This document shows, one piece after another, positions 1 to 64,000 of a stretch of 64,000 nt of DNA. The notes under the pieces were generated by a model that saw only the letters and a list, made by a program, of their open reading frames with translations, was not told the DNA's origin and searched no databases. The translations under genes and the position numbers were made by a program. The first letter of the stretch is position 1; each line of letters opens with the position of its first letter. The DNA is from Cololabis saira (lineage: Eukaryota > Chordata > Actinopteri > Beloniformes > Belonidae): assembly GCF_033807715.1 (NCBI RefSeq), contig NC_084607.1:15205941-15269940 (forward strand), in the 5' to 3' direction.

Positions 1-200
1 GACGCCACAAAAGCCAGAATATCAACACAGTAGGAGGAGAAGAAAATGAACAACAAAGAGAGAACCGGAAGAACGACAACACAAAAGTGCGTGCAGCGCC
101 ACCTAGCATCGCAGAGTCGAACACACCTCACTCAATAATTGATTGTCTTCTCGCGCATGTATACTTGGATTTCTCCTCAAGTTAAATGAAGCTGTTTGTG

Positions 201-831
201 TGGAGCAACGATTATGAAGCTCAAGGAGATATCAAAAAAAGTGAAAGAGGGTTTTACTGGGCTGAAAAAACAACATAAACCTATCATAGAGACAAAAAAA
301 CATAGGTGTCTCCAAATATTGGAAGAGAAAAGTGTGGTGAAGTAAATGATCACAAGCATACAACATCACGTGTGGATGGTGGAGGGAGTGTTATGGTGTG
401 TGTATAGCTGCTGGTGTAAGGGGCTCACTGGTGTATACTGATGATGTGGGTGCTGACAGATGTAACGAGATGAAACTCATAGGACAACGCCTTTGGAGAT
501 GGATGATGACCCCAAACATACTTCAAAAGCCGCTTGTGACAATTTTAGGGCAAAGAAATGGAAAGTTCACGAATGTCCAAGTCAGTCGCCTGATCCCAAA
601 ACCAGCTGAGCAGCTATTGGGTGATTGAAAGAAACCTGAAGAGAGAAGGACCCATAAAGAAGCATCAGCTGAAGGAGGCTGCAGTGAAGATCTGGCAGAG
701 CCGTCACCAACGAGAAACCACTTTCATCCAAGGCATAGAAACTGGAGTCATAGCGACAATTATTTCACTTTGTCCAAATACTTTTAAGCCCCTGAAATTG
801 GAGGCTGTAATTCCTAAAATGGTATAAAAAT
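201..831 (+). mobile_element. Tc1-like transposase remnant
   Basis: This is a decayed Tc1/mariner-type transposase reading plus-ward. Around 500-560 one frame reads MDDDPKHTSKAACDNF, the Tc1 catalytic-domain signature (MDNDPKHT), followed by KKWKVHECPSQSPD, the usual KxxxxxWPSQSPDxNP block. The following stretch (about 621-720) continues in another frame with LKREGPIKKHQLKEAAVKIW, so frameshifts are present. The sequence just before 831 (TTTTAAGCCCCTGAAATTGG) is typical of Tc1-like flanks. No intact ORF remains, so it is a dead copy. Confidence 0.85.
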
Positions 832-839
832 AAAACCTT

Positions 840-3800
840 ACAGTTTACGCTTTAATCACACCTTGCTTGTTTTACTTCAAATGTATTGTAGTTGTGTTTA
901 ACTCAAAAACTCAAGACCTTGCGACCTAACTGTATCCTTATCTGAATGTTTTTGCCTCCTTGGAGACAAAGATACATCCAAAGAGACATCCAAGGAGACT
1001 TTTTATCTCCATGGATGTCTGATTATGTCAGAATTTGAAGAATGAAGTGTTAGGCCTCACATTAAAGCTGTTGTTTGTGCTTCTGGTGACCCAGGTCCCT
1101 CTCCCAACCAGCCTGTGATCTGTGATGGTGACAGATGAAGAGGTGAAAGTCTAATTAAGCTGTGCGGAGTTCGGGGAAAACTGTATCTGACTGTGATAGG
1201 CGCTGAGGTCGCGGCACAATCTCGATGGTGTTTTTCTCATGGAAAATGACAGAGAAAATGAAAGCAGCAGAGAGAAGAACAACAAGCAGCATCTCCACAA
1301 CACTGCGGTCTGGTGATGTAGGTTGCATTAACTGGCTTTTCAAAACACAACCAACTGCGGTTTACCCGAGGCAGCATATTTACAGCCCACGGACAGTTTA
1401 CGAACTCATGTGGAGACATGTGGTGAAACTTTTCCTGTCGTGAAATTAGACTTTAGACTGACAAAACAAGGGCACTTGAAAAGTCTAATTGAATGTCGCT
1501 GTAGATTTTATATCTCACTGCTGTCTGAGAAAAATGTTCTGTCTCAACCGCGGCTGCCACACACCACAGCGTATAAGAGGCGGAGTGACAAAACACTTTA
1601 TTTATGGGGGGAAGAAAGAAAAGAGACTCCTCTTATGGCACTGTAAGAACAGTTGTGCTCAAAAATCAAAGCAATCTGTGTGCGTTAAAGACTTGAAGCT
1701 CAGTCGCCCAGTGCAGGTCCAGGTGGAGAACAAGAAACAGGATCCACTTGAAGAGGCAGGATGGAGAGATCGATTACTCTGAAGTTTCCCATGATCCCGC
1801 TGGTCTCTGGGGAGGGTCAGGCCCTGCTCCGCCACTGCGTGGGTCTCTTAACCGTCATTATCACCGATGGGAGCCACAATAGGTCAGGAAGATGAGATAA
1901 CACTGTGAGCAGCAGAGCAGCAGGTGAGGGGCTCGGCGGGGCGCGATTAGGTGTCCGGGTCCCAGGGTGTAGCATTGCCTGGGGCCTCTGGGGCCTCGGC
2001 CCCGCCATCTGCCAGGGTGAGCTCCTTTATTCGCAGGCGGAGAGCTCAGTGGCAGCACAAACTGTTGCTGTGCGTTGCAGAGAGTTACTCCTCTTACCTT
2101 TCATAGGACAGGAGTGTTGCACTTTACAGTTGTTTTGTTACCTCAAATCCAAAGAATACAAGAAATTAAAAGACTTAAATATCCAGCGTTGACGTCCTTT
2201 TGTCCTCTTTTTTTTCATTTTCATGCAATCACTCGTTACATTAATCGTAACCAGCACTTTAACTTACTCTGGCACTTTACCGCCTAAACTGCTAAATGTG
2301 AAACTGTGTGTAATGTATTCACTATTGTAATATATGTAAATGTCAGTAAGATTGTGTTAGTATGAAGATTGATGTGTCAGGTTGTTCTCCTGTTCGTTCT
2401 ATCTTAAATAGAAGCAAAATAACAAGAACAGAAACTTTTTGCACGTTTTATTTGTATTTGTTTTAACTTGTTGTTTAACTTGTCTTTCTTTTATATTTTT
2501 AGCCGGGGGACTGCCAATGGAAACTAGCTCTGTAGCTAAAATTGGGTGCATTTGCATTTTTAATTCTAAATGTATATGAATGTACACTGTCCCTTCTCAA
2601 ATAAACTGAATTGAATTGACTCTTACTGAAGCAGTTTTATCTGCAAACGTGATCTGCAACCCCGGGCCTGTGTGCTGGACTGCTGGACTCGGGGCTCCAG
2701 TGTGCAGCCATCACTCAGCAGAAGCACCCCCCGGGGAAGCGCCCATGACAGCCGTGCTGGATGCTTCACACATGACCCGAGAGCCGCACGCATCAGCCCC
2801 GTCCTGTGAACTGCCCGCACCAGCCGCCACTTTGATCTGACAACACCGTTTAAAATCGGAGGTGCCCTCCAGCACCTCACACATGCCAGACGCGCCGTCT
2901 GCCTGACAGACAGGCATGAAGCCGGCCGGCGCGGACGCGGGCATATTGAATAAGGAAACTGTGGTGACCCTTAGAGGCTCTCAGTTTACCAGATGATGCA
3001 GGTGAGAGACGATCGACGCAGCTCTGCAGGAATTGACCAGCTAGTTTAAAAAGAAACTTCCCTCACATGCGAAAACAAGGATCCGCACTTTGACAATCCC
3101 TTGTTTACAACTGAAAGAGACAGAAATATCTTTGCGAGCGTTTGTGTGCAAGAGAAGCAGCCACATCTGTTGAAACACTTAGAATCAGTTAAGAAGCTCG
3201 TGGTGCATTTGCAGATATCGGATGTTGATATCTGTGACCAGAACCTCTAACCTAACAGTAATAGATCTTGACATGCTTCTTATTTGGCATATCTGCTTTC
3301 ACCGATATTAAATAACTGCCAGACATTCCAACCCATGTTAAAATAAGCACAAGTGCCATTTGTAGCACATAAACACAACCATTTGTTTGTTGCTGGACGT
3401 GATGCCACTTCTTCTTCCTTTTTAATAAGATACTGTTGGACGCTCGTCTGATTTTGGCCCGTGAACATTGACCGCCTTTGTGCAGATCTGGAAGGCTGAT
3501 GACATGTCCAGATGTGGAGGGTGGCTCTGGTCTGACCCTCCAAGGAGTCCACAGTGCTCCTGTTGTGCACCCCGGCAGTAAGCTGCCCAACGCTGCGGAG
3601 AGGAAAAAACTGTACGGACACTTGCACAGCAGCACGGTACATTTACTCTTCATGAGGCGAAGAAGACAAAAATGCAGAAGTTCCACAGTAAAACGTGAAC
3701 ATTTGTTCACCTCACAGAAGATATCAAAGCTGGTTTGTTTCAGTTTTAAAAGAATGGCCATGAACCTGCAGTGTAGTGCTGTGTCCTGTTTATTTATAGG

Positions 3801-4690
3801 ACAGGAGCCTTGACACGAAGGTTCAGATTCAGCCAGTTGGAGCCACGTTGACTGGACAATGAACCGAAACGGGCCGTGACAACAACGCCAGAGATTTTAA
3901 GGTCAAAGAGGTTGAATATTCTGCACGAGACTGATCCAGTGACGTGATCTCCGAGGCCCACAAACAAGCACCGAAAGCTGCTGCAGAGAAGACCTGGCCG
4001 AGCGTCGCAGCGGAGAACGTTTCCTTGGTGAACTTTTAAAAAACGAACACGCTTACATCAGATTCTGAGTCACTTCACAGCATTAAAGGACAAATGAAGA
4101 GAAAAGGGTTCAACGGTGTCGCCCTCAACGTAAACCCTGCACCTCTGTGTCGTTGCCTCGCCCTGAACGGTCTGTTTTTCTGTTTATAGAGCACTTCACA
4201 GGATGAACGACTTTCATGGTTGCGACCCAGACTCCATTTAACGTGGCCTCCATCTGCTCTGTCCATCACGCTGATCTACTGCTGCTGCTTCTGCTGGAAA
4301 AACAGTTTGGATGCTGCCGGCAGCCTCCCAACAACCCAGAACAAGCAGCCAGCACGGGGTCCCCGTGGCTCCCCTCCTCCACAGGCCTCCTGCGGGGCCA
4401 CCAGAAGGCCTCTGTTTTGATAGCGGCCATCTAGGGTTGCCACCTTTCAGAAATAGAAATAAGGGACGCCCCGTTTCACCAGTGCAGGTGCCAAAAAAAG
4501 GGACATCCCCAAAACTTCTAAACTGCATAGAAATGTATTTATTTTATATTAAAAAAAATAAATGCTTTGATTTAAAGTTTAAAGTGCCTTAATAGCATTG
4601 AACCTGCATGACTCTACAGACAGACAACCATACTAGCAACTGAAATAGCCTTCTATGCTATGCTTGTCCACATCAGCCCAGATGTAGAAT
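840..4690. other. No gene recognised
   Basis: Short unconnected ORFs only. At 2595-2620 an AATAAACTGAATTGAATTG tract looks like a retroelement 3' tail. The 2,680-2,950 stretch is more GC-rich. At 4,433-4,530 the 'AGGGTTGCCACC' and 'AAGGGACGCC' words resemble a DNA-transposon end. The ORF of 169 codons at 3252-3761 (minus) has no recognisable motif and no splice context. Confidence 0.5.
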
Positions 4691-4696
4691 ATAGAC

Positions 4697-5042
4697 ACAG
4701 GTGAAGGTCGGAAAATTTGAATATGGTGTAAAAGTTCATTTATTTCAATAATTCATTTTAAAAAGGGGAAACTAATACATTACATAGTCTCATTACATGC
4801 AAAGCAAGATGTGTTAAACCTTTATTTGTTATAATTTGGATGATTGAATTGTTTATTGATTTCATAATATAGAGATTTTTTATTTGGGGTTTTCATAAAC
4901 TGTGAGCCATAATCACCAAAATTATAACAAATAAAGGCTTGAAATATCTCACTTTGAATGTAGTGGGAAATAATATATTTGTTTCACCTTTAGTTGAATT
5001 TACTACGAATAGTATATTCAAATTTTCTGAACTTCACCTGTA
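4697..5042. mobile_element. Palindromic Tc1/mariner-type MITE
   Basis: A 346-bp foldback. The left end ACAGGTGAAGGTCGGAAAAT is mirrored at the right by TTTTCTGAACTTCACCTGT. Inner arms also pair (ATTTATTTGTTATAATTTGG against CAAAATTATAACAAATAAAG). It is related to the copies at 44,750 and 46,613 by its overall design. There is no coding capacity, so it would need a transposase in trans. Confidence 0.75.
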
Positions 5043-5044
5043 TA

Positions 5045-6570
5045 TTATGACATCAATAAATAAGAGCATAATATATGTCCGTATTGGCCATCACCTTCGT
5101 CGGCTTGACCCTCCGGGCTGACATCCGTGCTATCGGGTACAAGCGTGCTCCGTGACGCTGGGTAATCAAACTGGAGGGATTTGAAGTGAGGCAGTTCAAA
5201 GGGACCCGTGCCTGCCGCTGCAGACAGACGACGCACATGCGTGGGAGGACGGCGAAGCTGCTGAACACGCTGAACTCCATCAAGGAACAGAGACGTGACT
5301 CTCATCAAAACTAGAATCTAAAATAGAGATCTTTGATACGCAACATAGAATTTGTTCAAACGTTGGGTGTGGAGTCTGTCTCCGTCTCAGGGTGGCTCGC
5401 TGGAGCTGCCAGCACTGACAGATATTCGGCCTCACACTTTCCCAATGCCCTCAAATTAAGAACGGCATTTTTTAGCATATCCAAATCCAGCTCATTTAGC
5501 GCAGGAAGTCTGTCCTTATCTTGGGCATCTGTGGAGCTCTGAATCTCCAATGGGCAAGAAAGCCCAAATAAATCAGCTCTGAAATGACAAATGTCTAATA
5601 GCACGTATCCATCACGGTTTGTCCGTCGGCTTTAGTTTATTTCTCTGAATTTTTGAGGATCGGACCTCTGCCCTTAAGCAAACATTCTGCTGGAGGATGA
5701 GCCCACTCATGTGGGCCGGGAGGCCTGCTGGGCCGTCGCAGTCCCTGGGGTGTCTGCTCTTGAGAGGGAGCCTGTTATCCGCAGAGCACCCCCCTCCTCC
5801 TTGTAGAGTCTACTAGGTAAGGACAAGGAGCTGGGGAAAGCCCCGGTGCAGGACGGGAACATTTGCGGCCGGGACTCTGGTGTAAACAGTGGGGCATATG
5901 TGGAGAGTTACGTGCCGCTACTGCAACATATACAAGGGGGAAAAAAAAAGAAATCTGGGAAAATATTTGACGCACGTATCAAACCTTTGGAAGAACAGAT
6001 GCTCTCATTCTGCAAATCATTAGACAACGGGACTACTTACGCAGCTGAGTTCACAAGTACCACTTTCTCCTCGTCACGTCATCGCCATATGGTCCACATT
6101 CACTGGAAGACTGGGAAAAAAACATGCTCTGCATCATTATGTTAATGGTGACGCCTCCACTCTGGCCCTCAGTAGACAGACGCTGGAGGAGAGGAAGGGG
6201 GGAACCGATTTAGTAGACAAGGATGGATGGGGCGGGGGAAGGGGAGACGGGCTGATTCCAATACAGAGAAAAAAAGGAAAAAGATCTGTCTCCTCAAGGA
6301 GATATGCAAATGGATCAGCTGACGCAGACGGGCCACAGGCCACGATGTGATCATCAGCATCTCGGATGAGCATCATCGTGTCTGTAAACGCCACAAAGGA
6401 AGCAGGTCAAGTCGGCGACGGCGTCGTGAGAGCAGAGACATTTAAACAAGAGAGGTCCATTTACATCCCATCATGTGAAGAAGAATCACACCCTCTTTCA
6501 AATGCAGGGACTCACATGTCAGGGCTTTAAAAAAAAACAAATGGGTCCTTATCAAATCTTAAAATTAGGT
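5045..6570. other. No gene recognised
   Basis: Only short ORFs without motifs. Several have locally good codon texture (for example 5045-5308 and 5356-5604 on the minus strand), but none shows a consistent exon boundary or a recognisable family. Confidence 0.5.
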
Positions 6571-7640
6571 TAGTGTACAGTCATGTGCAAATGTGGGTAC
6601 AGCCTCTTTAAATCCTGCCCTTTCTTGAGTGTGAAAGCGTGATAAAGATCATCTGATTGTTGTGTGTCTCAGCGTTAAGCAAAGAGACAAACAACATGTT
6701 CAACATTCAATAAATTGTAGATTTAGCAGCATTAACTTGAGGACATGATTTCCTGTAAGAGTTTATAAGTTTACCACCCAGTCGAGGTTTTTGGACATTG
6801 ACTGATTTACACTTCCCCGAAGTTCCCACCGCAGTTTTTCATTCAGGGTGAGCTCTGGACTTTAATTTGTTCGTGACAAAATGTTGATTCTTTTATTCTC
6901 TGGTTATTCTGTTGCAGATTTGCTGCTGTGTTTGGGTTTATTGTCCTCTTGCATAACCCGGCTGCAACCAAGGTTGAACATGATATAGAGAGTTCAGGGT
7001 CCCCTCAATGACGGGAAGGGATCCATGGCTGCAAAAGAACCTCTAATCATCACCACTCTGCTGCTGTGCTTGACGGTTGGTTGTTTGGCGTTTCTGTTGA
7101 AATGCTGTGTTTGGTTTCCACTAAACTTGGCACCAGGCACGACGTCCAAAGAAGTCCATTTTGGTCTCATTTATCTGTAGGACATTGTTCTAGATGTCCT
7201 GCAGTGTCCTGTGGTTTGCTCAGATGCAGTTTTGTAAACTTCAGTTGTGCCTCCAGGTTATTTCTGAACAGGTTTCTCCAGGAAACCTGATCAAATACAG
7301 TACTTGTGAGGTGCTTTTTTAATTTGTTATCATTAACTTTAACATTTGACACATACATGATATACAGGCCTTTGGGGTCTGAGATTAAGCGCTCGTTTCT
7401 TTCTTTTTTGTTTTTCATGTTAGTGGACGCCCACTCTTGCAAAGCCTCCCACATGTGTTGAATGCTTTCCACTTGCGAGCCCACTAAGGTCCAAGTTGTT
7501 GACTGGTTTTAGGAGCCTTTCCAGATTGAAGTGCGTCAACAACTGCTTCTGTAAAACCTCTCAGCTTTGCAATAACACATACCTAATGCTCCAGACCTGC
7601 AAACTGCCAAAACATCTGCTCTTATACAATATACAGCAGC
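6571..7640 (-). mobile_element. Tc1-like transposon remnant
   Basis: A decayed Tc1-family copy read on the minus strand. The element begins near CAGTCATGTGCAAATGTG and runs to about CTCCAGACCTGCAAACTGCC, both words of a common fish Tc1 family. The minus ORF at 7167-7484 retains AQLKFTKLHLSKPQD, the block just before the first catalytic Asp region in this family, and before it VESIQHMWEALQEWAS from the DNA-binding half. Downstream frames break repeatedly, so the transposase is not functional. Confidence 0.8.
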
Positions 7641-7649
7641 TATATAACA

Positions 7650-8900
7650 TCTGCTCTGAAATAAAAGAGATGAGGGGATGCATGATTTTTTTTTAATTAT
7701 GGGGTTGTAAATTGTTGTTTATTTGTTGTATTATTCTTTTTTTCATGATTTGCAACATTAGATGAACAACACAGGACAAATGGCACTGTGTTATTTCTTT
7801 AACGAAAACTAAGCCATAGTGTGGAAGCACCGCCACGATGTTTGTGGCCCCTCAACCAACAGATCCTTATCTGCTGCTCCTTCCACTCGGCCGGAGAGGA
7901 AAAGGGGGAGATCTATGTCTCTATGAGATGCTAGCGTTTGTATTGTTATTGTCCTCGTCAATTATTTCACAAAGTTCTGAACAAGAACTGCCAAGAGATG
8001 CAGTGTAAGACATCATACAGGATTAAACTGTTGATTATCAGTAGATGTGTCAGTAGTGCAGAGCATCCAGTCATCAACATGGTAACTGATTTGATTGTAT
8101 GAATTATGCATAGCAGACATTTTGAGGCCAGAAATCCTTCCCTTCTGAGGATAGTGGCAGGGAACATTTGAATCTTTGTATAACTTAAATCTTTGTGCCA
8201 ATATTGCAACTACATTAAAGTACAATCATTACATTTCCTACACAAATACTGTGGCACACTTGTAATAATACTTTGTATATGTATTTTAGTATGAAATAAC
8301 AAAAATAAATGCATGAATACCTGGAGACATTTACTCCAGCTGTTAGATCTATATGTTGGAAATCCTCTTCCGGATCCTGGTGGTCCAGGAGAAGAAGCAA
8401 CCATGCTCCTGAGCTAAAACAACTGGAGACGACACAGGTGTAATGAACCCATGTAACCACTAGGGGGAATCCACGTTGGTTTTTCTGTAGATGCCGTCTC
8501 TATCTTTACATATTTTCTGTAAGAGTGGCTTAAAATGAGCACAGCAACTAAAATGCAGCTTCTCTGAAAAGAGATTCACCGTGAAACTGTAAAAAGAAAA
8601 ATATGACTATGAACTGAAAAGTATGATCTTGTTTTCACTTGTGAAATAAATGTTTCTCTACAGAACCAGTGAGGTTTTCTCCTTGGAGGAGTTTGCTTTT
8701 TGAAATAAACTTTCCAGAAGCAGAAGTAAACCTTGTCGCCTCTAGAGGGAGACTTTGCATTTCATAAATGACATCTGGTTCCAGTTGATTGCTTTCATCT
8801 TAAATCTATGATTAAAAATAACTTTAATAAATCAATTTCTGGGTCAATTTATATAAAATCCCCTCCCAAGTTAAGATCCAAACAACATAAATGATTATAT
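7650..8900. other. No gene recognised
   Basis: AT-rich sequence with minus-strand ORFs of 60-80 codons overlapping at 7,967-8,460; no motif, splice pattern or repeat structure I can name. Confidence 0.45.
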
Positions 8901-8907
8901 ACAATTA

Positions 8908-9085
8908 TCCATCCATCCATCCATCCATCCATCCATCCATCCATCTATCCATCTAGCCGTTCTCTATACACGTTTAATCCTGTGCAGGGTCACAGCGGTC
9001 TGCCAGAGCCTCTCCCAGCTCATTACAGGCAAAAGGCAGAGATACACCCTTGACAGGTCGCGAGTCTATCGCAGAGCAATAACCA
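8908..9085 (-). repeat. Truncated SINE-type repeat with (ATCC)n tail
   Basis: A (CCAT)n tract is followed by a degenerate version of the body seen at 44,961-45,150 (words CAGGGTCACAGCGGTCTGCC and ACACCCTTGACAGGTCGCGAGTC). The shared order of tail then body shows the same family in the same orientation, but the tRNA-like head is missing. Confidence 0.7.
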
Positions 9086-9089
9086 ATTA

Positions 9090-10700
9090 TACTATTACTA
9101 AATGTTTGTAGACTGATGATCTGACGTGAAAGGTTAATAGTTAAAACTGACTTCAAATTTTGTCAGATTACTTGGTAATCTGAGACACCAGCGACCACCA
9201 GAAACCCTATTAGGCCATCGTTAAGACACTGAGCTCAAAGAGAAGAAACTCCTACACGTTAGATAAGACCAACCAGAATCAAGCATTGGTGCTTTGTCTT
9301 CCTGGTGTGTGACAGCTACTGTACAGCAATATTTAATGTCTGCTTTAAAATCTCCAGTTACTGTTTGGGAATGTTTGTAAATGTCTGGGAAATGTCTTTT
9401 CCAGTGCATTTTAGCTTTTTAACTGCATTTTAAATAAGCGTAGCAATCTTCATACAACAATATTCTTTTATGCTTCAGCATCACTTGCTTGTGTTTTTGC
9501 ATCCCACTCAAACATCAAGCATACATCCTGTTTGAGTAAACGTTATATGCTGTACCAAAGTTGCATCTTTTCATTATTAAACAGTTTGGGATGTTTCAGT
9601 ATCATCTTTCAGGATCAGTGGATCCCAATCAAAACAGCAGGGTTAAATCCTGTTTTGTGGTACTAATAAATACAAACAAGCGTGTGGAATCACAGTCGCA
9701 GCAATAGGCATTCACAAACACATTTGTTTGTGAATGGGGGGCTGGCAATATTCAGACCCACAATGATCTGTGGGAATTCTTTATTTGAGGATAAAATCTT
9801 TATTGAGCTTCAGTAGGTGATAGAAGAGTGGACCAAAGCAATCCCACGCCACCATCTAGTGTTTGATAGTAGGAAGTGAAACAGCCAAGTGTGAATGGCA
9901 ACTGTAGTACAAAAGCAGCCATTTTCAAGCACGTATTTATGTTCATAGTTCAGTAGTGGCTGGGTTTCAATCTTCTGCAAGGTGTGCCTCTCTTCAGTTA
10001 CAGCTTCGTGCTACCTAAATAAAATATGTAAAATTGGCTGGAGATCAAAATGGGGATGCTGCATATTTCTGTTGTGATCTGAGTCGGTGACATAAGTATT
10101 ATACAAATCTGAATGGGTCACGAAACATGTTTGCAGAATAAAGTTGACCCTGACTGACAAGAACCTGACATATCAAAGTTGTTGTACTGGCAGTAGCTTC
10201 AGAAACCCAAACATGGTTTTAATAACTTTGTTTTTCATACTATGTGTAAGTTATGATGAATATGACACATTTCTTGGGATGAGATCAACCGTTTTTTATT
10301 CATATTCCAAAGTACAAGGACGATACAAGTACAGATAAAAGAACTATTGTGTGAGAATAGAAGAACAAACGTGAAAGAAATAAAACATTTTTGATCAATA
10401 TTTCTTTTTTTTTTTAAAGAAATATCAAGTCAAGCTCCAATCATACTGGAAGAAGCTGGTAATGTTGAGTAACAGTAAAATATGATAGTTATAGCAACAT
10501 AACGCACACTTGATTAAATGCAAAGCATTTTTAAAAATGTAAGTTGCATATTTTTCCCTCATGTTTAAAAATAATAATCATTTGAGTGTTATTCACCTCA
10601 GTTTTGATGTGCTGTCAGCTTGTTTTTACAACTTGATGACACCTGTGATAAATTATGAAAAAAAAATGTTTTTTAATATAGGCTTCAAAAAGTGTTTCTA
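9090..10700. other. No gene recognised
   Basis: AT-rich, ORFs no longer than about 64 codons. I see no exon, TIR or tandem array in it. Confidence 0.45.
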
Positions 10701-10711
10701 ATCCACTTCAG

Positions 10712-10805
10712 GCAGAACTGGAGAGTCCAGGTTGATGCTGCCAACAAGACCACATCATCCACAAAAAAGCAGACATGGAATCCTGAGGCCTCCAAATTGG
10801 GAAGA
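10712..10805 (-). mobile_element. Rex3/RTE reverse transcriptase scrap
   Basis: Read on the minus strand this gives SGFHVCFFVDDVVLLAAST, a version of the reverse-transcriptase catalytic motif FADDVVLLA of the fish Rex3/RTE LINE (A to V at the second residue). About 90 bp is recognisable. The same scrap occurs at 20,520-20,600, again next to a broken ApoL exon. Confidence 0.75.
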
Positions 10806-10929
10806 TCAGAAAGAGTTGAGGGGCAGAAAATCTATTAAAATCTATGAAAGTGGGCAATGACATGTATGAATGCAGCATGACACTGGTCAGGTGGAGCATT
10901 TAGGTTTCAGGTGAGGGCAGAGGGCAGAT

Positions 10930-11360
10930 AAGTTGTGCTGCAGTCATGACATCCTGAATGATCAAGGCTGATCTCTTCAGGAAGGAGAAATACCTTATTC
11001 TCCATGAACACATGCAGAGAGGTAGTGATCAGCTTTCCCGACCTCCCAGAACATCCTTCAACACTTGAGGCCAGCTCCTTCTTCAGATCAGTATGCTTGC
11101 TATCAGTTTGGTGAAGCTGGGTGAACCTGTTCTTTTTTTCATTCCACAAAGTCCTTATCGTTGTTCTCTGACGGTATGCAATGAAAGTGCGTCAAATTCA
11201 TTTCACCAGCCCTGTCTTTTTTTATTTTTTATCAAGTCTGACTCCATCTCCCTCCTGATCTTCCATTTAGTGAACCTCTAAGATAATTCCTTCACTGTGG
11301 GATGTACGTGAGGGTGTCAAAGGTGTAGGCCTCCTGTAGTCCCTTACATTTCAACAAAGA
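10930..11360 (-). pseudogene. Broken ApoL exon (psi-1)
   Basis: This is a decayed copy of the large N-terminal exon of the ApoL gene at 16,496-17,080. Minus-strand reading gives TTSLHVFMENKVFLLPEEIS and then SLDHSGCHDCST, matching [20 protein letters not shown] in gene A. Upstream parts ([20 protein letters not shown]) match the [19 protein letters not shown] segment, and further text up to 11,340 matches the first third of the exon. A stretch of about 12 codons (the CFLDAVEKL region) is deleted, and stops and frameshifts interrupt the rest. No matching middle or last exon is seen beside it. Confidence 0.85.
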
Positions 11361-11621
11361 TTCATCATATCAGTGTCATCATGCATCCTCTGTGGGTCAG
11401 TCACAAAAAGCAGTTACATAGCATCTCTTTGCCCTTAGTATTTGTAAAACACTTCAAGTCATATGTAGTTGAAGGTACATATGGAGACAAAGAGAACTAA
11501 AGGTTAGTTTTCTTCGTAAAAATAAAAGATACCAATAAAGAGAAGCAAAGCAACTATAGATAAATACAGTGTGACTACTGTTGTCCACTTCTGCCTGTCA
11601 CCTGTTTTTTCTTTCTTTTTT

Positions 11622-11944
11622 ATAGTTCATTTCATAAAGGCGCCACAATATCTCCCCTAGTTAAATTTAGATACGCAAACCTTTTTATATGTTCTGTTGA
11701 ATAAAATAATTCATGTTCTCACTACTATGTTTGTTTTCTGAACGCAAATTTCAAAGTTTATCTGACCAAGATGATTTTTTTTACAGATAGAATTCAAGTT
11801 CACAATAGCAGCGTTCAGTTGCTGATAAGAATGCACAGAGATTAGTGACAAGTTGAAAGTTCCTCAACTGACCTCTGGCTCCAAAAGTTTTTTGTTTTTT
11901 TTCATTTTTATAGTTCATTTCATAAAGGCGCCACAGTGTCTCAC
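11622..11944. repeat. Pair of direct repeats, 36 bp each
   Basis: The words ATAGTTCATTTCATAAAGG and CGCCACAATATCTC at 11,622-11,657 recur at 11,909-11,944 with two changes, each preceded by a T-rich run. A related piece, AATAAAGGCGCC followed by CAACAGTATCTCA, lies at 18,472-18,498. The function is unknown; it could be the end of a repeat family. Confidence 0.6.
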
Positions 11945-12236
11945 CTGATTATACAGTAAAAAAAAGAGTAAATAAGTGAATAGTTTGCAGAATTTATAAT
12001 ATTTGAGCAGAAAATGTCATAAACAATTTCACACCGAATCATAAAAAATTATCAGACCAATGTTGAATCCTTAGATTGATCATTTGAACCTTTCAGTTAT
12101 TTTAATACTGACATCATTACATCAAAGCATATTTTGAATAACCTTTTTTATCTCTTGGAGATGGAGCTCAAATTAAATCTTATTTCTAGTTAAAATGTCT
12201 CAATTTACTAAAAAAAACTCATTACACTTAAAACAA

Positions 12237-12464
12237 GACTCATCACTGGAAAAACAAACAATTTTCACCTGTTTCAAGTAGATTTTCACTTAAAATAAGT
12301 AGAAAGATCTGCCAGTGGAACAAGATTTTTTTGCTTGTAATAAGAAGATAAATCTTGTCCCACTGGCAGATTTTCCTACCTTTTTTAAGTGAAAATTTAC
12401 TTGAAACAGGTAAAAATTGTCAAATAAGTTATTTTTCTGGTGTTATTTTTCTGGTGATGACTCT
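12237..12464. mobile_element. Hairpin MITE
   Basis: A near-perfect foldback of about 225 bp: ATCTGCCAGTGGAACAAGAT pairs with ATCTTGTCCCACTGGCAGAT, and CACCTGTTTCAAGTAGATTT pairs with AATTTACTTGAAACAGGT. The outer ends are CATCACTGGAAAAAC and TTTTTCTGGTGATG. It has no coding content. Confidence 0.8.
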
Positions 12465-12469
12465 AAATG

Positions 12470-13670
12470 TTGAAATAGCAGTAAAACCACATTCATTGAT
12501 GAAATGACATAAGGGATGGAAAGGGGGGATGGCAGTTTTACAGGGGGGATGATTTGGACCGTTTTTATTTCAGGGGGGATGTCATCCCCCCTCAACTCCA
12601 GTACTGGATGTAGGTGAAAACGGCACAGTCTCCTGTTTTCAAAATAAGATTATAAAACAAATCAGTTAAATATAGCTCAGTAGACTCAGTAGAATTATTA
12701 AATAATTTCAGACGCCTTGAAGGAGGCAATAAAGCTCTGATTTTATTCTAGTTTTCTCATTGTATATCAGAACTAAATTAAAATTTGATCATGTGCATTT
12801 GTTCTTTTTTCAGGATAACTTTTCAGATCAGAAAAGGCTAGCAGGAAAGGCTAATCCTACCACTATTTTAAAGGACAAATACTATAAAGTGACTCATGTA
12901 TGTGATGTAGTATACAAGTAAAAATGTCAAAATCTCTGCAAACAATATCTGCTCTTGTCTCGGTTTTTTTTCTTTTCAAATAATTTTAAAAACACTTCTT
13001 AAAATTAGACACATTTTTATTGATCCATAGACGTAAAGTTTAAGAACTCAAATACAAATACAGATTGACTGATGTGTAATGATAATAATAACTTGCATTT
13101 AGTAAGAACTATAGTAAAACAGAAATAAAAATGATGAAGTAAAAATCAAAGGACATATTATGAACAACAGTCATGTTGGTCAGGAGCAAATACAAGTACA
13201 GCAATAATTATGCCAGCACAGCACAATTGCTTTGGATCAATAATAGTAGATGTTTGTAATGATGTGTAACACCAACTAAATATGCCTCTGAAACGCCTTC
13301 TATAAGAATTGATATACATAACAAAATAAAGAGAATTTTACAGAATTTCTATAACATGATTTCCTTCTGATCTTCAAATTAAAAAATCATATTCCCGTTC
13401 ATCTTATTTCTAATCTTTTTTCAGGTTGAAAATTATGTGTACAATTAAATGTCTTCTGACACAGATTTAATGAATAATTAATAATTCAGTTCAAGAAAAT
13501 GTAAGCTGAAAGCAAAATCTGTAAATTTACAACTATCAAACATCTAAAAGCTACATTTTACAAATTGTTGAAGTTTTAAAAAAGAACTGGAGAATCAGTT
13601 TTGATGAATTATGGTTAAATGTAATTGATATCAGCTCTAAGTTGGTTAGAAAGAGGTACACAACAAGTTA
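12470..13670. other. No gene recognised; 3' flank of ApoL gene A
   Basis: AT-rich. The first part (12,520-12,600) has repeated GGGGGGATG words typical of a degenerate retroelement 3' region. The remainder is the presumed 3'-UTR and downstream flank of the ApoL gene that ends at 13,681. No clear polyadenylation signal could be fixed. Confidence 0.45.
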
Positions 13671-13680
13671 ATCTATCTTT

Positions 13681-16600
13681 CTAGTATTTTTCTTTCATTT
13701 TTTCCTCCACCTCCTTTTTCTGGTTCTCCATCTCAGTATCCTGATAAAACAGTGTCTCCAGGACAGTTTTCTTTTTTCCTGATGTATCCAGCCCTTCACA
13801 CAGAGAGTCATGGATCTTCTTCCATGAGTCCATCTCTGAGCTCCACAGAGCAGATCTGGCTCTGATAAACTGAGATACCTCGGTCTCGCTGCCTTTGGCC
13901 AGACTGACGCCGTCTTTACAGATGAAGAAGATATCCATCCCAAGGAAGAAAGCATTGGCCACAATGAAAATGGGTCTGGCTGATTTAGTAGCAGCAAGAG
14001 ACCCTTTAGCAGCTGCCTGACCAACATCTGGGATGTCTGAGGCCACCCTTGGGACGTTACGTAGAGCTTTACCCTCTTGAGCCACCACTTTACCAGCACT
14101 GGAAACCAGATCCTCACTTTTTAACAGCTTAAAAGCAGAGACACCATCTACAAGTGCATCAATGCCTTTACCAACTGCTCCAACTTTACAGACCATCTTG
14201 CCTACAAATTTAGCCAACTCCAATTTACTTGTTTGTCTGGTAACCTCCTCCAGACAATCCTGGAGTTTTGTCACATCATCCATGAAGCTTTGAAGGACTT
14301 CATTGGCTTCCTTCTGCTGTTTGAGATTAACACCAAATTCAGTGGCAGTTGTGACGATGCTGTTGACTCCACTGGTGACTCCCATCCCGACACCAGTCAT
14401 TGTCAGAGCTAGAGACACTCCTGCTGTAACAGGAATTAATGCCAGACCAACAATAGACAGCACACCTCCAACTGCCCCCACCGAGCTGCCTGCCACGCTG
14501 GAGATCTTCGCTCCTTTATTCATCCGGTCTAACTGAACTGCATTTCCCTCCAGCTTATTAAGGAACTGCAACATCCTGGGCTGACGCTCACTGAACTCCT
14601 TGATGAAAACTTCACAAGATTGCTCTTGGAACAAGAACACCATCCGGAAGTGTGTGTCCACCCTGAGAGGGTAAGAAAGAAATTGAAACATGCATGTACA
14701 AGGAAGGAGACAAACATGTACATCAATATGAACATTTTTTGTATTAATAGGGTTTTGGTTCCTTATTATTTTGTTTCTTTTTATCAGTATGGCCGGAGTA
14801 TGAGCCATCCCAAACTTATTAAAATCCGTTCTATGGCCTTTGAGGAGAGACTATTTTCTTTAGGGTTGATATAAGTCAATCTAGATGCCTGCAAAGACAA
14901 TTATAATAGTCAGATGTTGACGAACCTATATGCCATGTTTGTTATTTCTAAAATTTTTGTTGCTTGGATGTTTTAAGGGAAAAAAAAAAAGAAGATCATT
15001 ATTTTCTTCCCAAATTCATTTAGATTACAGATAATTTGTTACTTGGGCCCCAAATTATGAGGTATTTCTCTTTATGGTGTAATAGCTTGTTAAAATAATC
15101 TCTCTCTCTATTCCTATGCCCCCTCTTCCTCTCAAAATAAGACCTTTTACACTCTCAGTGTTACATGGTGCTAAAAAAAACAAGACAGAACTAGTTCATC
15201 ATCTTATTAACCAGCCAATATATACAACATTATTTTGTTGATGCATACCTATGGCCATAAATACCACACACTTTAGTAGAGTAAATATATAAACAACCAA
15301 GCAAACCCTTAAAAAAGTAGCTGTGCTCACTAACAGGTGTGTTGATGCCAAGAGACATCTAAAACATGCAGCCATATCATAGCTAGAAGGTCCTGTGTTC
15401 AATTCCCATCGGGGACGCTGTGGGTGCTGAGTGTGTGTTAAATTCCCCCATGACTTCACAGGGTGGGGTTGGTGAAAGGGCTTTTCTGTGTGGAGTTTGC
15501 ATGTTCTCCCCGTGTTCCCTTGGGTAGCAATGTGAGCTACCCTCACAAAAACATGCAACAGTCCTGGGCTATACATGCCCCCTCTGGCCAACCGGGGCGC
15601 CAGATGGGGTGGGGAGGATCCGGCCGGAATGACGTGATCCTTCCACGTGCTACGTCCGGCCGGAGAAACCCCACCCTGTCTGGTGAAAAGAAGCTGCTCA
15701 CTCCTCAGGTTAAGGAGGAGACCTGAGCTCAGTGCAGGGCGCTCCCTGGGTTGGTAGATGGGAGCAATGCCCAGGACTGTCACTTAGGTAGGAGCACTGG
15801 GTGATAAATAAAATGGGGAAAAAAACGGGATAAAAAAATATATTAAAGGAGCTTGAGGCTCCTTTTCAGAAATGAGACTCTCTAGCGCCACCCTTCACCA
15901 CGACGGCCGTTGGGGGTACTGCAGCCAACAGCGAAGCCGGCACGGGAGAACGGGGAGAACGCACATGCAGCGTCATGTGACGTCACATCCGCAGCCCAGC
16001 GCGGGAAATTCGGGACCGAATTGCAGCACATTTTGCAGCACACAGCCTGTTTAAGGCAAAGGAGAGATACACTACTAGAGGAATCATTCTTTTGGGTTTG
16101 GAACGCTTCATCAGACATTATTACTAGAAAACTTAAAATGTATACAGATTTTTTTCATAAATCCTGCCACAATCCGGCCTCAAGCTCCTTTAAAAAAAAA
16201 AAGGAACATAAAGGGGTTATCACTATAAACCAAGCTATACTGACTTTAGGGACATAAACATACCTGGGTAAAACTTACCTGATTTCATCAAGCTGATTTA
16301 TGTGATCAAGCATCTGCCGTATGTCACTTTCAGTCAAACCAACATTGAGTTTTACTTCAACTTCTTTGATCATCTTCAGGCGAACATCATTGAAGCAGCT
16401 GTGAAAAACAAAGTTACCTTTTTTTCTCCATAGGATAATATTAATGACTAAATTATTACTGTAAAATGGATGTTGTTTTGCAAATCTATATGAACCTTTT
16501 CTCCATCTTCTCACAGATGATCTTGCAGGTCTGTATGTATTTACCCAGCTGATATGCCATGACGTCTGCGTTCTGAAGTTTGGGAAGGAAGAAGACGTTT

Positions 16601-19198
16601 GCGTCTCTTTTAAACCCCAGGAGCAGAGGACAGATGAGTCGTGCCGTGGAGATGGCGGCCTGAACGTGATCAAGGCTGACGTCTTTAGGAAGGGACAAGA
16701 CCTCATTCTCAGCGAACACGTGCAGAGACGTGACGGCCAGCTTCTCCACTGCATCCAGGAAGCAGGCCAGCTTCTCCAGACCTCCCAGAACATCCTTCAC
16801 CACTTCAGCCAGCTCCTTCTCCACCGCTGTACGCCTGCTGTCTGTTTTAAACTTGCTCTTCATATATTCCCCGAAGGCCTTACCTTTGTTCTGTGACTGT
16901 TTAACATGACTCAGGTGTAAGGTGATTTTATCAGCTCTGTCTTTGATATCCTTCATCATGTGCAGCTCTGTCTCCCTCATGAGCATCCATTTAGAGAACC
17001 TCTCACAGAATCCCCTCACTGTGTGGATGTAGGTGAGGGTATCTGAGGTGTAACGACACAAGGCCTCCTGTAGTTCCTTTCTGTAAAACAAAGCATCGAC
17101 CACTTGTGACATTTGAAAATAAAATACTAGAGAACACTTTAACAATATGCAATTTTGATTTCTTTGATGTTTTATATAAAAGGTATTTGTTATTTTCTAC
17201 AGTATTTGCCATGTCTTAGCTGTGGAGCGTCAACATTGAGAGTTTCATATGATGTTAGTTACGTCCGAGGTGCGACAACTATCACAGCCATTCTGTCTTT
17301 ACACCTTGGACAGAGAAAACGTGTGAGCAGAAAAGATGCATCAGCTCCATCTTATTCAGGTGTTTGAAAAAGTCCTAATTAGAGAACAAGATATGTAGTG
17401 GACAGAGAAAACAGGTATGAAAAGAAAAAGCTATTACAGATCTGCAAGGATGAAGAAAAAGAAAAAGCCAAAACAAATGCATCTTTATCTTTGAGATCTT
17501 TTTGAGCCGAAAGGAATATTAAGGTCTGGCATCCACTGACAGCACAAGACGTAACAACAGGAACAGAAAAGTTTTGCCCTGGCTACCCTAAAAATGTTCT
17601 GCTGTGTGATGTGAGCTTCAGCAAAAAAACGAACAAATGAAATAAAATATAAAAGGCTGTCCTGAATGTGGAGCGGCATTTTCAACATTCTCAAATCATA
17701 GGCTTTGATTTCAAAACACGCCATCATTGTGGAAATGTGCTAAATTTCTACATTTTACATTCTTTTTAGCACAGCATTCAACACCATAATCCTACAACAA
17801 ATCATCTGCAAACTGGGCCGGCTGGGACTCACAACCTCCCTTTGCAACTGGCTGCTGGATTTCTGCAGTGCGAGGCCGATTGTGAGTGACGCCAGTCACC
17901 CTCTATATCAAATATAGATACATGCATATATATATATACATATTTCTGCTGCTAGTTCCATTACATCTGCCTTTTTGCACTTATTATACTGTATTGTAGT
18001 GTATATTGTCCATCAGTGTATATATTTTTAAAAGTTTTGCATTTTAGTATTTCTGTATTAGGAATTGTCTGTTTTATCAGTTGTGTCTGTGCATTTTTCA
18101 TTTTAACAGTTTTCATCGCTGGTGAATGATAAATGTCTTCTCAACTCTTTCTATGTCTGGTACATTTGAAGAATTGACATTAAAGCTGACTTTGACTGTG
18201 TAAGAGACACCACAGACTGTCCAGACTTCCAGCAAGAAATAAAAAGAGACAAAAAGAAGAATATTATAAAGATCAGCTTGTATTGCAGTTTGTTTTTGTT
18301 ATAAATGTTGAACATTTGGAGGCACAAAGGCAGTAAAAGGCGTTTTTTGCAAATTAAAACCTGCAAATTAGAAGAAACAAAACGACTACAAAGAGACATA
18401 CTGTATCATGACCCATTTGACCTATTTGTCTCTCTTTGCTTGTGTTGTTGTGTTACATAACCTCTTATTTAATAAAGGCGCCTCAACAGTATCTCACAGC
18501 AATAACATGATAACAGCAATAAATGATACGTTATATACAATAGGGGTATTCATAGACCTACGAAAGGCATTCGACACCATTCACCATGGACTGCTGCTAA
18601 AGAAATTGACAATAAACTAAATTGGAAATCACATATAAACAACCTAAGGCTAAAACTATCCAGAACCATTACTGTAATGAACAAAATGAAAACAGTCCTA
18701 AACACAAAGTTACTTTATCTGCTATATTGTTCCCTCGTATTCCCACACATCAGCTATTGTGTTGAAGTCTGGGGGAACAACTATAAAACAGTAATAAACC
18801 CAATTTATTTACTTCAGAAGAAAGCCATTAGAACTGTTTGCAAGTCTGATTATTATTTGCCTACAAACCCACTGTTTATTGACCTCAAATCCTTAAAATT
18901 AATTGATATAGTTGAATTAAACACTGCACTCCTAATGTATAAGGCACACAACCATCTCCTTCCATCCTGTGTCCAGAGTCTGTTCCAGGCTAGAGATAGC
19001 CGGTACGACCTGAGAGGCACTGCCATATAATACAACCAAAACTAGGATAAATACTAAAGAAAGATGCATATCGGTTGCAGGAGTTAAAATATGGAACACC
19101 CTAAATAAGGAATTAAAAAACTGTAGTTCAATAAATAAATTTGAAACGATGTATAAATCCAATATAATCGAAAGATACAGAACATTAGTGTGATACAA

Positions 19199-19259
<61 letters not shown>

Positions 19260-19665
19260 GCCCCCATACTTGTAATATGAAGAGTGTCAAGTTGATCAAA
19301 GGGGAAAAAAGGAGGAAAGACAAGTTCAGCTCCACGAGCCTGCACTGATTTGCATTACAGTAAATAAAATAAAATACATTTGACTAAAATAAGCCTTTAA
19401 TCCCCAAAAGTATTATTTCAGCAGCATCTTAAATAATTAAGTTGGGGATGAACTGTAGGAAGATATGAAATTTAACTAGAAAGTAGAATTAATTTTCTCT
19501 TTTTCTGTTTCAAGAGTAGACGGTACAACTATTGCAGCGATATGTCAGGAAAAACTAAACTGGGAGCCTAACTTGAAGACTTTGCATAATGCTTCTAGTT
19601 AAGTCACCAAGTCATTGTATTTTTTACTGGATAGAGCAAATATTTGTACTTTACCTTGCAGACAT
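13681..19665 (-). CDS. apol: Apolipoprotein L-like protein A (4 coding exons)
   Basis: Member of the ApoL family: mostly intracellular, amphipathic-helix proteins with a Gly/Ala-rich hydrophobic hairpin, often interferon-induced. Coding exons read right to left: 19,665-19,655 (ATG TCT GCA AG), 17,080-16,496, 16,398-16,279, and 14,662-13,681 with the stop. All junctions are GT/AG and share phase 2; the sum is 1,698 nt, or 565 aa. Residues 1-238 are helical. Residues 240-289 hold [10 protein letters not shown], the conserved entry to the hairpin. Residues 292-345 are the Gly/Ala/Val-rich hydrophobic hairpin, 468-487 is a second hydrophobic helix, followed by the conserved [11 protein letters not shown] block. 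The tail (about 545-565) is highly charged, coiled-coil-like. Intron 1 holds LINE scraps and intron 3 a TTAA-flanked MITE. Family assignment is firm. The tiny first exon rests on phase and splice fit only. Confidence 0.88.
14870..15374. other. Intron 3 of ApoL A, no feature seen
   Basis: AT-rich intronic sequence between exon 4 and the repeats at 15.4-16.2 kb. I see no exon or repeat structure. Confidence 0.5.
15375..15830 (+). repeat. SINE-like repeat with tRNA-type B box
   Basis: Lies in intron 3 of ApoL A. It contains a B-box-like word (TGTTCAATTCCC) followed by the widespread fish SINE phrase TGTGTGGAGTTTGCATGTTC. The rest (CGGCCGGAATGACGTGATCC, then a second CCGGCCGGAG) is less familiar. 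The 3' end runs into AAATGGGGAAAAAAACGGG. The family name is uncertain. Confidence 0.5.
15843..16193. mobile_element. TTAA-flanked MITE, copy 1
   Basis: A 351-bp element with perfect short TIRs: TTAA then AGGAGCTTGAGGC at the left, GCCTCAAGCTCCT then TTAA at the right. TTAA target duplication is the habit of piggyBac- and Kolobok-type transposases. It sits in intron 3 of ApoL A. A second copy in the same orientation is at 52,088-52,435, differing at about a dozen positions by eye. Confidence 0.85.
17755..17905 (+). mobile_element. L2-type LINE reverse transcriptase scrap
   Basis: In intron 1 of ApoL A. Plus-strand reading gives [20 protein letters not shown] and then [12 protein letters not shown], the palm motif-A region (DFSSAFNTI) of L2-clade LINE reverse transcriptases. 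About 50 codons remain, and the catalytic Asp is outside the recognisable piece. Confidence 0.75.
18465..19256 (+). mobile_element. CR1/L2-type LINE 3' fragment with (AT)n tail
   Basis: Plus strand, in intron 1 of ApoL A. It keeps the reverse-transcriptase motif [16 protein letters not shown] (about 18,550-18,600). An internal deletion then joins it to the C-terminal domain: [25 protein letters not shown] and [11 protein letters not shown], through 19,030. The remaining C-terminus is frameshifted, ending near RYRTLV at 19,190. A (TA)n run of about 54 bp follows directly (19,203-19,256), as expected for a microsatellite-type LINE tail. The clade assignment is approximate. Confidence 0.8.
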
Positions 19666-19786
19666 CGTCTCCTCTTTGCAGTAGAAGCTTTGTGGCCTCT
19701 GCTTTACTTGAATTAAACAGCAGTTGTAAACCCAATGATTTACTCAGTCACATGTTTCACTCCGATAAAACATTGTAACGTCACTC

Positions 19787-19801
19787 TTTCGGTTTCACTT
19801 T
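19787..19801 (-). promoter_or_regulatory. ISRE-like interferon-response element of ApoL A
   Basis: On the gene's strand this reads AAAGTGAAACCGAAAGAG, containing an exact GAAANNGAAA core. It lies about 120 bp upstream of the proposed ATG (19,665), the usual distance for an ISRE in a compact interferon-stimulated promoter. This is a sequence match only; I infer inducibility. Confidence 0.65.
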
Positions 19802-20135
19802 GAGCATCAAAAAGCGTAACCTTGTCCCGATACCTGAGTTTTGTTTGTTAAGTGCTTCAATGGAAAAAAAAAACCTACTAAACTGGTTGTGCTCAACTGC
19901 TCAGGGTCACAGGGACCTGCTGCCTCATCTATTTTAAGAATATTTGCATGTCCCTCCATGACACATTGACATTTTCCTCTTTCCATTTTCCAAAGGTGTA
20001 AAAGGTTTTGTGACAAGAAATTGTCTCGGAATCATTCTTGAGATTAAGTTTTCACACAGGAGGGTCAGTCAGCACATTTGCATTACAACCTGGCATGTAA
20101 TAATAAAAGTAAAAGCTCTCAAATGCCAACAGGCT

Positions 20136-20146
20136 ATAATAATAAT

Positions 20147-20198
<52 letters not shown>

Positions 20199-20260
20199 GC
20201 TTACTTATATAGCGCCTTTCATGATACCCAAGGTCGCTTAACAAAGGTGGGAGAAACAAA
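20136..20260 (+). repeat. (AAT)n microsatellite with retroelement-type flank
   Basis: An (ATA)n array at 20,137-20,198 abuts TTATATAGCGCCTTTCATG and CCAAGGTCGCTTAACAA, a phrase found at the end of many dispersed teleost repeats. Confidence 0.7.
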
Positions 20261-20509
20261 CAAATGTGTCAGTAGTTACAGTATGTTGCTGCTTCAATAA
20301 TATTCTGAGATGTAGGAGCAGCCACTCGACTCAAGTACCTCCTGGAAGACACATCTTTTCATCTTTTGGCTGAGCTCTCTTTTCACCACAACAAACCGCC
20401 ACCCAGCCTGTATTACTGCACACACATTCCATCCAGCAGTCAACCTCCTGCTCGATTCTTCCCCCACTCATAATACTGTATGGATTCCCATCCCTGCCGC
20501 TTCACACTT

Positions 20510-21012
20510 TGCTGTGAACCACTTCAGACAAAACTGGAGGGTCCACATTGATGCTGCCAACAAGACCACATGATCCACAAAATGCAGACATGGAAGTCGT
20601 GATGCAGTCATGACATCCTGAATGATCAAGGCTGATGTCTTCAGAAAGGAGAAAGACCTGATTCTCTATGAACATATGCAGAGCATGAGACACTCCAATC
20701 ATGCGATCATCCCCTGATGGTGTCTTTTTAGACGTAGCTTTCTTGTATAAAGGAATGTTGTGTTGGGTGGGAAGGGAAGAATTTAAAAAAAATAAATAAA
20801 CTTAACACCAGCATTGCCCCACCTGTGTCCAACTGGACTCACGGCAGTCTGACCAGCACTTATCCATGCTGGACCCTCCTGAGTGATTCCTTGATTGTGT
20901 TGTTCTCCCACAAGTTGCTTTGGATAAAAGCGTCTGCTAAATGACAGTAGTAGTAGTAAAGAGGTACTGACCAGCTTCAGATCAGAATGCTTGCTTTCAG
21001 TTTGGGGGGATG
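20510..21012 (-). pseudogene. Broken ApoL exon (psi-2), split by an insertion
   Basis: A second broken copy of the large ApoL exon. Minus-strand frames give HALHMFIENQVFLLSEDISL and SLDHSGCHDC (20,600-20,690), closest to psi-1 rather than to genes A or B. The matching upstream text (GACCAGCTTCAGATCAGAAT) resumes only at 20,970-21,010, so about 265 bp of repeat (20,690-20,955) has inserted into it. A Rex3 scrap (20,520-20,600) abuts its left side exactly as at psi-1, so the two pseudogenes descend from one Rex3-plus-exon block that was duplicated. Confidence 0.8.
20692..20955 (+). repeat. SINE/LINE 3' end inserted in psi-2
   Basis: It ends with GTTGCTTTGGATAAAAGCG then TCTGCTAAATGACAGTAG, the same tail as the SINE at 21,357-21,560. 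The interior is unplaced. It divides the psi-2 ApoL exon. Confidence 0.65.
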
Positions 21013-21356
21013 CTCAGTTGGTACTAATGGGCCCAAAGTGTGCCAGGAAAATATCCCCCACACCATTACACCACCACCACCAGCTTGAACCGTAGGATGG
21101 ATCCATGTTGTTGTTGACACCAAATTCTGACCCTAACATCCAAATGTTGCAGCAGAAATCGAGACTCATCAGACCAGGCAACGTTGTTCCAGTCTTCTCT
21201 TGTCCAGTTTTGGTGAGCCTGTGTGAATTGTGGCCTCAGTTTCCTGTTCTTAGCTGACCGGAGTGGCAGCCGGTGTGGTCTTCTGCTGCTGAAGATCATC
21301 CGCCTCAAGGTTTGACGTGTTGTGGGTTCAGAGTTGCTCTTCTGCATAGCTCAGTT

Positions 21357-21560
21357 TGGGGGGAGTGATAGTCTAGTGACTACAGAGGTGGGCTTGGGTC
21401 TGGTCGGAGCCAGGTTCAAGCCCCGGAATTGCAACCAAGATGAACCACCTTGGGCCCTTGAGCAAGGCCCTTAACCCTAATTAACCCAGGCGAAATGGCG
21501 TGTTTGTTCTCTCAGATGTAAGTCGCTTTGGATAAAAGTGTCTGCTAAATGACCGTAGTA
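21357..21560 (+). repeat. tRNA-derived SINE
   Basis: The head carries an A-box-like TAGTCTAGTGAC and a B-box-like GGTTCAAGCCC about 45 nt later, the layout of an internal Pol III promoter. The tail is GTAAGTCGCTTTGGATAAAA then GTGTCTGCTAAATGACC and (GTA)n. It is inserted into the Tc1-like element at 21,013-22,140. Confidence 0.75.
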
Positions 21561-21689
21561 GTAGCTGGAACCAGTCTGGCCATTCTCTTTTTCGGTCCAT
21601 TCTGTGTCAACCCTTGAGATAGTTCAGGGTGAAAATACCAGTAGTTCAGCAGTTTCTGAAATACTCAGACCAGCCCATCTGGCGCCAAC

Positions 21690-21955
21690 AACAAAATTCA
21701 GGAAAACAAATATGAACTGAGAAATGCCGGTTCATTCAAAAACCAAAAGGCAAGAACAAAGTCAAAAGAACATTGTATTTCAGTAAATGGTGTAAAACTA
21801 TGGAATTGTTGCGAAAAAGACTTAAGAATGTGTAGTTCAATCCATACCTTCAAAAAAATGTTTAAAATTAAGTCTATCAACGGGTATAAAAAAATACTGT
21901 AATGGGATAGATTGTAATGCAATCAAATTCATCAAACAAACAAAACAAACAAACA
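21690..21955 (+). mobile_element. LINE 3' end
   Basis: Plus-strand frames give VNGVKLWN, SSIHTFKKMFKI and INGYKK, the extreme C-terminus of the CR1/L2-type LINE family also seen at 18.5-19.2 kb. A (CAAA)n tail follows at 21,930-21,960. It is inserted in the Tc1-like element. Confidence 0.7.
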
Positions 21956-22539
21956 AAAACAACCATGCTATGTTCAAAGTAACTTAAATCACCTTTTTTC
22001 CCCCCATTCTGATGCTCGGTTTGAACTGCAGTAACTCAACTATGTTTACTAAATGCATTGAGTTTCTGCCATGTGATTGGCTAATCAGAAACTTGCATTA
22101 ACAAGCAGTTGGACAGGTGTACCCAATAAAGTGGCCAGTGTGTACACACACACGCACACACGCACAAGCAAGAAGCAATACTCATCAAAAAGCTGAAAAA
22201 GTTTACTTTTTCAAGATAAAACTGGAGCTGTAATCAAAGAACACTGAAATACAAGCCCAAAACTAAAACACAGAAACAAGAATCACAACAACACACTGTA
22301 AAAATTCTATCAGAGGAATAATCAAGAACTTACAATGTGAAGCTTTTTAATGAAAATGTAGTCGATGACTATGATTATAATTTGCTCTAGAGCAGGTTAT
22401 AAGGAAATAAGTGCTACGTTTATTTATAATGTAGTTCTGTTCCCTATTCAGGACTGTATTTTAGCTTTAAATATGACTTGAAAATGGTCTTCATTTATCA
22501 GACCACAAAACATAAATGTTACCTTTCCTCTGGCCTGTA

Positions 22540-22730
22540 ATGAGCTGTGATAAGCTCCAGCAGACCCCTGTCACCCCGTATAGCAGAGTTCCTCGAGGAC
22601 TGATGTCCAGCAGATGCTTCCCTGCATCAACACACCTGATTCAAATTAGTGGTCATTATCATCAGCTTGTCATCAAAGTCTGTAGAAGTCTGTTAATGAA
22701 GCAGTCATTTGTATCAGGGGCTTGTTGAGC
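22540..22730 (+). repeat. SINE scrap plus degenerate hAT MITE
   Basis: 22,541-22,590 is a fragment of the SINE body found at 44,961 (AAGCTCCAGCAGACCCCTGTC). 22,591-22,728 matches the interior of the hAT MITE at 29,690-29,850 (CCTCGAGGACTGATGTCC; ATCAACACACCTGATTC), but without intact TIRs. Confidence 0.65.
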
Positions 22731-22857
22731 TGCATTTTGTAATAACGGTGCATTTTGTAATAAACGTCCAAAATGTAATAACTTTTTCATTTTATTTTGT
22801 AATAAAGCTGCATTTTGTAATAAACTGCCCCCTTTTGTAATAAATTTTGTTATTGTC
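22731..22857. repeat. TTTTGTAATAA short-unit array
   Basis: The unit CATTTTGTAATAA, or a close variant (one is CAAAATGTAATAA), recurs six times in about 125 bp with irregular spacers. I see no coding or TIR context. Confidence 0.65.
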
Positions 22858-22920
22858 CCGCTGCTGCTTCCACATGACTGCTGTGTGCTGCTGACCGTAT
22901 GTAAAAACTAAATTTTCTCA

Positions 22921-24156
22921 TATTCATGGGTTTCAGTCACGTGACATTTTTTGTTGTCAGCGCCATCTTGAGGACCGACCGAGGACCTTTCCGTCGCGCA
23001 GCCAATATGACGTCTCACCTAATAACTCACTTAACTCCCGAAGAACAGCAACGGTATCTACAGAAAATTGACACTTTAGGTTTCGATCCGTATCTAATAT
23101 CTAATCAATTACTGACTCCACTCCAGTCTGCCAAAAACCTGCCAGATTTGTCTTTTGCGGACATATATATCTACCTGGTCCACAATCCTTCTCCATACAC
23201 CGGCAAAGCTCTCAAAGCTTTTAAAGTACCAAAGCTTACCGCTACTTCACATCATGATGGGTTAAAGATGCCAAACTTCATCATGTGGAGGCCAAAAAAA
23301 TGTTGGTGGTAACAGGAAAGGTAAGTGACAGTCTGGTGATGAATAGCATGAGCATTGAATTGCCTGCACAGGATACGTTTATGTAATGAAAAGTAAGAAG
23401 GCAGTTCACTTTTTCAGTAACGTTACTCTCTAGAAAGTAAAAGCATATCATCATGTCACCATAAAACTTTATTAAAACATAAAATATAAAATATGATTTA
23501 TTATATTATTAATGCAAATGTTCATCTTGCGCTCCCGATCTCCTGCGCGGTGCGTCCCGTGACGTCTCCATCACCAAGCGGCTCTCCCAAATCCAACTCA
23601 GCCTGGATCTCGTGTCCTCTGCTTTTTCCCCACATCTCAGTAATGATCTGACATGCTGGCTGCATTTAACACCACGAACATGCCGCTCATTCACGCTGTT
23701 CGCTGTTTGATTGCGTCACCACACGCAGTTATTAATTGTTTCCCCCCCCCCCCCACTTACAGGACCTTTTCTCTCCCTCCCGTCCGATGTTCCGGGACCT
23801 ATATAATAATAGGATATTATTTATTTCTGCCACTTTATTGTGGTTTTTGTGGTGAAATGAGGAGGAATCATAGATAACTTCTCATTTCAACTAACTGGAT
23901 CAGCCGTTCCTCATCATGACTGTTTCCTACAGCGCTTTCAACCGGCTTTCAACACGAGTGAAAGGAAGAAAATAAAAGAACATTTAAACATCACAATATC
24001 CCACGGCCCACTAAAAGCACTGATAAAACGTCAATCCCGTTTTTTTAGACTTATTATTGTCGCATCCCACGGCACAACAGATAGACGGCATGCTGAAAGT
24101 CGGTCCTAAAGATGGCGCTGCGAGTACTGTGTGACGTCACATGAAATCCATGAATA
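22921..24156. mobile_element. TIR element carrying a broken YqaJ-type exon
   Basis: The ends are inverted repeats: TATTCATGGGTTTCAGTCAC at the left, and GTGACGTCACATGAAATCCA then TGAATA at the right. Inner arms also pair (CAGCGCCATCTTGAGGACCG with CGGTCCTAAAGATGGCGCTG). The left part holds the pseudogene exon at 23,007-23,320. The right part (23,500-24,060) has no recognised coding text. At 1.24 kb it is probably an internally deleted derivative of a larger element. Confidence 0.75.
23007..23320 (+). pseudogene. First exon of a YqaJ/SWIM-type transposon gene, broken
   Basis: From ATG at 23,007 the frame reads MTSHLITHLTPEEQQRYLQK then LGFDPYLI and DLSFADIYIYLVHNPSPYTG. I recognise this as the N-terminus of a multicopy teleost protein family that later carries SWIM-type cysteine and YqaJ-like nuclease regions; this is recollection, not a search. 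After KALKAFK a one-base frameshift moves the reading to AYRYFTS, then an in-frame TGA, then WVKDAKLHHVEAKKMLVVTG. The exon ends at a good donor (AAAG/GTAAGTG, about 23,321). No second exon follows inside the element. Confidence 0.65.
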
Positions 24157-24363
24157 ATCTTGTAAGCACCGTTTTTTTGCCCTGCTGCTTTCTTCCCAAT
24201 TTGATATTGATTTATTAGGTACCTTCCTAAATCAGACAATCAGACACATACGTGGTGACAGACACAACTAAAGGATGTTTGCTTTTGAATTGAATCACAT
24301 CTAAGAGAGCAAGGTGGACCCAACTTGGGGATAGATGCATAGGCTAGGTCAGTGTTTCTCAAC

Positions 24364-24890
24364 TGTTAGGATTTAAAAGCTGAAAGCATTTTCCAACACT
24401 GGTGGGCTTTCTCTTTATATTCAAAGTAACCTTGTATGCAGTAAGACACGGAGCCACCTCCTGGTGTTACGGGTAGACTGGAAGTTGAGTACAATATACA
24501 TACCATTGTTGAGAGGAGACATTGGGGGAGAAACAGATGTTTAGCATTGGGGGGGTTTATCTGCCACCTGGGGTGGCGCCCCAGGTGAGAGAAATAACAA
24601 AGGAGATAGAAGTGACACCTTTTGGGGGTCTTTTACCGTTTCCCTCCACCAATGAAATTCACTTGCAAAGAACACCCCCTTTTAGAGTATAAAGTCAACT
24701 GAACTCATGAAAACGCTGTGCATTTCTCTCTGACCCACGCGGTCTGAAGAAGTGTACCTCCGACCGGAGACAAATGTACCTCCGGCCGGAAAAACATTGT
24801 GCTTGACATGATTAAAAGTTGTATTAACCTGTAATTCTTTCCACTAGTCTTTCTTGATTCACCAGACAAACGAACACGGACTATCTTTCA
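24364..24890 (+). repeat. 5' LTR
   Basis: Begins TGTTAGGATTTAAAAGC and ends CTATCTTTCA. Contains a TATA-like GAGTATAAAGTC at about 24,688, an ATTAAA polyadenylation-type signal at about 24,812, a strong hairpin (CACCTGGGG/CCCCAGGTG, 24,565-24,587) and a near-direct repeat GTACCTCCGACCGGA / GTACCTCCGGCCGGA at 24,755-24,793. Confidence 0.92.
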
Positions 24891-24891
24891 A

Positions 24892-24911
24892 TGGTGACCC
24901 TGAAACGTGAT
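24892..24911 (+). promoter_or_regulatory. Retroviral primer-binding site (tRNA-Trp-like)
   Basis: Immediately after the 5' LTR (one A between). TGGTGACCC matches the first nine bases of the tRNA-Trp primer site used by avian-type retroviruses; the remainder, TGAAACGTGAT, fits that site with one substitution and two extra A residues. Confidence 0.65.
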
Positions 24912-25140
24912 CTGGTTGTTTCCTGACTGTGGAATTGTGGAGAGGAGCCCTGGAAGTTTTCATGCAGACAACCAAAACCTGACTAGTCAAAATAAGGTAA
25001 GCAGAAACCGCTGATGAGTAAGAATTTCTGCACATTGGATTTATCAAATTAATATTGGTTGTCTGATTGAATTCTTCTCAAGCTCATAAAGATTAAAAAT
25101 AGGTTTTGTCTTTTGATATGTCATGCACAACGTTAATTTT

Positions 25141-25415
25141 TCTGTTTTAGTTAGTTAAGTTGTGGGTTGGAGTCCATCAGGTCAGAGTCCTGTAAACGCT
25201 GTATTTTTCTGTTTTAGTTAGTTAAGTTGTGGGTTGGAGTCCATCAGGTCAGAGTCCTGTAAACGCTGTATTTTTAAGTTGTGGGTTGGAGTCCATCAGG
25301 TCAGAGTCCTGTAAACGCTGTATTTTTCTGTTTTAGTCTGTTTAAGTTGTGGGTTGGAGTCCATCAGGTCAGAGTCCTGTAAACGCTGTATTTTTCTGTT
25401 TTAGTCTGTTTTAGT
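25141..25415 (+). repeat. Leader tandem repeat, four copies of about 68 bp
   Basis: The word GTTGGAGTCCATCAGGTCAG recurs four times (near 25,165, 25,233, 25,285 and 25,354). Copies are about 67, 68, 52 and 69 bp; the third lacks the TTTTTCTGTTTTAG spacer. A partial fifth spacer follows. The array sits between primer site and gag. Confidence 0.9.
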
Positions 25416-25772
25416 ATCACTGCTGGCGCGCCTGCGTTTGTATGTGTGTAAATCCTTCTGTTTAAATTTGGGGAAGTCAGAGAAGCACTTAAAAATCAGG
25501 GTTTCATTCGGTCAGCTGTTAGTAGTTAGTAAGATAAATAAATAATTGTTTGTTTTTGTGGGTGGTTGTTTATCCGATTTGATTTGATGGTTCAGTGTAT
25601 GAACTCATTTTATATGAGAACAGAATTCCTGCTCCTGAACAGATCGGATACACTGTTGGGGATTTTTTTACCCTCAATGATTAAGCACACGGAGTGACTT
25701 CGTGTTGAAACTTCTTATCAGACAGCTCCATCCAGGGAAATTAATCCATTTGCAGCTGGACATACCTAGTGT

Positions 25773-26630
25773 ATGATTTTGCGTGTACGAATGTTGTCTA
25801 CTAAAATGATCGATGTGTGGTCGAAGTGTGAATCCGGCTCTTTTGAATCGATTCTGTATTCGACTCTGACCAGGTGGTTAGAAAAGGTTCCCAAATCTGA
25901 TCGTAACAATGCCCGACGCAGATTTGTATTATGGGTTGAGGAAATGCAGAAGCGTGGCCTGTTCCCCGACACAGAAGGAGGGCCTGTTGAGGTAGACACA
26001 TTTACATCAATTATTCGACAAGCTGCAGAGAGCCTAAAGGCAGCTTGTTTGGAAAAGGAGAAAGCAGGCATCTTAAAGAAAAGGCGGGCCGTCAAGGCTG
26101 TAAATAAGGCAGATAACTTTTATTCAGATTGTCAATGTTTCTTAAGTGAGTTAAAGTTCACGATATCACAAGAGGAGAGGGACACAGCTTATCTCCTGAG
26201 AGTACGGGAGTTATGGCTTGATGTATTGGTGAAAAGTCAACTGGGGGAATCTAGGGATGAGATCAATGATGAAAGATCTGAGAAGCGGATGTTACAAACT
26301 AGAAACCCCCACCCTGGCCCTCCCTCCTCCTTTCTCCCGACACCTCAGTTGCCCCCCCCCCCCCCCCTAGACCCTCCCTCTCAAGCCCCCCCCCACTATG
26401 ACCCTTTGTTTTCTCCTCAACAGTCAGAATTCTATACACACCCCCACCACTCTGGGGTGAGACCACATTCGTTTATGCGTGGTGTACCTTTCCGGGGACG
26501 GGGAAGACGGACAAACAATACACGATCTGGTCAGAACTTGTGTTTCCGTTGTAGACAGCCGGGGCACTGGCAGAGACAATGTGGAGCTCGCTTTGCTGGT
26601 CTACCTAATGGGAGTAGGGTTCGACTATAG
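25773..26630 (+). CDS. gag: Retroviral Gag-like protein, shortened
   Basis: An intact 285-codon ORF between the LTRs. Residues 1-150 form a charged, helical N-terminal half. Residues 175-215 are Pro-rich and include PPHY, a PPxY late-domain motif that in retroviral Gag recruits budding machinery. Residues 235-250 are Arg/Gly-rich, and CFRCRQPGHWQRQC (about 262-275) is a CCHC zinc knuckle with C-x2-C-x4-H-x4-C spacing, the RNA-binding hallmark of nucleocapsid. At 285 residues it is well short of usual Gag size, and I see no capsid major-homology region, so the capsid part may be deleted or very divergent. The first in-frame ATG is used; others follow at codons 7 and 12. Confidence 0.88.
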   Translation: MILRVRMLSTKMIDVWSKCESGSFESILYSTLTRWLEKVPKSDRNNARRRFVLWVEEMQKRGLFPDTEGGPVEVDTFTSIIRQAAESLKAACLEKEKAGILKKRRAVKAVNKADNFYSDCQCFLSELKFTISQEERDTAYLLRVRELWLDVLVKSQLGESRDEINDERSEKRMLQTRNPHPGPPSSFLPTPQLPPPPPLDPPSQAPPHYDPLFSPQQSEFYTHPHHSGVRPHSFMRGVPFRGRGRRTNNTRSGQNLCFRCRQPGHWQRQCGARFAGLPNGSRVRL

Positions 26631-26639
26631 GTTTCTTAG

Positions 26640-29150
26640 TAGAAGTAGACTATAGTGGAATCAGAATATAAATACACATGTGTGTACACGTGATACCATA
26701 GGGAATAATAATATTAATGTCTTAACGTATTGATGAATATAGTGTGTCAAGTCCGTGCACGGCTGGGTAACTTTGTTTATGATTCTGAAGTTCAGATAAT
26801 TTTGGGACCTCATCTGGAATGACGTTTGCAGTGGTTAACCACACCGACGAGCAGACAGGAGCTTTTGTTTCTGGAAGTCTAAGCAATCCTGGGCCCATAT
26901 ACAGAGATTAGCAGTTTTCTGCCTTAGTTATTGGATTGCCTTAAACTACCCGTAACAAACGACTCTCATGTCTTAAAACATTCTACTTGTGTTAAAAGTA
27001 TTTAAAGTAGTCAGAGATTCGATTACTTCAGATCATAAGTAAACTTTGAACACATAAGGACACACTTAAATGAAAAGAAATGTCAAATAACAGAATTTTG
27101 TTGTCTATTACTGTTTTGCTTGTCATGTATAATGTATGTCTGTTATGTAGTATTAATTTGTGCCCTCTCCCCCTGCGAGCCCCCCCCCCCCTTTTTTCTT
27201 CAGGACTGACAATCAGTCCTCCCCTTTTGTTTTGTTTTGGGAAACGTCACAGTGGGTGGGAGACGCCCCCACCAACATTGAGAAAGCCAGAGAGGTGACA
27301 AACAATGACACCCAGAATATTCTTGGAGATTTGTTCTCTTAATGTCTTGGTAAATGGAAAGGTGTGGTGGTATCAATTTTTATTGTAATGGCTGTGGTTG
27401 TTCTTATTTTATGCGGATGTTATGGTTTTTTTTTTTATTTTAGTAAAAAAAAAAAAAAAAAAAAGAGGGTGGAGGATTGATGACCCAGTGAGAAATGTGC
27501 TGTGTGCAGTGTGCCAGGTGCTCCCCTTAAAAAACTGCACTGGTTTCTTTGGGACCTTGACTGGAAAGTTAGCCCTGGTAAAAAAATCAACTTCAGATCC
27601 ATCTCCTACGCTGCTTCAATGTGCAGCACTATTCGTCTTCAGGTCAGAGACGACAAAGCTGTGTCGGCCGACGATATGAACTTCATCTGAATGCGAGGTG
27701 GGCTCTCGCACAAGACTCTGACAAAGAAAAGACTGATGGAAGAGCTTCTCCAGGCCGGCAGTAACATGTCATTACCACTGATCGTGGGGTGCGACAATAA
27801 GACTTTGTGGTCACAACAGAGAAAAATAACGACAGGATCTTCTTCAAAATATGCAACTGCATCTGTCGAAACTATGCTTGGACACTGGCAAAAGGACCAT
27901 CTGCTTACGGCTCTGGTGATGTCTGAGGGAACGGCCGGTGGTGCTGAAAGGCCGAGGTTTTCTGCGGATGCCTGGTGTTGCAATATTGGGGTGATTATGG
28001 GTATACTGCACACACTCATTTCCTACTGTTTTGTTCCAATGGGTCATCGGTTTTACACATTTTTTCATAGAGCTGGTTGGATATTATTTTACGATTTTTT
28101 TATTTTATTTTATGTTTTTCGGGGGATTAGTTTGAAAAGATGGTTATCTGTCCAAAGTGTGCCCATGCCTGTTGAAAGGGTTGAAAGAATAAGAAAAAAA
28201 AAAAAATGGGGGGGATAGTAGACAATGTTAGTAGACAATGTTAATCGGTCATAGTGATATCAATCATAATAATTTCATATACTGATTAGTGGACTTAGTG
28301 CTAGTTTATGGTTTATATATGATCAACCTGTCTAAATGCTTTAACACACGGAGTGCATGAACCTACACTAAATTCTTTGAATCTATTACTTTCATAAACA
28401 GCAGGTGCATTTATGATATTAGATGTACCACGTCATAGGAATACAAACTACTTGCATGCCATTTTTCTAATAACTAACATCTGTTGTTTAAAGTTGTTAC
28501 AAAGGGGCAAGGCTCAACTAAGATTATAGATAGATATTACTGTGCAACCTGTCCGTTCTGTTTTCTGAGACATACAGGGATATGGAATGAAACCTCTTCC
28601 AGGCTAGGAGAAGGCTCTCCCGCCTGGCAGGAGCCACTCTGGGACCGTGACAGAGACATTCCAGGGCCTGAGTGGATGCTTGAGTAAAGGCTACTTGGAT
28701 GCGACAGCTACTTGTTGCCGTAAACCTGGACACCTGGATTTCCCCATTTTTGACTGGGATGTATAACGGACTTTACACATGGTTATACTGATTTATTTGG
28801 TTTATTTGTGAAATGCTCATCCATTATGAGATGTACAATTGTTTACAACATGAATATTCAGACTTCCACAGCTTTAAATTTATGATTGTTGTTGAATGCA
28901 TTTGTATATTAATCTGTATGTATGGTTCTTGATATTTGTGGGTTTTCTCTTTTGTTGCTCTGCTTGTATCTTCACATCTGGTGGTCATGTGTAATATTGC
29001 AGGATTGGGACTCTGTTTTGTCTATACAGCTAAGCAGGGTGTTCTATTTTATAAAAAGGGGGGTACAAAAACAACACATATATTTTTATATCCCAGTGGA
29101 CATTTTTACATGGTTGATTTGAAAAACATGAATTAATCATGTTTTGAGTG
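26640..29150 (+). other. Provirus interior, no pol recognised; possible env remnants
   Basis: Short broken ORFs. 27,080-27,180 encodes a hydrophobic stretch that could be a leader. The ORF at 27,691-28,218 (175 codons) ends with a membrane-segment-like WILFYDFFILFYVF and a basic tail. 28,922-29,136 encodes another hydrophobic segment. These could be envelope remnants, but no cleavage site, immunosuppressive-domain or heptad pattern is convincing. A-run/G-run tracts resembling polypurine tracts occur at 28,190-28,214 and 29,055-29,064. Confidence 0.4.
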
Positions 29151-29155
29151 GAAAT

Positions 29156-29682
29156 TGTTAGGATTTAAAAGCTGAAAGCATTTTCCAACACTGGTGGGCT
29201 TTCTCTTTATATTCAAAGTAACCTTGTATGCAGTAAGACACGGAGCCACCTCCTGGTGTTACGGGTAGACTGGAAGTTGAGTACAATATACATACCATTG
29301 TTGAGAGGAGACATTGGGGGAGAAACAGATGTTTAGCATTGGGGGGGTTTATCTGCCACCTGGGGTGGCGCCCCAGGTGAGAGAAATAACAAAGGAGATA
29401 GAAGTGACACCTTTTGGGGGTCTTTTACCGTTTCCCTCCACCAATGAAATTCACTTGCAAAGAACACCCCCTTTTAGAGTATAAAGTCAATTGAACTCTT
29501 GAAAACGGTGTGCATTTCTCTCGGACCCACGCGGTCTGAAGAAGTGTACCTCCGACCGGAGACAAATGTACCTCCGGCCGGAAAAACCTTGTGCTTGACA
29601 TGATTAAAAGTTGTATTAACCTGTAATTCTTTCCACTAGTCTTTCTTGATTCACCAGACAAACGAACACGGACTATCTTTCA
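29156..29682 (+). repeat. 3' LTR
   Basis: Same length and order as the 5' LTR. The differences I see cluster in the part around 29,490-29,590 (for example AACTCATG against AACTCTTG, ACATTGTG against ACCTTGTG). It ends CTATCTTTCA and is followed by the CAAC duplication and the rest of the hAT MITE. Confidence 0.92.
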
Positions 29683-29909
29683 CAACCCTGGTCCTCGAGG
29701 CACCCCTATCCTGCATGTTTTAGATGTTTCCCTGCACCAACACACCTGATTCTAATTCATGGTCCTAATTAGCTTGTCACCAAGGTCTGCACAACTCTGT
29801 TGATGACACAGGTACTTTTATCACGGTGTGCTGAAGCAGGGAAACATATAAAACATGCAGGACAGGGGTGCCTCGAGGACCAGGGTTGAGAAACACTGGG
29901 CTAGGTTGA

Positions 29910-30151
29910 TCTATGCCTGGAGCCCAGAGGACCAAACTGAAAAATACTGTTGACATGAGAAAGAAATGGAAGAAAAAGCCCACAAAAGCACTCAAAATGC
30001 ATGCTCTTTCAAAACGTTTATTTCATGCTTACTCAATTGTGTATTTCGTAGAATAATAGTGACATGACTTGTGTTTCAGTTTTTTTTTTTTTAACCTTTA
30101 GAAGTAAGGAAAGCATAATGCATAATGACAAAAGCATAAAGATGGATTACT

Positions 30152-30222
<71 letters not shown>

Positions 30223-30390
30223 GTATATAGTCCAATAGCAGATCATGAATATATTGTAAGATAGTTTCAGTCCATTATGATATAGTATCAGAGAAAAAAA
30301 TCATATCTAAATCGGATTATGCGACTATAGTAAATGCTGACATGATCATATCTATGATTGTATTAATTAGTCAAACATAATCTAACCCAA
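29910..30390. other. No gene; (AT)n microsatellite
   Basis: An (AT)n array occupies about 30,157-30,217. The rest is AT-rich, with no recognised feature. Confidence 0.6.
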
Positions 30391-30394
30391 CTCT

Positions 30395-30605
30395 CTGTTA
30401 ATTCAATTCGCTTTTATTTATATAGTGTCTGTTACAATAAAAGGTGCCACTAGGCGCTTCCAAGAGCCCCAGATCATGACCCCTGAGCAATTATTACATA
30501 AACATAAACAATTGCAGGTAAAAACTCTCATAGTGGGAGAAAAACCTTAAGCTAAATAGTGGCAAGAAAAAGTCCTTTAGGAGCAGCTTGAACATTGTTG
30601 CAATT
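30395..30605 (+). repeat. Retroelement 3' end-type dispersed repeat
   Basis: Starts AATTCAATTCGCTTTTATTT and continues GGCGCTTCCAAGAGCCCCAG and GAGAAAAACCTTAAGCTAAA, a phrase sequence I recognise from many teleost introns. The exact family is not certain. Confidence 0.6.
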
Positions 30606-31035
30606 AAATGATCCACATTAGGATGGTTTCAGTCAAATGGAGTCCAGTTTGTCCATGTACTGGTTAATTTCCTTAAAAACGTGTATTCATACGTTTCACT
30701 TTGTTTTTCCATTAGGTTAAATTATAAGGCATACATTTCCATTTCTCTGCAGATGTTTCACAGCTAAACCAATCCATGAAGCAAGATGAAGACAATCAGT
30801 TACGGTAGGTTACATACAGGTCTAAAAGACACAGGCTTGGTTTACTTATTTTATCTGCCTCAAAATTAAGACACAATTAGAACTGATATTTTTTAACCTG
30901 AACACCTGAGAAACACCCTAAGACTTATTCAGATTACAGTTTAACATTAACTATTCAAACTATAATTTTCTCTTGAACTAAAACCATTTTCCAAAACGAT
31001 GTGTCTGGCCTTTTCATTTTATGTCTTCATAGTTA

Positions 31036-32296
31036 CAGTTTTTCTCAGTCGCTTTGGTGCTATTCTCAGATCACTCTTAACATTTGCACAACACTTAGTG
31101 CATTTCTCAGAACAATTATCACAAACTGCAAAACCTAGTGGATGACCTGCAAAAGCGCGTCAATTGCTCAAAATGGATTGTCTATCCCTCAAAAGCAAGT
31201 ACTCATGTCAATGAAACTGTCAGTGTCGTCAAAATGAGAAGTCCTGTCACCATCGTTTATGAGCATGATAGTCAAATGGCTTTGTCATGTTTTCATTAGG
31301 ACACTATATTCTCTAAGAGTTTTCTAATGTAAAAAAAAAGGTCAGGACTTGGTGACACTACCTGAAAATGCTCAAGGCAGAACTATACACTACTTGTACA
31401 GCCATTTGAAAACTACAGTAAAGTTACACATTGCTGTAGTTAGGGGAGTAACTGAGTACAAGACACTGAATATGTATGTTTCACGAAATGTTTGAATGAT
31501 TGAATTCACAGTGGTTCTTCCAACATTTGGCTACACCCTCCGACCAGCCTCAGCCATTGTGAGGCCGTGATTGATAACATGGTCCACAATTGTAGCCCTA
31601 ATTTCATTAGGAATATGCGTATGTATTCGGCCTCTTCCCCCTCTTCCCCTGTTTTGTCCCCTTCCCCTTCCCCTTCCTCCCCGCATCCTCACCCCTCTTC
31701 CACCATGCTGACCTTCCATTTCTGTGTCACAGAATTGTAGAAATGGTACACATGTCTTGCTCGGTCTATATATGCTTGCCAAGTGATGGTTCATGGGATT
31801 CCGCCCTGAGTGATTGTGGACAAGTGGCTTGTCATTGGTTGCAACTAAATGCTTCACACACCTCCTCATGAGTGAAAACTGAAGTTCACCTGAGAGCAAT
31901 TGTTCAATTTAGAGAGATTTCCAGGAAAAAATGATAAAGAAAGGTATTACAGTAAATTAGCTTGACACAATTTGATAACTTGTTCAACAATTTTGTATGT
32001 AATGACTAAAGCAATGAAATGAGGACTATTAGTTTTTTAGGAAATGACTATTCAGCGTCCATAAGTATAGTTCATTTTGACTGACATGACATAAACAAAT
32101 GATAATGTTGTAAAACAGCAGAGAATTGTATGAGAGCAACTGATACATGTCCAAAAGCATTTGCAATTTGTTCAGAGGAAGGAGAAACTGCTACTATGAT
32201 GTGGACAAAGGACTACATGTTGTGGAGGTTGAACTAATAGTTATGAGAACTTTCATTCTGATCTGAGAATAGCACCAAAGCGACTGAGAAAAACTG
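31036..32296. mobile_element. Tc1/mariner-superfamily element with long TIRs
   Basis: Perfect terminal inverted repeats of about 39 bp (start CAGTTTTTCTCAGTCGCTTT, end AAAGCGACTGAGAAAAACTG), flanked by TA on both sides (31,034-31,035 and 32,297-32,298). At 1,261 bp it is near full Tc1 length, but the transposase is mostly missing: only an N-terminal part survives on the minus strand (31,480-31,899). Confidence 0.88.
31480..31899 (-). pseudogene. Tc1-like transposase N-terminus with RG-rich stretch
   Basis: Minus-strand ORF whose C-terminal part reads GRGRGRGQNRGRGGRGRI, then HTHIPNEIRATIVDHVINHG and LTMAEAGRRV. The latter is a helix-turn-helix of the Tc1/IS630 paired-like type. Directly after GRRV the frame meets TAG, where family members I recall have Gln, and then continues PNVGRTTVNSI, so a CAG-to-TAG change is the likely break. 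No DDE catalytic domain is present in the rest of the element. It is non-autonomous. Confidence 0.7.
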
Positions 32297-32448
32297 TAAA
32301 AAGGCTCAGGTTAAATCCAGTTTAATAGGATAACCACGCCATCTGCTGTCCTAAAGGTGTAACTGCACAATTACTGTGGCAATCAGAGCAACGGAGGATT
32401 TGTGACGAGGGAATGCGCTCACAATGTTGCCCACAAGATGACACTATT

Positions 32449-33437
32449 CTACTTGTCCTTCGTTATATACAGAATGTAGATGAAGAATAAAGCTGCTGTC
32501 AAAAACCTGACCAGAAAAGTTATTTTAGAGGACATCTCGCATATGTAAAACGGTGTCTCCAGGACAGTTTTTCTTTTCTCTGACTCACTACTCTGGCTGC
32601 GGTGTAGCGAGTCATGCATCTTCTTCCATGAGTCCACCTCTGATTTCCACAGAGCAGCTCTGGCTCTGATAAACTGCGATACGTCCGTCTCGCTGCCTTT
32701 TGCCAGAATGATGCTGTCTTTACAGATGGAGTAAATACTCATGCAAAGGGAGATGTGGTTAAGTGCATTCCTGGCTGGCTGGCTGTTAAACATGGTGAGG
32801 GCTCTTTTCAGTGCTCCCTTACCAGGCTTCACCACAGCTTTACCACCATGTACAATTGCACCCTTGTTTGCTATCAACTTGCCATCAAAAGCATCTTTGC
32901 TAAGTGAATGAATGCCATATCCAACTGACCCAACATCTTTAAGACCGTATGCCACAGCCATGGCATGTGTATTTTTGATTTTAGTAGCTGGTTGACTGAT
33001 CACCTGGCCGAGACACTTCTGGAGACTCTCTACTTCACTCATGAAACTGTTAAAAACTTCATTTGCATTATTTTGATATTTATTTTTGACCCCAATCTCT
33101 GTGAATGTAGTGACAGCGCTGTTGATGGCACAGGTGATTCCCATCGCTGTTGTCAGACTCGGCATTAACGCCAAACCAGCAATAGACAGCACACCTCCTG
33201 CTGCTCCCACTGAACTCCCTATTACACTGGAGAACTTTGCCCCTTTATTCATCCGGTCTAGCTGAACAGCACACCTCTCCAGCTCGGTCAGAAACCGTAG
33301 CATCGTGGGCTGACGCTTTCTGAACTCACTGATGAAGTGAGAACAGGACACATCCTGGAACAAAAACAGCATTCGGAAGTCTTGGTTGTTCCTAGACAAG
33401 AAGAAAAAGAAGATTTTGTTTTTGTTGTGTTTTTTTA

Positions 33438-33499
<62 letters not shown>

Positions 33500-36480
33500 A
33501 TTTTTATTTATAACACACTTTATATTTAGTAATCTCAAAGTGCTATAGAGCAGAAAAATAAAACATGATTTTTTTAAATATATTTTCAAAAAGAGCATAT
33601 AAAAGATATATTTAGCTATAAGCATTATCAAAAAGGTGAGTTTTCAGGTCCCGTTTAAAAGCCTCTGCAGTCTGTGGGGCCCTCAGATGGTTGGGAAGGG
33701 CGTTCCACAGCCTTGGAGCTGCAGAGGAAAAGGCCCGATCGCCCAACGTGCGGAGCTCGGTTCTGGGGACTTGGAGGGTGTTTTTGGATGCAGAACGGAG
33801 GTTGAATGGGGAGGTCTGGAGGGTGAGTAGTTCTTTTAGGTATTAGGGGGCATGTCCGTCCATGCACTGATGAGTGGGGAGGGAGAGCTTATACCCAATT
33901 CTGAGTGGGATGGGGAGCCAGTGTAGTGATTTATCTACAATGTAGTGACTACTATTAGTTATCTAAAGAATACAAACGTATCTACACCTTCCTACCTGAT
34001 TTCTTCAAGCTGGTCAACATGGCGAAGCATCTTTTGTATATCATTAAATGGCAAACCCACATCTAGGTAGACCGGAACCTCTTTCTTCACCATAGGGCTC
34101 AAATCACTGATGCAGCTGGTAATAAAACAGTTGAAAATGAATTTTCTGGTGACACAGATGCAAAAAAATATTTACCAAGCCAAAGAACACAAACTGTCAA
34201 GTTGATTATAACAATTAACCTTTTTTCCAGCCTCTTGCAGATGTTCTTGGAGACCTGTATGTATCTTTGCAGCTGATACACCATGATGTCTGCGTTCTGA
34301 AGTTTGGGAAGGAAGAATACATTTGCATCTCTTTTAAACTCCAGGAGCAGAGGGCAAATGTGCCGTGCAGCGATGATGACTGTCTGAACATGAGCGTTGA
34401 TGTCATCAGGCAGGTTTAAGACCTGATTCGCTGTGAATACATGCTCAGAGGTGACAGCCAGCTTCTCCAATGCATCCAGGAAGCGGTCCAGCTCCCTTAG
34501 GCCTATCAGGATGTTTTTAAAGACATCTGACACTTCTGTACTTCTGCTATCTGTATTCAACTGAAGTTTCTTGATCTTTTTCAATTCCTTTTGCCTTCTA
34601 TCCATCCATTTGGGGAAATTCCCACAGAAATCTCTCACTCTGTCAATGCTGTCGAAGGTATCTTTGATGTATTTGCTCAGGGCCTTGCAGAATCTCTTCC
34701 TGTAACACAAATAAAAAAATGTCTGCATAAAATCAGCTGTCCAGACAAAACAAGTTCACTGTGCAATCAATAAATGCCAGTCTGTGTACTAATAGGACTT
34801 TGGACCACATGGCGACAAAACAGCTGAAACAAGTTCATGGTCAGTCCCTGCCAAGCGCCAACCATCTAACTTGCTTGGTACTGTGCCCTGGATAGCAAAG
34901 TCAAATCCTGGGGAGCCAGACTTTTTTTTTTTGTTTGTTTGTTTTGTTTTTTTGTATCTTTTAAATTTTTTTGTATTGAAAAGTAAAAAAATAAGGCTGG
35001 CTGGCCAGGCTAACAAGTCTTGGCAGAGGAGCTCAGTTATTACTTAAATAAACAGAAGCTTAACTGTGGTTAAATTCACATTAAGGCTCCAAAACTGGCA
35101 GCAACAACTCAAAGTCAAAAAGGGAAAGCACTTTTTTATTAATGTATTATTATTAATTAGTTTGGCAACTCACCTCAGTCTTCCTGGGGTTGAAAGCTAT
35201 TTTGATTATTTTGTCATGTCTGTCAGGAACTGTTATTTATAGATCCTATAAGCCTATTCTGGTTTTAAATACATCTAGCCTATGCGCATCTTAGACCGAC
35301 CTAAATCAAGCTCCTCATTGTTGGACAAACGCACCAAGAAAGCGGTTTAAGATGAGCTCATCCCTTCAGCTGGACTGAAACTGCCCTGTACAGGCATTAA
35401 CCCAGAAGTACAGGAAGAAACAATGTCCTGTTAAGTGCTAAACCAAGAGCTGGAGCTTTACGAAGCAAAGATACGGCCTCACAACGTGACTTACAATTGT
35501 ACAAGTTATTCAAAACTGTTATTAATTGTTAATAAATTAAACCTCAATAGAGCAAATTTAATTTGGAAATGTGAAATGAAAAAAAAACTAACATAGGATA
35601 ACTAGTTCTTGCCTGATTATACATATAGACTTCATTTATACTTATATTTCTGTATAATACTTTTTATTTACACTATCCTGTCTATTCACAGCAGTTAGAT
35701 TCCTTGTGACTTAATCAGTTATCATATTTAGGGTTAGGTTGGGTTATAAACTGCTTACAGGTTCAAAGGTGCCATCAGTACAGAAAGTGAAAGCGTTCCA
35801 TTTATATATTCATATATTGAGTGGATAAATGACAAATCAAAAAGAGAAATAAATTATACCAGATCCACATTCTGTGTTTTGTACCACCATTTTTATCTAA
35901 AAAATTATATCAATCCTGACTGGACCTGTTCTAGTACAGCAGTTTTGATCAAGTGTAGTCAACATGCTGAAAAATGGAGTGTAATGGACCGCAGTGAAGT
36001 TAGTTTTAAGTTGAATATTCGACAGACATTCGCTCTTGGGAACCTTCTCAGTTGCTCAGGGTCCAAGGAGACTCAGAGGAAGCCCCTCCAACATTTCAAG
36101 TGCACACAGCTAAAATCTCTGCAATACAGACGACTTTAACGACAGAACATAATTCACATCAGCCTTAAATATAAAGTGAAACAAAACATAAAAAAATAAT
36201 CACTTGGACAAGTGTAGGACAAAACTATGTTTTGGAAAGGTCTTTCTCAGAAGTAGCGGGAATCTCATAGATAAAACAGAGAATAAAGCCACCGACGTTA
36301 GTCTTTTATTAGATTTTTGAATGCTTACTTATAGGCTATGTACTTTTTGGGAATTATTTTTATTTTTTATAATGCAAAAAGAATCCGAGGATATAGTTAT
36401 GGGAAAATATACAGCCTATATTCACATGCATATTTTCTATATATAAAACAAAACATGAGCCTGAATACTTACTTTTCCAT
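32449..36480 (-). CDS. apol: Apolipoprotein L-like protein B (4 coding exons, start provisional)
   Basis: Tandem paralogue of ApoL A. Exons: provisional 36,480-36,473 (ATG GAA AA, then GTAAGT), 34,699-34,220, 34,115-33,996 and 33,391-32,449 with stop; all introns phase 2, giving 1,551 nt, 516 aa. The middle 120-bp exon has the same length as in A. The [10 protein letters not shown] entry, Gly/Ala hairpin (about 256-300) and SQFIRARAALWKSE block are conserved. Compared with A, the large exon is 105 bp shorter, the hairpin is about 10 residues shorter, and the C-terminus is different: a hydrophobic segment (FLVRFLTAALFFIYILYI) followed by a short basic end. The start is uncertain; 35,775-35,759 (ATG GCA CCT, donor GTAAGC) is a phase-compatible alternative. 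The three main exons are firm. Confidence 0.82.
33430..33960 (+). repeat. (AAT)n array and dispersed repeat in intron 3 of ApoL B
   Basis: (AAT)n at 33,437-33,498 is followed by TTATAACACACTTTATATTT and then the body GTTGGGAAGGGCGTTCCACAG, CCTTGGAGCTGCAGAGGAAA, up to about 33,920. This body recurs across teleost genomes; I do not know its formal family. Confidence 0.6.
34735..36470. other. Proposed intron 1 of ApoL B
   Basis: No repeats with clear ends and no conserved ORF. It contains the alternative first exon (35,759-35,775) and the ISRE-like core at 35,783-35,793. Confidence 0.4.
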
Positions 36481-36518
36481 TTATCTCCTGTTTCAGCTCC
36501 TGAATGCAAAGAAGGTGC

Positions 36519-36532
36519 AGTTTTGGTTTCGC
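36519..36532. promoter_or_regulatory. ISRE-like site near the provisional ApoL B start
   Basis: AGTTTTGGTTTCGC matches the ISRE consensus AGTTTCNNTTTCNC with a single mismatch. It lies about 40 bp upstream of the provisional ATG at 36,480. A separate GAAAGTGAAAG (35,783-35,793) is an exact GAAANNGAAA core and lies 8 bp upstream of the alternative start. Confidence 0.45.
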
Positions 36533-36559
36533 TGCAAAGCTTTTTAAAGGTTTGTCCGG

Positions 36560-38320
36560 AAGTGACCATGAAGCAGTAAACGGCTCAAATTAGTAAATTA
36601 TTTAATTATCTTTTTTTTATGCTCTTTAAAAAAACCTGTAGTTCTCAAAACGTGTTTGCAGCTGCGTCTGACAACTAGACCCAAACCACACAGACAGAAT
36701 ACTGGTCTGACCTGAGTGGACCCCACAGGGTGACTGAAATCTCCATCCCACTGTGTTTACTTTGTTGATAAGAGTATACCATGTTGTATTCTGACTTTCC
36801 AAGTTTGAATTCTGTCTTCAGGGAGTTCCAGTTGAAATATTGAAACTTCCAACCTCCACTTTACAAGTGAAACTCAGTAAAAGATGGAACTGCTTTGATC
36901 CAGACAAGTGTCATTTTCAAAATGAGGATGGATGAACATCAGGATGGAACATCAGGAGGTGTTTTGGTCGGGTTTTGCTTCTTACAAAGCCCCGGGTTGT
37001 CATCTTGGTGTCCAGTTGTTCCAACAATGGACCATCCTTTCTGGTTCAGGACATATGCCGGTTTATGGCCTCCTCGTCTCCCCAGTTAATGACCTTGCAA
37101 ATAAATGCCCTAACTGTCACGTCCTGCTGCTGCTGTTAGTCTCATCAGCCGTTTCCGTATTTTATAAAATAATAAATAAATAAATAAATAAAAACTACCC
37201 GTGGGTTGTACTGCTCAGGTTACATGATCAACAAACCCTCGACCCGCAACCCAGTGTCAGTTCTGATTACATTAGACCTGACCTGCGGATAAGACTACCC
37301 AGGGCCGCACCCTAAACACAGAACACGCGCTGTGCGTGGGGCCACATCTTCCAACTGGGGCCAAATCACAAGAAAACTCATGTGTCACTTGAAAGTAGGC
37401 ATGTTGTTGAAATAAACCTTTGTAGCACAATCACCTGAGCTGCCACTCATTATCTCTCTCACTGTCTAGACTGGAGAATTTTGTTTTTCGGCCCTGATGA
37501 ACATTTATTGAACGCCTTGTTAACGCGCTCTACATTCCCGCCGGTTGAAAATCTGGTAAAATGACCAGTTGGTCGTATATAAGCTAGACATTTTAGCCAA
37601 TATATAACATATTGGTTATAGTTTTATATCAATTTATGTTGTTAAGAAGTGTTCGACCTCATTGATGACTTTGCATCCAGAAAATAGAGACGTGTGCATC
37701 TGTAAAAGGAATGTTTAGTCCTGATTTCAGACCTGCTTTCAGTGTTTTTTGGGGGATTGAGGTGGTGGAAGTAACTTTCTCTTGATGAGTAATTGATGGC
37801 TATTTATGACTCGGATTTGTTTATTTTTGTATTTATTTAGTTCAGCTTACATTTTTTAATTCAATATTTATTCATTTCAGGTTTGAGTTTATTTAAACCT
37901 CCGGGACATGTAGGCGTATTTTACTTGCTTTTCACTTTTCATTTTTTGATAATTTTGGCTGAGTTCATCCATATGGCATGAATTTTGGTGAGATTGTGTA
38001 GTTTTATATGATCTTTTAATTTCCAGCTCAGCTCCTACAGTAAGTCTAAAATACATTCTGTACAAACAATTGTTACACTCTGATCTTTTAGCGCAAAAAA
38101 CGCGCCATTGAAACCCATTCAAACTTCAATTTTTGATCTCACTTCCATTAAAGCATAATAAATGCATTTTATTATATCTGGGTGTCAATCTGGCGTTTTG
38201 CCTTGGAATTGATCATATTTACTACTCTGAACCAGATGACGTCATTTTGACCATATTTGGCATATGGAGAAAAAACATGCTATTTCCATTGGATGGCACT
38301 GTCACAATTCACCCCTCCCT
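36560..38320. other. No gene recognised
   Basis: ORFs up to 83 codons without motifs. The (AATA)n run near 37,175 and the stretch 37,870-38,330 (CTCCGGGACATGTAGGCG) look like repeat material, but I cannot name it. Confidence 0.45.
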
Positions 38321-38327
38321 CTCCCTT

Positions 38328-38476
<149 letters not shown>

Positions 38477-38639
38477 CCTTATGACATTATGAGCAAAGGC
38501 TTTCAAGTGCCACTGTTTTCATTCACAATTTTGTTGCTGTTATTGAATGTTATTTAGTCAGTTTTGATGTCCCTGGCTCACTGTTCCTGGCTCACTGTTC
38601 CTGGTTCACTGTTCATTGGTTCACTTCTGGATAAAAAAG

Positions 38640-38990
38640 TATGTGTTATAGCTACCTTTTGAAATGCATAAAAAATAATAATGCATGAAAATCAATGTTG
38701 CTGCTCTGTGTTTTCTGTGTTTTTCATCTAAGAACATGGCATCATGGCAAAAAAATATCAATGTATAGTATATTTTATAGCTACCGTGTGAAGTGCTCAT
38801 TTTTTGCGCTGAGGGGTCAAAGTGTGAGTATTTGACAGTGCACAAAAAATAATAATGCATGAAAATCAATGTTGCTGTTCAATATTGACATATCCCAGGC
38901 TGTAATAATCCAAAACTAAAAAATCTACTTTGCATGTAGTATATTGAAAATAATTCATTTTTTCTGTTTTTTTTCATCTAAAAACATGAT
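38640..38990. repeat. Duplicated repeat unit of about 180 bp
   Basis: AATAATAATGCATGAAAATC followed by AATGTTGCTG occurs at about 38,670 and 38,850. TTTCATCTAAGAACATGGCA (38,724) recurs in changed form near 38,975. The two halves look like diverged tandem copies. Confidence 0.6.
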
Positions 38991-38994
38991 GGCA

Positions 38995-39505
38995 TCGGGA
39001 CTCATTAGACAACGACCTTAAATTTGCAAACTCAATAAAAGCATACAAGATATTATTCAAAGCAAAGGTAATGGGCACATATATAGAAGCACAACAAGCA
39101 AACAAAGCAGAATGTACAAATGCATGAGATGAAATGACAACCTAAATTGATTTTGTCAGTTTCTTTTGCATTTTTTCACTTTCTGTTTTCAGAGCTATCA
39201 TTATTATTAGATGTATTATTATTATCATTATTATTACTATTATTACAGTTATTACAGCTATTGTTATTATTAATTACTATTATTATTATTTTGTGTAACC
39301 TCATGATACTTCATTTGTTCTTTTTATATATTCCATTATGTTAAAAGGTGGGCAAGATAAGCTTTATGCTTCAAGCCCAGACCTTTTTGGTCAAAATAAT
39401 CACAATGTTGACCAGGGAAAAACCTGTGAATGTTTGTTATCTTGTTTGTTGATTTTTATGCTTGTGATTGACCGAAATAAATATTAACTAACTAACTAAT
39501 TTTTC
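38995..39505 (+). mobile_element. LINE 3' end with (TAAC)n tail
   Basis: The plus-strand frame from about 39,011 reads DLKFANSIKAYKILFKAKV then GTYIEAQQANKAECTNA and a stop, the C-terminus of a CR1/L2-type LINE polyprotein. It is followed by an (ATT)n run and a 3'-UTR (AGCTTTATGCTTCAAGCCCA; GACCGAAATAAATATTAAC) that ends in (TAAC)n at 39,485-39,500. Confidence 0.7.
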
Positions 39506-39589
39506 CGTGTCTGGATAAACTCTCTTATCAGTGCCTCATCACTAATAAACGGGGGAACATTGGACAAGGTGATTTATCTCGCCGCATTA

Positions 39590-39709
39590 AGGCTGATTTA
39601 TGGTTCCGCGTTACACCACACGCAGAGCCTACGGCGTAGGTTACGCGGCGACGCCGTAGGCTACGGCGAAGACTCTGCGTCGATTTAACGCGGAACCATA
39701 AATCAGGCT
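39590..39709. mobile_element. PIF/Harbinger-type MITE, 120 bp
   Basis: A foldback with TIRs AGGCTGATTTATGGTTCCGC and GCGGAACCATAAATCAGGCT, flanked by TTA on both sides (39,587-39,589, 39,710-39,712), the PIF/Harbinger TWA habit. The core is an unusually GC-rich palindrome around CCTACGGCGTAGG. Half-copies are at 42,537-42,593 and 47,115-47,165. Confidence 0.85.
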
Positions 39710-40051
39710 TTATTCATCCGAGCAGCGGACTTGATGCTGCTGTGACCCACAACATGGCTGCAGTCCGTTAAATAACACATCCATGCTGCAGTCCTCCACA
39801 AGGAACAAGGAAACCCTGGCGAGATCTTAATACCGTGTTTCCCCGTCAGTCTGGTCAGAGAAACCAACAAACACGCCCCGACAAAAAAAATGGAGAGGTT
39901 TATTCTGTCGTTTTCAAGTCGGGCAGAATGAATGCTTCCTATGGTGTCTATAAAACATTTATCAGCTCCAACTCGGGTAAAATACTCTTTATTTGCTCCG
40001 TTACATAATGATATCTGCGCTACATAAACGAAGCTGCGGCCGAGGGGTTGG

Positions 40052-40113
40052 TGACGTCATTGCAGCGGCACGCAACGAAAAACATAGAAGAGCGCTTGCG
40101 CAGCTGTGACGTA
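40052..40113. promoter_or_regulatory. CRE-type sites upstream of the orphan ORF
   Basis: A full palindromic TGACGTCA at 40,052-40,059 and TGACGTAG at 40,106-40,113 lie 120-180 bp upstream of the ATG at 40,232, in a locally CpG-containing stretch. This fits a compact promoter for the orphan gene; the link is inferred. Confidence 0.35.
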
Positions 40114-40231
40114 GGCATATTCCATTGATATATTCTACGTCATTCTGGTTCGAAGTCATTTGACAATAATCCGTGCAGACGATCACAGCAAAACATTTTT
40201 GTTACACTTGATTAAACGCGTTCAAAACATA

Positions 40232-42103
40232 ATGATCCCGCAGAAAGAAAAGGTGGCCTTAACTGCCGCTGTTATTCAGCCCCTTATTCATCACTTCTTC
40301 AGCACCATTACAGCAAAACAGTGGGAGAGTGTCACCACTGGTTCTCCAGACGACCACACAACCGATATGCTGGCTTCATTTCAGTTTAAAATGACAAAAC
40401 AATTAGCAGCATCAGTTCTGACCCAGATTCTTAAACGAACCGTCACCTGTGAGGAGATAGTCCAGGGCATTGCCAAGCAAGCCTACATGGATATCTCAGA
40501 CTTCTTCAAGAGAGAAGCCATGCATCATGTGGAAAACAAACCAGAATCCTCCATCCACTCTGATCAGGACCCTGCTGCACCTTTTGTAAAACAGATCAGT
40601 GATGTCGATAATATTGACAATATGGTTCAGGCTTCCCTGATGTTAATAAGAGAATTCCTGGTCAACATGTGCAAACCTCAACGACACAGCGAGGAAATAT
40701 CTGAGGAACAAAGTGCCTCTGTGGAAAGTCCATCACAATCCACCCAAGAGGAGGAATCTGTGTGTGAGAAGACTGATTACAGAGATTCAAGCGACCAGGA
40801 AAAGAAACACAACGCCTTCCAATGGTTTTTCATACCCAATGAGTCTTGCAGGACTGTTAAGGACACTAAAATTGAAGTTGCCCTTTCTTCAGAATCTACA
40901 ACAGAGATGCCAGATTCCAGAGATTCAAGCGACCAGGAAGAGGAACAGGAACAGGGGGACACTTGCGAAGCAGTTGTGAGATTATTCCTTAGGGGCCTTT
41001 TTGATGTTGCTTTTATGAACTCAAACCCGACCTCCGTACCAGAAAACTTAACAGACACCTTTGAGACTGTTTTAAAGCTACTGTTGGATGAAGTAAGAGG
41101 AAGACATTTTGTTATACCCCAAGAAAGATTGAACAAACTCACACTTGACATGTTTGACCGTCTTTGTGCAAGTAGTGGCTGCCCGGAAAACGAAATGATG
41201 AGTTTAATTTTAGAAGAACCAAGGACACATGACATAATTCTCTACCTTTTCAAAAAACATATATTTAAAAAATTGAGGAAACCTAACATCCTCCAAAAGT
41301 TTTTTGCATCACTTCGTATTAAGTCTTGCAAGACTGTGAAGGACATTAAAAATGAAGTTGCCCTTTCTTCAGAATCTACAACAGAGGATGAATCATCCAA
41401 CAACTCAGAGCAGGAACTATTGTCATCAATATCTGAAACAGAGGAAGAACCATCCACAATCTCTCAGAAGGAACCAGTCATTTTGCCAAAACCTGCAGAA
41501 GTCCAAACACCCAAAGTCCTTCGACAGGAACCTATATCTTCTCCGCGGAGTGTGGTCCAGTCTGTCTCTGAAAAGGATGATTGTCTTCCAGTTTCAATAT
41601 CACCAGTCCACCATATCTCTGATCCCAGCACTGCACAGATAAGTAGACCTATAGAAACTGGTCCAGTGGCTGCCGTCGGATCACAGGAAACATGTGAAGT
41701 TACCACAGGGGCAAAGGAAGAAGTCAAAACAGCTCTGAGAATGTTTCTTATCAAACTGATCTTGAGAATAGATGAAAAGTCAAAAGTGGACTTCCCGCAT
41801 GACCACTTTTATGCTGTCACTGAGCGACTGTTCCCCAAGATTTGGGCTTTAGTTGATGGTGAAGATTTTCATGTAAAGAAGATAGAAAACCTCAACAAGG
41901 CCATTTATAAAGACCTTCTGAAAATGTGGCACCGCCAAGATATTATACTGATATTCCTGGAATTAGAGAAGCCAGTCATAGACAACACATTTTTGTCCTG
42001 TGTTAAAAAACACTTGATGACTGTGTCAAAGAAAACCAGTGGCACCAAACGGTTTTTCTCATGTATCGGAAGAGCTCTCAGGACGGCCTGCTGTTTTGTT
42101 TAA
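40232..42103 (+). CDS. Orphan three-module protein, 623 aa, single ORF
   Basis: I do not recognise this gene. The frame is open from 40,160, but the first ATG, with A at -3, is 40,232; a stop follows at 42,101. Three helical modules can be seen: about 1-200, 240-360 and 500-623. Each ends in an aromatic pair plus Cys element: FF (199-200) then SCRTVKD (205-211); FF (357-358) then SCKTVKD (365-371); and RFFSCIGRAL near 607-616. Acidic Ser/Glu-rich linkers (RDSSDQE, ALSSESTTE, SSISETEEE) join them. Modules 2 and 3 share an FL-x-L / LP-H-x-F / hydrophobic-helix layout. A 63-nt segment is duplicated inside the ORF. The protein ends CCFV after a basic patch, which could be lipidated. No signal peptide or membrane span. 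The long ORF with consistent protein texture argues it is real. Confidence 0.7.
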   Translation: MIPQKEKVALTAAVIQPLIHHFFSTITAKQWESVTTGSPDDHTTDMLASFQFKMTKQLAASVLTQILKRTVTCEEIVQGIAKQAYMDISDFFKREAMHHVENKPESSIHSDQDPAAPFVKQISDVDNIDNMVQASLMLIREFLVNMCKPQRHSEEISEEQSASVESPSQSTQEEESVCEKTDYRDSSDQEKKHNAFQWFFIPNESCRTVKDTKIEVALSSESTTEMPDSRDSSDQEEEQEQGDTCEAVVRLFLRGLFDVAFMNSNPTSVPENLTDTFETVLKLLLDEVRGRHFVIPQERLNKLTLDMFDRLCASSGCPENEMMSLILEEPRTHDIILYLFKKHIFKKLRKPNILQKFFASLRIKSCKTVKDIKNEVALSSESTTEDESSNNSEQELLSSISETEEEPSTISQKEPVILPKPAEVQTPKVLRQEPISSPRSVVQSVSEKDDCLPVSISPVHHISDPSTAQISRPIETGPVAAVGSQETCEVTTGAKEEVKTALRMFLIKLILRIDEKSKVDFPHDHFYAVTERLFPKIWALVDGEDFHVKKIENLNKAIYKDLLKMWHRQDIILIFLELEKPVIDNTFLSCVKKHLMTVSKKTSGTKRFFSCIGRALRTACCFV

Positions 42104-42593
42104 AAAAAACAACCAAAGCTACTGATTGTAATGGGTTTAAAGCCATTGAAAATTAGTTTTTTAGTTGCTCAAAACTTAAAAAGTCATCAGGTCTCAAAAG
42201 CTTTATTAGTAAACTATGTCACAGTTTGAACATTGTTATCACTGAGGACATGTGGACAAGGGTTAAGGCTGAATCAAAGGGGACCTCTTATGGCATTTAA
42301 TGTCTATTTTAAACAGGCCTTGAATGTCTTAAAAACAAGCTTTTGATAGTTTTTTCTATATACATTAGAAATTCAGCCTCTGGGCCATGTCTTTATCTTT
42401 ACCGTTTCTAACCTCATTCTCTATGAGGGATTCTGAGTGGGCGGGGCTATGATAATGAGGCAATGTGCTGATTGGCTGCCTGAATGACGCGATACACCGC
42501 TACTAAAAAATGGCGGAAGCTCCGGCCGGCAGAGTTAAGCCTGAATTATGATTCTGCGTTAATCGACTGCGTAGGCTCTACGTTGGTGTCACG

Positions 42594-43277
42594 CGGCCTT
42601 CTCCGGGTGGGTGGAGAAGTCCTGCCTCAGGTGGAGGAGTTCAAGTATCTCGGGATCTTGTTCACGAGTGAGGGAACGATGGAGCGTGAGATTGACAGAC
42701 GGATCGGTGCAGCGTCCGCAGTTATGCGGTCGATGTACCGGACCGCCGTGGTGAAGAAGGAGCTGAGTCGAAAGGCGAAGATCTCGATTTACCGGTCAAT
42801 CTACGCCCCTACCCTCACCTATGGTCACGAACTTTGGGTAGTGACCGAAAGGACAAGATCGCGGATACAAGCGGCCGAGATGAGTTTCCTCCGCAGGGTG
42901 GCTGGACGCTCCCTTAGAGATAGGGTGAGGAGTTCGGTCACCCGGGAGGAGCTCGGAGTCGAGCCGCTGCTCCTTCACATTGAGAGGAGTCAGCTGAGGT
43001 GGCTTGGGCATCTGTATCGGATCCTCCTGGACGCCTCCCTAGGGAGGTGTTCCAGGCATGTCCCACCGGGAGGAAACCCCGGGGAAGACCCAGGACACGC
43101 TGGAGAGACTATGTCTCTCGGCTGGCCTGGGAACGCCTCGGACTCCCCTCGGAGGAGCTGGAGGAAGTGTCTGGGGTGAAGGAAGTCTGGGCATCCCTGC
43201 TGAGGCTGCTGCCCCCGCGACCCGGGAACGGATAAAGCGGCGGACGATGGATGGATGGATGGATGGATGGATGGATT
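42594..43277 (+). mobile_element. Rex3 (RTE-clade LINE) 3' end
   Basis: Plus-strand frame: LLRVGGEVLPQVEEFKYLGI, MEREIDRRIGAASAVMRSMY, SIYAPTLTYGHELWVVTERT, then SFLRRVAGRSLRDRVRSS. After about 43,000 the frame shifts to VFQACPTGRKPRGRPRTRW. This is the C-terminal domain after the reverse-transcriptase palm. The end is (ATGG)n at 43,246-43,277, which matches the GATG-type tail reported for Rex3. 5'-truncated, joined directly to a PIF-MITE half-copy at 42,537-42,593. Confidence 0.88.
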
Positions 43278-43324
43278 AATTTTTTTTCATTGTCTGAATG
43301 GAAGTGTGGTTGATTTTTATGTTT

Positions 43325-43406
43325 ATGTTTTGAAGAGCTGCTGCCTGGACGGTTGAATTTCCCTTTGGGGATGAATAAAGTTCTATCTATCTATCTATCT
43401 ATCTAT
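43325..43406 (+). repeat. LINE-type tail with (CTAT)n
   Basis: GAATTTCCCTTTGGGGATGA then ATAAAGTT and (CTAT)n: the 3' terminus of an L2-type LINE or its SINE partner. Confidence 0.6.
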
Positions 43407-43650
43407 GTTGTGTTGTTGATATTTCTTTCCTGCTTACGTATATGTGTTTATGTGCAGTATTGAAATGGATGAGAACTGGACAGACCCGAGATTCTGTGAG
43501 GATGGGGACAGTATGTTGGAATCATCTCATTCATCGTCTTGTATTAGTATTAGGAGTAGTAAGTGTATTATTATTATTAGTAGTAGTAGTAGTATTCGTA
43601 GTAGTATTCGTAGTAATAAGGAAATCTGTAATCTGTAAGATTTCCTTATT

Positions 43651-43866
43651 TTGCCTTCTTATTTTGCTTCTTTATGCAGTGTTGGTGGTGTAGCATCAAA
43701 GGCTGCGAACATCAAGCAGCTTCAAGAAATAAGTACGGACGAGACTGTGCTAGATGTTCCCATCCCCGACCCCACAGACGATGAAGTGACAGATTTGCCA
43801 GATGAACTGAAAGTTGTCCATGAAGATGACCTGATTGAGAAGAGGGCCTGCCAAAGTGAACACTGA
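43651..43866 (+). CDS. Small acidic ORF, unrecognised
   Basis: A 71-codon ORF. From about codon 11 (GGVASKAANIKQLQEIST) it is rich in Asp/Glu/Pro: DVPIPDPTDDEVTDLPDELK then EDDLIEKRACQSEH. The composition suggests coding origin, perhaps the end of a transposon-encoded protein. An AG-preceded junction (TTTATGCAG/TGTTGGTGG at about 43,680) could make it a terminal exon. I do not recognise a family. Confidence 0.35.
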   Translation: MPSYFASLCSVGGVASKAANIKQLQEISTDETVLDVPIPDPTDDEVTDLPDELKVVHEDDLIEKRACQSEH

Positions 43867-44118
43867 GGATCATGCCTTGTGTGTGTTTGTACATGGACAT
43901 GTGTGTAAATACATAATCTCCCTCTGACTGGCTAACTACACACAACCACAGCTTTACCTGTACCCCCACCCATACTGTCTGCTGCTACTATAGTCATTGT
44001 ATTTATTTACAGTAATTTCTTACACTGTTTCATAGTTCAGTTTTTATTATCAGTTCATTATTTTTAGTTTATTTTTCTATTACTTTATTTACACTTATAC
44101 ATACATCACACTCCCTTC

Positions 44119-44350
44119 TTTACTTTATTCACAGTAACTTATCCAACTGTCATACAGTTGTTATTCATTACTGCTACTGTGATACAGATTGCTTATTGTT
44201 TACTTTATTCACAGTAATTTATCCTGTCATACAGTTGTTCATTACTGCTACTGTGATACAGATTACTTATTGTTTACTTTATTCACAGTAATTTATCCTG
44301 TCATACAGTTGTTCATTACTGCTACTGTGATACAGATTGCTTATTGTTTA
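44119..44350. repeat. Tandem repeat, three copies of about 75 bp
   Basis: TTTACTTTATTCACAGTAA starts copies at 44,119, 44,199 and 44,273; each contains ACTGCTACTGTGATACAGAT. The second and third copies are nearly identical. Confidence 0.9.
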
Positions 44351-44568
44351 TAATAATGTATGAGATAACTGCTGTCACTATCCAAATGACAAAGTTAAAG
44401 AATTTTTCTATTTTCTGAAAGGTGTGTAAATAAAAGTCTGTCTTGTTTTGCACAAATGTCTTTATTTTAAACACACACAAAAACAACTGTACAGGAAAAA
44501 ATTGAACAAAAAAACAAAAAACAAAACAATATCAAAATATTTGCAGTAATCCTCATAAAGGTTCCATT

Positions 44569-44747
44569 CTACAGAAGACGGCGAATCCTGAAACCAGTGT
44601 ACTGTCCCATTGGGTCTGGAAAGGTGTCTCTTATTTTCCAAACACCATGCTGCCAGAGAACAAACTGGCGATATGCTGCGTGTCGGTTCTGTCTTTGTGG
44701 GGGTTCAAACTCTGATGAGGTAGAGGTAGAGGTGTTCTCAAGAACTG
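44569..44747 (-). pseudogene. P2X7-receptor C-terminal-type domain fragment
   Basis: Minus-strand frame: STSSEFEPPQRQNRHAAYRQ, FVLWQHG, then directly VWKIRDTFPDPMGQYTGFR and a short end at 44,569. In the P2X7 cytosolic (ballast-type) domain the order is RHxAYRxxxxW, a loop with PSCC, then WxIRxxFPxxxGQYxGF. All anchors except the zinc-binding PSCC loop are present, so an in-frame deletion has removed that loop. The upstream side is interrupted at 44,748 by a TA-flanked MITE; beyond it (about 45,517) a plausible acceptor (TTTTATCAG) lies on the minus strand. No channel domain is nearby. Probably one of the stand-alone P2X7-tail-like genes common in fish, now dead. Confidence 0.75.
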
Positions 44748-44749
44748 TA

Positions 44750-45514
44750 CAGGACTGTCTCAGAAAATTAGAATATTGTGATGAAGTTCTTTTATTTTCT
44801 GTAATGCAATGCAACAAAAATGTCATACATTCTGGATTCTGGATTCATTACAAATCAACTGAAATATTGCAAGCCTTTTATTATTTTAATATTGCTGATT
44901 ATGGTTTATAGTTTAAGATTAAGATTCCCAGAATATTCTAATTTTTTGAGATAGGATATTCCCATCCATCCATTATCTATACCCGCTTTATCCTTTGCAG
45001 GGTCACGGGGGTCTGCTGGAGCCTATCCCAGCTATTTTCAGGCGAGAGGCAGGGGTTACACCCTGGACAGGTCGCCAGTCCATCGCAGGGCCACATATAA
45101 ACACACAACCATGCACGCTCACACTCACACCTACGGGCAATTTTTAGAATGATCAATTAACCTAGCATGCATGTTTTTGGACTGTGGGAGGAAACCTGAG
45201 TACCCGGAGGAAACCCACGCAAGCACGGGGAGAACATGCAAACTCCACACAGAAAGTCCCTGCTGGGCCTGGGAGTCGAACCGGGGACCTTCTTGCTGTG
45301 AGGAGATAGGATATTTGAATATATTTGAATATTTTTGTAATATATATATATTTGAATATTTTGATCATGGCTCTAAGCCATGATCAGCAATATTAAAATA
45401 ATAAAAGGCTTGCAATATTTCAGTTGATTTGTAATGAATCCAGAATGTATGACATATTTGTTTTTTTAATTGCATTACAGAAAATCACAATATTCAAATT
45501 TTGAGACAGTCCTG
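44750..45514. mobile_element. Tc1/mariner-type palindromic MITE, split by a SINE
   Basis: Ends CAGGACTGTCTCAGAAAATT and AATTTTGAGACAGTCCTG, flanked by TA (44,748-44,749; 45,515-45,516). The two arms are near-inverted copies (for example ATTGCAAGCCTTTTATTATT against AATAATAAAAGGCTTGCAAT). A SINE at 44,961-45,302 interrupts it. A partner copy is at 46,613-46,850. Confidence 0.85.
44961..45302 (-). repeat. tRNA-derived SINE with target duplication
   Basis: Read on the minus strand: B box GGTTCGACTCC near 45,285, then TGTGTGGAGTTTGCATGTTC, CAGTCCAAAAACATGCATGC, the body (CAGGGTGTAACCCCTGCCTC) and a (GGAT)n tail at 44,961-44,975. A 13-bp target duplication GAGATAGGATATT flanks it (44,948-44,960 and 45,303-45,315). 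The A-box end is missing, so the copy is 5'-truncated. Confidence 0.88.
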
Positions 45515-45519
45515 TAGAT

Positions 45520-46285
45520 TCCTGATAAAACAAGAGACAGAATTGTTATGATACAAATGTAAATGTAGAGTTCTATGTTCAATAAGAATCCAAATTAGAA
45601 TGTTTTCACATACAGGGGATTCGTCTTGGGTTTTGGTAATTCTAAAATTACTGCAATCAACAACAGACACAGAATAATAATAGTGATCATAAAATTGTGT
45701 AATTCGCAATGAGGAAGCTTTATAAAATAATAATACAATTGAATAGAATTACGGCACTAGAGGAAAGAATGCAATGCAAAGAAAATGTACAGACCATTTT
45801 TAGTATTTTTCCTGAGAACTGTAAAATTGTGCAGGGCTGATCTGCAAAATATAAGGAATGGGCATTCAGTTATTCACAGGTTATAAAGTATTTTTTTATT
45901 TTGTCAATAAGTATGTTGGACTAGCGTATGAGTTTGTAATTTGGGGCGCATTATCTCGCTGAAACAGGACAGGGGGGCGGGGGTGACTTCACTAATAAAA
46001 CCAAGTTGAACTTAGTGATTTTCAACATCGTCATATTATATTGTTTAGCCAAAAATACATACATTACCTCTTCGCTATCCATCCTGCTAACGACCACTGA
46101 AAACAGAAAAGTAGTTTTGAAAGTCCGTCCCGTCTCCTCTCATCAAAACAAATGCAGCGACGGGGACAGGAGTTTTCCGGCAGTACGCGCTGGTGCTCAT
46201 GGGAAATGTAGTGTTCTTTCTGGTAAAGTACTACTGCTTTTATCCAAAGGAGCCGCCAAACTCAAAAAAAGCTGAAAGTTACATT
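45520..46285. other. No gene recognised
   Basis: The last part (46,130-46,290; GAAAGTTACATTGTGCTGCT then TTAA) resembles the end of another TTAA-type repeat. No coding text is recognised. Confidence 0.45.
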
Positions 46286-46299
46286 GTGCTGCTTTAAAG

Positions 46300-46612
46300 A
46301 GAGCCACTAGCACCACTACTAGTAGTAGTACTACTAGTGCGCACATCTTTGTGAGTCAACAAGCCAGTCCTTTGCATTAACTTTAAAAGAGTGATATGAT
46401 GGAGATTCTCTGACTGATTGTGGTACTGTATTCCATAAGTGTGATGCTCTGAATGAGAAAACAGCCTGGGTGAATGTGGTTTTCCTGAATGGAATTGAGC
46501 AATCTTTTTTAGTCGCACTTCTGGTGGCTCTGATAGCAGGGGATTTGAATTTTATGAAACTGGATAGTGGAGGAGGAGCTGAACCATGCATGATCTTATA
46601 TACTAGACAAAT
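46300..46612 (-). mobile_element. LINE 3' end
   Basis: Minus-strand frame: VYKIMHGSAPPPLSSFIKFK, ATRSATKKDCSIPFRKTTFT, FSFRASHLWNTVPQSVRESP, then FKVNAKDWLVDSQ and a stop, the C-terminus of an L2/CR1-type LINE. A (TAG)n palindromic run follows at 46,315-46,340. The MITE at 46,613 interrupts its upstream side. Confidence 0.75.
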
Positions 46613-46850
46613 ATTTTTGTACAAGACTGTCTCAGAAAATTTGAAAATTGTGATAAAGTTCTTTATTTTCTGTAATGCAATTAAAAAAAACCAAAATGTC
46701 ATACATTCTGGATTCATTACAAATCAACTGAAATATTGCAAGCCTTTTATTATTTTAATATGGCTGATCATGGCTTACAGCTAAAGAAAACTCAAATATC
46801 CTATCTCAAAAAAATAGAATATTTTGGGAATCTTAATCTTAAACTGTATG
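46613..46850. mobile_element. Tc1/mariner-type MITE, second copy
   Basis: Starts TACAAGACTGTCTCAGAAAA and repeats the arm of the copy at 44,750 (CATACATTCTGGATTCATTA; ATTGCAAGCCTTTTATTATT). It ends near CTTAATCTTAAACTGTA. Confidence 0.75.
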
Positions 46851-47204
46851 CGATGCGATAGTCGGACGGTCGCATGCAGTTAAACGGTTTTATAGTTGTG
46901 GGCGTGGTTTGCATTTTGGGTAGGTCTACGTACCGAAATTGCGCCGAATCTGAACGGCTCGTAGAAGTCACATGAACGGCTCATCCGGGCGGCTGTACAG
47001 ACACTGCAGAATTTGGTTGCTTTCCTCCTTCTCTGAGTTGGCAGGCTGAGGGGAGACCACTTTATATATGTTAAAGCAAGAAAAATAGTCTTTTTCATAA
47101 TAGGTCCCCTTTAAGGTTCTGCGTTAAACCAACGCAGAGCCTACGCCGTTGCCGTGATGCCGTCGTGAACCCTTCGGACTTCTCCATCACTCCATTTCGC
47201 CGCG

Positions 47205-48370
47205 GTGCAATACCTCCCCAGAACGCTAGTTGATACTTTGTTTAGCTTCCGTATTTTTCCGGTCACAGTGAATCAAAGAGATAAGGACAACTATTGTACA
47301 AAAAACCAAAACAACCCCCCCCAAAAACATCACACAGACACGAAGAAAAGAGTGCTGAAAGTTCACTATTGCTTCACGAACCGGAACGGAAAATGCGTTG
47401 CTACCAAGCAAACCAATCAATACAATTTTTGCTCCACCAACCCTGGCACCTGGAGGGACTTCTGCTGGAAGACAGTCATCCGTTTCTTCATAACTCCTCC
47501 TCCTAACTCCACATATAGCAAGATGCAGGACGTCACAGCAGCATGCTCCTCAGGTGCTACAGTGTTTGCCAGAGCTCGATTAAAACCAGAAATATATAGG
47601 ACTGTTGATGGCAAGTGGAAGATGAACTTTTACACTTCCTTGCTATCCGAAGTAGAAAACTTTTCGCACACATTTGCAGAAAGGTGCGTCGGAGGAGGTA
47701 AGCTGCAGCCAAATATAAAAAGAAAACTCCCGCACACCTTCTTCTCACCATACTCGTGTTTATTAGGCCAACGTTTTGGTCATAGACCTTTTTCAAGGCA
47801 ACACTTCCTTGCTATGAAAATAAGAACATTAAGTCAGGATGAGATTATCCTGTTGGCTGCCAACAGCTTTGATTCAGATTGGATAGAGGCTTCAAAGAAA
47901 ATGTTGTTTGAACTCTGTCCTACCACGCAACGGAACATATCACACAAAGGAGCACAGAAAGATGCCAATAACATCAAAAGCTGTCAAAGTGCTGAATGAG
48001 TGCAGGGATAATGTTCCAAGATTTGTATCTCACTGTTTGGATGAGCTACCACCTGTGACTTTTGGCAAAACTATTGTGGGCACTGGAGCTGCAGGAAACA
48101 TCAAGATGATAACAACTAAACGGGCGAGTGTTTTTGCAACTAGGTTTTCACCCGACATAGACGCTGAACTATTGCGCGCTCATCTTGAGAATAGTCTTGG
48201 ACGTGATGTGTCATGTGAAAGGATTGTCACTGTAAACAGCAGATACGCATCATTCAAAGTATCCGCTGAATGCAAAGATGTTGGTGACATGTATAACCGG
48301 GAGCTCTGGCCGGAGGAAGCGTATGTGCAGGGTTTTTATGAACCACGTAAAGCTGGAGTTATTGGTGCGA
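47205..48370 (+). pseudogene. LINE ORF1-like protein, frameshifted
   Basis: From 47,205 a 264-codon ORF. Its last third, LSQDEIILLAANSFDSDWIE then LFELCPTTQRNISHKGAQKD, is a domain I know from ORF1 of a fish LINE family. Near 47,985 the frame changes by one base and continues VLNECRDNVPRFVSHCLDEL then PPVTFGK, and then the second ORF1 domain: VFATRFSPDIDAELLRAHLE, RYASFKVSAECKDVGDMYNR, ELWPEEAYVQGFYEPRKAGV. In between, a repeat-derived piece (KLPHTFFSPYSCLLGQRFGH) has been picked up. The frameshift means no full ORF1 is made. Confidence 0.7.
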
Positions 48371-48835
48371 ATGCTAATGTGGCTACTCTAATTACAACAG
48401 AAATACACAAACTAAAATTACGGTTTGATAGAAACAAACTATCACTAAATCTGAGCAAAAGTAAGATTATGTTGTTTGGAAAACATAAAACAGAATCTCA
48501 TGTAGATCTAATAATAGACAATACACAAATAGAAAAAGTAAACGAAATTAAATTTCTTGGTGTAATCCTGGACAACAAAATCTGCTGGAGATCACACGTA
48601 AGCCACGTGCGAGCAAAGCTGGCAAAGTGCACTGCAATTCTTGGGAAAATAAGACACATTCTGGATCCTAAATCATTACATAGTCTATACTGTTCACTGT
48701 TCTTACCATAACTATATTACTGCGTAGAGGTCTGGGGAAACACCTACAGAAGCATCTACAGCCGATATGCACACTTCAGAAAAGAGCCATAAGGACAATA
48801 AACAATGCAATTCTGTAGAATAAAAAACTGGACTC
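48371..48835 (+). mobile_element. CR1/L2-type LINE reverse transcriptase fragment
   Basis: Plus-strand frame: [70 protein letters not shown], a stop, then [13 protein letters not shown]. It is the same family as the fragment at 18.5-19.2 kb and differs from the LINE on either side, so it looks like a nested piece between that LINE's ORF1 and endonuclease. Confidence 0.75.
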
Positions 48836-48869
48836 AGCAATAAATGTCATTAGGCTTGGTGTGGACTGG

Positions 48870-49503
48870 TGCATTGCTATACATTTGACGTGATAAGGAA
48901 TTTATCATTTTAAATATCTACACTCCATATGAATCCCATCATAAAGAAGTAGACTATTTAAATAAACTTCATTTTATTAGTTCCTATTTACAAAATGAGT
49001 GTTTAACAAATATTTTTATTGTTGGGGATATGAATACAGACATTTCAGACAAGAGGACAATTTTTGCTAACCACCTTAATCATCTCTGTAGAGATAATAA
49101 TTTAATACTCTCTAGCAAAGAGTTCTTGCCAGCCGATAGCTATACACATATAAGTGAGGCCTGGCACACCACATCTTGGTTAGACCATTGCCTCTCGACT
49201 GCTGATGCTCACGCATCTTTGGCACACATGGAAATCTTCTACGATGCATCCACCTCTGATTACATTCCTGTAAAGACGGTTATTAGATCTAATTCTAATC
49301 TTGGTAACCTGGACTGGTCCTCTCTTTCATGTGAAGACATTGCTTCCTATTGTGAACATACTGATCAATTATTGAGCAATATATATCTGTCTAGAGAGGC
49401 ACTCATTTGTGAAAACAGTAATTGTACAGACACCAAACATAGAACAGATATTTCTGCAATGTATACAGATATTGTCTCAGCTTTACTTGAAGCTAGTAGA
49501 AGA
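48870..49503 (+). pseudogene. LINE endonuclease domain (APE-type)
   Basis: Plus-strand text: YTPYESHHKEVDYLNKLHF, NIFIVGDMNTDISDKRTIFA, TSWLDHCLSTADAHASLA, YDASTSDYIPVKTVI. These are the GDxN, WLDH and SDY(H)P(I)V motifs of an apurinic-type endonuclease; the final catalytic His of SDH is Tyr here. Only the C-terminal half of the domain is open (ATG at 49,030). Confidence 0.75.
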
Positions 49504-50176
49504 TAGAAGATAGACATATGACTTTTCCTGACTTTAAACTATCATGTAATGTTCTGAATATCTGTAGTGAAGTGAAATATCTTGGCCACGTGATCACAGG
49601 TCAACTGACAGATGATAAGGACATTTATCATCAGTGTCGTATGTTGTATGTGCAAGCATATTGTTGCGTAAATTTGGTTGTTGTACTGTTGGAGTGAAGT
49701 TGACTTTGTTCAAAGCGTATTGTTCACCTCTGTACACTGCACATCTGTGGCTGAAGTATAAAAAAAGCCAGCCTTCAGAGACTGCAAGTGGCATACAATG
49801 ATCCTCTGAGGATACTGCTAAAAAGGCCCAGATGGATAAGCGCGAGTGAGATGTTTGTGAGTGCTGGAGTGAACTCTGTTTTGAGAAACGTAATGTAGAG
49901 GTTTATCTGTCGGTTCAATCATTCTGATAATGAAATTGTTGTGGTACTGGTGAACATTATGTGCAGTGCCACATGCTGCACGTCTCAGTTTTGGGATCAT
50001 TGGTATAAGTGTCTTTTAAATGAGTCATTAGACTACTTTTCATTTCTGTGTTTTTTAATCTTTTGTATTGTGTGTTTTTGATTGTATTTGTGTATGGACC
50101 TTGAGTCTGGAATTAAGCATATCTATCCATCCATCCATCCATCCATCCATCCATCCATCCATCCATCCATCCATCC
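49504..50176 (+). mobile_element. LINE reverse transcriptase C-terminus with (ATCC)n tail
   Basis: Plus-strand frames: EVKYLGHVITGQLTDDKDIY, GVKLTLFKAYCSPLYTAHLW, then AYNDPLRILLKRPRWISASE and MFVSAGVNSVLRNVM: the post-palm region of the same LINE as the endonuclease. The palm itself is deleted between 49,503 and 49,540. (ATCC)n at 50,124-50,176 ends the copy. Confidence 0.8.
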
Positions 50177-50179
50177 TAA

Positions 50180-51117
50180 ACAGAGATCCAAGTTCAGCAC
50201 GGCCCCTGCGCTCTGCTGGAGAGGATGTGGGGAGGCCACTGCAGACCATGGTTTGGTCAGGCCGTCTCATTCAGCCCTTTTGGGCTGATGTAGCAAATGT
50301 AAGTTCAAAATCATCATACGTTGCTCCTTCACCCTCTTATACCTTGGACTCTTCCCAGACTGACTGACTGTGGATGATGTTTACCTCTTGAAGATTTTTG
50401 TGGCAATAAGAAAAGGTTGGCTACAGACACAGCGTCCTGCACTGAACCTGTTCACATCAATAACAGCATGACCTATTCCCTAGGGGAGGGTGTAGGTCTC
50501 TAAGAGGAGATAGGAAAGAGATGTTGGAAAAAGGGCTGGACTTTACAAACAGTGGCAGTACTGAATCATTTGAATATGCATGTTATTTTATCTGTAAACA
50601 TGTTACCGGTACATAAGCTGACCCCTGTGTTTGTTCAATAAAAAGTATTTAAAAAAAACCTGTAAAATCTCAATATTTCCAACATAATTTTCCACAAATT
50701 AACCTTTATTGAAATCATTCTCAGCATATACTGTTGTATGTATAATATGTCAGAACAGTTGAACGTTTGAACCTTTAGTGAGTCAGCAGTCAGTGATTAG
50801 AGTACTGCTGCCCTCTTGTGTAAGATATTATGTTTACAGTTTCACTGAACTCGCTGAAACATGTAAGGTCTTATATTATTCTCAGAGGTTCAAATCAGAT
50901 AAACTCCCATTTAGCCAGTTTTCAGACTGCCTCACTGTCTTTTTTTAAAGATGGATAATTGACAGAGTCAATAAAGGTTTTGATAGCTAGTTCATGGCAT
51001 TCCACTAACAAGCAGAGCTTGAATCTGCAGATTGGTCCTCTAAACTCCAAGTGCAGATCAGCCCCTGCATCTGCCTCCACTTGGTATCAACCCACCTGCT
51101 TGTTTAGTGTCAGTAAG

Positions 51118-51202
<85 letters not shown>

Positions 51203-52085
51203 TGATAATAATACAATTTCGTTTTTGAACTAACTGTCAAGAATGAGGATTGTTTTTCTTTCAGTACATCCATCCATTTTTATGTAAGCCAATTTATTTA
51301 ATATTTCTTCAAATAAAAGAAAGAAAAGAAAAATCACAACAGATTGAAGGTATAATCAACTACTTTAATCTGGGATCTTTAAATATGACCCCAGTGAGCA
51401 CAGAAACAATTCCTCTCCTGATTCAATATATATATTTACAAAATGTACGAGACTTTTGTGAAAATTGTTTCAGTTTACATTTTTTATGAAGTAAATATTT
51501 AAACTGATAAGCAACTCCTTCTGATGTGCAATCATAAAAAAGAACAAAGTACATACTCTGTTACATTTGACTTTACACCGGTGTAATAAACAACACTTAC
51601 ACAAAATAAAGGGATATTCTTTTATTTTCAAAAAGGTGAATTTCAAAACCAATTACGTAGTTTATAAGGCATCCACAACAATGCCTTTCTTTCTTTTTTT
51701 TTTGGTTTTGTTTTAAGTATAATTTGGGGGATTCCTAAAACAGGAGCACAACTAAGGCACAACACAACTCCCAGTGAGAAGAAGACAAAAAATGTCACAA
51801 TGAAACAGAAAACCAGGTTGGTGTCGGATCTGAAAAAAGCCACAAAACCTGTGGTAAAAGTTTAAAATTAAATTACTCAGCTGGGATTTTCTTCCATTAT
51901 ATGAACCTCTCAGCAGCATTTTCACACCATTGAAAAGCCTCATAAATGATCACATGACTCTGTGCCCAAACATCAGGACACTTGTTATATTAAAATCTGT
52001 ACAGCACTATAATTACTATAATTATTCACATCAAATATCAAATTGATTTTTTTTTTTAATAATTGTTGAGGTATGAAATTTGAGC
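50180..52085. other. No gene recognised; (AAT)n array
   Basis: (AAT)n at 51,121-51,203. ORFs elsewhere are short and motif-free. AATAAA-type words near 50,638 may be a retroelement end. Confidence 0.5.
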
Positions 52086-52087
52086 AG

Positions 52088-52435
52088 TTAAAGGAGCTTG
52101 AGGCTCCTTTTAAGAAATGAGACTCTCTAGCGCCACCCTTCACCACGACGGCTGTTGGGGGTACTGCAGCCAACAGTGAAGCCGGCACGGGAGAACGGGG
52201 AGAACGCACATGCAGCGTCATGTGACGTCACATCCGCAGGACAGCGCGGGAAATTCGGGACCGAATTGCAGCACATTTTGCAGCACACAGCCTGTTCAAG
52301 GCAAAGGAGAGATACACTAGAGGGCTCATTCTTTTTGGTTTGGAACGCTTCATCTGACATTATTACTAGAAAACTTAAAATGTATACGGATTTTTTTCAT
52401 TAATCCTGCCACAATCCGGCCTCAAGCTCCTTTAA
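52088..52435. mobile_element. TTAA-flanked MITE, copy 2
   Basis: 348 bp, same orientation and order as 15,843-16,193. TTAA at both ends, TIRs AGGAGCTTGAGGC and GCCTCAAGCTCCT. It contains the same CATGTGACGTCACATCCGCA segment. Confidence 0.85.
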
Positions 52436-52439
52436 TGTT

Positions 52440-55400
52440 GGAATAAACATGTAATAAAATCTTTTATCAGTTATTTTCATTTTGTCCTTCAATGCAGCAG
52501 CAGTTTGTATCCTTTTAGTTCTTTTAAACTGTACATGTTTCACTTGTGACCATTGCTGCTTTGCTGTGGGAGCAGCTAAACAACTGAGCGACTCTATGTA
52601 GTGATACTACTTTTGACCACATGGAGGTGCACTGATCAGGGGGTTGACCAAAGACTGGCGGTATAAGATGAACTGGACAAGCTTCTGCAACCTTATACTT
52701 TTCAGTCCCAAATAACTAGTTGGGTGTGCTTGGTTCATGCTAACCCATGACACTAATTAATATTCCCTCTTTCTGGTTCTGATCACATCGGTCTAAACAT
52801 CCTCATTTCAACTGTTGCTACTGAAATGACATCCGAAACAAGTGATGGAGGGGCGGGGGGGTCCCCTGTCCCCGCCAGTTGGGCAACCCTACTGGCGTGG
52901 GAAACTGAAGGACTGTGAGTCTCAGCAGACTAACGCTTAGAAGCGACCTGGAATCATCCACCGTGGCTCCTGGCTCCATCAGCTGAACATTTGCAACAGG
53001 AACTCCCTTTTCAAAAGTCGTTTTAGTGGCAAAATCAGAAAGGGCCGCTTGTTTGGAACGAGCTGCCTGCTCTTAAATGAGCTTCATCCTCAGGTGCTTC
53101 CAGCACAGCGCATCTTCTTTAAAATATTAATGATTGTGCTCTGTTAGGTATTTATTCACAGCTCAGAATATAACACAATGCAAAGCACTAAGTAGCTAAA
53201 GTGATGACAGCTGTCAATTAGAGCCGGCCCCTAGTGTTAAGTAGAGGAACTGCAACTATTGTTGGTTTTGGCTCTGATCCGCTGCCCCTGTGTGGTCACA
53301 AGTGGAGGTGCTACATAAAGTGGCTTTAAGAGGGAAAATTGTAAAATTATCCTGACAACGGTGTCCTGAATAAATATGAATATAGTTCGTCTTTCTGACT
53401 TAAAGTGCTGAATGTCACAGTTCACTCAGAGATTTATGTTCATGATCTCCAGATTGGTCCTCGTAACAACATTATTTTCTAGAAAACTCACAAACTCGAT
53501 CAACTCTTTTTAAAGATTAAGGAATATATCAGTCGCTGTTTTAGTAATAAAGAACGACATAAATGAAAGTGGGATGTGTGGCGGAATAAAATTAAATAAA
53601 TACAGAGAAATACTGACAAATATACTAATGTAAAAATATGTTTCATTTTTGTTTTTGCAAATGAAGTAATCTCATTTGTGTAATATCTTGAATTTATATG
53701 TACATTTCTAGATTTGCCTTTATTAAAGGTAGCTGTCATTACCATTTATATATATATTATTTTATACATTCATTTATGTTTTATATTTATTTAATGTTAC
53801 AATTCTTCGATTTTATTTAAGTAATCTATCTCCAAATATCAATTGGTTCTTGTAAAAGTACAGTAGTTTGTTTCAGTGTCCTAAATTAAACTAAACTAAA
53901 CTGAAGTGAGTTCAAATAGGAGGTTAGTGTAACCAGCTTGTTCAAATTTACTGAAAATTGTTTGCTTCTTCTTTTTTTTGTTACACTGACCTAACTAATA
54001 CAGATAAACGTTTTTAATACAAAGTTTTGTAAGAAAATGCTGACATAAAGACTGATGTAGTCGTTTATTTGTGGATGTAATTATTATTTTCTGCATTCAC
54101 GTGTTTTTGTTTGGTTTTGTTTTAACCAATGGGATTGAGCAACCAGGGACCTGGATTTGATTAAATAGGCTTTATTTTAAAATAAAAAATAAATGAATAT
54201 CAGTATAACCTGTTTAAATTCTGTAAGATTTGTATGTGTTTTTAAGTATTCACAATTGACTTTGAAATGAGGTCTACTTTGTGCCCTTACAGGACTGCTG
54301 CAGTAGCACGTGACAGCATATGACACGTGTGGTTATTGCAGACGCTTTCATCACATCAATTAAAACATCTAACTTCTTCACAAAGCTGGTGCGTCGACGC
54401 GGTCCATCCCCCAAATCATTTCATTGACCAATAGACTGTGGAGCTGCAATTTGATTGTGGGACGATTGCATCGACATCTGAAAAGGTGACACTTTGTTAA
54501 TGCCTGACACGAGGGACATGATGCGACAGACCCACAAGTCAGTTTGGCTTCAAAATCATGGGGGGCAGATTGTATGCACAGTGTCACCTGCATTAAAGGA
54601 GAAGTTAAAAACAATCTGTGGTTTTGCAGAACCATCCTAACAGCGTCTCCTCCAGACGGGCCGCACAGCCTCTGAAGCAGAATTACATCCACGAGTCCAG
54701 CTTTTACTTTACAGGCTCCTGCACAGTTTTGAACAAGTTCTGGACCACAATTGTACCTCTGTGGAGGAACTTAGAAAATGTACTTAAGTTAACAAATGGG
54801 GATCCAAGCACGGACAAACACAGATGTCTTAACTGGAAGGAATCGACTGATTAAATAACATTTGAAGCAGCATCTGTTGCATCTGAAGCTTGAAGTATTT
54901 GAAACATGTCAGTTTTATTGTTAGAGGGGCAGTCCAGAGTTTTCATGAATGTTTGCTTAGTAACTAATATGACACACAAGCTGGGAAATCTAAAGGCGCA
55001 TCTGCAAGAGTGACAGCATCCTCCCCTCTAAATATATCCACAACTAGATGATTCAAATCTCCAGAAAAAAAAAGGACAGTGTGGTAGAAAATGTAATCTT
55101 AATTTGTTCATATGCATCGGTCTCTGCATTTCAGGACTGCAACACCTTTCAAATGATGTTGAAAAGTAAAGGTGATGTTTCAAGCATGTGATTGTAATGA
55201 TTTCATACAGAAGCAGTTCAGCGGTGGACGTGTAATAAAAAGAAAGATCAGATTGGATTGTCAAATTTCTCTCCCTACATGAATCAAGTGAGTGAAGGAA
55301 GCTGGAGTCATTTCAGTGTGTATGTGCACACAACCTAGTTACTGAGGGCTCCAACTCCTCTTGGAAAGTGTTGCAGGAATGGATATGGATAAAGAAATGA

Positions 55401-55810
55401 AATGAAGCTGAAGGGGGACCAGGAAACGTTCACCATCAACTGCCATCATCTCAAATATTAATCACTGACTAAAAATTAAAAGAAATTCTGAATAAATTAC
55501 TTGTGCAAAATGAAAATGTGTGTTAAAACATGCATTACAGTAAAATAATACATGTAGATGTAATAATGAAGCTTAAGCCAGCCTTCACGTATTGTTTATG
55601 TCAGTTGCAACATCAAACATCAGCATTAAAAAAATCACAGTGGAGTTTGAAATTTGAGGTGGCATGCTCGGCGGAGGCGATGCTGCCCTCTGCTGGAACC
55701 AGCGCCCCACTCTCCTAAAAACACGTCATGTGGGACTTTTCTTTTAAATGTTCCTTTATGAGTCGTGTCCATACCAGCTTTGTGTGTGTGCTTGGGATCT
55801 GTTTGTGTCC
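52440..55810. other. No gene recognised
   Basis: AT-rich, largely unique-looking. The 104-codon minus ORF at 54,378-54,692 has three Cys pairs (CGSVASCPSCQALTKCHLFR), but I cannot link it to a family or to splice sites. 52,850-52,900 is a short GC-rich island. Confidence 0.45.
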
Positions 55811-55814
55811 AACC

Positions 55815-55950
55815 GGCACAGACCCGGGACACGATGGAGAGATTATATATCTGGCTGGTCTGGAAACACCTCGGTTTGCCCTCCGGAGGGCTGGAAGAGG
55901 TGACCAGGAAAGAGGGAGCTCCATAAGTGTTATTTAATGGACGGATGGAA
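55815..55950 (+). mobile_element. Rex3 3' scrap
   Basis: CCCGGGACACGATGGAGAGA, TCTGGCTGGTCTGGAAACAC and CCGGAGGGCTGGAAGAGGTG align with the last part of the Rex3 copy at 43,090-43,170. Frames are broken. Confidence 0.8.
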
Positions 55951-55959
55951 CCATCTTTC

Positions 55960-57050
55960 ATGTTCCAGGCTCTCTGTGGCCCTGAACAGGATAAGGCAGG
56001 TACAGAAAATGAAAGGATGGACAGATGCTGCATTCAGGATGTAATTCTGCCGCTTGAATGCTTTTATGCTTTTTATTCTTCCCATGTGCATGAAATGTGC
56101 AAAATAAATAGATCTTATATTAAATATTTTTTTCTGTTCTGAATTTCACTCTTCAAATGTCACAAATCAAACTCCACTTTCATGTTTTTGTGTTTACATT
56201 CAAGTTGCACCCCATGTGTCATGTGGCGTCAGGAGAGCAGCCATGACACCAACACTTTTATTCATCTTTCTTGTGACTTGTTTTGGTACGACGAAATAAC
56301 AGCTGACATCCTGCAGGCCGCCTGTACGGCAAACCCAACAACTCACTTACACTTATTTTACCTGTGACGCACCGGCAGCGGAATCAAAACAAGCTAAGAG
56401 TGGGTAAAAGAGTGAAAACACTCAGCAATGTGCTGTCATCTTTGAAGTTTTCTGTCACTGCTGAATGTTGTTTCAGGCCACAAAGATCTGATTGATTAAC
56501 CTCGGTGTGCTCGGTGAAGGTCAGATCCAACAACTTCAAATATATATACAGTACGTTCATTCAGTCTTTGAACATTAAAAACTGACAAAAAGAGAGAAAA
56601 ACTTAATTTAGAATTCTCACATTGAAAGATTTCAGCAAACTAAATTTCAGAAAATTAAATAAAACCCTTTTACAAATTTTCTCTAAAACTTTTAAATGAT
56701 GGGCCTAAGAGAGCAACAGCAGCTGTTGTCTGCATGTCGGGCATCTCCGTAACCGAGGAGACGCTCAACAGGAGGTATGGAGTTCTTCATCTAACATTCA
56801 TTCATTCATTCATTCATTCATTCATTCATTCATTCATTCATTCATTCATTCATTCATTCATTCATTCATTCATTCATTCATTCATTCATTCACTCAGAAC
56901 ACTGTTGTCCAAAAAAACGTGAGACCCGACTTCTGAGTCTTCCCACTTCCCGTCTGAAGCTTCTTCTCTTTCAACCTCACGGACTTAAATAAATAAATAT
57001 CTAGACACAAAGGTGTCTTCCTTCATCTGTTCCCTCCGTCCACTCGTCCT
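55960..57050. repeat. No gene; (ATTC)n microsatellite
   Basis: (ATTC)n at 56,796-56,892. The remainder is the presumed 3' flank of the xylosyltransferase gene; I see no other feature. Confidence 0.6.
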
Positions 57051-57057
57051 CCGACTG

Positions 57058-60000
57058 CTACCTGATCCGTCCGTCCACTCTGGGCGGCTTCAGTTCAGAT
57101 TTTGGGTCGGGGCTGCGGGAGCTCCACGCCGTGAGGTGGCAGTGTTGCATGAAGGGGCAGGAGCTGGAGCCCAGTGAGCAGATGTCCGCGGCGGACCAGT
57201 GGCCCTGCAGGAGCCCGTCCAGCCAGCGGCGCAGCGGCGCCCCCGTCAGGCCGGCGTTGGCCTCGGCCTCCTCCACGGCGCCCAGGCTCACCGGCAGCTG
57301 CAGGACCGGGTTCAGGCCGTGGAAGCTCTGCTCCATGTAGGAGTTCCTGGTCGGACCGCCGTGCAGCCGCAGAGCGTCGTCTGGAAACACCAACATGTAA
57401 GTGAGAATTCAAGGGGAAAATCTTAAAGGCTGGACTAAAAACACTTAAAAGACAGACTTCTTTATGGACATTTATCAATATTATTACTAAACTACGGTGG
57501 CCGAGACCCGCCATTGCTGAAAATAAAAGTAACGCTGCAAACAGAAACAAACGCCGCTGCAAATAAAATAAACACTTAGCAAATAAAATTAACGCTGCAA
57601 ACAAATAGAAACGCCGCTGCAAATAAAAGAAACGCTGAAAATATAAAGAAACTGCTTCAAATAAAATAAAAAACGACTCAAATAAAAAAGCCACAACGGA
57701 AGTGAATTACCCGGGGCCGATGCACCGGTGTTTTTATGTGAGAGGTGTTGTTGTTTTTGTTGTTTTTATCATTAATAATAATGCCAAGAATAATCTAAAG
57801 CGTGGGTAACAATAGTTATTTGTATGAATGTGAAGTTGAAGCTGTGTGTGGTGGTCAGGGACTTCTCCTCTCACGTAAAAAACACTGGTGCATCAGCAAA
57901 AATAGTCCCCGGTAATTCACTTCCGTTGTGGCTTTTTTATTTGCGTCGTTTTATTTTCAGCTGCGATTTTTTTTAATTTCAGCGTTTCTTTAATTTGCAG
58001 CGCCGTTTGTTTCTGTTTGCAGCGTTACTTTTATTTTCAGCAATGGCGGGTCTCGGCCACCGTACTAAACAGACATGTGGAGCAACAAGGAGAAATAAAA
58101 CAACCAAGTTATTTAGATACAAATATGTTAGATTTTAACATACAAACATAGTCATCAACTGCAGCTACATGAGAGACCATCAGATCAGCTCGCGTGACAC
58201 ACCACCTGAATCTGATCATGTCTGTTGATGCACCGTGCTTTAATTAGTCCTGCATGCCCACACAAGCCCGCCAAGGTCAAGCGACTCAAACAGCGAGGAG
58301 GAGGAGGAGGAGGAGGAGGAGGCGACGGATTTGGACAGAGGTGACCCCGCATGTGCACGACAGAGCGACAGAACACTATAAATACATGCATGTGTGATGT
58401 GACAGCTGGGGCGGGAGGGCCTCAGCTCCTGCCGCTCAAGTATTAGCTATTATTCTCTTTGGTCTGGAGCCACCTATCAAACGCTGCTCGGTTTACTGAG
58501 TTCACAGACCAACTCTGAGGGAAAGTAGATAACAAACAGGTGAGATACATTTACAGTTTACGTGCGATGTGAACTTGCTGACACGGCACACCCTGTCCTT
58601 ACAAACAGAAGCTTTCTTGGTTAAATATATTCGCTGGAAACCATCACCTGTGAACAACGTTTGAAATTAAAGAGATGTCCGGGGTCATTACAATCCCTTC
58701 AGTCATTAAGATGATTTAAGTCGGGGGAGGAGATAATAATGGTGTAGATGAGGAAATGTGTGTATTATCACTGTGAAATATTCAGATTTATTAGACGTGT
58801 TTAGTTTCCTGCTTCATCGTGTGGGCAGAGGGGCTCGCTTGTCTAGTTGTTGTGATACAGGGGGTTCTCTGGGAGTTTGGGCTGCCAGGTCCCTCTACAT
58901 CAAAGCTTAGTCTGGGTCGTCGGCTGTAAGCAGGACTCGTTCCCGTGAGGGATGGACTCCGCCAAGGATGCCCTTTGTTACAGATTCTGTTCATTACTTT
59001 TATAGACAGAATTTCTACAGAGGGGTGAGAGGGGTGGAGGGGGTCCGCTTCGCTGACATGGGAATTGGGTCTCTGCTTTTTGCATGTGATGCGGTACTGT
59101 TGGCTTCATCGGGCCAGGACCTGCCTCTCTCCCTGGAGCGGTTCGCAGCGGCTGGGATGGGAATCGGCACCTCGAAATCTGAGACCACGGTCCCCCGTCG
59201 GAAAAGGGTGGAGTGCCCTTTCCAGGTCTGGGATCAGGTACTGCTCCCAGTGGAGAAGTTCAAGTATCTCAGGGTCTTGTTCACGGGTGAATGGAGCAGG
59301 AGATCAATAGGCGGATCAGTTCGACCTCCACAGGGATGCGGACCCTGACATCCGTCAGTTGCAGTGAAGAAGGAGCTTAAAGGCGAAGCTCTCGATTTAC
59401 CAGTCGGTCTATATTCCCAGTCTCAGCTATGGTCAGGAGCTGTGGGTGCTGACCGAAAAACGAGATTGCGGTGGAAATGACTTTCCTCCGCCGCATGTCC
59501 AGCCTCTCTCTCTCCGGAAGGAGACCCAGGGAAGACCGAGGATAAGCTGGTACACCTTTTCCACCAAACCGGTTCCAGAGCTGGTTCGGAGACGGTGCTG
59601 GTTCACAACTTGTTCAACCAGCTGAGAACCTGTTTGCTTTTTCCATAGCTCGGGGTGCTAAGGGGAGCCATGTCATTACGTCACTGCAAACGTCAGTTAC
59701 GTCGCTTCAAACTTTAGTTACGTCGCTGCAAACGTCAGTTATGTTGCTGCGTTTGCATTGACGTGAAAATTGGTTTAATACAGGCTTGGTTATCGCTAAA
59801 AGACAGGTTGTCTCCTCCTCAGACCACTGCTGCTTTGCAGCATCCAGATTAATTTGTCACTTATTTGAAAATGTCGCCGACTCGCAGTCTTGCTATTGCC
59901 GTTGGTCTTAACAACTCCGCCCCCTCCGCTTACGTAGGCGGTCCTTTCCTGTAGCCCAGAAAAAGAGTTGGTGCTACCTGGAACCGCTTTTTCTGGCCCG

Positions 60001-62777
60001 GGGGCCAGTTATTTGTCAGTGGGAACAGAAAGCCCGGTTCCAAGCTCAGCACAGACTGCGTTTACATGCAGTCAATAACCCTTTTAAAACTCGAATATTG
60101 GCAATAACCCGAATTTGCACAGCCATGTAAACACCAATAAACCCTTTGAATAACACGAATTTGCTCATATTCCGGTTTTTAAAAACCCGAATATGACCCC
60201 TGGGTTACTCCTTTTAAAACCCGAATATTGGGTCATGTAAACGCTGAACGCAATATCCCGATCAAATGGAACATGAATTTGTTTTCTGTGCATGCTCTGT
60301 TCGCAAGGAATCCTGGTCTTTTGAGTCCAGGAAGTTCTTATAAACACGGAGAAACACAAGACCAGGAGGAGACTAATCACTTCATAAATGTAATGAAGGA
60401 TATGAACATTTTGGCATTCGTAGACAGTAAAAAGTACCGGGATAGCGAGATTTAAAAGAAGGTGAGCGTAAAGTTGCGCAAAGCAGCATTTGTTTTGAAT
60501 TTGGATACAGGAAGAAGAAGCGGAAATGACGGGAATTGCGTCATGATGTTCTCCGTGCGTCGCTGGTTTCATCGAGATATACCGAATGATTAATTACCAT
60601 CTAAACGGAATATTCTGAATGTTTCAGTAACCGGAATATTTGCAATAACCCGAATTCTGACTGCATGTAAACGTAGTCACTGACTCCGAACCAGCCCTGG
60701 AACCGGTTTGGTGGAAAAGGAGCATGGGGGGACTAAGTCTCTCAGTTGGCCTGGGAACGCCTTGGGGGCATAAAACGCTGCATCAAGACATTCCTTTTAA
60801 TCGTTCTCGTCAAAGTTTTCCATAAAGATTTTTTTAGGTATATTATATCCTTTTTCTGGCAGCTGGAATTATGCCAAGTCTTTCTAAGTTCTTGTTGCAT
60901 GTGTGCTTGTCTTTGTATGACAGAGAAAAACGGTGCTATAATCACAGATGAAATACGATGTCTGATGTAAAACAATATGAGTGTCACACCCGTACGGACC
61001 GGCACACGATCACACCCACCTCTCTGGATGAGCTGCTGTCGGTGAAACTCCAGCGGAGCGACGACGAAGCTCGTCTGGCCCAGCGGGCTCCAGTGGTGCA
61101 GGACCCTGAGCGTCCAGACGCCCGGCCGCAGCGGGGGGGTGAGGGGCGGCCGGTAGTGCGTGACCTCAGCGGACGCCTCCACCAGGATGTCGTAGGTGGC
61201 GGCGATGACGTTGGTGGGGTCGACCCACACGATGGTGGCTGTCAGGTTGTTCTGGCTTCGGCTCCAGCGCTGCACGGCCACGGGCTCGTCCGTGGGTCCC
61301 AGCAGACCCCCCCAGTTCCTGAAGAGACGCTCTTTTGGATCCCAGTCTGAACCCACCTGAAGCGATTGGAGAAATGTGTGATGTTCACAATAAAGGTCAC
61401 TCTGTGTAACTTTGGGCCAAATCCACAAAGAATAGATTGCGCCCGCAAATAGCGCTGTGAATTGCGCCGCATTTGCGCCCGCAATTTGCCCCTCTTTAAG
61501 GTCCTATTCACAAAAGATTTTGCTCTAATGATATACCGGCGCAGACACGCCCATAAAGTTCTGCAGCTGAGTGGGATTTTCCCTTGTCTGAGTAAGTGAG
61601 CGGAGCTGTTTCCAGTGTTCTCCATATTTCAGCACACAGATTGGTCCATAATGAAAACTGCAGAGAGCACAACAGCCTCAACTTTCACGTATTTGTACTT
61701 CTCTAGTATTTCGCATGTATGACATAAGCTAATGAAATGTCAAATGTTAAGAGGCTGTGCGCATTTACGCACAAGGAACAGCACCGGTCACTTCATTAAC
61801 AACGGATCGGGATCAGATCAGGATCTGACGGTAATTCATGTTCTTTGTTTTGCTACACACACCTACAGGTCAGCTGTTAAACACACACATTATACATTTA
61901 TATGTTTATATGGTGGAATTGTTTGTAATAAAGCAGCCCCTTATGTATGGATGAATCCTGAACTCCGTCCTGTTATTTTTAAATCCGAGATAAGTCCACA
62001 ACCCCACTTGATCTGACTGTCTACAGTCATGTCTGACTGTAGATTTCACCCTTAATATCATTCATATCACACAGGCTTGAATGATATTGAAGAGAGAGAG
62101 AAACAGAGACAGAGCGGGAGTGAGGAGTGAGTTTGCGTGCAGTTAATACACGCTTCGAAAAGACGGTATTTGCTCCACTATTTTTGCATGTGGCAAATAG
62201 CGCTGGCCTTTGTGAATTAGACGGTTTTTGCAATGAGGCTTATTTGCATAGAAAGGGGGGAATTTTGCGCCAAATGTATGAATATTACCTAATTTACATG
62301 CATGCAAATGGCACAAGCGCACCATGACACTATTTGCTTGGCAGCGCAGTTTGTGGTACAATTCGCCCTTTGCGGGTGCTTTGTGAATTAGACGCTCTCT
62401 TTTTGTTTCATTTGCACCGGTTTAGCGGCAGCAAAAGCCGCGCAATCCTTTTGTGGATTTGGCACTTTGTGTTTATTTGAAACCTGATCAGTTGGTCTGA
62501 CATAAACCCACAACTGTGTCTGACACTGAAGACCAGCTCCAGCTGCAGATAGCGGGTCAAAGGTCAGGTATGCATGCCCACCTGGATGTGCAGGAGTCTG
62601 TTGTTGACGTGGGGAGGCTTCGCCAGCACAAAGTGGTCTTTTGGTGTCACCCAAGTCTCCATGCTCTCCAGCTGGGTCGAGGCTCGGTTCGTGGCTACGT
62701 GGCGCACCAGGTAGCCCTGGAACCGGTCTGACAGGAAGTACAGGTGCACCGACACCGGGTGGCTCACGGCCACGTAC
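57058..62777 (-). CDS. xylt1: Xylosyltransferase C-terminus, three last coding exons (partial)
   Basis: 3' end of a peptide O-xylosyltransferase gene, the Golgi enzyme that adds the first xylose of glycosaminoglycan chains to proteoglycan serines. Exons: 62,777-62,582 ([36 protein letters not shown]), 61,356-61,020 ([60 protein letters not shown]) and 57,380-57,058 ([39 protein letters not shown], stop). Junctions are GT/AG and phases agree. The text covers the end of the catalytic region and the family's specific C-terminal (Xylo_C) domain; upstream exons lie beyond the window. [10 protein letters not shown] and LHHW favour xylt1, while DEPVAVQ is xylt2-like, so the paralogue is not certain. 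The 3.6-kb last intron is full of transposons. Confidence 0.9.
57493..58062. mobile_element. Long-TIR element in the last xylt intron
   Basis: The ends TACGGTGGCCGAGACCCGCC and GGCGGGTCTCGGCCACCG are inverted repeats and the homology extends about 200 bp inward. Direct TACTAAAC words flank it (57,485-57,492 and 58,063-58,070), an 8-bp target duplication of hAT type. The arms contain irregular repeats of CTGCAAATAAA-like units. Confidence 0.8.
59555..60720. mobile_element. TIR element inserted in Rex3
   Basis: TIRs of at least 30 bp: CCTTTTCCACCAAACCGGTT, then CCAGAGCTGGTTCGG, mirrored by GAACCAGCCCTGGAACCGGT, then TTGGTGGAAAAGG. It has no coding text. A second TIR element lies within it. The target duplication is not clear. 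Confidence 0.85.
60053..60678. mobile_element. Inner TIR element
   Basis: Ends ACTGCGTTTACATGCAGTCA and TGACTGCATGTAAACGTAGT; the arms continue with repeated AATAACCCGAAT / ATTCGGGTTATT words at both sides. It lies wholly within the element at 59,555-60,720. Confidence 0.8.
61416..62463. mobile_element. TIR element between xylt exons
   Basis: Ends GCCAAATCCACAAAGAATAG and CTTTTGTGGATTTGGC, with further inverted arms (GCGCCCGCAAATAGCGC against GGCAAATAGCGCTGG). ACTTTG flanks both sides (61,409-61,414; 62,464-62,469), probably part of the target duplication. 1.05 kb, non-coding; it fills most of the intron between the xylt exons at 61,356 and 62,582. Confidence 0.75.
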
Positions 62778-62784
62778 CTGAAGA

Positions 62785-63232
62785 ACAGAAATGGCGTTTA
62801 CGTTCAGTGAAGAAGACACAACTGACACAGGTCGGTCAACGTCTGGAGTATGGAAGAAGCATCTCAACAACTTAGCGATGGACTGCAGTGAAACCCGTTT
62901 CCTCCGGAGGATCATCTGAATGAAACGCTCCAGAAGCGTTTAAAGAGAAATATAGACAGGAAAAAAGGAGAATATTCCTGTTAAAGTGTTGGACCAAAAC
63001 CTGCAAGTCAGACTAACGCGAAGCTGAAGTGGCGGGAACTATGTCTGGCATGCAGAAGTTTTCCTCAAATGTGAGTTCACGTTAGTAAATTCAGGACTTT
63101 GGACATTTAGAGTAACAGACTCGCCTTCTCTAACAACTGCTCCACCCTTCTCACGCTCTTCTCATCATGCTGCCTCCACCCATGCTAGCAACCAAGCTCC
63201 CAACAAGCACCTCCTTGTACCTACTGCCCCCA

Positions 63233-63316
<84 letters not shown>

Positions 63317-64000
63317 CTGGAAAAATCCTGCCTGGTGCAGAGACTGAAGCCTGATTGTATCTCTGGACAAGTTGGCCTTATCGTCATGTTTCATTTAGAA
63401 AACACAAACTCCAGTGAGTTTGGTGGAGAGACACGTTTCAGCTGACAGTTTTCCTCTGACAGCTAAAAAGCAGCTTAATTTATCCAAAACATGAGTGAAA
63501 TACCTGGATACGATCCAGAGTTCAGCCTTTTATTCTAACTAAGATAAGGTAACTCACTGAGCATTAACCTCCAGAAGCAACAACCAAATCGCCACTAACT
63601 GCTTAACATAATCCATTTTTGTTACACCGTGATCTTGGGTTACCAGCCTTACTGGGGGGGTTGGGGGGGGGGGGCTCTCACATGCTTTGTTTCTCTGATT
63701 GGCACAAAAGACTTATTTTCCACTCATGCACCCCTCACAAAAAACTGCACCAGATCCAGATCAGTTTGACAGACGCTGCTACAAAAAAAGGCATCAAAAA
63801 CAGAATGTCAAAAAAACAAATGATCTTAGTTGAACTATTTTATTCAGATTGATTACTTTCTAATAATTATGTAAATGTGCATTTTTGTGCACGATTTCGT
63901 ATGTATATTCTTGTACCCATGCAGCCGCTGGGGCCAACTCTCCGACCAGCGGGAGTCTCCCGTCTCACAGAGCAGGATGGTATTACAGCCACAGGCCCGG
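62785..64000. other. Xylt intron (right edge); (CA)n array
   Basis: (CA)n at 63,233-63,315. No further xylosyltransferase exon is recognised. The last 100 bp have an open minus frame (RACGCNTILLCETGDSRWSE) that does not match the xylosyltransferase sequence expected upstream. Confidence 0.55.

Follow-up and report, generated by a model that had tools for sequence, protein, structure and literature searches.

A stretch of 64,000 nt from the genome of the saury Cololabis saira (C21:15205941-15269940; hereafter the window, with positions counted from its first letter) carries an uninterrupted frame of 623 codons that starts with an ATG at 40232, ends with a TAA stop at 42101-42103 and is open upstream to 40115. 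Does this frame encode a protein, and if so, what is the protein built from and where might it act? A preliminary description had judged the 1.87-kb frame too long to be due to chance, and comparison with random sequence bears this out: the longest open run of the window is that of the ORF, 662 codons, whereas the longest runs in 40 window-sized first-order Markov sequences range from 127 to 256. Two close paralogues, L009 (833 aa) and L010 (1100 aa), are encoded on the opposite strand at distances of 231 and 240 kb, and dN is below dS in most, not all, comparisons. We conclude that the ORF is a real coding gene, apparently an intact one.

Two module types in the window protein

The same description had divided the protein into three related helical modules. 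Segments 239-372 and 496-623 are indeed weakly related (3 of 1000 shuffled sequences score as high), but residues 1-150 are unrelated to either of them, with 418 and 592 of 1000 shuffles reaching the observed score. Three copies of one module are ruled out by these shuffle tests and by family profiles, which find one module type (A) once and another (B) twice. Since the profiles show two module types, we read the three modules of the earlier account as A-B-B plus a stump. Both types are supported independently by single-sequence searches of the genome, in which residues 468-618 match at C19 with 31% identity (E 7.9e-11) and residues ~6-157 are 21-26% identical to stretches on C8, C9 and C16 (best E 6e-9).

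Module A of the window protein is 94% identical to that of L009, 43% to that of L010 and 22-26% to A modules on other chromosomes; the last B modules of the window protein and L009 share 88% identity. In a tree of the modules the two B modules of the window protein fall into two different B groups, each common to L009 and L010, the first copy clustering with the inner B modules of both paralogues. This tree, which omits near-copies in L024 and L026 (8 of 67 modules), has few columns and unsure deep forks and was used only to place the window protein, L009 and L010. The alignment A2 comprises 23 of 24 chosen B modules, L018, which is partial, being left out.

Acidic linkers rich in Ser and Glu lie, as had been noted, between the segments that low-confidence models predict to be helical. 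The element FF...SC(R/K)TVKD had been taken for the common end of three domains. Its recurrence is instead a 65-nt direct DNA repeat (94% identity) that adjoins a 44-nt repeat, and it is a recent duplication of linker DNA. The FF element proper is a feature of B-module tails, occurring in 17 of 41 last-B tails and in 22 of 69 B tails overall. The copies of the two linker repeats are spaced by 480 and 138 nt, both multiples of three. The order of the repeat copies, the similarity of the stump to the terminal part of the B profile (a score reached by 3 of 200 shuffles) and the presence in L010, at the matching place and before the same linker, of a full B module ending in LCRTVKYTKNEVALSSESTTEMPDSRDSSDQE together suggest that the first SCRTVKD copy is what is left of a B module after in-frame loss of its body. 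Both module loss and duplication were found, in keeping with the rapid internal rearrangement proposed earlier.

Single-sequence and two-row structure predictions gave mostly helical models of low confidence (mean pLDDT 41.7 and 49.7), with three long helices and a fourth at 125-146 in A, six helices in the last B, and long unstructured stretches between modules. The helical character ascribed to the segments holds in these models; it does not extend to the linkers, and the confidence is too low for a fold. A loose pattern for RII-docking amphipathic helices, a feature of A-kinase anchoring proteins, matched the window ORF twice against a shuffled mean of 0.97; each match falls within a B module, in its first helix.

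Table 1. Features of the window around the ORF, its presumed promoter and its ApoL neighbours
Feature	Position	Strand	Evidence or remark
Protein-coding ORF without introns (623 aa), arranged as A - stump - B - B - tail	40232..42103	+	Length against chance, paralogues L009 and L010, dN/dS
Module A, residues 2-150, predicted helical	40235..40681	+	Profile E 1e-66 (window among seeds)
Second linker repeat, copy 1, 44 nt, 86%	40766..40809	+	
Stump of a putative lost B module, module end only, NAFQWFFIPNESCRTVKD	40811..40864	+	Match to end of B profile, comparison with L010
Direct repeat of 65 nt in linker, copy 1 (94% identical to copy 2)	40842..40906	+	
Second linker repeat, copy 2, 44 nt	40904..40947	+	
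Module B, copy 1, residues 247-354	40970..41293	+	Profile E 6e-36 (window among seeds)
Linker direct repeat, copy 2, 65 nt	41322..41386	+	
Module B, copy 2 (last B), residues 498-606	41723..42049	+	Profile E 1e-32 (window among seeds)
C-terminal tail, basic, aromatic, Cys-containing, RFFSCIGRALRTACCFV	42050..42100	+	Tail survey of the family
Upstream region common to L009, presumed promoter and 5' UTR	39893..40231	+	93% over 931 columns starting at 39893
Perfect palindromic CRE, TGACGTCA	40052..40059	.	180 bp before ATG; kept in L009
NRF1-like site, GCGCTTGCGC	40092..40101	.	At -140; sole match of the pattern in the 64-kb window
Two CRE half sites, TGACGT at 40107 (-125) and ACGTCA at 40137 (-95)	40107..40142	.	
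ApoL gene, PF05461	13681-14850	-	E 1.5e-35
ApoL gene, PF05461	32449-33507	-	E 8e-14
Open frames upstream of the two ApoL genes	16486-17196 and 34099-34755		No Pfam match

The family in the genome and its turnover

The genome (1.146 Gb) was searched with three protein queries, namely the window protein and the family members L012 and L025, and only the best candidates were scored. The matches listed number at least 68, 68 and 70, respectively, and overlap; after merging of starts within 5 kb, these best candidates occupy at least about 81 places on at least 18 contigs, some of the places being broken or matching in linker repeats only. The window ORF almost certainly belongs to a multigene A/B family, a large and fast-evolving family of modular helical proteins that seems to be undescribed. 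Beyond L009 and L010, relatives with 21-36% identity are found on C1, C2, C3, C5, C8, C9, C14, C16, C17, C18 and C19. With the C1 member L025 as query a further set appeared, in which open frames reach 3251 aa and which forms arrays at C7:22988900-23176682 and C16:25928655-26044097; the longest frame contains at least two A-like units. When the ORF was compared with the rest of the window by tblastn, no relative was found there.

Across the window and the first 20 regions, iterated profiles identified 19 near-full A modules (~149 aa) and 49 near-full B modules (~112 aa). The window protein is A-B-B, L009 is A-B-B-B and L010 is A-B-B-B-B; genes at six loci on C8, C9 and C16 are A-A-B, and another group consists of B only, in two to seven copies. 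In the wider set (L025 and those in L029-L045, n = 17) the profile detects a terminal B in 16 of 17 and a weak A-like match near the start in 9 of 17 (E < 0.01). Linkers are acidic and Ser-rich, with tandem repeats in several members. Tandem 15-aa repeats make up the linkers of L012-L017 (EESTSLSQVEHFAAC type) and of L011 (EEDMMEVTSVESFTL type), and since near-identical copies carry different numbers of repeats, they differ in protein length. At L024 (C3:35697000-35703500) an open stretch of 1240 codons holds seven B modules, six of them nearly identical; to judge by its sequence, this B array has grown very recently.

Synonymous divergence differs sharply between modules of the same pair of genes. 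Between the window gene and L010, dS is 0.75 in A and 0.037 in the last B plus tail, and between the window gene and L009 it is 0.043 in A; we attribute this discordance to exchange between paralogues. Constraint on the C21 trio (the window gene, L009 and L010) is mild in A, with dN/dS of 0.54, 0.58 and 0.62. The mean is 0.87 in the inner B modules (15 pairs) and 0.81 in the last B plus tail, where the three pairs give 0.59, 0.64 and 1.60, the last value being that of the window gene against L010 on just 20 changes. Constraint is clearer in the A-A-B group (0.24 in the first A, 0.57 in the second, 0.34 in B), and one B-only group reaches 1.31. The fast evolution claimed in the preliminary description is thus found again, in means of 0.60-0.87 by module within the trio and in the B-only value. 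Given the ratios of 1.31 in the B-only group, 0.87 in the inner B modules of the trio and 1.60 for the window gene against L010, some members may be drifting.

The same means within the trio, together with a B module cut to a stump, would fit a decaying or non-functional copy that keeps its frame by chance. However, 623 codons pass without a stop, the copies of each linker repeat lie a multiple of three nucleotides apart, and the upstream region, CRE included, is kept at 93% identity to L009. We regard decay as highly improbable.

The dispersal of the family raises the possibility that the ORF is a passenger, or the coding part, of an undescribed mobile element spreading intronless copies. Near-identical dispersed copies with common flanks occur on C8, C9 and C16, two of five compared pairs have the same left edge (L012 base 811), and the genome is described as repeat-rich in the excerpts of a saury assembly report (PMC11077904). 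Yet the left edges of the other three pairs differ (L012 bases 1006, 1045 and 1449). A match to a transposon protein, named in the preliminary description as a sign against its own reading, was looked for, and the ORF and nine other members yielded no transposase, integrase or reverse-transcriptase domain. Moreover, promoter DNA travels with the copies, which argues against processed retrocopies. An origin in a mobile element is therefore very unlikely in our judgement.

Known proteins and the ApoL neighbours

As the preliminary description had stated, no known domain can be assigned: Pfam, NCBIfam and the PDB gave no credible match. The window ORF matched no Pfam family up to E 10, and no death-fold or TNFAIP8-like domain was found in it by this search; the best E was 0.0068 for the 23 B modules and 0.09 for five A modules. 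A single one of the 23 B modules matched TNFAIP8 (E 0.0073), which is within chance over 23 queries. None of nine further members reached a Pfam cut-off, the best being DUF1262 in L021 (E 1e-5, 26.2 bits against a cut-off of 27); other matches below cut-off were DUF2025 in L021 and Prok-E2_E and Histone in L026 (E 1e-4 to 1e-3). NCBIfam gave none at cut-off for nine proteins, the best being RbfA in L026 (E 0.00087, 19.6 bits against 202). We read these sub-cut-off matches as chance. The best PDB match by sequence was the influenza haemagglutinin stalk (E 0.015), which we put down to chance likeness among long helices, and a fold search with the low-confidence model as query gave a best E of 0.91. 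Viral, bacterial, phage and plasmid collections contained no relatives beyond one plasmid match at E 8. The modules are thus without a credible match in the domain libraries although the family occupies dozens of places in one genome.

The window protein, the sole family query in this search, is absent from a protein database that holds saury proteins. We infer that the 833-aa paralogue is missing as well, because its A module is 94% identical and the same search should retrieve it. Distant members may well be present there as unnamed proteins, and similar unnamed proteins presumably occur in teleost annotations. A literature search aimed at such a family returned nothing fitting, which is no proof of absence from print.

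The ApoL neighbours reported earlier are present, as two minus-strand genes with PF05461 (Table 1); the open frames upstream of them are probably their N-terminal exons. LOC133422125 of Cololabis saira matches the ApoL exon next to the ORF with 100% identity across 84% of the query, and several further ApoL proteins are listed for the species. The Apolipoprotein L family resembles the A/B family in being multi-copy in the saury and is its neighbour in the window, but the ORF itself gave no PF05461 match, and an ApoL-like identity is ruled out by the lack of any Pfam family up to E 10. Since the A/B family lies on at least 18 contigs, its closeness to ApoL, seen at the window locus, looks incidental.

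Promoter motifs and a possible site of action

The region upstream of the ORF contains a cluster of CRE sites and an NRF1-like site (Table 1), and no ATG lies between the CRE cluster and the ATG of the ORF, as read directly from the sequence. L009 retains an NRF1-like site along with the full CRE. We extended the count to 39 ORFs of the family, with the first ATG as a proxy for the start site; left out were the broken pieces of L018, the second ORFs of L012 and L015, which lack a separate start, L030 as the continuation of L029, the 222-aa L046 and the short additional fragments of L020, L045 and L047. A full CRE occurs between -350 and -1 in 23 of the 39 members and a CRE core of at least six bases in 32. 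The full CRE is lacking in 16, including the entire six-member A-A-B group, and seven lack even the six-base core. Full CREs reach a density of 2.56 per kb in this interval versus 0.107 per kb elsewhere in the same loci, and in 10 of the 39 members one starts 12-24 bp before a TATA word.

Because the members share ancestry, promoters were counted by group, those still alignable being merged into 18 groups. The full CRE is present in 11 of them (expected 0.60, Bonferroni p 5e-8). In an unbiased 8-mer test CRE words come first, and the NRF1 core CGCATGCG reaches significance as well, in 5 of 18 groups. Two sets of control genes from this genome contained no full CRE: 20 single-exon receptor genes (the first 20 out of 150; their promoters could be more distant) and 14 histone genes (15 of 128 taken, one without ATG), whose promoters are close. 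Six-base cores numbered two in the 20 receptor genes and four in the 14 histone genes; the histone control is smaller than it appears because these genes are near-copies of each other. Transcription of the family is probably CRE-driven, as far as motifs can tell.

These motifs bear on the proposal, made as speculation in the preliminary description, that the gene encodes a fast-evolving defence or cell-death factor, considered here as a helical, infection-induced protein among immune genes. Fast evolution and module turnover agree with it, as do the two ApoL genes in the window, one ISRE-like word ~1 kb before the ATG and the weak TNFAIP8 match in one of 23 B modules (E 0.0073). However, the patterns applied to the 3 kb upstream detected neither a GAS nor an NF-kB word, no credible death-fold or immune domain was found, the family has places on at least 18 contigs, and the 8-mer test is led by CRE words and the NRF1 core. 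The results do not support this proposal, which we hold to be quite unlikely. The CRE-type promoter points, tentatively, to germ cells and away from immunity.

According to the available portions of two reports, CREM and CREB bind TGACGTCA and its half sites, and the activator isoform of CREM is selective for haploid spermatids (PMC3091680, PMC10454534). About 1% of CREM-occupied promoters are regulated by CREM, and neither a full CRE nor a TATA word is predictive of this (PMC3091680, in part). CRE palindromes and half sites were described in 5'-UTRs of salmon sperm mRNAs, in passages that discuss them as possible RNA elements (PMC6122464). NRF1 motifs, along with motifs of further CpG-island factors, are enriched in open chromatin of zebrafish spermatids, and every stage of spermatogenesis shows this pattern; CREM was not found in the main text of that study, as far as the portion at hand extends (PMC12759076).

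The ends of the proteins also have features in common. Net charge is positive in 40 of 41 last-B tails, and pairs or triplets of Cys stand at the terminus of L025, L042, L043, L009, L010 and the window gene. A basic helix with a lipid on Cys is a way of tethering a protein to a membrane. Because of the CRE/CREM literature and these basic Cys tails, the best reading in our view is a modular, membrane-tethered scaffold of the haploid germ cell. Copies would have spread as DNA segments carrying their own promoter and would afterwards have gained, lost and exchanged modules. CREB/CREM-type factors on start-proximal CREs would drive transcription, with help from NRF1 in some members, and, if CREM targets are a guide, expression would most likely take place in the haploid male germ cell. 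The tail might anchor the protein to a membrane through a basic amphipathic helix and lipid-modified Cys, while A and B modules would bind partners, making the protein a cytoplasmic scaffold. For this explanation as a whole (lineage-expanded, intronless modular family, CREB/CREM-driven, haploid male germ cell, tethered scaffold) we see even chances; expression in male germ cells, an analogy, we put slightly below that, and the membrane tether, suggested by tail composition, is more tentative again.

A somatic or general cAMP/ATF-responsive family, with roles in stress, in endocrine tissue or in the oocyte and not in the male germ cell, would draw on the same CRE evidence, since somatic CREB and ATF factors also use CREs. 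According to the excerpts of one report, this site is bound by CREB (PMC3091680). Nine tissues make up a saury RNA panel (ovary, brain, eye, gill, kidney, liver, muscle and two parts of the gut, with no testis, in the excerpted text; PMC11077904), which belongs to a draft assembly other than the one searched here. A gene with broad activity in these organs would more likely have been predicted, and neither the window protein nor, presumably, its 833-aa paralogue turned up in the database; on this indirect argument we consider the somatic alternative unlikely. With the germ-cell scaffold as the preferred reading, that absence could be due to a panel without testis.

If the family is germline-specific, its regulation would have been kept while module turnover rebuilt the protein, and the miss by such a panel would be explained. 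A motif common to promoters that are otherwise no longer alignable offers a direct and cheap test of the family's site of action. A bolder version of the scaffold reading, which we think rather unlikely, would have an undescribed superfamily of two new helical modules, wired as a set to CREM in spermatids, in which module swapping under sperm competition or germline conflict generates lineage-specific membrane-tethered sperm scaffolds.

TRIM proteins carry known domains, unlike the A/B proteins, in which none was found. The expanded fish TRIM genes, an example of lineage-specific multigene families of teleosts, as treated in the available part of one report, resemble the family in duplication-driven expansion and fast change (PMC2657112). 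CREM-regulated spermatid genes, as portrayed in excerpts, have full or half CREs near the start, some with a TATA word, but are unrelated single genes, whereas the saury case is one expanded family with a common signature of sequence motifs (PMC3091680, PMC10454534).

Several other features of the window were noted. Four CRE cores (TGACGT) lie within 87 bp at 59678-59764, a second cluster resembling that of the ORF promoter. A 28-nt inverted repeat (93%) around 72 nt, MITE-like, is located at 39586-39713, upstream of the presumed promoter. Downstream of the ORF, an open frame of 231 aa at 42484-43179 with no Pfam match, which resembles a reverse-transcriptase remnant, is followed by short tandem repeats. 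Finally, the window contains a UnaL2 LINE 3' element (RF00436) at 21505-21558, a zinc-knuckle gag-like frame (PF00098) at 25770-26630 and, on the minus strand, a xylosyltransferase C-terminal domain (PF12529) at 60742-61503.
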